NCBI GenBank assembly: GCA_944325095.1
Contig: CALUYV010000010.1
Coordinates: 1-40,718, forward strand
DNA from: Candidatus Gastranaerophilales bacterium
Lineage (GTDB): Bacteria > Cyanobacteriota > Vampirovibrionia > Gastranaerophilales > Gastranaerophilaceae
Length of the DNA stretch: 40,718 nt
Direction of reading: 5' to 3'
The position numbers were made by a program, and so were the translations under genes. The notes beneath the pieces were generated by a model. That model made no database searches. It saw only the letters and a list, made by a program, of their open reading frames with translations, and was not told the DNA's origin. This document shows positions 1 to 40,718 of this stretch, piece by piece (the stretch's first letter is position 1; every line of letters starts with the position of its first letter).

Positions 1-1
1 T

Positions 2-61
2 GAATCGTTCAGCAGCAAGACACTGAAACGGCTTCTAGGCGATATTTTTAAGCTTTTTTAA
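2..61 (+). CDS. possible 3' tail of an upstream gene (partial)
   Basis: The frame beginning at base 2 is open to a TAA at 59-61 and reads ESFSSKTLKRLLGDIFKLF. This could be the C-terminus of a gene that starts before the window. Only 19 codons are visible, so no family can be assigned and chance openness cannot be excluded. A promoter for the next gene lies just downstream, which fits a gene ending here. Confidence 0.3.
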   Translation, partial: ESFSSKTLKRLLGDIFKLF

Positions 62-95
62 TATAAACTGCGATATAAATTCCTCAAATCCGTAC

Positions 96-124
96 TTTAA
101 AAAATTTTCAAGGTCTGGTATAAT
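96..124 (+). promoter_or_regulatory. sigma70-type promoter of the envelope operon
   Basis: A TTTAAA -35-like hexamer (96-101) is separated by 17 bases from a perfect TATAAT (119-124). A TGG precedes the -10, giving an extended -10. The predicted start near 131 leaves a leader of about 36 bases with an AAGGA ribosome-binding site (155-159) before the ATG at 167. Confidence 0.6.
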
Positions 125-166
125 ATTAAAAAAGTTTTTGCTATTTTTTATCAGAAGGAATGTGTT

Positions 167-667
167 ATGAAAAAGATATTACTTATTTCACTTTTAGTTT
201 TGGGGATAATGACACCGTCTTTTGCAATTCAGGAGAACGGCAAAATCAGCAGAAAATGCCGCAAGCATCCTGAAAAATGCCAGGTGCCTTTAACAACTCC
301 TGTTCAGGAACAGCAGATGACATTAGGTCTTGTTCAGAAAAATATAGAAGTCGGAACATCCCAAGCAGATGTCGCCGTTCTTCTGGGGTCGCCCAATATT
401 GTTACACAGGATGCTGACGGTTATGAAACATGGATATATGACAAAGTTTCTTCTATTTCGGCATACGGAAGTTCCGGTTTTGGTGCCGGATTGGGAGGTC
501 TTGGAGGCGGCATAGGCTCAGGCGGCTTCGGCGGCGGTATTGCAAATGCCGGCTACAATAAAAAAGGCGGAGTTACTCAATCTGTTCAAAAAACTTTAAC
601 TGTTGTATTAAAATTTGATGATAATAAAAAAGTGTCGTCATTTACTTATCACATGAGCGCATTCTAG
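167..667 (+). CDS. BamE/SmpA-OmlA-like secreted protein with glycine-rich insert
   Basis: 166 residues. Residues 1-20 form a signal peptide (MKK, hydrophobic core, SFA before the cut) with no lipobox. Residues about 54-93 (LGLVQKNIEVG, VAVLLGSP, ADGYETWIYD) match the first half of the SmpA/OmlA (BamE-like) fold. Residues about 143-163 (LTVVLKFDDNKKVSSF) match its final strands. Between them, residues about 101-130 are almost entirely Gly with Ser, Ala, Phe and Leu. Such domains are periplasmic and often serve outer-membrane assembly; this exact role is inferred. Two cysteines (31 and 38) follow the signal peptide and could form a disulphide. It is the first gene of a four-gene operon, 9 bases before the next start. 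Confidence 0.75.
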   Translation: MKKILLISLLVLGIMTPSFAIQENGKISRKCRKHPEKCQVPLTTPVQEQQMTLGLVQKNIEVGTSQADVAVLLGSPNIVTQDADGYETWIYDKVSSISAYGSSGFGAGLGGLGGGIGSGGFGGGIANAGYNKKGGVTQSVQKTLTVVLKFDDNKKVSSFTYHMSAF

Positions 668-676
668 GAGAAAATA

Positions 677-1201
677 ATGTTAAAAAGAATTGTTCTTATA
701 TTGTTTATAATGCTTTTGGCACTGCCGGCTCCGGCAAGAAAAAGACAGCAGGAAGAAATTATTACACCTATGTCACAACTGGAAAAGCGGCAATTCCAGA
801 CAAGGACTTATGAATCTACAGATAAACCGCTTGTTATGAAAGCACTTTTGAATGTTTTACAGGATGAAGGATTTATTGTTTATAATGCAAATCCGCTTCT
901 TGGATTTATATACGGGGTAAAGGACTTTGATACTTCTGACCCGAATATAGATATCTCAAAAGAATTCGGACTATCTAAAGCAAGATTAAACTGGAACGGG
1001 GTAAAAGTCGCAACAGTAGAAACTACAGCAAATGTCACCGAATACGGCAAAAGTATGCGTGTAAGAGTTAACTTTAAAAGAAAACTCTTAAATGTTTATG
1101 GAAACGCACAGTTTATTGATGATATTAACGACGAAACATATTATCAGGATTTTTTCTCAAAAGTAGATAAAGCAATATTTTTACAAAAACAAAAGATATG
1201 A
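677..1201 (+). CDS. secreted protein of unknown function, paralogue of the next gene
   Basis: 174 residues. A signal peptide of about 20 residues (MLKRIVLILFIMLLALPAPA) is followed by QLEKRQFQTRTYESTDKPLVMKALLNVLQDEGF-type sequence. The next gene carries the same pattern (QLERR, TRF, T-D-x-x-x-V, LQDSGFIV, LGYI), and both end in a V-D/N-V, G-K, V-R-V/I, Y-Q-x-FF-x-x-x-D-K-x-x-F arrangement. This resembles bacterial envelope proteins with an 'LQDxGF...LG-I-A-K' motif that are usually annotated as hypothetical lipoproteins, but no Cys follows this signal peptide. An AGGAG lies upstream of the ATG. The stop overlaps the next start by four bases (ATGA), so translational coupling is likely. Confidence 0.75.
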   Translation: MLKRIVLILFIMLLALPAPARKRQQEEIITPMSQLEKRQFQTRTYESTDKPLVMKALLNVLQDEGFIVYNANPLLGFIYGVKDFDTSDPNIDISKEFGLSKARLNWNGVKVATVETTANVTEYGKSMRVRVNFKRKLLNVYGNAQFIDDINDETYYQDFFSKVDKAIFLQKQKI

Positions 1202-1803
1202 TAAAGAAAATAATTTCGATATTTTTAATTACGGGTCTTTTATTCACATGCTCGCCTGTTGTATATGCTAAGAAATCAAAAAGTCCGACGCAGTTGGAAC
1301 GAAGAACTATGGAAACAAGGTTTCTGGATACAGCAGATACGGCAAAAGTGCTTCGTGCCGCAGTGAACACATTACAGGACAGCGGTTTTATAGTTCAGGA
1401 AATTGAGCCGGATTTAGGATATATCAGAGCAACAAAATCTTATAAAAAGAAATTTGTAAATAAAGGCAGAGTTGCCGGACAATCCTTTATGCTCGCTTTA
1501 TTTACCGCTTATGCTATATTTTCCTACGGGTCAACGGCATATTATGTAACAGATCCGACAAGAAGAATCTCAAACGAACTGCATGCCAAAACCGTTGTCG
1601 TTGATACAAATGTAAATGTCGAAAAATTCGGGAAAAATAAAACTAAAGTCAGGATTGTTTTTTCTCAAAAAGTTTTGCAAAATGCGGACGGATATTCTTA
1701 TGTAAAATCTGCCCCGACAAGAATATTAAAGGTTTATGACCCTAAAGTTTATCAGGAATTTTTTGCACAACTTGATAAAAGCGTTTTTTATGAAGGAATA
1801 TAA
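1198..1803 (+). CDS. secreted/membrane protein, tandem paralogue with a hydrophobic insert
   Basis: 201 residues. The signal peptide ends around VVYA (residue 24). Residues 32-70 (QLERRTMETRFLDTADTAKVLRAA and on to LQDSGFIV) align with the preceding gene, as does the C-terminus (VYDPKVYQEFFAQLDKSVF). The paralogue lacks the middle segment MLALFTAYAIFSYGSTAYYV (residues about 98-117), which could be a membrane or amphipathic segment. A Cys at residue 18 is preceded by LFT, which is not a proper lipobox. The pair looks like an old tandem duplication whose members may form a heteromer; that is inference. The start is fixed by the ATGA overlap with the upstream stop. Confidence 0.75.
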   Translation: MIKKIISIFLITGLLFTCSPVVYAKKSKSPTQLERRTMETRFLDTADTAKVLRAAVNTLQDSGFIVQEIEPDLGYIRATKSYKKKFVNKGRVAGQSFMLALFTAYAIFSYGSTAYYVTDPTRRISNELHAKTVVVDTNVNVEKFGKNKTKVRIVFSQKVLQNADGYSYVKSAPTRILKVYDPKVYQEFFAQLDKSVFYEGI

Positions 1804-1806
1804 TTT

Positions 1807-2490
1807 ATGCAATATATAGCAATTAAAGAAGAAACTCAAAGCGGAAAAACAGTTTACATAATCAATGCAATACCATTGAAAAATTCGAACAAAACAATTG
1901 TCCAAAAAATTCCGCACCCGCTCGGCTCAGACAGCCTTGTTTTCAATACGCTTGAAGAGGCAAAAGACGCCGTTGTAAGAGCGGGTTTTGCATATATGCT
2001 TCCTGACGGCAAGAAAGGTGTCAGTTCAAAATCAAAAACTCCTGCTGTCCAGAGTGCTGTAGATTATAATCAAATAATACAAAGCACTATAAAATCAAAA
2101 ATAAATTCATCAAATCTTAATGTTGCAGCGTCTGCAGTTTTCGCTATTTCGGAATTTCCGGATGAAGAAACTTTTGATATCTTATTTGAAAAACTCGGAG
2201 ATGAAAATGAAATAATCCGCAAAAATGCAATAAACGGGATTTGCCGTTACGGAAATATGCTGCAAAACAGGATTATTGAAGCACTAAAATCGCCAAATTG
2301 GGTTGTGCGAAATTCGGCACTGACCTGCATTCAAAATATAATTGATTACGGCTGTGAAGATATTGAACCGTTTTTAATACCGCTGACACAAATTTGCGAA
2401 GATAACAACACTATAGTTCAATCCAACGCATTAACCACGATTGCCAAAACTTATCATGAATACATGAAGCAGAAAACAGGTAAAAATTAA
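1807..2490 (+). CDS. HEAT-repeat protein
   Basis: 227 residues with no signal peptide. The N-terminal 70 residues (MQYIAIKEET, then LVFNTLEEAKDAVVRAGFAY) form a small alpha/beta region. From about residue 95 there are paired helices of HEAT/armadillo type, for example LNVAASAVFAISEF, ETFDILFEKLGDENEIIRKNAINGI, RIIEALKSPNWVVRNSALTCI and IVQSNALTTIA. HEAT solenoids bind other proteins; the partner is unknown. The gene follows the previous stop by three bases with AAGGA nine bases before the ATG, so it is the last gene of the envelope operon. Its final four bases overlap the convergent small gene. Confidence 0.75.
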   Translation: MQYIAIKEETQSGKTVYIINAIPLKNSNKTIVQKIPHPLGSDSLVFNTLEEAKDAVVRAGFAYMLPDGKKGVSSKSKTPAVQSAVDYNQIIQSTIKSKINSSNLNVAASAVFAISEFPDEETFDILFEKLGDENEIIRKNAINGICRYGNMLQNRIIEALKSPNWVVRNSALTCIQNIIDYGCEDIEPFLIPLTQICEDNNTIVQSNALTTIAKTYHEYMKQKTGKN

Positions 2491-2669
2491 TAACTGCTTC
2501 TTCTCATAAGATCAGAAATTTTGAGTTCTTTCGCAACCGGTTCTTTCTTTTTTACGGCAGGCTTATTCTCAGGAAACGGATTTGTTTTAAATTCGGACAG
2601 TCCGATTTTTGCACTGTTATTTTCCTTCATCATAAAAATTTCTTGCAGTATTGCAAATATGTTTCCCAT
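2487..2669 (-). CDS. small protein, unknown function (60 aa)
   Basis: 60 residues with an N-terminal hydrophobic/amphipathic helix (MGNIFAILQEIFMM), a Lys/Pro/Glu-rich middle (KPAVKKKEPVAKE) and an ISDLMRRSSY tail. Coding is supported by a strong AGGAG (2677-2681) seven bases before the ATG and a minus-strand TATAAT at 2688-2693. That -10 sits so close that the transcript would begin at or just inside the ribosome-binding site. It matches no family I recognise. An open frame on the other strand here (2521-2784) is hydrophobic only because it is antisense. Function unknown; a small membrane-associated adaptor is possible. Confidence 0.6.
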   Translation of the reverse strand: MGNIFAILQEIFMMKENNSAKIGLSEFKTNPFPENKPAVKKKEPVAKELKISDLMRRSSY

Positions 2670-2795
2670 AATTTTTCTCCTAATTACATTATATTCATTT
2701 ATTTTATTTCTATATCATATATTTAAACGATTTAAAATTAAAAAATCATTGTACTTTATGTTATATTGGTTTTGCAGGTATTAAAGGATTAAAAT

Positions 2796-3518
2796 TTGAA
2801 TAACAGTTATTATGAAACTTTAGATGAAAATTTTACACAAGCGTTGAATTTGTACGAAAAAGATTTTACGCACGAAGAATTGATTGATTTTCTCAAATCA
2901 GGCAATATTGTACAAAAACAAATTGCTGCAATAAGGCTTGACGGGGTGGAATCTGTCTTTGATGCAGGTATTCTTGTGGATAATTTAACGGGACAGGACG
3001 GCAAAGTGCGGGAAGCGGTATCTATGCGGTTAAATGAATTTATGTCCGATTCAAATTATATTGATTATTTTAAATCAGATAACAATTACTCGGTATTTCT
3101 TGATGCAATTATTGATATAAATGCAAATATTTGCCGTAATGTAATATCTGCAGTCACAAACCTGAAATCAGATGAAAATTTTTGCTCAAAATTTTGTCCG
3201 GAACTTGTTAATTTAACAAATTGTTTGCTGGATAAAGTGAGTGAATTTGATTTTATGCAGGGAAAATATAAAGTTAATAAAGAAGTATTCAAACTCTACT
3301 GGTGTCTTGAAACCGTTTATGCATTCAGGGATATAATAAATTTCACGGATTTGAAAAACATATTATTAAAGGCTAAAGATATTGAAGAATACACCATTAG
3401 AGAAAAAGCCGCAAAAATATTATCCCGAAATTTTGATGATGCTGAATTACAAAAAGCACACGAAGAATTGAAAAATGACCCGAACTATTATGTCCGCAGA
3501 TATTTTTCGAAGAATTAG
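2796..3518 (+). CDS. HEAT-like repeat protein
   Basis: 240 residues, starting at TTG. AAGGA (2784-2788) lies seven bases upstream and no in-frame ATG lies close by, so TTG is the best choice. The sequence is helical throughout: an N-terminal section (ETLDENFTQALNLYEKDFTHEELIDFL), then a HEAT-like pair (NIVQKQIAAIRLDGV, GKVREAVSMRLNEFM) and a terminal one (YTIREKAAKILSRNF, DPNYYVRRYFSKN). No catalytic motif is visible, so it is probably a protein-protein interaction scaffold. It is unlike the other HEAT protein at 1807-2490 beyond the repeat character. It ends six bases from the convergent mtaB stop with no terminator between them. Confidence 0.7.
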   Translation: MNNSYYETLDENFTQALNLYEKDFTHEELIDFLKSGNIVQKQIAAIRLDGVESVFDAGILVDNLTGQDGKVREAVSMRLNEFMSDSNYIDYFKSDNNYSVFLDAIIDINANICRNVISAVTNLKSDENFCSKFCPELVNLTNCLLDKVSEFDFMQGKYKVNKEVFKLYWCLETVYAFRDIINFTDLKNILLKAKDIEEYTIREKAAKILSRNFDDAELQKAHEELKNDPNYYVRRYFSKN

Positions 3519-3524
3519 CACTTT

Positions 3525-4811
3525 TTACCGGATTAATTCCGCATAAATAATCCCGTTTTTATAACCGGTAACTTCAACTTTTTGCAAAGTATTATACAAA
3601 TCTTCTCTATCGGATATAATTTGCACGGATAGATAGTTTTCCGTCAGCCCCTTTAAATTTCCGGAGTGCTTATCCCTGTGTTTTTCTACAATAATTTCGT
3701 GAGTTTTTCCGGTGTTTTTATTGATAAATTCTTCAAGTTTATGCCTTGATATTTCTTTTATAATCTCAGCCCTTTTATTTTTTATTTCATCAGAGTTTTG
3801 GTCTGGCAGAGATTCCCCTATTGTACCTTTTCTTATTGAATACGGAAAAGTGTGAATTTGAGATAGTCCTGATTTTTCAAGATTTTCTCTTGTTATCTCA
3901 AAATCTTCATCTGTTTCACCCGCAAAACCTGTTATTATATCACTCCCCAAAAACGGCAGTTCAAAGGTTTTGTTTATTGTTTCTATCAGTTCAAGGTAAT
4001 CTTTTGTTTTGTAAAATCTGTTCATCGATTTCAAAGTTTTGTCATTGGCGGATTGCAGCGACAGATGAAAATGCGGACAGAATTTTTCTGATGTTTTTAA
4101 AAATTCGAGCATTTCCGGTGTTATTTCCGTCGGATTTAGCGAACCAAGTCTGTATCTTTTTATTGAGGTTCGTTTTTCTATTTCCTTTAATAAATCAAGC
4201 AGGGTTAAACCTAAATCTTTTCCCCATTGTCCGATGTGTATTCCGGTCAGCATTATTTCGTGGAACCCGTTATTTGCGAAATTATTTATCTGATTAACCA
4301 CAAAATCAATATCTGCACTGCGACTTTTTCCTCTCGCTTTCCAGATAATACAGTATGTGCATCTGTTGTCGCAGCCGTCTTGAATTTTCAGACTGGCTCT
4401 TGTTTTAGAAGTGTCAGAAATTTCCACACGATTAAAATTTGAAAGATGCATTATATCTCCGGCGCAGAAATGTTCTTTCTCTTCAAGATAGTTGTAAATA
4501 TCGAGTTTTTCGTTATTTCCTATAACATAATCAATAAAATCGTGTTTTAACAATTCCTGTTTTTCAATTTGCGCAAAACAGCCTGTCAAAACAGTTATTA
4601 TGGACGGGTTTTTATGTTTTGCGGCTCTTAACAGATACAGTGCTTCATTATCACTTTTATGGGTGACAGTACAGGAGTTCAAAATATAGTAATCTGCTTC
4701 CTGAACTTTATTAACTTTTGTAAAACCGTTCTTGACTAAATTTTCTTCAATAATTGTACTTTCAAATTGATTGGCTTTGCAGCCCATTGTATGGATATAA
4801 AATGTTTTCAT
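3525..4811 (-). CDS. mtaB: tRNA (N6-L-threonylcarbamoyladenosine(37)-C2)-methylthiotransferase MtaB
   Basis: 428 residues from the ATG at 4811. Radical-SAM methylthiotransferase that adds a methylthio group to t6A37 in tRNAs reading ANN codons. The UPF0004 domain holds the three cysteines of the auxiliary cluster (C11 in HTMGCKANQ, C47 in NSCTVT, C78 in TGCFAQ). The radical-SAM CxxxCxxC follows at C147, C151 and C154 (DGCDNRCTYC). A TRAM-like segment lies near the C-terminus. The KANQ after the first Cys and the HTMGCKANQ opening favour MtaB over MiaB or RimO. A longer TTG-initiated frame (from 4859) would add 16 residues, but they run through the promoter and lack a ribosome-binding site. 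The ATG also has none; see the -10 at 4818-4823. Confidence 0.9.
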   Translation of the reverse strand: MKTFYIHTMGCKANQFESTIIEENLVKNGFTKVNKVQEADYYILNSCTVTHKSDNEALYLLRAAKHKNPSIITVLTGCFAQIEKQELLKHDFIDYVIGNNEKLDIYNYLEEKEHFCAGDIMHLSNFNRVEISDTSKTRASLKIQDGCDNRCTYCIIWKARGKSRSADIDFVVNQINNFANNGFHEIMLTGIHIGQWGKDLGLTLLDLLKEIEKRTSIKRYRLGSLNPTEITPEMLEFLKTSEKFCPHFHLSLQSANDKTLKSMNRFYKTKDYLELIETINKTFELPFLGSDIITGFAGETDEDFEITRENLEKSGLSQIHTFPYSIRKGTIGESLPDQNSDEIKNKRAEIIKEISRHKLEEFINKNTGKTHEIIVEKHRDKHSGNLKGLTENYLSVQIISDREDLYNTLQKVEVTGYKNGIIYAELIR

Positions 4812-4817
4812 TGTTTT

Positions 4818-4823
4818 ATAATA
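4818..4823 (-). promoter_or_regulatory. -10 element at -12 to -7 of the mtaB ATG (leaderless start predicted)
   Basis: TATTAT on the minus strand, followed by AAAACA and then the ATG. There is no Shine-Dalgarno sequence. If this is the -10, transcription begins at the A of the ATG. The -35 region is weak. Confidence 0.5.
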
Positions 4824-4946
4824 GTATAAAAAATATAAACTTTTGTAAATATTTCTCAAATAATCATTCAGTTTTTAGCAAATATTTTTACATTCTGTTT
4901 TAAAATATATGTAGAGTAACTAAGTGTGAAAGGTTAGGAAAATTTT

Positions 4947-5765
4947 ATGCAAGTAAATTCTGTATCAACTAATTCTTTTGGTTCATCAAAATCACAGCAA
5001 GCCCTGACAAGAGCAACTCTTGAAATGTTTGCAGATTTAGATGACCAGGTATTAAAACAAAAGTCCAGAGAAGCTGCAGCGATACAATTAAATCAGAAAA
5101 AACATAATAAAATCAATAATATGATTTATTGGTCAATTCCGCTTGCAGGCGGTTTGGCGTCTGTTGCCGCTAATTCAGCAAAAGTAACTTCCAAGTTATC
5201 GCCTGTATTAAAAAATGCGGCAATATTCGGTAAATCCGCATTAGGCTGGGCTGGTGCTTTTCTTGCTATTGATTTGTTGATTGCAGGTAAAAATAAATTA
5301 ACTCAAAAAAGCGAAACATTACAAAAATTTGACAGAGAACATCCTATCTTATCAACAGTTATCGGTGTAGGCGCAACTCTTGCAACACTTGTTCTGGGTG
5401 CTAAAGGACTCAAAAAACTCGCTCCGATGGCTAAAAAATTAGTAAAACCTGAATTTGCAGAAAAAATTTCAAAAGCGGCAAATAACTTTATTACTAAATT
5501 AAATGATAAAGTTACAGGCAGCAAAGTAATCGACAAATTAACCAAAGGCATCAGTGCAATGCCGTCAGCACTTAAAAAAGTCTTGAAAGGTGCTGCTGAA
5601 TGGGGGCCGTTAGCACTTGTATTTGCAAGCATTGCTCACACATCAAGATTTGCAAATGCGAAAAGAGCACAAACTGAGAAAAACTACCAAGAATTGAAAA
5701 TCGCACAGGCTGAAGCCCGCGAATTGTTAAAGATGCCTGAATTGCCGGAAGTTGACATCTTTTAA
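4947..5765 (+). CDS. membrane-associated protein with SFGS-type N-terminus, unknown function
   Basis: 272 residues, very Lys- and Ala-rich. It opens MQVNSVSTNSFGSSKSQ, a style of short Asn/Ser N-terminus ending in SFGS that I associate with many uncharacterised proteins of Gastranaerophilales genomes (recollection, not a search). Four stretches could be membrane or amphipathic helices: about residues 58-80 (MIYWSIPLAGGLASVAANS), 94-112 (FGKSALGWAGAFLAIDLLIAG), 131-153 (PILSTVIGVGATLATLVLGA) and 217-232 (WGPLALVFASIAH). The rest is basic and helical. AGGA lies upstream of the ATG. It stands alone between a divergent promoter and a strong terminator. No enzyme motif is visible. Confidence 0.7.
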   Translation: MQVNSVSTNSFGSSKSQQALTRATLEMFADLDDQVLKQKSREAAAIQLNQKKHNKINNMIYWSIPLAGGLASVAANSAKVTSKLSPVLKNAAIFGKSALGWAGAFLAIDLLIAGKNKLTQKSETLQKFDREHPILSTVIGVGATLATLVLGAKGLKKLAPMAKKLVKPEFAEKISKAANNFITKLNDKVTGSKVIDKLTKGISAMPSALKKVLKGAAEWGPLALVFASIAHTSRFANAKRAQTEKNYQELKIAQAEARELLKMPELPEVDIF

Positions 5766-5796
5766 GAAATATAAATGTTCATCTTAATAATAATTT

Positions 5797-5833
5797 AAAA
5801 AGTATCTCAAAGTATTACCTTGAGGTACTTTTT
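5797..5833 (+). terminator. rho-independent terminator of the 4947-5765 gene
   Basis: A 14-base-pair stem pairs 5797-5810 with 5820-5833 (one G-U pair, nine-base loop) and ends in five T. The next gene's -10 element begins five bases later, so its promoter spacer overlaps the terminator hairpin. Confidence 0.75.
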
Positions 5834-5837
5834 AGTT

Positions 5838-5843
5838 TATAAT
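5838..5843 (+). promoter_or_regulatory. -10 element at -12 to -7 of the formyltransferase ATG
   Basis: A perfect TATAAT is followed by AAGAAT and the ATG at 5850, with no Shine-Dalgarno sequence. A leaderless transcript is predicted. The position of a -35 would fall in the upstream terminator. Confidence 0.55.
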
Positions 5844-5849
5844 AAGAAT

Positions 5850-6803
5850 ATGAAAGTCGTTATTATCGGCAAAGGGTTAATGCTGGCAAATATTATAATC
5901 GGTGCACTTGATGCCGGTGCGCAAATTGCCGGAGTTCTGAGGTATGAAACAACTTCCGCAGGAAGGATAAAATTATTTTTATGCGAATTATTTAACCCAT
6001 CGTATGAATATACACTTATAAAACAATTAAAAATAAAAAATTTACACTTTAAATCAGTCAATTCTGAAGAATTCAGACAGTTTTTGATTAAAAATAACAT
6101 AGACATATTATTTGTCGGCACCTGGAAAGAGAGGATATCAAAAAATATCTATGATATTCCCGTAATCGGCGCAATCAATGTTCATCCTTCTCTTCTTCCA
6201 AAATACAGAGGCCCGAACCCGTACCTTCAAACAATTTTAAACGGTGAAACAACTTCCGGTGTGACTCTTCATCTTGTTGATGATAACTATGATACAGGTG
6301 CAATTCTTATTCAGGATAAAGTACCGATAAAAGCCGAGGATACCTCAAAAGAATTGAGAGAGAGAACTGTTGTAGCCGCAAGAAGTCTGGTTACAAAATT
6401 TCTGAACAGCCTGAACAGCAATATCATAACTCCTATCCCGCAAATTGAAGAAAAAGCAACATATTACAAAAATATTTCCGGAATTGAAAAAATGCTTGAT
6501 TTTAATAATCAAACAGCAATTGAAATATACAGAACAGTAAAAGCATTGCACCCGTTTCTGCCATGTTATATCACCCATAAAAACAGATTTTTTGTTGTAA
6601 ATCCATATAAAATAGAAATTCTTGACAATTCTTACCGGAATAACAAACCGGAGGATATCATAGAAAAATCAGTTAAAGATAAATCTCTTACAATAATTTG
6701 CAAAGACCAAAAAGCGGTAAAATTTTCGGGACTAAAATTGTATAATATGAGCCTGTTTACAAAATCGTATATAAAAAATAAAATTAAAATTACTTCCTGC
6801 TGA
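5850..6803 (+). CDS. formyltransferase family protein (Fmt-like)
   Basis: 317 residues from the ATG at 5850; a longer frame from 5820 runs through the promoter. The N-terminal formyl-transferase fold has the N10-formyl-THF active site: N110 and H112 in GAINVHPSLLPKYRGPNP, and D148 in DDNYDTGAILIQ. The NxH...D spacing equals that of methionyl-tRNA formyltransferase. A C-terminal domain follows from about residue 200. The N-terminus (MKVVIIGKGLMLANIIIGAL) differs from the usual Fmt start (FMGTPEFA), so the acceptor could be an amino sugar or another substrate rather than Met-tRNA. The gene stands alone and overlaps the convergent mnmG by 14 bases. Family is secure, substrate is not. Confidence 0.75.
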   Translation: MKVVIIGKGLMLANIIIGALDAGAQIAGVLRYETTSAGRIKLFLCELFNPSYEYTLIKQLKIKNLHFKSVNSEEFRQFLIKNNIDILFVGTWKERISKNIYDIPVIGAINVHPSLLPKYRGPNPYLQTILNGETTSGVTLHLVDDNYDTGAILIQDKVPIKAEDTSKELRERTVVAARSLVTKFLNSLNSNIITPIPQIEEKATYYKNISGIEKMLDFNNQTAIEIYRTVKALHPFLPCYITHKNRFFVVNPYKIEILDNSYRNNKPEDIIEKSVKDKSLTIICKDQKAVKFSGLKLYNMSLFTKSYIKNKIKITSC

Positions 6804-8673
6804 CAGAATTTCTGTCAAGCATAACCATAAGAATTGATATATCTGCAGGTTTCACACCACCGATTCTGGCAGCCTGAGCAAGCGTTTTCGGCTGAATTTT
6901 TGCTAATTTTTCTTTTGTTTCGGAGGAAATATGTTCAATTTTTGAATAATCAATATCTTCAGGAATTTTAAATTTTTCCAACTTTCCTGCATTTTCAACC
7001 TGTTCTTCCTGCCTTTTTATATACCCGTCATATTTAATTATTACCTCAATCTGTTCATAAACATCTTTTGGAATATTTAATTCTTTTGTATTATTATCAA
7101 GTTCCTGTATTGTTTTATAAGTAATATTCGGGCGTTTCAAAAGTTCTGATGCACGTATTCCCCTATCAATATGCTCTTCATATTTTGCAAGAATAGCGTT
7201 TGTATTTTCATCAGGTGAAATTTTTACATTTTCAAGCCGTTCTTTTTCTTCTTTTATAAGTCTTTGTTTATTTAAAAATCTTTCATACTGCTCATCATCA
7301 ATAAGTCCGATTTTATGACCGATTGGCATTAATCGTTCATCTGCGTTGTCCTGCCGCAGCAATAAGCGGTATTCCGAGCGGGATGTGAGCATTCTGTAAG
7401 GGTCTTGAATATCTTTTGTTACAAGGTCATCTATCAATGTTCCTGTGTATGATGAACTTCTTGAAAGTTCCAGCATTTCGGAATTATTTATGTAATTAAA
7501 CGCATTTATTCCGGCAATAAGCCCTTGAGCAGCAGCTTCTTCATAACCGCTGGTGCCGTTAATTTGTCCGCCGAAAAACAGTCCTTTCACTTTTTTTGAC
7601 ATAAGTGAATGGGTTGTTTGAACAGCAGGTACATAATCATATTCAACAGCGTAGGCAGGCTTTATAATATGCGCCTTTTCCAGCCCCGGCAGACTTCTTA
7701 TCATTTTTACCTGAACATCAGCCGGCAGGCTCGTTGAAAAACCTTGAATATAGGTTTCGTAGGTACCTAAACCTTCGGGTTCAATAAAAATATGATGAGA
7801 TGGATTAGAAGCAAATCTTACGATTTTATCCTCAATTGACGGGCAGTATCTTGGCCCGACACCATGAATTAACCCCTGATACATTGGAGATTTATCAAGA
7901 TTTGCCCTTATTATTTCATGAGTTTCTTCGGTTGTTCTTGTCAGATAGCAGGGATATGTCTTTCTTATTGGTCTATCCGGTTTAAAAGAAAAGAAACTTA
8001 ATTCTTCATCTCCCGGCTGGACAGTCATTTTTGAATAATCAATTGTCCTTTTATCAACTCTTGCAGGTGTTCCTGTTTTTAATTTTTTAGTTTGAATACC
8101 CAGTTTGTGTAATGAATCCGACAAGCCGATTGCTGCCTGCTCCCCGAGCCTTCCGGCACTATATGAACGCAGACCGACAAAAATACGGCCTTCAAGAGAT
8201 GTTCCCGTTGTTAAAACTATTGCTCTTGCACTGTATTCATTGCCAAATTCATCAACGGCACCTGTAATTACATCATTCTCTGCCTTTAATTCGGTTATAC
8301 AGCACTGTTTAAGATAGATATTTTCATTGTTTTCTATTAAATTTCTCATATAACGGGTATATTCCGCTTTATCAGATTGTGCTCTGAGTGCCCTTACTGC
8401 AGGCCCTTTGGAAGAATTTAATATTTTTAACTGTAAATAAGTAGCATCAGTCACCTCACCCATCACACCGCCTAAAGCATCAACTTCACGGACTAGGGTT
8501 GATTTTGCGGGGCCGCCGACTGCAGGATTACAAGGCTGCAGTGCAATATTATCAACATTCAAAGTACAAAGCAAAACTTTTGCGCCGAGTTTTGCACAGG
8601 CAATTGCTGCTTCGCACCCTGCATGCCCTGCTCCGACAACTATTATATCAAATTGATTATTCAGGTAACTCAT
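6790..8673 (-). CDS. mnmG: tRNA uridine-5-carboxymethylaminomethyl modification enzyme MnmG (GidA)
   Basis: 627 residues, the usual MnmG length. This FAD protein acts with MnmE to build the cmnm5 group at wobble U34 of tRNAs. Visible are the Rossmann motif DIIVVGAGHAGCEAA near the N-terminus, the conserved CNPAVGGPAKSTLVREVDALGG block, LKTGTPARVD, FFGGQINGTSGYEEAAAQGL and a C-terminal helical domain ending RIGGVKPADISILM. The ATG at 8673 is chosen over an in-frame start at 8691 because the latter places its first codons across the -10 element. No Shine-Dalgarno is present. mnmE is not in the window. Confidence 0.95.
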   Translation of the reverse strand: MSYLNNQFDIIVVGAGHAGCEAAIACAKLGAKVLLCTLNVDNIALQPCNPAVGGPAKSTLVREVDALGGVMGEVTDATYLQLKILNSSKGPAVRALRAQSDKAEYTRYMRNLIENNENIYLKQCCITELKAENDVITGAVDEFGNEYSARAIVLTTGTSLEGRIFVGLRSYSAGRLGEQAAIGLSDSLHKLGIQTKKLKTGTPARVDKRTIDYSKMTVQPGDEELSFFSFKPDRPIRKTYPCYLTRTTEETHEIIRANLDKSPMYQGLIHGVGPRYCPSIEDKIVRFASNPSHHIFIEPEGLGTYETYIQGFSTSLPADVQVKMIRSLPGLEKAHIIKPAYAVEYDYVPAVQTTHSLMSKKVKGLFFGGQINGTSGYEEAAAQGLIAGINAFNYINNSEMLELSRSSSYTGTLIDDLVTKDIQDPYRMLTSRSEYRLLLRQDNADERLMPIGHKIGLIDDEQYERFLNKQRLIKEEKERLENVKISPDENTNAILAKYEEHIDRGIRASELLKRPNITYKTIQELDNNTKELNIPKDVYEQIEVIIKYDGYIKRQEEQVENAGKLEKFKIPEDIDYSKIEHISSETKEKLAKIQPKTLAQAARIGGVKPADISILMVMLDRNSVSRK

Positions 8674-8679
8674 ACAACT

Positions 8680-8685
8680 ATTATA
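8680..8685 (-). promoter_or_regulatory. -10 element at -12 to -7 of the mnmG ATG
   Basis: Minus-strand TATAAT is followed by AGTTGT and the ATG, without a Shine-Dalgarno sequence. Same geometry as at mtaB, rlmD and the formyltransferase. A leaderless transcript is predicted. Confidence 0.55.
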
Positions 8686-8720
8686 AAGCAAACATGCTGA
8701 AAATAAGTTTCTATTTTGTT

Positions 8721-10070
8721 TTAAACCTTTATTATTGCAACATTTTCGACATGATAAGTATGGCAGAACATATCAAACGGCTGTACCGACTCAACAGAAC
8801 ACCCAATATCGCAAAGGATTTTCAAATCTCTGGCAAGTGTTGCCGGATTGCAGCTGACATAAATTATATATTTATCAGAAAGACGGCAGGCTTCTTTTAA
8901 CGATTCTTCAGAACAGCCTTTGCGGGGCGGGTCAAGAATTACGGCATCAAACTTTCCGCCGGTCTGTCTGAGAAATTTTGCTGCGTCCTCATTATATATT
9001 TCAATATTTTTAATATTATTTAATTTTGCAACTTCTTTTGCTAAATCGCATGAGGCTTTGACTTCTTCGACGGTTACAACTTTTTGGCAGACATCGGATA
9101 TTGCAATTCCAAAAGAACTAATACCGGCATAAGCATCCAGCACAACAGGCGAATCGCAATTGTTTTGCAAAAATTCTTTCACATACCTGAAAATATTTTC
9201 TGCACTTTCGGGATTAACCTGAAAAAAGGTATCAGCCCCGATTTTAAAAGTTTTATCAAGAATTTTTTCTTCAATATAATCTTTTCCGAACAAACACACT
9301 GTTTTCTTTCCGAGAATAACATTTGTTTTTTGTGTATTAAAATTTATACACACACCGTTTACTTCATCAAAATTTTCATAAATAAGTTTTGCAAATTCAT
9401 TGAATTTAGACAAAACTTTATCTGCATTAACAACAAGCACCACAAGATTTTTATTATTAACGGCCGAGTTTCTGATAACAACATGACGCAAATCACCGGA
9501 ATGAGTTTTTTCACGATATCCCTGAATATTACAAATTCCTGCCTTTTCTCTTATAAATTCAATAATTTTGTCACAGATTTCAGGCTGAATAGGACAATGT
9601 TTTATATTAACAAGGTCATGAGTTTTTGGTTTGTAGTATCCTGCCAGTATTCTGCCTGAAACTTTTGTCTGAGATACGGGATATTGAATTTTATGCCTGT
9701 AATTTTTTATTTTCGGACTCGGTATTGTGTTTGGAATATTTATATCAAGATGAGCAATATTTTTCATTGCATCCTGAGTTATTTCTTTTTTTATTTCGAG
9801 TTGTTTCTCATATTTTATATTTTGAATCTGGCATGCTCCGCAAACTTTATACATAGGACAAAACGGCTCAACCCTGTCTGCTGAAGGATGTATTATTTCG
9901 ATAATTTCACCAATTGCAAAGTTTTTATTAATTTTCGTTATTTTAACTTTAACCTCATCATCAGGGCAGGAATTTTCAACAAAAACCACAAAACCCTCAA
10001 TCCGTGCAATTCCTGCGCCAAGATTGGTTATTTTTTCAATTCGAGTAATATATTCATCGTTAAGTTTCAT
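8721..10070 (-). CDS. rlmD: 23S rRNA (uracil-C5)-methyltransferase, RlmD/TrmA family
   Basis: 449 residues. SAM-dependent m5U methyltransferase. An N-terminal TRAM domain (residues 1-60) is followed by the 4Fe-4S cysteines of RlmD-type enzymes (C71, C77 and C80 in FCPMYKVCGACQ, and a later KHCP). The methyltransferase core shows VLDAYAGISSFGIA, VILDPPRKGC and the nucleophile motif YVSCNPATLARD. The iron-sulphur cysteines favour 23S rRNA methylation (m5U1939 or m5U747) over TrmA, but the exact uridine cannot be read from sequence. The ATG at 10070 follows TATAAT by six bases with no ribosome-binding site. Divergent from the lipoprotein gene. Confidence 0.85.
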   Translation of the reverse strand: MKLNDEYITRIEKITNLGAGIARIEGFVVFVENSCPDDEVKVKITKINKNFAIGEIIEIIHPSADRVEPFCPMYKVCGACQIQNIKYEKQLEIKKEITQDAMKNIAHLDINIPNTIPSPKIKNYRHKIQYPVSQTKVSGRILAGYYKPKTHDLVNIKHCPIQPEICDKIIEFIREKAGICNIQGYREKTHSGDLRHVVIRNSAVNNKNLVVLVVNADKVLSKFNEFAKLIYENFDEVNGVCINFNTQKTNVILGKKTVCLFGKDYIEEKILDKTFKIGADTFFQVNPESAENIFRYVKEFLQNNCDSPVVLDAYAGISSFGIAISDVCQKVVTVEEVKASCDLAKEVAKLNNIKNIEIYNEDAAKFLRQTGGKFDAVILDPPRKGCSEESLKEACRLSDKYIIYVSCNPATLARDLKILCDIGCSVESVQPFDMFCHTYHVENVAIIKV

Positions 10071-10076
10071 ATTGTG

Positions 10077-10082
10077 ATTATA
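10077..10082 (-). promoter_or_regulatory. -10 element at -12 to -7 of the rlmD ATG
   Basis: Minus-strand TATAAT, then CACAAT, then ATG. No Shine-Dalgarno sequence. A leaderless transcript is predicted. Confidence 0.55.
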
Positions 10083-10102
10083 CCTTAAATATTCTTTATA
10101 TT

Positions 10103-10131
10103 TTTACATCTTTTGAAAAATATGTTATTAT
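10103..10131 (+). promoter_or_regulatory. promoter of the lipoprotein gene
   Basis: TTTACA (10103-10108), a 17-base spacer and TATTAT (10126-10131). Predicted start near 10138, giving a leader of about 24 bases that contains GGGGAG before the ATG at 10162. It contrasts with the leaderless promoter on the opposite strand. Confidence 0.6.
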
Positions 10132-10161
10132 AAATCATAATCAAATTAGGGGAGAGTTACC

Positions 10162-11052
10162 ATGAAAAAATTATTGATATCAATGTTATTATTAGTTCCG
10201 ATGCTTGCGGGATGTGCAAGTGTTGATACAAAAATCACAATAAACAATGACAGATCAGCATCGGTTGCTTCTTCAATATCTTACGAAGGAGATTTGTCCG
10301 ATAAATCAGATGTGAATGCAATACTGCTTCATGAAAATTATTCAAACTATTTAGATCCGTCATATCAGGTTGAAAAGGCTTTTAACTCAAAATTATCAAC
10401 TATTATCGCAACAAAAGAAGTTAAAGACCTTGCTAAAAACGATTTAGATTTGTCATCACTCGGATTTACAACAAATCTGCCTGCTAAAAAGTTTATCGAG
10501 TACAGAAAAAGTTTTCTTGTAAAATCTTTTAATATTGATTGTACCTACGATTACACAAAAGAAGCAGATAAGTATAAAAACATTGATGCTAAAAAACTCA
10601 CACAGAAAAAAGATGAAGATACAAAAGGCTTAAAACCTGAATATTATCAACGTTATGCAGACAAATCAGAAACGGAATCCGTGAATAATGATTTTGCAGA
10701 AAATGTAGATTCTACAGTTCTGCCTCAGCCAAAAGAAACAAAACCGGCGAAAAAAGAATCTCCAAAAACTACAGAACCGGCGGAGGAAAAACCTTTCACA
10801 TCATCAATTAGTATCCAGCTCCCTGCACCTGCATTTTATAACAATGCAGATACAACAGAAGGAAATGTTTATACATGGAATATTAAAACTGATGAACCTA
10901 CTGATATAAAACTGCAATATGTTCAGTATGACGGTTTTGCAATAGGCATTATTATTGCTGCCGGCATTGTTATTCTGATTCTCGGAGCAATGAAGATTAT
11001 CAAGCACGAAAATCAGAAACGAATCGGCAATTCAGAAAATTTAATTAAATAG
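10162..11052 (+). CDS. lipoprotein with C-terminal membrane anchor (LppM/DUF3153-like)
   Basis: 296 residues. The lipoprotein signal peptide MKKLLISMLLLVPMLAGC has a canonical lipobox (LAGC, Cys18). The mature part opens VDTKITINNDRSASVASSISYEG, as in the beta-rich LppM/DUF3153 domains of actinobacteria and cyanobacteria. A Lys/Glu/Pro-rich linker (residues about 190-212) leads to a second beta segment, then one transmembrane helix (FAIGIIIAAGIVILILGAMKII, residues about 256-277) and a short basic tail. Anchoring at both ends is typical of that family. Function unknown; membrane stress or permeability roles have been proposed for relatives. GGGGAG precedes the ATG. Monocistronic, closed by a terminator. 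Confidence 0.75.
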   Translation: MKKLLISMLLLVPMLAGCASVDTKITINNDRSASVASSISYEGDLSDKSDVNAILLHENYSNYLDPSYQVEKAFNSKLSTIIATKEVKDLAKNDLDLSSLGFTTNLPAKKFIEYRKSFLVKSFNIDCTYDYTKEADKYKNIDAKKLTQKKDEDTKGLKPEYYQRYADKSETESVNNDFAENVDSTVLPQPKETKPAKKESPKTTEPAEEKPFTSSISIQLPAPAFYNNADTTEGNVYTWNIKTDEPTDIKLQYVQYDGFAIGIIIAAGIVILILGAMKIIKHENQKRIGNSENLIK

Positions 11053-11070
11053 CAGTTAAAATTGACTTTC

Positions 11071-11096
11071 AGGGCTGAAAATTTCAGCCCTTTTTA
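11071..11096 (+). terminator. rho-independent terminator after the lipoprotein gene
   Basis: AGGGCTGA pairs with TCAGCCCT around an AAATT loop (11071-11091), followed by a run of T. The convergent gene's stop codon lies just beyond it. Confidence 0.8.
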
Positions 11097-11097
11097 T

Positions 11098-11676
11098 TTA
11101 CCAGATTAATTCATCACAATTGCTGATTTTGACTTCTTCAAATATCTTTTCAACTGCATTTTTAGGGGTTTTAAAAACATCTTTGCTAACCGTATTTAAC
11201 AGTTCCGAACCAATAATCCACTCATCTGCCAAAGAAGAGTATGCAATATTATTAGCATAATCCCCGCCCCTGAAAAATGAAAACGGGATAAACAGTTTAT
11301 CCATGAAATTCAGGAAAAAATCAAAAACTTTAGGACTGTTCGGACTGTTTGGATTGAAATTTTTAGACCCGAGAATAAAACCCTGAAGATATGGACTATC
11401 TATATCCAGTTTTGAAGTAATAAACTTTTCAATCTTTTTAAAATTACTATTTTCAGCCATTGACGGACAAATATGCAGCAGCATAACTTTCAAACCGTCA
11501 GTAAAACCCGCAGCAGTACAATCATAAATATCCGTAGTTGCAGCCTTGTCTGATATTACACTCTGCTTTACCGTCCACGGGTAATTTACATAGTTCCTTT
11601 TACCGTAATGAACTTCTTTATCAAAAGCATTCATGCTTGTCAATTTTATTCTTGATTGAAAACTTACATTATCCAT
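11098..11676 (-). CDS. unknown protein with VSFQS-type N-terminus and a Cys/His pair
   Basis: 192 residues with no signal peptide. Starts MDNVSFQSRIKLTS, an N-terminus like that of the 4947-5765 protein. The middle reads IYDCTAAGFTDGLKVMLLHIC: C53 and H68 are 15 residues apart, around a small/Gly-rich stretch and a hydrophobic strand. That layout resembles the Cys/His pair of CheD-type and CNF/BLF1-type glutamine deamidases. This is a weak, motif-level resemblance and I do not claim the function. The second half (LQGFILGSKNFNPNSP, FFLNFMDKLFIPFSFFRGGDY, SLADEWIIGSELL) is unfamiliar. AAGGT precedes the ATG. Stands alone. Confidence 0.65.
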   Translation of the reverse strand: MDNVSFQSRIKLTSMNAFDKEVHYGKRNYVNYPWTVKQSVISDKAATTDIYDCTAAGFTDGLKVMLLHICPSMAENSNFKKIEKFITSKLDIDSPYLQGFILGSKNFNPNSPNSPKVFDFFLNFMDKLFIPFSFFRGGDYANNIAYSSLADEWIIGSELLNTVSKDVFKTPKNAVEKIFEEVKISNCDELIW

Positions 11677-11762
11677 AATTTTACCTTTGTATAATGTTAA
11701 AAGTCAGTAAAAATTATTTTTGCCTGTTTCCAACCAAATTTTACGATATGTTAAATATTATT

Positions 11763-14054
11763 CTAAATTCGTTTTAATTCGTATATTCTAAACTCACCCG
11801 GATCGAGTTTGCCGAAATGAATTTTCTCCATGCCTTCAAGTTTTTGCGGCTCAAAATCTTTTTCTTTTAAAATATACTCATTGGTAAGGACAAAATCCCC
11901 CGGAATATAAACTTCTTTATCAAAAACAGAATAACCTTCTACAACTTCTTTGTAATTTTCACCTGTCGGTGCTGTTTTTGTAACTTTTTCCGTCGGATAT
12001 TTGTAATTTGCCACAATTAAATATGCTGTTTTTGCAGGAACCATGGTAATCAGCCATGAGCAAAAACCGTCATCGTCGCATGTAATAATCCGGGATTCTC
12101 CCTTGTTAATTATCTTGTTATTTTTTACAAACCGGTCAATAGCATCAAATACGGTGTAAAAATCTTCACTAACAGCCCTTTTCATTGCTACTTCTTCACC
12201 GATTGTATATTCTATACCGCCTTGAGTGAAACTTTCATCACCGTCAACATACATCATAGGTCTTTGCGCATATTTGCCGCCCGGCAGGAATTTATATTTA
12301 AACCATTTAAACAGAGCACCTTTTTCGCCAAGTTGCGCCGGATACTGGTCTATACAGTGAAATTCACCGTCCTGATTGTTATAGGTTTTCAAAATAGAAA
12401 GCATATTGCCCTTTTTGAATTTTTCATTGTAATTTGTAAGGTCTTGATTATCTTCCGTTATTTTAACAGGAGTTTTATCAAACTGGGATACAATGTCATT
12501 GCCCCACAGAAGGTTGAATTTCATATCCTGATGATATTCTTTATAGTATCTGTCCCAGAGCATGTATTCAGCAAGGGTTGCAAAATACGGAATTTCTTTT
12601 TTCATTGCGGTATTAAGTTTATTCAAAACATATCTCGGTGCTCTGTAACTTATCGGAACTCCGTTGCGTTCTGAAACTTCATCCACAACATGATCAATAT
12701 GATCAATCCTGAAACCATCAAAATTGTAATCTTTCTGCAACTGTTTCATACATTTTATAAATAAAGTTACAACATCTTCATTAAATTTACCGTTTTCGAG
12801 ATTGACAAAGTAATACGGGGTCTGGCAGTCTAAATTAGCAAACACAGTAACATCGTCGCCTTTATAGTCATAATGTCTGAATACAGGATAACCGCCGCAC
12901 TCGCTCATACCGTCATAAACAGGAATACCGGCAGAACACCATGCACCGCCCGGTGCAGGCCACAAACCTTCCTTCATCAAAATTTGAATAGTATCAACCT
13001 GTTTTGTTATATCTTTTTCTTCAAGATTCTTTTTATCAGGTTTAAATTCATGAATTTTTGCAACAAGTTCTTTTACTCTTTTATGCAATTTTATCTGATA
13101 ACTGCGTTCAAGCATTGTATTTGAGAATTTCTTTTTATGCTCAATAATAATTCCGTCAAAGTTATTATAAAGTTCCTGATAAGCAGGGCTTAAATCTCCG
13201 GAACTTCCCTGCAGTTTTTGTAAATAAACTTCTTTAACTATCTGGATATCTTCCGGATCATTATCCTTTGATAAAAATTCCGCAACTTCTTCCACCTTTG
13301 CAGCCAGTTGTTTTTGGAGTTCTGCTATATCATACCAGCGGGCAACCTGCGGATTGGCAAGTACGAATTTTGAAAACCTGCCGGTTTGAGGAAGTATGTC
13401 ATAAATTACCGGATGTCCGGCAAGTTGTGCCATTTCAATAAAAGTCTGCACCTGCTGTTTGACATCAAGACCTGTTAATTCTTCAATTTTTGAATCGTTT
13501 AACCTGTCGCTGACCTCGTTACTTTTCGGAAGATATGCACATCCGAATTCTCTCGGATGGAAAGGTATTAAATAAATTGTTGTATTATAAATTCCTGACT
13601 CTTTATTACCGGTAGGCAGAATAAGAAGTTGTTTGAGCCAGTCAAAAAACTTGCCCGGCTCTTCTGATTTGTTGCCGTTGCCAAGGGCTGCAAGATTTAT
13701 CAATTTTATATCATGGCCTTCTTTTATGAACCAGTCGGAATTTTTCTCCTGATTTCTTGCAAGAACACTTATTTGATTATTTTTAAAATGGAATTTACCG
13801 TCTTTGAATACATTATTTTGTTTCCATTTTTCTTCAAGGGCAAAAAGAACTTCCTCGTTAGTTAACTCATCCAGTGCTTTTTGATATGAATAAGTCAAAT
13901 AACCGTACTTTTTCATGTGCAGAGATAAAAACTTCTTACGAAGTTCCGGAATATTGTCAGCCGGATATGCCTTCTTGAGGGCTTCGTAAACTCTGTTTAA
14001 TTCTGCATCTTTTGCTAAACTATGCTCTTTTTTCTTGAATAGTAAATTTAACAT
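11763..14054 (-). CDS. divergent alpha-amylase family (GH13-like) glycoside hydrolase or transferase
   Basis: 763 residues, cytoplasmic (no signal peptide). Region II of GH13 is clear: FDGFRIDHIDHVVDE with the likely nucleophile D451. The acid/base is probably E496 in FATLAEYMLWDRYY. Region I is unusual (VIYDILPQTGRFSK near 217-228, where DxxxNH is normal), and a possible region IV is MYVDGDESF (601-609). A long helical segment (about 240-360) separates regions I and II. A beta domain at the C-terminus ends FGKLDPGEFRIYELKRI. It probably acts on alpha-glucans or glucosides; the specificity is not readable. AGGGAGA precedes the ATG. Monocistronic. Confidence 0.7.
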   Translation of the reverse strand: MLNLLFKKKEHSLAKDAELNRVYEALKKAYPADNIPELRKKFLSLHMKKYGYLTYSYQKALDELTNEEVLFALEEKWKQNNVFKDGKFHFKNNQISVLARNQEKNSDWFIKEGHDIKLINLAALGNGNKSEEPGKFFDWLKQLLILPTGNKESGIYNTTIYLIPFHPREFGCAYLPKSNEVSDRLNDSKIEELTGLDVKQQVQTFIEMAQLAGHPVIYDILPQTGRFSKFVLANPQVARWYDIAELQKQLAAKVEEVAEFLSKDNDPEDIQIVKEVYLQKLQGSSGDLSPAYQELYNNFDGIIIEHKKKFSNTMLERSYQIKLHKRVKELVAKIHEFKPDKKNLEEKDITKQVDTIQILMKEGLWPAPGGAWCSAGIPVYDGMSECGGYPVFRHYDYKGDDVTVFANLDCQTPYYFVNLENGKFNEDVVTLFIKCMKQLQKDYNFDGFRIDHIDHVVDEVSERNGVPISYRAPRYVLNKLNTAMKKEIPYFATLAEYMLWDRYYKEYHQDMKFNLLWGNDIVSQFDKTPVKITEDNQDLTNYNEKFKKGNMLSILKTYNNQDGEFHCIDQYPAQLGEKGALFKWFKYKFLPGGKYAQRPMMYVDGDESFTQGGIEYTIGEEVAMKRAVSEDFYTVFDAIDRFVKNNKIINKGESRIITCDDDGFCSWLITMVPAKTAYLIVANYKYPTEKVTKTAPTGENYKEVVEGYSVFDKEVYIPGDFVLTNEYILKEKDFEPQKLEGMEKIHFGKLDPGEFRIYELKRI

Positions 14055-14166
14055 AAATATCTCCCTATGACATACAATTTATATCATAACCCAAAAAAAA
14101 TATATAACAACTTCTAATATTCCCCGGTCAGGTAATAGTTTTAAAATCTTAACGATATAAGGTAAA

Positions 14167-14191
14167 GATAAACTAAAAGAGTTAGTTTATC
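14167..14191. promoter_or_regulatory. perfect inverted repeat upstream of the response-regulator gene
   Basis: GATAAACTA (14167-14175) and TAGTTTATC (14183-14191) are perfect inverse complements around a seven-base centre. They lie 27 bases before the ATG at 14219 and upstream of the ribosome-binding site. It could be an operator for a dimeric regulator, possibly the gene's own product, or a 5'-leader hairpin. No T-run follows, so a terminator is unlikely. Confidence 0.5.
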
Positions 14192-14218
14192 ACAGATATT
14201 AGAGGGAGAGATTTATTT

Positions 14219-14893
14219 ATGGATACAAAACAAAAACAAATATCTATAATTATCGTAGAAGATTTTAAGTTAACAAGAGTAGGATTGAGATGTGCATTAA
14301 ATGCTAATCCTGATTTAGAAGTAATTGCCGAGTGCGAGGATGCGGTAGAGGGGATAAAACAAATTCAAAATTTAAAACCAGATGTTGTTCTGATGGATCT
14401 GGGACTTCCTATGATGAACGGAATAGAAGCAATGGTCAAAATCAGAGAATTCTCCTCCGATGTAAAAATTATTGCATTAACATCCCATGACAGAGAAGAA
14501 GAGGTCGTTGCAGCCTTGAGTTCAGGTGCAAATGCATATTGCCTCAAAGACATTGATCCGGTAAAATTGGCTGATGTTATAAGAGATGTATCAAATGGAG
14601 TCTGCTGGATTGATTCAATGGTTTCTAATCTTGCTCTCAAAGCAATACCAAAAGCAGAAAGCACAAACTTCCTCACCGGCAAAATTTCTGATCAATCAAG
14701 GATTCCTTTAACCGAACGTGAATTTGAAGTATTAAAACACCTTGTTGCAGGAAAAAGTAATACCGAAATTGCAAAAGAACTAATTGTGAGTGTTCACACC
14801 GCAAAAGCCCATGTCTGCTCAATATTACAAAAGATGTGTGTTAACGACAGAGTACAGGCAGCAGTAAAAGCCGTCAAAGAAGGTATGGTTTAA
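14219..14893 (+). CDS. NarL/FixJ-family response regulator
   Basis: 224 residues. Receiver domain (residues 8-125): acidic pocket E14/D15, phospho-acceptor D60 in VVLMDLGLPMMNG, T88 and K110 in the conserved positions, so phosphorylation looks possible. LuxR-type helix-turn-helix (about 162-222): LTEREFEVLKHLVAGKSNTEIAKEL and SVHTAKAHVCSILQKM. It is therefore a DNA-binding transcription factor controlled by a histidine kinase. No kinase gene is nearby, making it an orphan regulator. A strong GAGGGAGAG precedes the ATG, with a perfect inverted repeat just upstream. Its stop overlaps the convergent maf by four bases. Confidence 0.9.
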   Translation: MDTKQKQISIIIVEDFKLTRVGLRCALNANPDLEVIAECEDAVEGIKQIQNLKPDVVLMDLGLPMMNGIEAMVKIREFSSDVKIIALTSHDREEEVVAALSSGANAYCLKDIDPVKLADVIRDVSNGVCWIDSMVSNLALKAIPKAESTNFLTGKISDQSRIPLTEREFEVLKHLVAGKSNTEIAKELIVSVHTAKAHVCSILQKMCVNDRVQAAVKAVKEGMV

Positions 14894-15456
14894 AAATCTT
14901 CCAGCATCTCGAGCAGTGTTGTTGAAGGAAGTCCTATAACATTATCAAGACTTCCTTGAACCTGCCGGACATACCCTTCCGGAAGTTCCTGTATTCCGTA
15001 GGAACCCGCTTTGTCATACGGTTTAAAATTATCTATATAATAATTTATCTGCTCTTCCGTGAGGTCATTAAATGTTACATAAGTCGTAGTAGATTTAATT
15101 TTATAAGCCATATTTAAAGAATTTATAAGTGCAATACCGGTTACAACAAAATGAGTCCGTCCCGAAAGACTTGTTAACATTTCATGCGCTTCCGGGCGAT
15201 TCTGCGGTTTGCCTAAAATTCTGTTATCAATAACAACAATTGTATCAGCTCCGATTATTGTATAATCCTTCCCTTCAAAATCACGGGCAACAGCAAGAGC
15301 CTTGTTGTAAGCAAGACTTTCTGCATAATCATAAGAAAAAACCGTCCTCTCGTGCGGTTCTGCATAAGTTGACGGAATGATTGTAAAATCCAATTTTGTT
15401 GTTTTCAGAATATCGGCTCTTCTGGGAGAAGAAGAAGCCAGGATAATTTTTCCCAT
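14890..15456 (-). CDS. maf: Maf-family nucleoside triphosphate pyrophosphatase
   Basis: 188 residues, normal for Maf. Opens with the signature ILASSSPRRADIL and continues with the conserved IIGADTIVVIDNRILGKPQN, MLTSLSGRTHFVVTGIAL and DKAGSYGIQE blocks. Maf proteins hydrolyse dTTP/UTP or modified nucleotides to the monophosphate, and overexpression of some blocks septation. AAGGAG precedes the ATG. It lies downstream of a small unknown gene on the same strand (60-base gap), so co-transcription is possible. Confidence 0.9.
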   Translation of the reverse strand: MGKIILASSSPRRADILKTTKLDFTIIPSTYAEPHERTVFSYDYAESLAYNKALAVARDFEGKDYTIIGADTIVVIDNRILGKPQNRPEAHEMLTSLSGRTHFVVTGIALINSLNMAYKIKSTTTYVTFNDLTEEQINYYIDNFKPYDKAGSYGIQELPEGYVRQVQGSLDNVIGLPSTTLLEMLEDF

Positions 15457-15516
15457 TATGAGTCTCCTTGTTACTTACTTTTAACTTAAAAGAAGTAACA
15501 ATTCAACTCAAAACTT

Positions 15517-15756
15517 TTATCTTTGACCCATCGATTTTTGATAACGTGCGGTTCGGGCATTAATTGCATAACATGCAATATTGAGCCTTTGCCTTAATTC
15601 CATCATGTTCCGTAATGTTGAAGCATAATCATTCATTGCTGCATACATTTCATCCGGATCGACCATTGAAGTCGTGTTATCGTGGTTGTCAACTTTTTCT
15701 TCTTGATATTTCTGCACCAGCATCTTATCAATGTAATCTTCTGCGCCAATACCCAT
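15517..15756 (-). CDS. small protein, unknown function (79 aa)
   Basis: 79 residues, soluble: MGIGAEDYIDKMLVQKYQEEK, an Asp/Asn-rich linker (VDNHDNTTSMVDPDE), then a helix MYAAMNDYASTLRNMMELRQRLNIACYAINART and a basic tail. Coding is supported by a very strong AGGGAGG ahead of the ATG and by normal amino-acid composition. I recognise no family. It is first of a possible two-gene unit with maf. Confidence 0.65.
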   Translation of the reverse strand: MGIGAEDYIDKMLVQKYQEEKVDNHDNTTSMVDPDEMYAAMNDYASTLRNMMELRQRLNIACYAINARTARYQKSMGQR

Positions 15757-15962
15757 CAGGCAGTCCTCCCTATTGATTTTTTGTTATCCTATTCCTGTAA
15801 GAAATTATTATCCTAAATATTCCTTATATACTAATAAAGTATTTTTGTTTTCAAAAATTGCCAAATTTCTTTCAAATATTAAGATATGTAAAATAATTAA
15901 ACTGTCTTTTTTCTATTTTTGAGCTATTATATAGATAGTAGAAATTGATAGGGACGGAAAAC

Positions 15963-17039
15963 ATGATACAAGCAAACAGTGATGAAAAAGTTATCGGAAT
16001 ACCGAGAGCAATGTCTTTTTATAATAATTATCCTTTTTATTACGGATTTTTCAATTATCTCGGGATAAAAATAGTGCTTTCTGATATTACGACAAAACAA
16101 ACAATGTCAGCGGGCGCAGGTTTAGTTGTTACCGAAACCTGTCTGCCTATAAAAGTTTATATCGGGCATATTTTGAACCTGTTGAGCAAAGGTGTCGATA
16201 AAATATTTGTTCCTTCACTTCAATCTATCGACCATAAAATATACAACTGTTCAAAAATCCGCGGCTTGCCGGATTTAGTCAGAAATGTTGTAAAACAGCC
16301 GTTTACAATGATTGAAGCAACCCTTGATAAATCAGAAAAACATCACGGGCTGTATGATTTTCTTGCTGAAGCGGTAAAACCTTTTAACATTACGGACAAA
16401 GAGTTAATTAAAAAAGCATCAAAAGCCGGCTGGAGATGTTATAACAATTTCCATGTTATGTCAAAATCAGGAATGCCTTATTCAAAAGCATTAAGTTACG
16501 CATTGCAGGGAAAAGTTGTAATTTCAGCCAAGACAAAAGAATATCCTATTGCCGTTGCTCTTGTCGGGCATGGTTATAACATTTATGATGAACGTGTTTG
16601 TATGAAAATATTTGATAAATTAGAAAAAATGGATGTAAAAGTTTGTACAACACTTCAATTATCAGAAGAGCAGCTTGGCGAAGGTATCACAAGCCTCGGA
16701 AACGACAAATACTGGGCAAATGAAGATGAAATGACCGGTACTGCGGGGCATTTTTTGAAAGATAACAAAATTGACGGTGTTATAACAATTACAGCCTTCG
16801 GCTGCGGGCCTGATTCGCTTATGATTGAGCGGATTACCCGCCGTGCAAAACATTTCAACAAACCGCTGCTTAATCTTACAATAGATGAACAGACCGGTGA
16901 AGCTGGTTTTGTTACACGACTCGAGGCTTTCGTTGATATGCTGTTCCGCAAAAAACGGGCAAGCATTGTTAACAATATCAACATGCCTCAGGCAGAACCT
17001 TCATATACACCAAATATTGAATATATTGAAACAAAATAA
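15963..17039 (+). CDS. DUF2229 / 2-hydroxyacyl-CoA dehydratase activase-related protein
   Basis: 358 residues from the ATG at 15963, with AGGGA eight bases before it; a TTG 18 bases upstream is less likely. The sequence (KVIGIPRAMSFYNNYPFYYGFFNYLGIKIVLSD, VVTETCLPIKVYIGHI, FVPSLQSIDHKIYNCSK, TAFGCGPDSLMIERITRRA) matches the DUF2229/COG3581 family, which is usually fused or adjacent to a BcrAD/BadFG ATPase that activates 2-hydroxyacyl-CoA dehydratases. Conserved cysteines (TETC, YNC, FGCGPD) could hold an iron-sulphur cluster. Neither the ATPase nor a dehydratase is in the window, so its role here is unclear. Closed by a terminator. Confidence 0.8.
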   Translation: MIQANSDEKVIGIPRAMSFYNNYPFYYGFFNYLGIKIVLSDITTKQTMSAGAGLVVTETCLPIKVYIGHILNLLSKGVDKIFVPSLQSIDHKIYNCSKIRGLPDLVRNVVKQPFTMIEATLDKSEKHHGLYDFLAEAVKPFNITDKELIKKASKAGWRCYNNFHVMSKSGMPYSKALSYALQGKVVISAKTKEYPIAVALVGHGYNIYDERVCMKIFDKLEKMDVKVCTTLQLSEEQLGEGITSLGNDKYWANEDEMTGTAGHFLKDNKIDGVITITAFGCGPDSLMIERITRRAKHFNKPLLNLTIDEQTGEAGFVTRLEAFVDMLFRKKRASIVNNINMPQAEPSYTPNIEYIETK

Positions 17040-17051
17040 AATTTATAAATG

Positions 17052-17087
17052 AAAAAAAAACGGCTGTTAAATAACAGCCGTTTTTTT
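17052..17087. terminator. bidirectional rho-independent terminator
   Basis: CGGCTGTT and AACAGCCG (17061-17080) pair around AAAT, with nine A on the left and seven T on the right. It can stop transcripts from both sides. The stop codon of the convergent 55-residue gene sits inside its T-run. Confidence 0.9.
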
Positions 17088-17253
17088 ATTTTTCATAAGT
17101 CAAACAAATTTTAAAAGTATTTCCGCCGGTTTCAATAATTGCCCAGCGCAGGACATCTCCGAACCTATCCTTAAGGATATTTTCAACCGATTGAACTGTA
17201 ACTTTTTCGGGTTTATCAATTGTAATTGTTTCCGATAATATTTGTTTTGACAT
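17086..17253 (-). CDS. small protein downstream of glmS (55 aa), unknown function
   Basis: 55 residues: MSKQILSETITIDKPEKV, a helix VQSVENILKDRFGDVL, then strands RWAIIETGG and NTFKICLTYEK, giving a plausible beta-alpha-beta-beta fold. GGAG lies seven bases before the ATG at 17253, and the frame ends with TAA at the terminator. It starts 17 bases after the glmS stop on the same strand, so it is probably the second gene of a glmS operon. Composition and codon use match its neighbours. No family recognised. A link to amino-sugar metabolism is inference from position only. Confidence 0.7.
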   Translation of the reverse strand: MSKQILSETITIDKPEKVTVQSVENILKDRFGDVLRWAIIETGGNTFKICLTYEK

Positions 17254-17270
17254 TTTTACTCCGGATAAAA

Positions 17271-19115
17271 TTACTCTACAGTAACAGATTTTGCAAGGTT
17301 TCTAGGCTGATCGACATCTTTACCCAGAAATTCCGCTATATAATATGCAACTAACTGGAGCGGAATTATTGCAATAATAGGAGATAGAAGTTCATCTATT
17401 TCCGGAACACGAATTATATAATCAAACAAATCTTCTAATTTCTCATCATCAGAATTTGTAAGAGCAATCATTCTTGCATTGCGTGCTTTTGCTTCTTCGC
17501 TGTTTGACAGGAGTTTTTCATAAACAGAACCCTTCATCAGGATTGACAATACCGGCATTGTTTCATCCAGCATTGCAATAGGCCCGTGTTTTAACTCGCC
17601 TGCAGGATAACCTGTAGCGTTTATGTAACTGATTTCTTTAAGTTTTAAGGCTCCTTCCAATGCGGTCGGATAATTTATTCCTCTTGCGATATAGATAAAA
17701 TCTCTTGTTGATGAGTATTTTCTTGCACATTTCTGGATATTTTCTTTATGCGCAAGTATCTGCTCTATTTTTTGAGGCAGAGTCAACAATTCCGATTTCA
17801 ACTTCATAATTTTATCCGAAGACAGAGTTTCTTTAATTTCTGCCATATATAAAGCAAGCAGATAAAACGAAGTTAATTGTGCAATATAAGATTTTGTAGC
17901 GGCAACAGAAACCTCAATTCCAGCACTTACAGGAATAAGACTGTCCGCTTCCCGTGCCATGGCACTATCCGGACGATTTGTAATAATTAAAATATGAGAT
18001 CCGCTTGCTTTTGCCTGTTTTATTGCAGTTAGAGTATCAGCAGTTTCACCGGATTGTGAAACCCCGATTACAAGTGTATTTTCATTTGTTACAGTTTTTC
18101 TGTATATATATTCGCTTGATGCTTCAACATCAACAGGAATTTCACAAAAATCTTCAATAATATACTTGCCTATCATTGCGGCATGAAGAGAAGTTCCGCA
18201 GGCAATAATTTGTATTCTGTCCAACTTTTTCAGAGTATCTCTGTTTACTTTTACCTCGTTTAAAACAACCGGAGAATCTGAAGTATGCAGTTTACCTACA
18301 AGAATATTGCGTATAACATCAGGCTGCTCATGAATTTCTTTAAGCATAAAATGCTTATATCCCATTTTGCTTAATGCAACCGGTTCCCATGGCAAGATTT
18401 CCACTTTTGGATTTATTTCATCACCTTTTTCATTCTCAAGTTTAATAGTATCAGGTGTTAGGGTGGCAATCTGATTATCTGTTAAATATATTGCTCTTTT
18501 TGTATGTTTGATAATAGCCGGAACATCAGAGGCAACATAAAATTCACCTTCTCCGATACCTATAACAAGCGGAGCATTACGTTTTGTAACAACAAGTTTA
18601 TCTTTCTCATCATTATGCATAATACATAACGCATAAGCCCCTTGTATTTTATCTGTTGCAAGGCGGACTGCTTTTGTAAGATCTTTTACCTGACCGTAAA
18701 TATCAGCAATAAGATGAGCAACTGCTTCTGTATCTGTTTGAGATTTAAAAACACAGCCTTTTGCTTCTAATTCTTTTTTTATTTCTTTATAGTTTTCAAT
18801 AATACCGTTATGAACAATAACAAGTCTGCCGCAGTTACAGGTGTGAGGGTGGGCATTGATAACAGTCGGTGCACCGTGTGTTGCCCAGCGGATATGACCT
18901 ATACCTATCGTGGATTTAGCAAGTTCATAAGCATGTGGAGCCAATTCTTCCCTCAAATTGCTTAATTTTCCTTCGGCTTTATAAACCTTTATTTCATCGG
19001 AACATTTGACCGCAATTCCGGAGGAATCGTACCCTCTGTACTCTAACTGCTCCAATCCGTCCAATAATATATCCAGAACCGGCTTTCTGCCGACATAACC
19101 TACAATACCACACAT
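17271..19115 (-). CDS. glmS: glutamine-fructose-6-phosphate aminotransferase (isomerizing)
   Basis: 614 residues, full length. Makes glucosamine-6-phosphate from fructose-6-phosphate and glutamine, the first committed step to UDP-GlcNAc. N-terminal Ntn glutaminase domain: Cys2 nucleophile after Met removal (MCGIVGYVGR), RGYDSSGIAV, GIGHIRWATHG and HNGIIENY. Two SIS domains follow (IIACGTSLHAAMIGKY, SQSGETADTLTAIK, YIARGINYPTALEGALKLKEISYI, GELKHGPIAML), ending DQPRNLAKSVTVE. AGGGAGA precedes the ATG. The upstream gap to the next gene is short and I see no glmS ribozyme. Confidence 0.97.
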   Translation of the reverse strand: MCGIVGYVGRKPVLDILLDGLEQLEYRGYDSSGIAVKCSDEIKVYKAEGKLSNLREELAPHAYELAKSTIGIGHIRWATHGAPTVINAHPHTCNCGRLVIVHNGIIENYKEIKKELEAKGCVFKSQTDTEAVAHLIADIYGQVKDLTKAVRLATDKIQGAYALCIMHNDEKDKLVVTKRNAPLVIGIGEGEFYVASDVPAIIKHTKRAIYLTDNQIATLTPDTIKLENEKGDEINPKVEILPWEPVALSKMGYKHFMLKEIHEQPDVIRNILVGKLHTSDSPVVLNEVKVNRDTLKKLDRIQIIACGTSLHAAMIGKYIIEDFCEIPVDVEASSEYIYRKTVTNENTLVIGVSQSGETADTLTAIKQAKASGSHILIITNRPDSAMAREADSLIPVSAGIEVSVAATKSYIAQLTSFYLLALYMAEIKETLSSDKIMKLKSELLTLPQKIEQILAHKENIQKCARKYSSTRDFIYIARGINYPTALEGALKLKEISYINATGYPAGELKHGPIAMLDETMPVLSILMKGSVYEKLLSNSEEAKARNARMIALTNSDDEKLEDLFDYIIRVPEIDELLSPIIAIIPLQLVAYYIAEFLGKDVDQPRNLAKSVTVE

Positions 19116-19199
19116 ATTGCAACTTCTCCCTACTATCTGTACAATATATATAGTATCATCAAAATGAAAACTTTATTATTCCTTTATAAAATTTTTACA

Positions 19200-19742
19200 T
19201 TAATCTAATATTCTGACACCCGCCCCCATCATTGGAGATATTGCATTACGGTATCTGTAGCCTCTGTTTGTTCTGTAAAAACTGTTATAGCCGTTGTTTA
19301 AATACCTGCTGTTAAGTATTGAAGGTGATATTGCGGGAGTCAACCCTGTAGGATATCCGTGATAGCGTCTGTACATACGATTCAATAAATTAGGACTGTA
19401 ATAGTTTGAAACATAAGTCTTCATATTATAATAATCCTGATAGCAGGAAAGTATGTTGTTCATCCTCTCTGTATAACTCAGATTGGAATAAGATTTTCGG
19501 AAGAGTGTTTTTTCAATTCGCCCCATACGATTATTTAATGACTGTTTCGGATAAATTTTATGATACAGATGCATTTCTACCCGATTTAAATCATTCGAAT
19601 ATAAATCTTCCGAATCAGATGAAGATACTGTGTTATCCGCCTTTGCAATATAGGTATAAGACTTTAACTCTGCTTTTGCCATTGCACAGGAACCGGCAAT
19701 TGTAACTGATATTAAAAGTAAAGTTGCTAACAGTGTTTTCAT
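19200..19742 (-). CDS. secreted protein with short YPKQSLNNRMGRIEK-type repeats
   Basis: 180 residues. Signal peptide about 1-24 (MKTLLATLLLISVTIAGSCAMAKA; the Cys at 19 follows AGS, which is a marginal lipobox, so a lipoprotein is not excluded). Residues about 54-97 contain two units of a roughly 22-residue motif: LYHKIYPKQSLNNRMGRIEK followed by LFRKSYSNLSYTERMNNIL. Comparable units (VFGxxYxxQSLxxRLxRLE) occur in secreted proteins of Cyanobacteria and Melainabacteria (from memory). The C-terminus is rich in Tyr, Asn and Arg, which suggests surface exposure. GAGGGG precedes the ATG; a promoter is visible at 19810-19837. Function unknown. Confidence 0.7.
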   Translation of the reverse strand: MKTLLATLLLISVTIAGSCAMAKAELKSYTYIAKADNTVSSSDSEDLYSNDLNRVEMHLYHKIYPKQSLNNRMGRIEKTLFRKSYSNLSYTERMNNILSCYQDYYNMKTYVSNYYSPNLLNRMYRRYHGYPTGLTPAISPSILNSRYLNNGYNSFYRTNRGYRYRNAISPMMGAGVRILD

Positions 19743-19809
19743 AATTAATCCCCTCTCTCAATGTTAATGGTAATTCTATCCGTTATTTATTACATTATTC
19801 AGTCGTACA

Positions 19810-19837
19810 ATATTACAAAGTGGTAAAATTTTGACAA
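19810..19837 (-). promoter_or_regulatory. promoter of the secreted repeat-protein gene
   Basis: On the minus strand, TTGTCA (19832-19837), a 16-base spacer and TAATAT (19810-19815). The leader would be about 60 bases, with GAGGGG close to the ATG at 19742. Confidence 0.5.
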
Positions 19838-19843
19838 AAGTGC

Positions 19844-19849
19844 TATTAT
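19844..19849 (+). promoter_or_regulatory. -10 element at -12 to -7 of the GH38 gene ATG
   Basis: TATTAT preceded by TGC (extended -10) and followed by AAAATC and the ATG at 19856. No Shine-Dalgarno sequence. A leaderless transcript is predicted. Confidence 0.5.
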
Positions 19850-19855
19850 AAAATC

Positions 19856-21922
19856 ATGTTTAATAAGAAGAATGATAAAAAAGAGGTTATAGCCTATTTT
19901 CACACCCACTGGGACAGGGAATGGTACAGAGAGTTTGAAGTATTCAGACTTCGTTTATTGAGAGTTTTTGATCATATTCTGGATATGCTGGAAGGGCATG
20001 TCATTCCGTCTTTTTATTTTGACGGACAGGTAGCCGCATTACAGGACTATCTGGAAATGAGGCCGGAAAGAGAAGTTCTGGTCAGAATGCTTATAGCAGA
20101 TAAAAGACTTTATATCGGGCCTTTTTACTGCCTTGTCGATGAATTTTTAACAGACGGAGTTTGTTTCAGAAAGAACCTTGAACTCGGGATGCAGATTGCA
20201 AAAAGTTACGGTTGTAAAGATTTTGTAGCATATCTTGCAGATACTTTCGGACACAGCCAGAATATTCCTGAAATATTAAGAGAATTCGGGATATCCCGTG
20301 CGGTTGTCTGGAGAGGCTGCGGGGCAAATATTCCTGCAAATTTCAAATTCGGCGGAATTGACACCGTAAACCTAATCCGCGGTTATTACATGGATATATT
20401 TTCATCTGATAAACCGATTGAAGAAAAAGCAGAACTTTTAAAATATAACCTTGACTTGATTGCCGAAAAATCGGGCAATACACTTTTGCTGCCGATTGGT
20501 GCAGACCATCTGGATGTACCTGATGACATTATGTATCAAATTGAGGCAGTTAATGACATTCTGGAAGATTATCATATTACTGTCGGTTCTTTATTTGAGT
20601 ATTTTGATAAAGTGAAATTCAAAGACAGATTCGATGGCGAATTGCGTGATAATTCAAAAACATTTATTCTTCCGGGAGTATATTCTTCAAGGAACAAATT
20701 AAAAAGATTAAATGCAGAATGTTCTTACAAGTTGGATTTTGCGGATAAATTACAGTATAATTTCGGTGCAAATTATGATACATCAATTGATTATGCATAT
20801 AAACTTCTATTGCAGAATCAGGCGCATGACAGTATTTGCGGGTGTTCTACCGATATGGTGCATGAAGAAAATATCGTCAGATACAATAAAATACTGCAGA
20901 TTGCAAATACTATAATTGATGTTATCAGTGCGCATCAGCCGCAAGATTTAACGATGTCATTCAAATATCCGGATAAATACAAAATTCTGGAGATAAAACG
21001 GACAAAAATAGAAGAAAATTCTCAAATTATCGCAAAAAAAAGAGGATTCCCGAGAGAAATTCTTTATAACAAAAACAGAATTCCTGTTACAGAAGATTAC
21101 ACAACGATTTATACTCTTCTTAAAGAGTTCAATCCTGATAACAAACCATCTGATTTGATTGTGCGGCAGAGTTCTTTATTTAATACTAATGTCAATTTAA
21201 GTATTGAAAACGGTAAATTTATTCTTTACGATAAAGCAAAACGATATGATGATTTTATTGAATTTGTCCGCTGCAAGGATAACGGCGACAGTTACAATTT
21301 CGGACCGGATAAAAACGATAAGGAAGAAATTGCGAAGATTTTGTCATCAAAAGTTTTGGAAGAAGGGCCTTTGCGCTGCACACTGCGGGTTATGACCAGT
21401 TTCTTTACCGTAGATGTTTCGCTGTATAAAAGGTCAAAATTAATAAGATTCAAAATAAAATGGCTTAATTTGGCTTCAAATAAACGCTGGCAGGTTAGAT
21501 TTAACTTCCCAAACAAAATAAAAGAAGTAAAATCTGAAGATATGAATTTACTGATAACCAGAAAATTTGATCCAGACTACGATATAAGAAAAAATCTTCC
21601 AACAGAAAAAGGTATTGAAGCAAAAACAAATACTGCTCCATTCCAGAGATTTGCCTGGACAAACGGTTTAGGTGTCATTACAAAAGGGATTAACGAATAT
21701 GAAGTTTCCGGTAATCATTTTGCATTAACACTGTTGAGAAGCACCGGTGTTATATCAAACCCTAAAAATCCGGCAAGAACAACTCCTGCCGGACCGCCGA
21801 TAGAAACCCCGGGACTTCAGCAGCTGGGTGAAAATGAAGTTGAATTTGCGATAGGCTTTATTCCGGTTAACGATTGGGCAGTCTATGTGGAAGAAATTTA
21901 TCCGCAGACCATTATATTCTAA
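19856..21922 (+). CDS. GH38 alpha-mannosidase-like glycoside hydrolase
   Basis: 688 residues, cytoplasmic by lack of a signal peptide. The GH38 catalytic domain is clear: zinc site H18/D20 in FHTHWDREWY, nucleophile D129 in YLADTFGHSQNIPEIL, and H324/D325 in NQAHDSICGCSTDMVHEE at the start of the mannosidase middle domain. A beta-sandwich C-terminal part follows and ends VEFAIGFIPVNDWAVYVEEIYPQ. It probably releases alpha-linked mannose, or hydrolyses a mannosyl-glycerate type osmolyte. At 688 residues it is shorter than many bacterial GH38 enzymes (about 800-1000). Stands alone with a terminator after it; no transporter or kinase is adjacent. Confidence 0.85.
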   Translation: MFNKKNDKKEVIAYFHTHWDREWYREFEVFRLRLLRVFDHILDMLEGHVIPSFYFDGQVAALQDYLEMRPEREVLVRMLIADKRLYIGPFYCLVDEFLTDGVCFRKNLELGMQIAKSYGCKDFVAYLADTFGHSQNIPEILREFGISRAVVWRGCGANIPANFKFGGIDTVNLIRGYYMDIFSSDKPIEEKAELLKYNLDLIAEKSGNTLLLPIGADHLDVPDDIMYQIEAVNDILEDYHITVGSLFEYFDKVKFKDRFDGELRDNSKTFILPGVYSSRNKLKRLNAECSYKLDFADKLQYNFGANYDTSIDYAYKLLLQNQAHDSICGCSTDMVHEENIVRYNKILQIANTIIDVISAHQPQDLTMSFKYPDKYKILEIKRTKIEENSQIIAKKRGFPREILYNKNRIPVTEDYTTIYTLLKEFNPDNKPSDLIVRQSSLFNTNVNLSIENGKFILYDKAKRYDDFIEFVRCKDNGDSYNFGPDKNDKEEIAKILSSKVLEEGPLRCTLRVMTSFFTVDVSLYKRSKLIRFKIKWLNLASNKRWQVRFNFPNKIKEVKSEDMNLLITRKFDPDYDIRKNLPTEKGIEAKTNTAPFQRFAWTNGLGVITKGINEYEVSGNHFALTLLRSTGVISNPKNPARTTPAGPPIETPGLQQLGENEVEFAIGFIPVNDWAVYVEEIYPQTIIF

Positions 21923-21934
21923 TCATAACTAAAT

Positions 21935-21960
21935 AAAAAAACGGTCAAGTGACCGTTTTT
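21935..21960. terminator. bidirectional rho-independent terminator
   Basis: ACGGTC and GACCGT (21941-21956) pair around AAGT, with a run of A on the left and five T on the right. It serves the GH38 gene and probably also the convergent small gene. Confidence 0.8.
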
Positions 21961-22010
21961 ATTAATAATTTCCTATCCTTTTTCCTTAGATTTGTTTCCT
22001 TTTGTTTTTC

Positions 22011-22262
22011 CTATTGATTTACAACAACTTTTGATACAAAATTTACTGCTTCAAAGATTGAATCTTTTACAAATTCTTTTGCCAGCACGCTTAACGGGCG
22101 GTTTTCGATACAATCAAATACAAAATAGATTGGATCTTGCGAATTATTAAATCTCATTCTTTTATCTTTTATTTTTAAATAATTTATTTCAGCCGGTGCA
22201 GTTGCTCTGCGATTTTTTCTTTTTGTAACCGTACCAAATGCTTTACCTGAAGTAGCAATCAT
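22011..22262 (-). CDS. small basic protein, unknown function (83 aa)
   Basis: 83 residues. Basic N-terminus (MIATSGKAFGTVTKRKNRRA), then INYLKIKDKRMRFNNSQDPIYFVFDCIENRPLSVLAKEFVKDSIFEAVNFVSKVVV, which reads as strands followed by a helix pair. Only a weak GAGAG ribosome-binding site precedes the ATG. It sits 104 bases after the efflux operon on the same strand and ends before a terminator. No family recognised; coding is supported by composition and by the terminator, not by homology. Confidence 0.5.
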   Translation of the reverse strand: MIATSGKAFGTVTKRKNRRATAPAEINYLKIKDKRMRFNNSQDPIYFVFDCIENRPLSVLAKEFVKDSIFEAVNFVSKVVVNQ

Positions 22263-22366
22263 TTTAATCTCTCTCTTTCATTTATATCTTACATATATAT
22301 AAAGTATTTATCTCTAAAAAAATTGCCTTTTTGATGTTATAAATGTAAAGATATGTTAACAGAAAT

Positions 22367-23776
22367 TTATTTTTCGATTTCAATTACTTCATCGTCAGTA
22401 ATATTTTTACCGATTGCCTTTTCAAGCTGCGCCCTTGCGGAATTGTACTCATATAAAGCGGTATAATAAGTTAACTGAGCCTGTTCATAAGTGTTTTCAG
22501 CATCTTTTAATTCTGTCGGAGAGGCTTCGCCGACTCTATAGCGGCCGTATGAGAGTTCATAATTCTCTTTTGACTGTTTTACATTCAATATTGCAACCGG
22601 AAGTTGATTTCTTTTTTCTTCCAGTTTCAAATAAGCATTCTGGATTTCGAGATAAATTGCATTTTGTGTATTTTTCGCATTTGCAAGTTCTTTATCATAA
22701 AGATATTTTGCTTCTTTTATCTCATTTCGTATAAGCATTGCATTTATTGCCGGAAAAGTCAGATAACCGCCTATATTAAAACCGTAATTTGAATTCCAGC
22801 TTTTACCGCCGCGCTGATACTGCCCTTCAAATGTCAATGACGGCAAAAAAGATTTCTTTGTCAGGTTAACTGTCTGATGAGAGCCTTCTACTTTTATCTC
22901 CGCCAATTTTAACTCGGGACGAGATTCTCTTGCAGTATCAATAGCCTGTTCAAATGTCAAATTTACCGGTTTGTACTGCAATCTGTCGGTTATATCATAT
23001 TTTTCAATAAAAGGAACCCCCATAATGTTGTTCAATTTTGCAATTGCAAGGTTAACGGCATTATCTGCCTGAATTAATTTCAATTTTGCATTACTCAAAT
23101 TTGTTTCAGCAATAGTGACATCAACTTTAGGATTTTCGCCTGTTTCATAGAAGGCTTTTGCCTGATTGTAAAACAATTGATATTTCTCAACCGTATCAAG
23201 AGCAACTCTTTTATTTTCATAAGCATACAAAACATTGTAGTAAGCATCTTTTGTCTGATAAATTACATCATTTACAATGGCTTCAAAAGTCTTTTTGTAC
23301 CCTTCATAATCAAGTTTTCTGATTGTAGCCTGATTTTGTGTCACCCCGAAATCATAAAGCATTTGCTGAAGTGATACCTGACCCAATAAATAGTAGTTAA
23401 ATTCCAGACTCTGCCCCAAAGCATCAGACAATTGCAGCTGTCTTAATCTTGTATAACTTGTCTGCCAGGATATTGTCGGGAAAAAATTTGACCAAACCTG
23501 TTTTATTCTTGCATCAGCAGCCAAAATATCCTGAAATGCGGCACTTATTTGAGGATTATTTCCGAGTGCAAGTTTTATACAATTGTCAAGAGTCATATCT
23601 ACATTCTTTTCAACAGAACCGGATATAACATAATCAGGATTTACGGTTACTTCAGGAAGAACTTTGCTGTCTTGAGGATATTCATCCGTATTTATATCAT
23701 TTCCCAGATTTTTTGCTTGCGATATCTGTGAAAATAACAGTATAATTATAAATATCAATAATATCTTCTTAAACAT
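22367..23776 (-). CDS. TolC-family outer-membrane efflux protein
   Basis: 469 residues from the ATG at 23776. Signal peptide MFKKILLIFIIILLFSQISQA. Two OEP repeats follow, the first from MTLDNCIKLALGNNPQISAAFQDI and the second from LTFEQAIDTARESRPELKLAEIKVEG. Each is rich in long helices (for example YENKRVALDTVEKYQLFYNQAKAFYETGE and the final YEQAQLTYYTALYEYNSARAQLEKAIG). It would form the trimeric outer-membrane channel of the pump encoded upstream. The start overlaps the RND stop by eight bases, indicating translational coupling. An alternative start 24 bases upstream would lie further inside the RND gene. Confidence 0.9.
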   Translation of the reverse strand: MFKKILLIFIIILLFSQISQAKNLGNDINTDEYPQDSKVLPEVTVNPDYVISGSVEKNVDMTLDNCIKLALGNNPQISAAFQDILAADARIKQVWSNFFPTISWQTSYTRLRQLQLSDALGQSLEFNYYLLGQVSLQQMLYDFGVTQNQATIRKLDYEGYKKTFEAIVNDVIYQTKDAYYNVLYAYENKRVALDTVEKYQLFYNQAKAFYETGENPKVDVTIAETNLSNAKLKLIQADNAVNLAIAKLNNIMGVPFIEKYDITDRLQYKPVNLTFEQAIDTARESRPELKLAEIKVEGSHQTVNLTKKSFLPSLTFEGQYQRGGKSWNSNYGFNIGGYLTFPAINAMLIRNEIKEAKYLYDKELANAKNTQNAIYLEIQNAYLKLEEKRNQLPVAILNVKQSKENYELSYGRYRVGEASPTELKDAENTYEQAQLTYYTALYEYNSARAQLEKAIGKNITDDEVIEIEK

Positions 23777-26700
23777 CTTTTTTTCTTTCTTTAAGTTCAT
23801 TTATTTTATCTGATAAATTTACTTTAAGTTCTTCTATCATTACATAAAAAGCAGGAACAAGAAAAGTCCCGATAAATGCAACCGCAATCATTCCGCCAAA
23901 AACTGTCATACCGACGGAGTGTCTTGAAGCAGCACCTGCCCCATGTGCAAATACAAGCGGCAGCAGTCCCAGAATAAACGCAATATTTGTCATCATAACT
24001 GCACGAAATCTAAGTTTTGCGGCCTGCATTGCCGCATCTCTTACGGACAAACCTTCCTGATGTGCATCTTTAGCAAATTCAACAATAAGAATTGCCTGCT
24101 TTGTACTTAAACCGATTAACATAACAAGACCAATCTGGGAATATAAGTCCATTGAATATCCTGCCACATATTGAAAAACCAGTGCTCCCGCAAGAGATAC
24201 AGGGGTAACAAGAAGTACACTCACAGGCAGGAACCAGCTTTCATACAAGCCGACGAGAAACAGGAATATGAATACAAGCGACATTATCAAAATCGGAAGA
24301 ATTTGACCGCTTGACTGCTTTTCCTGCAAAGAAGAACCTGACCATGCAAACCCCATATTATCAGGCAAAACTTCTTCCGAAACCTCTTCCATCATCTGCA
24401 TCGCCCTGCCGGAACTTATACCTGATCTTGCGCTGCCGTTTATAGTAATTGCAGGATACATATTAAATCTGGTTCTTTTGTACGGCCCGACAATGCTTGA
24501 AGTTTTTACGACCGCAGTTAAAGGAACCATTTTCCCGTTTTTATTTTTAACATAAATTTTGTTAAGATCAGATAATTTTTCTCTGTACTGTGCATCCGCC
24601 TGTAGGAAAACACGATATACACGGCCGTATTTGTTAAAGTCATTTACATAAGTTTTTGCAAAATAAGATGCAATTGCATTATATACTTCACTGACTTCAA
24701 CATTCTGTGCCATTGTTTTATCAACATCGACATCAATCAGTAATTGAGGAAGGTTTGCGGTATAAGAACTGTATATCATTGTGAAATCAGGATTTTCTCT
24801 TGCTTTTGACATTAATTTAACCGCTTCATCATAAAAAGCGGAAGCCGACCTGTCTCCTTTATCAAGAAGCTGATATTCAAAACCGCCGAATATACCAAGA
24901 CCTGTAATTGCAGGCGGTGTAAATGTTGCAATTGTAGCATCCGGATAATTGGCTACCTGTTTTTTAATATTAGCCATAATTCCGTCAATGGATTCTTCTT
25001 TAGACTTTCTTTCATTCCACGGTTTGAGGTGCGACACAATAAACGCCGTATTTTCTCCGTCAAAACCGATTAAAGAAATTAAATCTTTTACCCCCGGTAT
25101 ATTTTTAAATTTACTTTCTATATCTTTTGCAACCTCATCGGTTCTTGATGCGGAAGAACCTTCCGGCAGCTGTATTTGCGTAAATATAGTACCTCTGTCC
25201 TCATCCGGCAAAAAACCGCGAGGAATAATCATAAACATAAATCCCGTCAGTGCAATAATTAATAGAAGAACAGAAACGGTTAATTTCCAGGAGTTAACAA
25301 AAACCCCCGTTCCTTCCAGATATTTATCCCGAACCCGGTTAAACCAATCATCAAATACCTGAATAAACTTGAAATCTGCTTTTCCTGTATCTTCCTTTAA
25401 TATCATTGAGCAAAGAGCAGGGGATAAAGTCAGAGCAACAAGAGTCGATAAGCCTATTGAAGAAGCAATACAAAGAGCAAACTGCCTGAACATACGGCCT
25501 GTAATACCGCCCATAAATGATACAGGAACAAATACAGCCATCAAAACAAGCGAAGTTGCAACAACGGCACCCAAAACCTCTTTCATTGTAAGTTCTGTTG
25601 CATCTTTCGGGGTCATTCCGTTTTGTATATGCCGCTGGGTATTTTCTAAAACTACAATCGCATCGTCAACAACCAGACCGACAGCAAGCACTAAACCAAA
25701 CAGTATAAGAAGGTTTATTGAAAAACCAAAAATATTCATAAATATAAATACGCCGATAAGAGATACAGGAATTGCCGCAAACGGAATAAAGGCAGCCCTT
25801 GCAGTACCCAAAAACATATAAGTTACAATAGAAACAAGCAATACGGCAAGAGCAACCGCCATTACAACTTCGTGTATTGATTCACGGACAAATTCGGTTT
25901 CATCGTGCTGGACTTTATACTCAATATCTTTAGGGAAAGTCTTGCTCAACTCTTTAAGTTTTGCACGGATTTTATTTGAAAGTTGAATAGCGTTCGCTTC
26001 CGGCATTTGCGAAACTGTAATAATAGCAGAATTCTCACCGCTTATTCTTGAAAAATATGAATAACTTTCCGCCCCGAGATCAACTCTGGCAACATCTTTT
26101 AACCTTACCTGCGCACCGTTCGGAAGTGATTTTATTATTATATTTTCAAATTCCTCGGCAGTTTTCAATCTTCCTTTTGTTCTCATGGTAAGTTTGATTA
26201 ACTGCTTATCTTTCATCGGTTCAACACCCAAATCTCCGGCAGGAGATTGAATATTTTGAGATTGAATAGCATTTGTCACCTCTGATGTTGACAAACCGTA
26301 GTTTGCCATTTTATCGGCGTTTAACCATATTCTCATAGCATAAGATTCAGAACCGAATACGCTGACATTACCGACACCTTTGATTCTGGCAATTTCATCT
26401 TTAATAAATATATCTGCGTAGTTTGCAATAAACAGGTTGTCATAAGTGTTATGCGGAGAATTAACGGATATCATAAGCAAACCCGGCCCGCCTGTTGATT
26501 TTTTGACTGAAAGCCCGTATCTTCGAACTTCCTCAGGCAATCTCGGAGTAACTAACTGCAGTTGGTTTTGAACATTCACAACAGACATATCAGGGTCTGT
26601 TCCTACATCAAAATATATTGTCAATTTGTATGAGCCGTTTTGAGAAGTTGAACTCATATAAATCATATTGTCAACACCGTTTAACTGCGCTTCGACAGGA

Positions 26701-26903
26701 GCAGCAATTGTTGATTCTATAACATCGGAACTTGCACCGGCATAAGTTGCCTGAACTACTACCTGCGGAGGAGTAATAGAAGGATACTCTTCCAGAGGCA
26801 ATACTTTTATCATAAGCATACCGGCAAGAAGTATTACCAGTGATATTACTATCGCCAGTTTTGGTCTTTTAATAAATAAATTTCCGTTATTATTTTCTGC
26901 CAT
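23769..26903 (-). CDS. RND efflux transporter, HAE-1 (AcrB-like) family
   Basis: 1044 residues, typical for AcrB/MexB. Inner-membrane trimeric proton/drug antiporter. N-terminal helix (FIKRPKLAIVISLVILLAGMLM), first porter loop, then the TM4 proton-relay aspartates in LVLAVGLVVDDAIVVLEN and the TM10 lysine in GLSTKQAILIVEFAKD. PGFLPDED-like RGFLPDEDRGTIFTQIQLPEGSS opens the second large periplasmic loop. All relay residues are present, so it should be active. GGGAA precedes the ATG. It lies 15 bases after the adaptor gene and overlaps the outer-membrane gene. Substrates unknown; multidrug export is typical. Confidence 0.93.
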   Translation of the reverse strand: MAENNNGNLFIKRPKLAIVISLVILLAGMLMIKVLPLEEYPSITPPQVVVQATYAGASSDVIESTIAAPVEAQLNGVDNMIYMSSTSQNGSYKLTIYFDVGTDPDMSVVNVQNQLQLVTPRLPEEVRRYGLSVKKSTGGPGLLMISVNSPHNTYDNLFIANYADIFIKDEIARIKGVGNVSVFGSESYAMRIWLNADKMANYGLSTSEVTNAIQSQNIQSPAGDLGVEPMKDKQLIKLTMRTKGRLKTAEEFENIIIKSLPNGAQVRLKDVARVDLGAESYSYFSRISGENSAIITVSQMPEANAIQLSNKIRAKLKELSKTFPKDIEYKVQHDETEFVRESIHEVVMAVALAVLLVSIVTYMFLGTARAAFIPFAAIPVSLIGVFIFMNIFGFSINLLILFGLVLAVGLVVDDAIVVLENTQRHIQNGMTPKDATELTMKEVLGAVVATSLVLMAVFVPVSFMGGITGRMFRQFALCIASSIGLSTLVALTLSPALCSMILKEDTGKADFKFIQVFDDWFNRVRDKYLEGTGVFVNSWKLTVSVLLLIIALTGFMFMIIPRGFLPDEDRGTIFTQIQLPEGSSASRTDEVAKDIESKFKNIPGVKDLISLIGFDGENTAFIVSHLKPWNERKSKEESIDGIMANIKKQVANYPDATIATFTPPAITGLGIFGGFEYQLLDKGDRSASAFYDEAVKLMSKARENPDFTMIYSSYTANLPQLLIDVDVDKTMAQNVEVSEVYNAIASYFAKTYVNDFNKYGRVYRVFLQADAQYREKLSDLNKIYVKNKNGKMVPLTAVVKTSSIVGPYKRTRFNMYPAITINGSARSGISSGRAMQMMEEVSEEVLPDNMGFAWSGSSLQEKQSSGQILPILIMSLVFIFLFLVGLYESWFLPVSVLLVTPVSLAGALVFQYVAGYSMDLYSQIGLVMLIGLSTKQAILIVEFAKDAHQEGLSVRDAAMQAAKLRFRAVMMTNIAFILGLLPLVFAHGAGAASRHSVGMTVFGGMIAVAFIGTFLVPAFYVMIEELKVNLSDKINELKERKKDV

Positions 26904-26918
26904 AGTATTTTCCCGATA

Positions 26919-28088
26919 TTAATCCTTCTTCTCCGAATAAAGAGCTTTATTTAACTTTGCCATTTCTTCTTTTGTGACAACTTTTACAGGAAGCCCCGGC
27001 ATAACCTTCAATATCCCGTCAACAATAATTTTATCACCAGGTTTAAGCCCGTTAGCGATAATCCAATTTTTGCCGGTTTGACCGTTAACTTTTATATATG
27101 TCAATTGAGGAAGCCCGTTTTCGTCAATTTTATAAACATATTTACCCTCCTGATTTTCCTGTACGGCAGTAACCGGAACAACAGGAACATTAGTTTTGTT
27201 ATTTGCAAATAATTTTATATTAACAAATTCACCGTTAAGAAGTCTGTTTTTCGGATTCTGGAAGGTTGCCCTCATAGTAACAGTACCTGTTGTATCATCA
27301 ACCTTGTTGTCTAAAAAATCTTGAACTCCGTCATATTCGTATTTTTCACCGTTCTGGAAATACAGTTCTGCTTTTCTTGTTTCATCAATAGAAGTATCCG
27401 ATTTTGTTAAGGCTATATATTCGCTTGAAGGAAGCGGAAATGTAACATAAATAGGATTTGTACTGTTTATTGTAGTAAGCGAACCCGATGTTGGAGTGAC
27501 ATAATTTCCGATTGTTACATCAATAATCCCGATACGACCGTCAACAGGGGCTTTTATTTTTGTATAACCAAGATTTCTGTTAGTATCTTTATAATTTGAT
27601 TGAGCCGCTTTTAACTGCGCCTGCAAAGCGTCACGATTTGCAAGAATTTCATCATAACGGGATTTTGCAATATAATCTTTTTTTACAAGTTCTTCCGCCC
27701 TTGCCAATTGTTTATTTGCATAATCTAACTGTGCTTTTATATTTTGAACCGTTGCACCTGCGACATTTGAGGCATTTTGAAATTCAGCAGGTTCAATTAA
27801 AAACAGAACATCTCCTTCCTTCACATAATCGCCTTCTTTAAAGTAACTTTTTTGCAGGTAGCCGGAAATTCTGGCAAGAATACTTACTTTGTATTTTGAT
27901 ACTATTCTGCCCGGTGCTTCAAAACTCTGAATGACATCTTTTTCTTTTACCGTATCCACAACAACGGCAGGAATTTGCTGGCCTCTTCCTCTGCTTGACA
28001 AGTATTTTGAATAAGCAAAACGGGCACCGATTGAAAGAATAATCCCTGCTAATATCAATAGAATTATAACTATCATTTTCGATTTCAT
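26919..28088 (-). CDS. periplasmic adaptor (membrane fusion) protein of the RND pump
   Basis: 389 residues. N-terminal membrane anchor (MIVIILLILAGIILSIGARF, no lipobox), lipoyl-like half-motifs (VSILARISGYLQKSYFKEGDYVKEGDVLFLIEP and YTKIKAPVDGRIGIIDVTIGNYV), an alpha-hairpin between them (AQLDYANKQLARAEELVKKDYIAKSRYDEILANRDALQAQL) and a C-terminal beta-barrel and membrane-proximal domain. It bridges the RND pump to the TolC-like channel. AAGGGAG precedes the ATG. First gene of the efflux operon; an imperfect palindrome lies just upstream and may control it. Confidence 0.9.
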   Translation of the reverse strand: MKSKMIVIILLILAGIILSIGARFAYSKYLSSRGRGQQIPAVVVDTVKEKDVIQSFEAPGRIVSKYKVSILARISGYLQKSYFKEGDYVKEGDVLFLIEPAEFQNASNVAGATVQNIKAQLDYANKQLARAEELVKKDYIAKSRYDEILANRDALQAQLKAAQSNYKDTNRNLGYTKIKAPVDGRIGIIDVTIGNYVTPTSGSLTTINSTNPIYVTFPLPSSEYIALTKSDTSIDETRKAELYFQNGEKYEYDGVQDFLDNKVDDTTGTVTMRATFQNPKNRLLNGEFVNIKLFANNKTNVPVVPVTAVQENQEGKYVYKIDENGLPQLTYIKVNGQTGKNWIIANGLKPGDKIIVDGILKVMPGLPVKVVTKEEMAKLNKALYSEKKD

Positions 28089-28120
28089 AATTATATCTCC
28101 CTTTGGGTCTGGGGTAAGCC

Positions 28121-28137
28121 CTAATCATTATCATTAG
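28121..28137. promoter_or_regulatory. imperfect palindrome upstream of the efflux operon
   Basis: CTAATCATTATCATTAG, seven of eight bases symmetric in each arm, 33 bases before the adaptor start. On the minus strand it contains TGATAATGATTA. It is a candidate operator for a repressor of the pump (TetR/MarR type), or a degenerate Fur-like site. No regulator gene is adjacent. Confidence 0.4.
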
Positions 28138-28163
28138 TATTATTATTAATAGTTTAATATAAA

Positions 28164-28760
28164 TTAGAAGCGTCTGTCAATCAGAAACTCATTTATAAAC
28201 TTGAGCATTTTATTCAAGGCTATGCTTCTGTGTGAAATGGTATTTTTAAGGGCTTCCGGCATTTGTGCTATTGTAATATCGTATCCTTCGGGAATAAATA
28301 CGGGATCATATCCGAAGCCGTTTGTACCTGACTGTTTTTTGGCAATTTTTCCATGGCATTCTCCAATTGTTTGTTTTAATATTTGACCTTTGTTATCTAC
28401 AAGAGTCATAGCACAAACAAATTTTGCCTTCCTATTAGCCGAATCGTTAATATTTTTCAACAGTTTATCAATCCGCTCCTGTGCAGTCGGGGCATATCTT
28501 GCGGAATATAATCCGGGGCCTCCGTTTAATGCTTCAACACAAAGTCCGGAGTCATCAGCCAGTGCAATACTGTTTGACAAAACTGCAGCTTCTTTTGCCT
28601 TTATGTATGAATTTTCTTCAAAAGTCTTTCCGTTTTCAACCGGATTAAAATTTTCCGAAGGCAATACAAAATCAATTCCGGAACCCTGCGCAATTTCGTT
28701 AATTTCTTTAAGTTTATGAGCATTGCCGGTTGCAAAAACAATTTTTATATTATTTTCCAT
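28164..28760 (-). CDS. rdgB: RdgB/HAM1-family dITP/XTP pyrophosphatase
   Basis: 198 residues from the ATG at 28760. Removes ITP, dITP and XTP from the nucleotide pool. Signature features: KIVFATGNAHKLKEI at the N-terminus, FEENSYIKAKEAA, ALADDSGLCVEALNGGPGLYSARYA, GFGYDPVFIPEG and a final ISHRSIALNKM. The ATG overlaps the end of uppS by 11 bases, which argues for this start over one 75 bases upstream inside uppS. Part of the ilvD-uppS-rdgB unit. Confidence 0.93.
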   Translation of the reverse strand: MENNIKIVFATGNAHKLKEINEIAQGSGIDFVLPSENFNPVENGKTFEENSYIKAKEAAVLSNSIALADDSGLCVEALNGGPGLYSARYAPTAQERIDKLLKNINDSANRKAKFVCAMTLVDNKGQILKQTIGECHGKIAKKQSGTNGFGYDPVFIPEGYDITIAQMPEALKNTISHRSIALNKMLKFINEFLIDRRF

Positions 28761-29463
28761 ATCTTCTTTGCCTCGTGTTAAATTCTTCAATACAATCCTT
28801 GAGCAGTTTTTTATCAAATTCCGGCCAGTAATCATTTTTAACTATGATTTCGGAATATGCTATCTGCCACAATAAATAGTTTGAAATTCGTTTTTCTCCG
28901 CCTGTTCTGATTAAAATATCAGGGTCAGGAATCCCTTTTGTATATAAATAATCAGAAATTAACTCCGGTGTTATTTGTTCAGGAACAATGTTATCCGAAA
29001 TTATGTTTTTCACTGCATTTACAATTTCATCTCTTGCCCCGTAATTAAGAGCTATCTGTAAAACGACACCTGTATTATTTTTTGTCATTTCTACTGCATT
29101 AGCAGTAACTTTCTGCAATTTTTCGGATAATCTTGTTAAATCACCTATGAAATGAATTTGTACACCTTCTTTATGCATTTCGTCAAGTTCATTTTTTAAT
29201 GTTACGGCGACCAAATCCATAAGAAAATCAACTTCTTCTTTTTTTCTGTTCCAGTTTTCAGTCGAAAACGCATACACGGTCAAATATTTTACTCCGAAAT
29301 CTTTACATGCGCGGAGAGTATTTTTTAGTGCTTCAACTCCCTTTTTATGCCCCATAGCAGACGGAAGATTTTTCTCCTTTGCCCAGCGTCTGTTGCCGTC
29401 CATTATAATTGCTATATGTTTTAAATTAGTTTCTTCTACTATTTTTTTTATATTACTGTCCAC
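28750..29463 (-). CDS. uppS: undecaprenyl diphosphate synthase (cis-prenyltransferase)
   Basis: 237 residues, starting at GTG with AAGGA 11 bases upstream. Condenses isopentenyl diphosphate onto farnesyl diphosphate to make the C55 lipid carrier for peptidoglycan and other polymers. Motifs: HIAIIMDGNRRWAKE (catalytic Asp), GHKKGVEALKNTL, YLTVYAFSTENW, LQIALNYGARDEIVNA, and PDPDILIRTGGEKRISNYLLWQIAYSE. No cdsA follows it here as often happens. It lies 13 bases after ilvD and overlaps rdgB. Confidence 0.95.
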   Translation of the reverse strand: MDSNIKKIVEETNLKHIAIIMDGNRRWAKEKNLPSAMGHKKGVEALKNTLRACKDFGVKYLTVYAFSTENWNRKKEEVDFLMDLVAVTLKNELDEMHKEGVQIHFIGDLTRLSEKLQKVTANAVEMTKNNTGVVLQIALNYGARDEIVNAVKNIISDNIVPEQITPELISDYLYTKGIPDPDILIRTGGEKRISNYLLWQIAYSEIIVKNDYWPEFDKKLLKDCIEEFNTRQRRYGK

Positions 29464-29476
29464 TTTAAAAATTCCT

Positions 29477-31135
29477 TTATAATACTATTGCACCGTGTGA
29501 AGCATCCTGAACATTTTTGGCATATTTTGCCAGATAACCCGATTTGCATTTTAATTCAAACGGTTCCAGGTTTGATTTTCTGATTTTAAGTTCTTCTTCC
29601 GGCACGAGCAAATTTATCTCCTGAGTATTGATATTTATTTGAATTTTATCGCCGTCTTTTATAAGTGCAATCACACCGCCTTCTGCGGCTTCAGGTACAA
29701 CATGACCGACACATATTCCTCTTGTTGCACCTGAGAACCTTCCGTCTGTAATAAGCGCACATTTTTTACCTAAACCTTTTCCTACAAGCAATGATGTCGG
29801 AGCAAGCATTTCCCTCATACCGGGGCCGCCTTTAGGGCCTTCATAACGAATTACAATAACATCACCTTCCTGTATTAAATCATTTTCAAGCGCATACATC
29901 GCATCTTCTTCGCTGTCAAAGGTTTTTGCATTGCCGCAAAATTCATAGCAATCCGAATCGACACCGGAGGTTTTTATTACACATCCGCCCTGCGCCAGAT
30001 TACCGTACAAAACAGACAGTCCGGCTTTTGTATATTTTGAATCTTTATAATACGGAATTATTGAAGTATCAATTTGAGCATTATCTGCAATTTCAAAAAT
30101 AGATTTTCCTGACAGAGTTTTAGTATCAGAAAGCAGATTTGCCGAAACTAGAGATTTGATAACGGCAGGAACTCCGCCGGCATAATGAAAATCAGCCATT
30201 GTAAGCGTTGATGACGGATTGATTTTAACTATTTGATGAACTCTTTTGCTCAACTCATCAAAATCCTTGAGTGAAATATCAATATTTCCGGCATTTGCTA
30301 TTGCAAGCGTATGCAAAAATGTATTTGTTGAACCGCCGAGTGCTAAATCTGCGGTAATCATATTTCGCATACTTTCTTTTGTGATAATTGCTGACGGTTT
30401 TATATTATTCTTTGCAAGTTCAACAATTTTCATGCCGGAATCAAATGCAATACGACGTTTTTGAGCCGAAACAGCACTTGAAGAAGCACAATAAGGCAGA
30501 CTCATACCAAGAAGTTCTGTTAAACAGGCAAGAGTATTTGCCGTGTACATTCCCTGACATGAACCGGCAGAAGGACATGAGGCTTCTTCCATGGCAAGTA
30601 GTTCTTCTTCTGAGATTTCACCTTTCCTGTATTGCCCGACAGCTTCAAAAGAACCCGTTACCATTGTTAATTTGTGATGCCCCTGACATTCTCCGTCAAG
30701 CATAGGGCCTGCAGTAACTATAATTGCCGGAATATCAATTCTCAATGCGGCAATAAGCATACCCGGTGTTATTTTATCGCAGTTTGAAAGCAGAACAAGC
30801 CCGTCAAGCTGGTGTGCTTCGGCAACTGTTTCAACACAATCGGCTATTAAATCACGGGATGGAAGAGAGTATCTCATTCCGCTGTGCCCCATTGCTATTC
30901 CGTCACACACGGCAGGAACTCCAAAAACAAAAGCCTGCCCTCCAGCCGAGTGTATTCCTTTTTCAATTTGTCTTTCCAGATCTCTCATTCCGATATGACC
31001 CGGAACCAAATCCGAAAAAGAACTCGCAATTCCGATAAACGGTGCATTCATATTACTTTTGCTTACACCGGCTGCCATTAATAAACCGCGGTGAGGAGTT
31101 CTTGATATCCCCTTTTTTATACTGTCACTTCGCAT
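29477..31135 (-). CDS. ilvD: dihydroxy-acid dehydratase
   Basis: 552 residues, the usual length. Iron-sulphur enzyme that dehydrates 2,3-dihydroxy acids to 2-oxo acids in valine, isoleucine and leucine synthesis. Cluster cysteines lie in [13 protein letters not shown] and [15 protein letters not shown]. Other marks are [50 protein letters not shown] and [21 protein letters not shown] lies 12 bases before the ATG. Other ilv/leu genes are absent, so it appears detached from its pathway and embedded between nagA and uppS. Confidence 0.96.
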
Positions 31136-31160
31136 AACTTATTTTAATCCCTTCAAATGT

Positions 31161-31166
31161 ATTATA
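31161..31166 (-). promoter_or_regulatory. possible internal promoter for ilvD-uppS-rdgB
   Basis: Minus-strand TATAAT just beyond the nagA stop, predicting a leader of about 24 bases before the ilvD ATG. The -35 region is poor. The sequence is AT-rich, so a chance match is possible. Confidence 0.3.
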
Positions 31167-31168
31167 TA

Positions 31169-32077
31169 TCAAAAGGTTTTCATATTTATAATATTAAAAT
31201 CGTCATCCCATTCGATTTCGCCTTTAGGCTCAATATCGTGATAAATATACGGATTAAGTATAAATTGTTCAACAAATACACCTTTTTTGCCGAGCAACTT
31301 TACTATGTCCGTTAAAAGAGCAGTACTGCCTGCAAGAGTACCGTCTTTTGAAGCCGCATGCCTGCCGTCAAAATATATTTTTGAACCTGCAAAATCAAAT
31401 TCTCTGACAGAACTGTGAGTACAAGGCAGACAGTCAGAGATAAGAATAATTTTATTCATAGGCTTTGATTTGAACAACAAAGCCAGAGCATCATCCGATA
31501 CATGAACACCGTCAGCAATAATCTCAGTATAAAGATTGTCATTTATTAATGCGCTCAATGCGGTAGATTTCCCTCTATGGGTGACACCCGCCATTGCATT
31601 AAATATGTGGGTAACACCGTCACAGCCTGTTAACTCCCCGCCGGTGCAATGCCCTGCCTGAATTTTTATACCTTTTTCTTTTAAATAATCTAAAAGATCT
31701 TTATGAGCAAACTCCGGAGCAAGAGTAACTATTTTTATGAAATCATCTTCAACCTGTTTAAAATTCTCAACCGTCGGAGTCATAAAATATTTTGTATCGT
31801 GGATTCCTTTTTTAGCGGGATTAAGAAATATCCCTTCTAAATGAATACCCGCAATTTTTGCCATATCCTCTGTTTGTTTTGATGCTGCTGTTTTAATTAT
31901 TTGAATTTGTTGTTTTATATTCTCAACAGAATCAGTAACAAGGGTAGGAAAAATTGTACCGATACCTTCTTTTAGAATTTCTTTCGATAAATAAATTACA
32001 TCATCTACAGAAGCGGTATTAAAATTAACATTGTAGCCGCCATGAAAATGCTGTTCAATTAGTAAAGGTGTTTTCAT
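31169..32077 (-). CDS. nagA: N-acetylglucosamine-6-phosphate deacetylase-like amidohydrolase (short form)
   Basis: 302 residues against about 380 for typical NagA. It begins directly at the barrel (MKTPLLIEQHFHGGYNVNF, metal-site H10/H12) and lacks most of the flanking beta-sandwich domain. Active-site elements are kept: E81 in GIHLEGIFLN, H143 in QAGHC, H157 in THIFNAM, H192 in ADGVHV and the catalytic D215 in ISDCLP. It should deacetylate GlcNAc-6-phosphate in amino-sugar recycling. It starts two bases after murE, which fits a cell-wall recycling role. The short form lacks the usual C-terminal return of the sandwich as well. Confidence 0.85.
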   Translation of the reverse strand: MKTPLLIEQHFHGGYNVNFNTASVDDVIYLSKEILKEGIGTIFPTLVTDSVENIKQQIQIIKTAASKQTEDMAKIAGIHLEGIFLNPAKKGIHDTKYFMTPTVENFKQVEDDFIKIVTLAPEFAHKDLLDYLKEKGIKIQAGHCTGGELTGCDGVTHIFNAMAGVTHRGKSTALSALINDNLYTEIIADGVHVSDDALALLFKSKPMNKIILISDCLPCTHSSVREFDFAGSKIYFDGRHAASKDGTLAGSTALLTDIVKLLGKKGVFVEQFILNPYIYHDIEPKGEIEWDDDFNIINMKTF

Positions 32078-32079
32078 AA

Positions 32080-33555
32080 TTATATAACACTTCCTGCAAA
32101 TACTTTTCTTGCCTGTTCTCTGTCATCAAAATGAATAGTTTTGTCTTTCAAAATTTGATAATCTTCGTGTCCTTTACCTGCAAGGATAACAACATCATTA
32201 TTGTTTGCAATTGTTTTTAACAATGCAATTGCTTCTCCTCTGTCAGGTTCGACAACAACAATATCAGGATTTACCGATTTTAAACCGGCAAGAATATCTG
32301 TTATTATCTGCTGAGGATCTTCTGAACGGGGATTGTCGCTCGTTATAACAATTTTATCAGCAAGTTTTTGTGCAATGGCTCCCATTTTCGGACGTTTGGT
32401 AGCATCTCTATCACCGCCGCATCCAAACAAACATATCAACTTGCCGTCCGGCGGAGTAATTTCTCTGGCAGATTTCAAGACATTTTCCAAGCCGTCAGGA
32501 GTATGTGCATAATCAACTATTACAAGAGGCTTTTTGTTCACAACTTCAAATCTTCCGGCTACTCCGTGGACATTTTCCATTGCTTTCAATGCTATTTTAA
32601 TATCAATGTCCATTGCAACTGCAGCTGTTAATGCAGCCAAAACATTATACACACTAAACATACCGTTCATATGAAGGTTAACACTGTATGTTTCACCTTT
32701 GTACAGAAGTTTAAATTCTGCACCGTTGAGCGAAAACTTTATATCTTTTGCCATTAAATCAGCACTGTTTTTTACACCGTAAGTATATTTTCTTACACCT
32801 TCTGGTACAATTCCAATAAATCTGTCACCGTACTCATCATCTCTGTTTATAACCGCAAAAGTTCCTTCTGCAAGTCTTTCAAACAGGAGTGCTTTTGCTT
32901 TGAAATAATTTTCCATTGTAATATGGTAATCAAGATGATCCTGCGTAAGATTGGTAAACACAGCACCGTTAAAACGACAGCCGCCTACCCTGTTTTGTTC
33001 AAGTGCGTGCGAACTGACTTCCATTACAACATTATCAATTTTTTCAACATCTTTAATCATTCTCAATGTTGCCTGCAGTTCAGGAGCTTGAGGTGTTGTA
33101 TGTTTTGCATCACGATACTCGCCGTTTGAAGACAATTTATATCCGAGAGTACCTATCAAAGCACATCTTTGATGATTTTCTTCAAATATTTTTTGTATAA
33201 GATGAGTAACAGTGGTTTTCCCGTTAGTTCCGGTTATACCTATAAGGTTAATACCTTTTGACGGGCTTGAATAAAATCTGTCAGCAATATCAGCGATTTT
33301 ATGACGGGTAGAATCAACCTGAACCTGCGGAACTTTTACATCCGGAACCTTCCTTTCCACAAGCAGTGCCGCAGCACCGTTATCAATTGCCATTTGAGCA
33401 TATTCGTGTCCGTCTGTATGTTCTCCGACAAGACAAATAAAAATATCGCCTTTTTTTGTGGTTTTTGAATTATAAGAAATTCCGGAAATTTCAACATTCT
33501 TAAAATTTATAAGATCGTCATACTGCAGGTATTCAATTAATTCATCTAATTTCAT
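32080..33555 (-). CDS. murE: UDP-N-acetylmuramoyl-L-alanyl-D-glutamate-2,6-diaminopimelate ligase
   Basis: 491 residues. Adds the third residue of the peptidoglycan stem. N-terminal UDP-MurNAc domain (ISGISYNSKTTKKGDIFICLVG), ATP P-loop GITGTNGKTT (107-115), TTPQAPELQ, TNLTQDHLDYH, a YFKAKALLF stretch that carries the carbamylated Lys, and DNPR (407-410) followed by SEDP. DNPR is the selector for meso-diaminopimelate rather than lysine. AGGAG precedes the ATG, 12 bases after the PBP gene. Confidence 0.95.
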   Translation of the reverse strand: MKLDELIEYLQYDDLINFKNVEISGISYNSKTTKKGDIFICLVGEHTDGHEYAQMAIDNGAAALLVERKVPDVKVPQVQVDSTRHKIADIADRFYSSPSKGINLIGITGTNGKTTVTHLIQKIFEENHQRCALIGTLGYKLSSNGEYRDAKHTTPQAPELQATLRMIKDVEKIDNVVMEVSSHALEQNRVGGCRFNGAVFTNLTQDHLDYHITMENYFKAKALLFERLAEGTFAVINRDDEYGDRFIGIVPEGVRKYTYGVKNSADLMAKDIKFSLNGAEFKLLYKGETYSVNLHMNGMFSVYNVLAALTAAVAMDIDIKIALKAMENVHGVAGRFEVVNKKPLVIVDYAHTPDGLENVLKSAREITPPDGKLICLFGCGGDRDATKRPKMGAIAQKLADKIVITSDNPRSEDPQQIITDILAGLKSVNPDIVVVEPDRGEAIALLKTIANNNDVVILAGKGHEDYQILKDKTIHFDDREQARKVFAGSVI

Positions 33556-33567
33556 ATTATATATCTC

Positions 33568-35337
33568 CTATTCTTTCTTAGTTTGTTTCGGGGTAACCTG
33601 AACTTTATCAGGTTTCAAGTCTAAAATTCTTGCTGTTTGCTCTGCAACTTCATGGAAAACAGGTCCCGCAATGGTATTACCCCAGACAGGCCCGACTTTT
33701 GCACTGTCAATAACAACATATATCAAAACCTGCGGATCAGTTGCCGGAAAATATCCGATTGTCGATGTGTACATAGCACCAGAATATCCCGTGCCGTTCT
33801 CATTAGGTTTTCTTGAGGTTCCTGTTTTAGCGGCAACATTATATTTATCCATTTTTATGTTTGAATTGCCGTTATTCACACTTATGGTAAGCAGTTTTGT
33901 AATTATTCTTGCAGTTTCAGGTGAAACTGTCGGAATTCGTTTAATTTTTTCTGCGGCTTCTTCTTCCGGGTATTTTATAACATGAGGAGTTACACGAACT
34001 CCGTTATTTGCCAGCGCAGAAACCGCTGAAACCATCTGCATAATTGATACAGATGTCCCGTATCCGTATGACATTGTCATATGAAGCCCTTTATCCCATA
34101 AATTAGGAGGAGCAAGCAGACCGGATGATTCACCCGGCAAATCTATACCCGATTTAGACCCGAAACCGAATTTCTTGAGCATATCATAAAACTCCTGATG
34201 GGTCATCAATGCTCCGATATTGACAGAACCTATGTTGCTTGAATGTTCAAAAAGATACACAAGATCTATTTTGCCGGGAGCCCCTTTTTGCTTGTAATCA
34301 TAATTTTCAATTGTGTATCCGCCGAATTTCATCCGTCCGGTATCTTCAATTATGGATTTTTCATTTATCTTGCCAAGTTCCATAGCACTTGTAACCGTGA
34401 TTGTTTTAAATGTTGAACCCGGCGGATAAACATCAGTCAGTGTCCAGTTTTTTATCTGCTGGTTTGTTGCCTTTTGAAACTGATTCGGATCATAAGTAGG
34501 ATAAACCGCATAGGCAAGGATTTCCCCGTTTTTAGGGTTCATTACAATAACCGCACCGCGCAATGCTTTCTTTTCTTCAATAATTTTGTTCAACTCTCTT
34601 TCACAGACGTGTTGAATAGCAGCATCTATGGTCAATGTAATATCCTGCCCTTTCGGATTTCTTGTAGGGCCGATAGGATCGGTCGGTATCTTATATATAA
34701 TTCTTCCGTCACGGGTTTTTTCGTATGTCGCACGTACCGCATGTTCAAGTTTGTCTTTGGCTGTCAATTCAACACCGTTTGATACTCCGGCATCAAAATT
34801 ATAAAAACCAAGTACATGTGAGGCAAAAACGCCTTGAGGATATTCTCTTGTGTTTTTCTTATCAAGACTGATAGAACGGAAATTATTTTCGTTCAATACT
34901 GCCATAACCTTTTTGGCAGTATCTCTGTCAACATCTTTCTTTACTGCAATTACAGGGATTTTACTGTTGGAGAGTTTGCTGTATAAATTTGCTTCCGATA
35001 TTCCAAGAATAGGCGAAAGAAGTTTTGCAATCTTTCTCGGGGTTTCTTTTTCAGAATATTCAACGGGACGGGCATAAATGTTATAATAAATCCTGTCTGT
35101 TGCAAGTTTTATCCCGTGCCTGTCATATATATCGCCTCGTACGGCAAAATCGTGATTTGCCCGTTGGATTCTGCCTCTTTCACGATAATTGTGCGGATCA
35201 AAAATCTGCAGTTTAATAAGGTGGAATGCAAGTATCGCAATAGCAACCCAATAAAGAGCCGTTAAAACTTTTACTCTTTTATTGCAGCCTCTACCTCTGG
35301 GTAATCTGCGGTTTTTATCCTTCTCTCCGCTGTTCAC
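33568..35337 (-). CDS. ftsI: class B penicillin-binding protein (FtsI/PBP3-like transpeptidase)
   Basis: 589 residues, GTG start with GAGGGA upstream. Short basic cytoplasmic tail, one membrane helix (VLTALYWVAIAILAFHLIKL, about 24-43), a dimerisation/pedestal domain (RGDIYDRHG) and the transpeptidase domain. Catalytic motifs: SxxK with S308 and K311 in YPPGSTFKT, SSN at 366-368, and KTG at 504-506. No PASTA domain. It crosslinks peptidoglycan, probably at the septum. Followed by murE as in many division/cell-wall clusters, but ftsL and mraW are not upstream. Instead it is divergent from the pseudo-amidase gene. Confidence 0.9.
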   Translation of the reverse strand: MNSGEKDKNRRLPRGRGCNKRVKVLTALYWVAIAILAFHLIKLQIFDPHNYRERGRIQRANHDFAVRGDIYDRHGIKLATDRIYYNIYARPVEYSEKETPRKIAKLLSPILGISEANLYSKLSNSKIPVIAVKKDVDRDTAKKVMAVLNENNFRSISLDKKNTREYPQGVFASHVLGFYNFDAGVSNGVELTAKDKLEHAVRATYEKTRDGRIIYKIPTDPIGPTRNPKGQDITLTIDAAIQHVCERELNKIIEEKKALRGAVIVMNPKNGEILAYAVYPTYDPNQFQKATNQQIKNWTLTDVYPPGSTFKTITVTSAMELGKINEKSIIEDTGRMKFGGYTIENYDYKQKGAPGKIDLVYLFEHSSNIGSVNIGALMTHQEFYDMLKKFGFGSKSGIDLPGESSGLLAPPNLWDKGLHMTMSYGYGTSVSIMQMVSAVSALANNGVRVTPHVIKYPEEEAAEKIKRIPTVSPETARIITKLLTISVNNGNSNIKMDKYNVAAKTGTSRKPNENGTGYSGAMYTSTIGYFPATDPQVLIYVVIDSAKVGPVWGNTIAGPVFHEVAEQTARILDLKPDKVQVTPKQTKKE

Positions 35338-35435
35338 AATAAATCCCTCTTATCTAAATATATTATCACAACAGAAGTTAAATAACATAATTATTAATTA
35401 AATTTACGAAATTATTTTTTTGATTAAATTTATTG

Positions 35436-35441
35436 TATATT
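35436..35441 (+). promoter_or_regulatory. -10 element at -12 to -7 of the pseudo-amidase ATG
   Basis: TATATT followed by AGTAAT and the ATG at 35448, with no Shine-Dalgarno sequence. A leaderless transcript is predicted. A TTG at 35433 in the same frame overlaps the element and is not used here. Confidence 0.45.
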
Positions 35442-35447
35442 AGTAAT

Positions 35448-36689
35448 ATGAAAAAGTACATAACAGGAATAACATCTTTATTGTTTTTGACATTCTCGCT
35501 ATTCTCATACGGAATAGCAGAGGAAATTCCGACAAAACAGACCGAAAACAATACACCTCAAGCAGCCAAAACACCGGCTTCTGTTGATAACACCCCTGAT
35601 ATTAAATCTGATTCCATAACAAAATTTGAAAAAACCGCAGTGGTTGTTACATTGTATGACGGAGTTTATTTACGTTCAATGCCGAATAATGTTGACAGCA
35701 CAATTCTTGAAACTTTTGACAGAGGGATTCCGCTCAATATTTCGGGAGAATATAACGATTTTTATCAGGTTCATCTTGCACGGGATGATTATGCCTGGAT
35801 AGACAAAAAATCTGTTGCCCCTATAAATGGATACAACAATTCACCTGCAAATATCGAAAGTTTTGTATATGAAGAAACTCCGGAAATGAGAATTTATACT
35901 ATTAAGTTGAATAAAAAAGTTCCTTACCTTTTATCTGAGTCTATTTTATATAGAACTGAGCATTTCATAAAATATTCTGACGGACTGGATCTTATTGTAT
36001 ATAATGTAAATGATTATCCTGAAAACAAATACGAAATACACCTGAATAAAACAGGAGCAAAAGATTTCGGGTACAAAATCTTTTATAAAAATAACAATGA
36101 ACTCGTTATAAAAGTTAAAAATTATCCCGTTATAAAACCGCCGAAATTTCTTGAAGGCATTAAAATCACACTTGCAAATACGGTACAGGATTCTGACAGC
36201 GAAAATTTGAAAGCCCAAAATGAATTCCTTATTCAAAAATTAAAGAATTTGTTAGAAAAATCCGGAGCGGCTGTATGTTTATCAGATACAACAGAATGCA
36301 AAGATACGGATATATTTCTTGCTGTTAACCTGGTTAATTCTTCTGACGATTTTAAAAATAAAACGGGCGGAGTTTCCGCTTCATACTATTATGCCCACTC
36401 CTCAGGACTTGCCTCAAAAATTTCTGATACCCTTGCTTTTCATACGGCATTGAAACATTACGAAATAGAAAGAAAAGCAGAAGATATTATTATGAATACG
36501 GAATATCCTTCAGTTTTGATTAATATTTCACACAAGGCGCAATCCGGTATTGATAACGATTTATCAGACAAAGAATTTTGCAGTTCAGCAGCAAAATCAA
36601 TAGTTAAAGGACTTATGCAGTATTTCAACGACAAACCGATTGAAGTATGTGAATATAAGCCTAAAAAGCATAAGAAAAAGAAAGAATAA
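35448..36689 (+). CDS. SH3 protein with degenerate (inactive-looking) amidase_3 domain
   Basis: 413 residues. Signal peptide about 1-24, then a Thr/Pro/Gln-rich linker. A bacterial SH3 domain follows (about 64-123: VVVTLYDGVYLRSMPNN to DDYAWIDKKSV), then a beta-rich region (about 140-230) and a C-terminal amidase_3-like fold (about 236-393). That fold aligns with the intact amidase at 38468-40324, but the DPGHGG segment is missing. No His occurs where HVNSS is expected (DIFLAVNLVNSS), and the catalytic Glu of LVEVGF is Asn359 (VLINIS). It is therefore probably a non-catalytic wall-binding or amidase-regulating protein. The very basic tail (KKHKKKKE) is unusual. Divergent from the PBP gene. 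Confidence 0.75.
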   Translation: MKKYITGITSLLFLTFSLFSYGIAEEIPTKQTENNTPQAAKTPASVDNTPDIKSDSITKFEKTAVVVTLYDGVYLRSMPNNVDSTILETFDRGIPLNISGEYNDFYQVHLARDDYAWIDKKSVAPINGYNNSPANIESFVYEETPEMRIYTIKLNKKVPYLLSESILYRTEHFIKYSDGLDLIVYNVNDYPENKYEIHLNKTGAKDFGYKIFYKNNNELVIKVKNYPVIKPPKFLEGIKITLANTVQDSDSENLKAQNEFLIQKLKNLLEKSGAAVCLSDTTECKDTDIFLAVNLVNSSDDFKNKTGGVSASYYYAHSSGLASKISDTLAFHTALKHYEIERKAEDIIMNTEYPSVLINISHKAQSGIDNDLSDKEFCSSAAKSIVKGLMQYFNDKPIEVCEYKPKKHKKKKE

Positions 36690-36693
36690 TTAA

Positions 36694-37683
36694 ATGTTTG
36701 ATAAGAATTTAAAAACAGGGGCATTTATAGTACCGACAGGCATTGGAGCATCTATCGGAGGATATGCGGGAGATGCAGGTGCTTATGCCCGAAAATTTGC
36801 TGAAAATACAAATTTAATAGTAAACCCGAATGTTGTAAATGCCGGCGGTTTTTCGGCAATTACCAACAAAATGCTTTATACAGAAGGTTTTGCAATTGAT
36901 ATGTTTTTTAAAGGGGAAATTAACCTAATGCCGTCCAAGAACAACAAAATCGGCATCATTTATGATAAAGCCATACCGCAGGAGATATTAAATATACATA
37001 TAAACACTCAAAATGCTGTTCAGGTTGTTTACGGAATTGATATCGGCGGTTATACCATAACGGAAGAAGAAGTCGGGGTTGAATTTTTTGTCGATAAATG
37101 CGGGATTTCAACAGGGAATGTAAAAAATATTGAAACCCTCGGCAAATCATGTGAAAAACTATTAGCCTCCGGTTGTGATGCAATCGCAATTGTATGTTTG
37201 TTTGAGGATTCTTTTGAAGATAATCCCGATTATGCAAACGGTACCGGAGTCGATCCTGTTGGCGGAGTCGAAGCAATACTATCACATTACATAACTAAAC
37301 ATTATAATATTCCTTGTGCACATTCACCTGCATTCAGAGATTGCGAAATAGAAAAAAGTATTGTTAACCCGAAATCAGCCTCAGAATATATTACTCCGAC
37401 ATTCCTGCCCTGCATATTATTAGGGCTTTCGCAGGCTCCAAAAATAACAAAAATCAATTCAAATAACAGTATAAACATCAGTGATATTGACTTTCTTGTT
37501 ATGCCGTACAATTCACTCGGTTCTGTTCCTGTCCTTGAAGCAATCTCCCGCAGCATTCCGGTATTTGCAATACGGGAAAACACAACCGTTCTTGATGTGG
37601 ATGCCGTTAAACTTGGGATAAAAAACAGTATTATTGAAGTTCCTGCTTATGATGAATGCCTGAAATTAATTTTAAAAAGTTAA
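36694..37683 (+). CDS. DUF3326 protein
   Basis: 329 residues, no signal peptide. Opens TGAFIVPTGIGASIGGYAGDAGAYAR and continues NLIVNPNVVNAGGF, MLYTEGFAIDMFF, GCDAIAIVCLFEDS, GVDPVGGVEAILSHYI and PTFLPCILLGLSQAP, as in DUF3326 proteins of cyanobacteria and plants. The final third has ALPV-type SVPVLEAISRSIPVFAIRENTTVLDV. The biochemical function of this family is unknown to me; the Gly-rich N-terminal loop and repeated alpha/beta pattern suggest a small-molecule site. It follows the previous gene by four bases without a Shine-Dalgarno, so it probably depends on coupled translation. Overlaps murI by 12 bases at the convergent ends. Confidence 0.8.
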   Translation: MFDKNLKTGAFIVPTGIGASIGGYAGDAGAYARKFAENTNLIVNPNVVNAGGFSAITNKMLYTEGFAIDMFFKGEINLMPSKNNKIGIIYDKAIPQEILNIHINTQNAVQVVYGIDIGGYTITEEEVGVEFFVDKCGISTGNVKNIETLGKSCEKLLASGCDAIAIVCLFEDSFEDNPDYANGTGVDPVGGVEAILSHYITKHYNIPCAHSPAFRDCEIEKSIVNPKSASEYITPTFLPCILLGLSQAPKITKINSNNSINISDIDFLVMPYNSLGSVPVLEAISRSIPVFAIRENTTVLDVDAVKLGIKNSIIEVPAYDECLKLILKS

Positions 37684-38484
37684 TAGTTCCGGCTCTTTTT
37701 CAAGTTCATAAAATAGTTTGGCAGAAGATTTAAACATTGCAGGATTTGCACTTACATAAAATTTACCGTTCCCCTCTATTTGGGATGAAGTCAACAAGCC
37801 TTTCTGGGCTAAATCTTCTTTTATAAATTCCGCAAAATCCTCCGCCGGATCTATAAACATTTCAGAAGGTGCAAATTTTGCAAGAATATCTGTTAAAAAC
37901 GGATAATGAGTACAGCCCAGAACAATTTTTTCAGGCTTATTCACAAGCATTTTATCTAAATCATTTTTTATAATTCCGGCACTTTTTTCTTCATTTATCA
38001 GAGATTTTTCTACAATATTGACCCATTCAGGACAAAACTGTCCGAATACTTCCATATCCGGATTATATTTTGCAATTTCTCTCGGATATGCCTGAGAAAG
38101 AATAGTTCTGTGTGTTGCAAAAACACCGAGCCTTTTAATCGGAAGTTTTGCCAGAAGTTTTGCTGCAGACTGAACAATCGGATAAATTTCAAAATTGTAT
38201 TTATCTTTAATATCCTGATATATAGTAGAAGAAGTTGTATTACAAGCCATAACAACGGCTTTACAACTCTGCGATTCAAAAAATTTAAATATACTGTCGG
38301 AATACTCAAGCAGTTGTTCTTTTGTTTTTTCACCGTACGGAGTATGGATAGTATCCCCGTAATATATAAAATTTTCATTCGGGAGAAGTTTTCTAACCTT
38401 GTTCAAAACCGTCAGCCCGCCGACACCTGAATCAACAAAACCAATCGGGGAATTACTGTTAAGTTTGCTATTTAAGATATTCAT
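37672..38484 (-). CDS. murI: glutamate racemase
   Basis: 270 residues. Makes D-glutamate for peptidoglycan. Hallmarks: GFVDSGVGGLTVLNKV, YYGDTIHTPYG, the first catalytic Cys in VMACNTTSS, and the second in VLGCTHYPFL. Its start lies 17 bases inside the end of the amidase gene, with GAGGGT just before the ATG, so the two are translationally coupled. The C-terminus overlaps the DUF3326 gene. Confidence 0.95.
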   Translation of the reverse strand: MNILNSKLNSNSPIGFVDSGVGGLTVLNKVRKLLPNENFIYYGDTIHTPYGEKTKEQLLEYSDSIFKFFESQSCKAVVMACNTTSSTIYQDIKDKYNFEIYPIVQSAAKLLAKLPIKRLGVFATHRTILSQAYPREIAKYNPDMEVFGQFCPEWVNIVEKSLINEEKSAGIIKNDLDKMLVNKPEKIVLGCTHYPFLTDILAKFAPSEMFIDPAEDFAEFIKEDLAQKGLLTSSQIEGNGKFYVSANPAMFKSSAKLFYELEKEPELLTF

Positions 38485-40324
38485 AAATACCCTCAGCTAT
38501 TGCCTTTGCGGTTGCCTGTTTTCTGCTTTCGGTAACCAACTGCTCCCGTTCTGCAGCGTTTGAAAGGAAACCGACTTCAACTAAAACAGCCGGTGCTGTC
38601 GTGTGATTTATAACATAAAATTTCGATTTAAACAAGCCGCGGTCTTTTGCTTTAATATGATTGAGCATCGAGGCGTGAATTGTTTTGGCAAGCGTTAAAC
38701 TGTTATCTTTATAATAGTGGGTTTCAACACCGTTAGGAGATTCGGAATTGCTTGAATTAACATGGACACTTACAAACAAATCAGGATTAACATTTTCACT
38801 TATCGCAACACGATCCTGAAGCGATACCGTAGAATCGTCATCACGGGTCATATAAACATCTACGCCTTTACTCGTCAGAATCTCCGCTACACGATTTGAA
38901 ATATCAAGAGTTATATTTTTCTCGTTAATTTTACCGCGAATAGCACCGCAATCGCTGCCGCCATGACCCGGGTCAATTACAACAACCATCTCTGCAGGCT
39001 TATTCGGAGATATAACTACCGGAGGCACAGTGATAACAGGAGATTCATCCTTTTTAGGGAGTTCAATAACTTTTGATTTAATTTTCAGGCGGATAGTTTT
39101 ACCGTCATTGCCTGTATGAATATCAACAATATCCTCTTGATACAAAGGAATTGTTAATTTAATTCCTTTGCCGGACAATGAGGACATTTCTGCACCGTCA
39201 AAGAGCAAAGACTCTTTTAAATCAATATCATTGACTTTATTCACATTGAATAAATACAAATCAATTTTATCGGATTGTCTGTCTATACCGTATGTAACAG
39301 GTTTTGAAAAAATCAATTTTACACAATGGGTTGTTGTGTCAATAATATCATCAGTAACGGAATTAAATACGGCATCCGGATGCTGGAGCAGCGGTCGTTT
39401 GCCGGTTATTGTATCTACAAATTCAACATTCTGCCCGTCAGGAGAAATAACAGGCATATAGGCTTCAGCATATTTGCTTGTTATGACAATTCTGGCAGTC
39501 GTATTTTCAAACTGACCTATCTTTACTGTTTCTGTTTGTGTTATATACAATTCCCTGTTGCGAATTGCAGGATTTACAATTGTATTCGGAATATCATACA
39601 CAATACGGGTAGGATTTGACAGTGTAAACGGTTTTGTTAATGTAACCGCACCAATACCGTTAACTTGAATTACACCGTTTTTAATATCAAAATTATCTAT
39701 ATAATATTTGGAATTAAGCAAAAGTTCTTTTTTTGTCAAAACATAATTTTTATCTTCCGTAGTTGCGCCGAGCTGAAATGCGGCGTTAATCTGGCTGACT
39801 ATATCATTAGCAGCAATTTGCAGAGGAATCTGGATACCTACAGGAGTATAAAATTTACCTATTGTTGAAGCCGCATCAGTATAAACATGCTGGAAATAGT
39901 AATTCTGTATTTGTGCTGTTGCAAACCTGACAAATAAAGTATTACTCAAAATCTTCAACTGTATATTTTTCGGATTGAAAGATTCTTTATAATGAATAAC
40001 AACTCTTACTATATCAGGAGAGTTTGAATACTGTTTTACAATAATTTCTTTTATCTCCGAAGATGCGATAACAAAATCCTGTGCGGTAGTCTGCAGCAAT
40101 GCCGAATCTATATCAAAATATGCTTTGTGAGCCGCTTCATCAACATGGAGTTTCGGAACAGTCTGAAATGCCAGATCATCGCTGCTTTTTGTATTTATAG
40201 TTAAAAATGCCGCAGAATTATCATATACAACAGAAGTAATGTCAATATTTGCAGCCAGAACTTTCCCCGCAAAGCAGAGGATAAATGCGATTATACATAT
40301 AAAAGTTAGAAAAAATTTTTTCAT
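38468..40324 (-). CDS. amiC: AMIN-domain N-acetylmuramoyl-L-alanine amidase (AmiC-type)
   Basis: 618 residues. Signal peptide about 1-24. Two or three AMIN-like beta modules (about 25-135, 205-300 and 315-420) that bind peptidoglycan, a Pro/Val-rich linker, then amidase_3 (446-618). The zinc site is complete: H454 in DPGHGG, E468 and H521 in SVHVNSS, with catalytic E583 in LVEVGF. It cleaves the MurNAc-L-Ala bond during cell separation. In cyanobacteria AmiC also perforates septa in filaments. TAGGTA precedes the ATG, and a minus-strand TATAAT (40342-40347) lies very close to it. First gene of an operon with murI. Confidence 0.93.
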   Translation of the reverse strand: MKKFFLTFICIIAFILCFAGKVLAANIDITSVVYDNSAAFLTINTKSSDDLAFQTVPKLHVDEAAHKAYFDIDSALLQTTAQDFVIASSEIKEIIVKQYSNSPDIVRVVIHYKESFNPKNIQLKILSNTLFVRFATAQIQNYYFQHVYTDAASTIGKFYTPVGIQIPLQIAANDIVSQINAAFQLGATTEDKNYVLTKKELLLNSKYYIDNFDIKNGVIQVNGIGAVTLTKPFTLSNPTRIVYDIPNTIVNPAIRNRELYITQTETVKIGQFENTTARIVITSKYAEAYMPVISPDGQNVEFVDTITGKRPLLQHPDAVFNSVTDDIIDTTTHCVKLIFSKPVTYGIDRQSDKIDLYLFNVNKVNDIDLKESLLFDGAEMSSLSGKGIKLTIPLYQEDIVDIHTGNDGKTIRLKIKSKVIELPKKDESPVITVPPVVISPNKPAEMVVVIDPGHGGSDCGAIRGKINEKNITLDISNRVAEILTSKGVDVYMTRDDDSTVSLQDRVAISENVNPDLFVSVHVNSSNSESPNGVETHYYKDNSLTLAKTIHASMLNHIKAKDRGLFKSKFYVINHTTAPAVLVEVGFLSNAAEREQLVTESRKQATAKAIAEGIYEYLK

Positions 40325-40484
40325 AAGTATTACCTAAGAAAATTATATAATGCTTTTTAATAAAATCAAAAATGTTAATTATTTTAAATGAAACAAGTTC
40401 ATGGTGACAGTAGGCGTCATCCCCGAGTTGGGGAGGGTATCTTGCAAACCCCCTTCCCAAGTTGAGAGGAAACCACAGAATGCT

Positions 40485-40505
40485 CCTTCCCCTGATTGGG
40501 GAAGG
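40485..40505. repeat. perfect 8-bp inverted repeat (hairpin)
   Basis: CCTTCCCC and GGGGAAGG around TGATT. No T-run follows, so this is repeat structure rather than a terminator. Confidence 0.7.
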
Positions 40506-40542
40506 TTGGGATGGGGAGTATCCCGTAAGGTTTTTTGTCGTC

Positions 40543-40571
40543 ATTCTGAACAGCGGAGCGTGATTCAGAAT
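40543..40571. repeat. inverted repeat within the repeat region
   Basis: ATTCTGAA (40543-40550) and TTCAGAAT (40564-40571) are perfect inverse complements around a 13-base G+C-rich centre. Similar GTCATTCTGA...TCAGAATCCC palindromes recur in many bacterial genomes as dispersed repeats (from memory). Confidence 0.6.
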
Positions 40572-40603
40572 CCCCTGCATTCACCGCTTTGGCGTCACTC
40601 CGG

Positions 40604-40697
40604 TTGGATTTTCGGTAGGGCAATGCGTGAGCGACAGCGAGCCAAGCCCGTAAGGTGGAGGGAAACGATGAGTTTTCCGACCGCCCGAATAATCCAA
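40604..40697. repeat. long-range inverted repeat, possible MITE-like unit
   Basis: TTGGATT at 40604-40610 pairs with AATCCAA at 40691-40697, and the bases just inside (TTCGG and CCGAAT) extend the match imperfectly. A smaller hairpin (GGAAA and TTTCC) lies within. The total span of 94 bases could fold as one cruciform. Confidence 0.45.
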
Positions 40698-40718
40698 ATT
40701 CGACACGGAGTCCCCTGC

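Follow-up and report, generated by a model that had tools for sequence, protein, structure and literature searches.

A lineage-specific, probably exported pseudo-amidase at the murI-amiC locus of a Gastranaerophilales bacterium

Inactive homologues of cell wall hydrolases are already known as regulators; the route by which an enzyme becomes a regulator is seldom visible. The mycobacterial protein CwlM is a homologue of the Amidase_3 family whose essential role is regulatory and not enzymatic, and complementation is still obtained with a CwlM allele from which all four zinc ligands are missing (PMC4946905). The targets of the LytM activators are amidases that carry an autoinhibitory helix, and helix-less amidases such as AmiC2 and CwlV are active alone (PMC8496864). 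Dependence on a partner is also found among helix-less amidases, as for CwlD with GerS and LytH with ActH (PMC8496864). Our literature search found no paper joining Gastranaerophilales, peptidoglycan and amidase. Here we describe a gene in a 40,718-nucleotide stretch of DNA from a Gastranaerophilales bacterium (the window, meaning the whole stretch analyzed), the product of which is a genuine lineage-specific pseudo-amidase, new both as an instance and as a variant that is probably exported.

The gene (35448-36689, + strand) is an intact open reading frame of 413 codons plus stop, at a locus shared by its orthologues. It is divergent from an FtsI-like penicillin-binding protein (PBP) gene (33568-35337, - strand; Pfam Transpeptidase, E=6e-72), which the first-pass annotation had correctly placed there. 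Directly 3' lies a gene for a DUF3326 protein (36694-37683, + strand; Pfam DUF3326, E=7e-90), then murI, coding for glutamate racemase and recognized by sequence motifs (37672-38484, - strand); synteny supports all three assignments. The amiC gene follows (38468-40324, - strand), and its product is the intact AmiC that had been announced, with Amidase_3 (Pfam E=2.1e-56) and AMIN domains and alignments to structures 5emi and 1jwq. Besides AmiC, the genome holds a long Amidase_3 protein. No Rfam match was found in the window.

The order PBP / SH3-amidase-DUF3326 / murI-amiC is common to seven other genomes (G030, G040, G043, G045, G038, G042 and G001), and in G032 it matches as far as the contig reaches. 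In all syntenic genomes examined, the gene immediately after that for the SH3-amidase or pseudo-amidase is the DUF3326 gene, with an overlap of a few bases in G040. In G025 (94% complete), murI-amiC is present without an adjoining SH3-amidase, DUF3326 or PBP gene (L075, G025:C3); that whole genome gave a single Amidase_3 match, and complete loss of the SH3-amidase is possible. A second murI-amiC pair, 55% and 42% identical to that of the window, is found on a 4-kb contig of the same metagenome-assembled genome (MAG) (G000:C98; L076, 5-2543), and it possibly reflects contamination from another species.

The domain architecture, encoded throughout on the + strand, begins with a probable signal peptide (residues 1-24, 35448-35519), read by eye from a lysine-rich start and a hydrophobic stretch, on the basis of which the protein is probably exported. 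An SH3_3 domain follows (residues 71-123, 35658-35816); its Pfam score (E=3.1e-4) is under the curated cut-off, and residues 62-139 of the structural model match the SH3 structure 2kt8 with a Z of 8.2. Residues 136-232 (35853-36143) tentatively form an AMIN-like beta region, assigned from identity and from the model of the G030 orthologue. No other part of the protein is as well conserved, with 78% identity between the window and G030. The G030 model aligned to Escherichia coli AmiC (4bin) over 119..394, reaching into its AMIN domain, a weak structural hint as pLDDT is low at residues 160-206; profile searches of the window protein and its orthologues gave no Pfam AMIN match. The pseudo-amidase domain (residues 236-396, 36153-36635), delimited by Pfam, fold and alignment, has the Amidase_3 fold without its active site. 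The protein ends with a lysine-rich tail, PIEVCEYKPKKHKKKKE (36636-36686), confined to the window protein in the first orthologue alignment, in which all orthologues end soon after the last helix. The first-pass description, of a secreted protein that joins SH3 to a pseudo-amidase domain, was right, secretion being probable from the sequence.

By itself, the window protein matches Amidase_3 at residues 263-389 with an E value of 1.7e-4, under the curated Pfam cut-off. Its orthologues in two related species, G030 (L033:5878-7068) and G040 (L005:1396-2589), are approximately 50% identical to it and match Amidase_3 with E values of 4e-20 and 5e-21, respectively. The homology is secure because of these two intermediates. 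We built an AlphaFold2 model, in which the pLDDT of the C-terminal domain is mostly 70-92. Superposition of residues 234-396 on Amidase_3 crystal structures, including those of LytH, CwlD and Nostoc AmiC2, gave Z scores of 16-19 and rmsd values of 2.2-2.9 Å over approximately 150 residues, which supplies the structural match to Amidase_3 on which the first-pass annotation had made its proposal depend. As two of the four sequences in the alignment underlying the model were active homologues, we checked the hydrophobic core independently. Among the 33 hydrophobic core columns of the active orthologues, 25 are still hydrophobic in the window protein, compared with a domain average of 40%, a level that was not attained in any of 20,000 permutations. 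Pfam, orthologues and structure all place the protein in the Amidase_3 fold superfamily (PF01520).

All four key positions of the active site are replaced. According to the orthologue alignment, Val246 (36183-36185) stands in place of the first zinc His of the DxGHGG motif, Asn294 (36327-36329) in place of the second zinc His (S-I-H-N-N), and Asn359 (36522-36524) in place of the catalytic Glu. Leu254 (36207-36209) takes the place of the Glu zinc ligand (EKD), the least certain of the four assignments, since a deletion adjoins it. The loss of both zinc His residues and of the catalytic Glu had been noted from the sequence alone and is borne out, and the Glu ligand has gone as well. The proteins of the window, G030 and G040 also lack, in the alignment, the DxGHGG loop and a segment with an invariant L..RV that lies beside the active site in intact proteins. 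Judged by its residues, with neither the His-Glu-His ligands nor the catalytic Glu, the window protein is outside the active zinc amidases of the family. In G030 and G040, an Asn or Asp occupies the position of the first His, and the Glu ligand, second His and catalytic Glu are kept. We infer from the lost loop and the deletion that these two proteins are inactive as well, despite three of the four residues being kept. A conserved KYP[YF]KKCPCL sequence with a pair of cysteines replaces the lost loop in both of them.

The His-Glu-His-Glu set is complete in all 50 other orthologues of the 53 that were aligned. The inactivation is therefore lineage-specific, and a conserved family of inactive amidases, or of regulators, is ruled out. 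The first-pass annotation had counted retention of the His and Glu residues in orthologues against its reading; formally, such retention is what we found, including three of four residues in G030 and G040, yet the inactivity of the window protein itself stands. A match to the window protein was found in 43 of the 46 genomes of the genus, although a few of these matches cover the amidase part alone and may represent another amidase. A search for Amidase_3 extended to 383 genomes of the family, with the stronger matches listed; the count of inactivated proteins covers the 53 aligned orthologues, and independent losses may have occurred elsewhere in the family. By synteny and tree, the window protein is orthologous to an SH3-amidase that most species of the genus possess. 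As this SH3-amidase is separate from AmiC and adjoins amiC in the relatives, a recent duplication of the neighboring AmiC is ruled out. Nearly all other aligned orthologues carry an extra N-terminal domain (IVYPK...TFFIGNE), which in L035 is Glucodextran_B-like (E=1.8e-4). The window protein shares the syntenic position of that group but not this domain, which is also absent from the G030 and G040 proteins.

We calculated the orthologue tree on the SH3 and AMIN columns alone, so that the lost site could not bias it. The window, G030 and G040 proteins formed one clade (support 99/92), with the active G032 protein as the sister of the three degenerate proteins (enclosing clade, 100/99). A tree of three neighboring genes also grouped the four species, with a support of 100, while the placement of G032 relative to the window was poorly resolved (73/63). 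Because of the SH3-AMIN tree and the shared deletions, a single origin of the loss is indicated. The parsimonious account, drawn from the aligned sequences, is a stepwise, lineage-specific inactivation, namely one event with shared deletions and then erosion in the lineage of the window.

We then considered the constraint on the domain after its inactivation. Between G030 and G040, which both already lack the metal loop, the pseudo-domain has a dN of 0.24, a dS of 0.85 and an omega of 0.29 (bootstrap, 0.18-0.43). The two sequences are 63.5% identical with no stop codon, whereas neutral drift simulated to the same dS gave 18% identity and approximately 13 stops. For the window compared with G030, omega was 0.39 (bootstrap, 0.07-0.66), with dS near saturation, so that constraint is less securely established along the branch leading to the window. 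Closely related pairs of active proteins gave omega values of 0.05-0.14. Constraint on the pseudo-domain is thus relaxed but real, statistically so in G030 and G040 and supported for the window, and this purifying selection favors some non-catalytic role. Nevertheless, the pseudo-domain is only 38% identical between the window and G030, versus 78% for the AMIN-like part. Such faster evolution is as expected of a weakly needed domain and counts against our best explanation.

That explanation is that the protein is a lineage-specific pseudoenzyme with a selected non-cutting role, derived from a probably exported zinc N-acetylmuramoyl-L-alanine amidase; we give it a probability of roughly 0.55. 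Most likely, the protein binds the wall or a partner and has no catalytic role. That zinc amidase, which most species of the genus have kept, consists of the N-terminal domain, SH3, AMIN-like region and Amidase_3. The alignment shows that the common ancestor of the three species lost the N-terminal domain together with two features of the active site, its metal-binding DxGHGG loop and the adjacent L..RV segment, and that the two remaining zinc ligands and the catalytic Glu also went in the lineage of the window. The domain has kept its fold, with purifying selection continuing after inactivation, statistically in G030 and G040 and with some support for the window. The SH3 and AMIN-like parts may anchor the exported protein to peptidoglycan, while the inactive amidase fold would offer a binding surface for a glycan, a peptide or a protein partner without cutting it. 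Cleavage of the wall would be the work of AmiC and of a third amidase, the long Amidase_3 protein. More specifically, and only tentatively, a wall amidase may have been turned, by steps still legible in living species, into an exported, non-catalytic protein that binds peptidoglycan or regulates, comparable to CwlM but extracytoplasmic and of independent origin in these gut-dwelling relatives of cyanobacteria. In closely related species, one syntenic locus holds an active form, a partly degenerate one and a fully degenerate one, so that the losses, their order and the features retained by selection are directly testable. The pseudo-amidase gene should not be annotated as an active amidase.

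The domain might instead be vestigial, with the SH3 and AMIN-like parts functional and the former amidase reduced to a folded C-terminal cap that decays slowly and plays no part in binding. In the degenerate clade the amidase domain has evolved markedly faster than the AMIN-like part, which agrees with this, as does the stepwise and continuing loss of site residues; omega clearly below 1, the absence of truncation in three species and the retained hydrophobic core do not, although those signs show selection for folding and not for binding. We consider it rather unlikely. Residual cutting through a rearranged metal site or a complex, with the KKCPC cysteines of G030 and G040 standing in for the His, would draw on the Glu, His and catalytic Glu that those two proteins retain and on their new shared cysteine motif by the lost loop. 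It is very improbable, given that the window protein has neither the KKCPC segment nor any ligand and that all three proteins have lost the L..RV segment. Even slighter is the chance of a pseudogene or an assembly artefact: the window's species is known from a single MAG and its divergence is fast, but the reading frame is intact in three independently assembled species with omega below 1. A pseudogene as such is ruled out by the omega below 1 in G030 and G040 and by their absence of stops relative to the neutral simulation.

The first-pass annotation had also proposed that the pseudo-amidase regulates or localizes AmiC, as degenerate LytM proteins do, and this part found no direct support. 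Direct activation, inhibition or localization of the neighboring AmiC, in the manner of degenerate LytM proteins acting on AmiA/B/C, is suggested by the synteny of the gene with amiC and by the existence of regulatory dead hydrolase homologues (EnvC, CwlM; PMC4946905). It also agrees with our finding no degenerate LytM protein in the window's genome, as the lone M23 match (G000:C9) keeps HxxxD and HxH. The synteny is no mark of regulation, however, because it is equally present in species in which the SH3-amidase is active. Furthermore, helix-less Nostoc AmiC2 and CwlV (5emi, 1jwq) can be aligned with the window's AmiC from one end to the other without insertion, and LytM-style control of this AmiC is unsupported because it lacks the autoinhibitory helix insertion that LytM activators target (PMC8496864). 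As helix-less amidases can depend on partners, an effect on AmiC is still conceivable; we regard direct regulation of AmiC as doubtful. The sole M23 protein of this genome (L103:649-1812, G000:C9) combines an EnvC-like coiled coil with a LytM/M23 domain whose catalytic motifs are intact.

The protein of the window can be set against four kinds of relatives. The SH3/AMIN-like Amidase_3 orthologues of Gastranaerophilales, such as those of G032 and G043, share its locus, its SH3 and AMIN-like parts and its fold, but they have an intact His-Glu-His-Glu set and, nearly all of them, the extra N-terminal domain. LytH (with ActH, Staphylococcus aureus) and CwlD (with GerS, Clostridioides difficile) are among its closest solved folds (Z of 18.8 and 18.4) and need a binding partner (PMC8496864), but they are active enzymes. 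EnvC and NlpD, the degenerate LytM activators, are likewise dead relatives of wall hydrolases; they differ in having the M23 fold and in acting on amidases with an autoinhibitory helix, and the analogy with them appears weak. The closest functional precedent for the pseudo-amidase is CwlM. CwlM, however, is a cytoplasmic protein with MurA as its target, whereas the window protein carries SH3 and AMIN-like parts and, judging by its sequence, is probably exported; it is therefore unlikely to be of the CwlM type.
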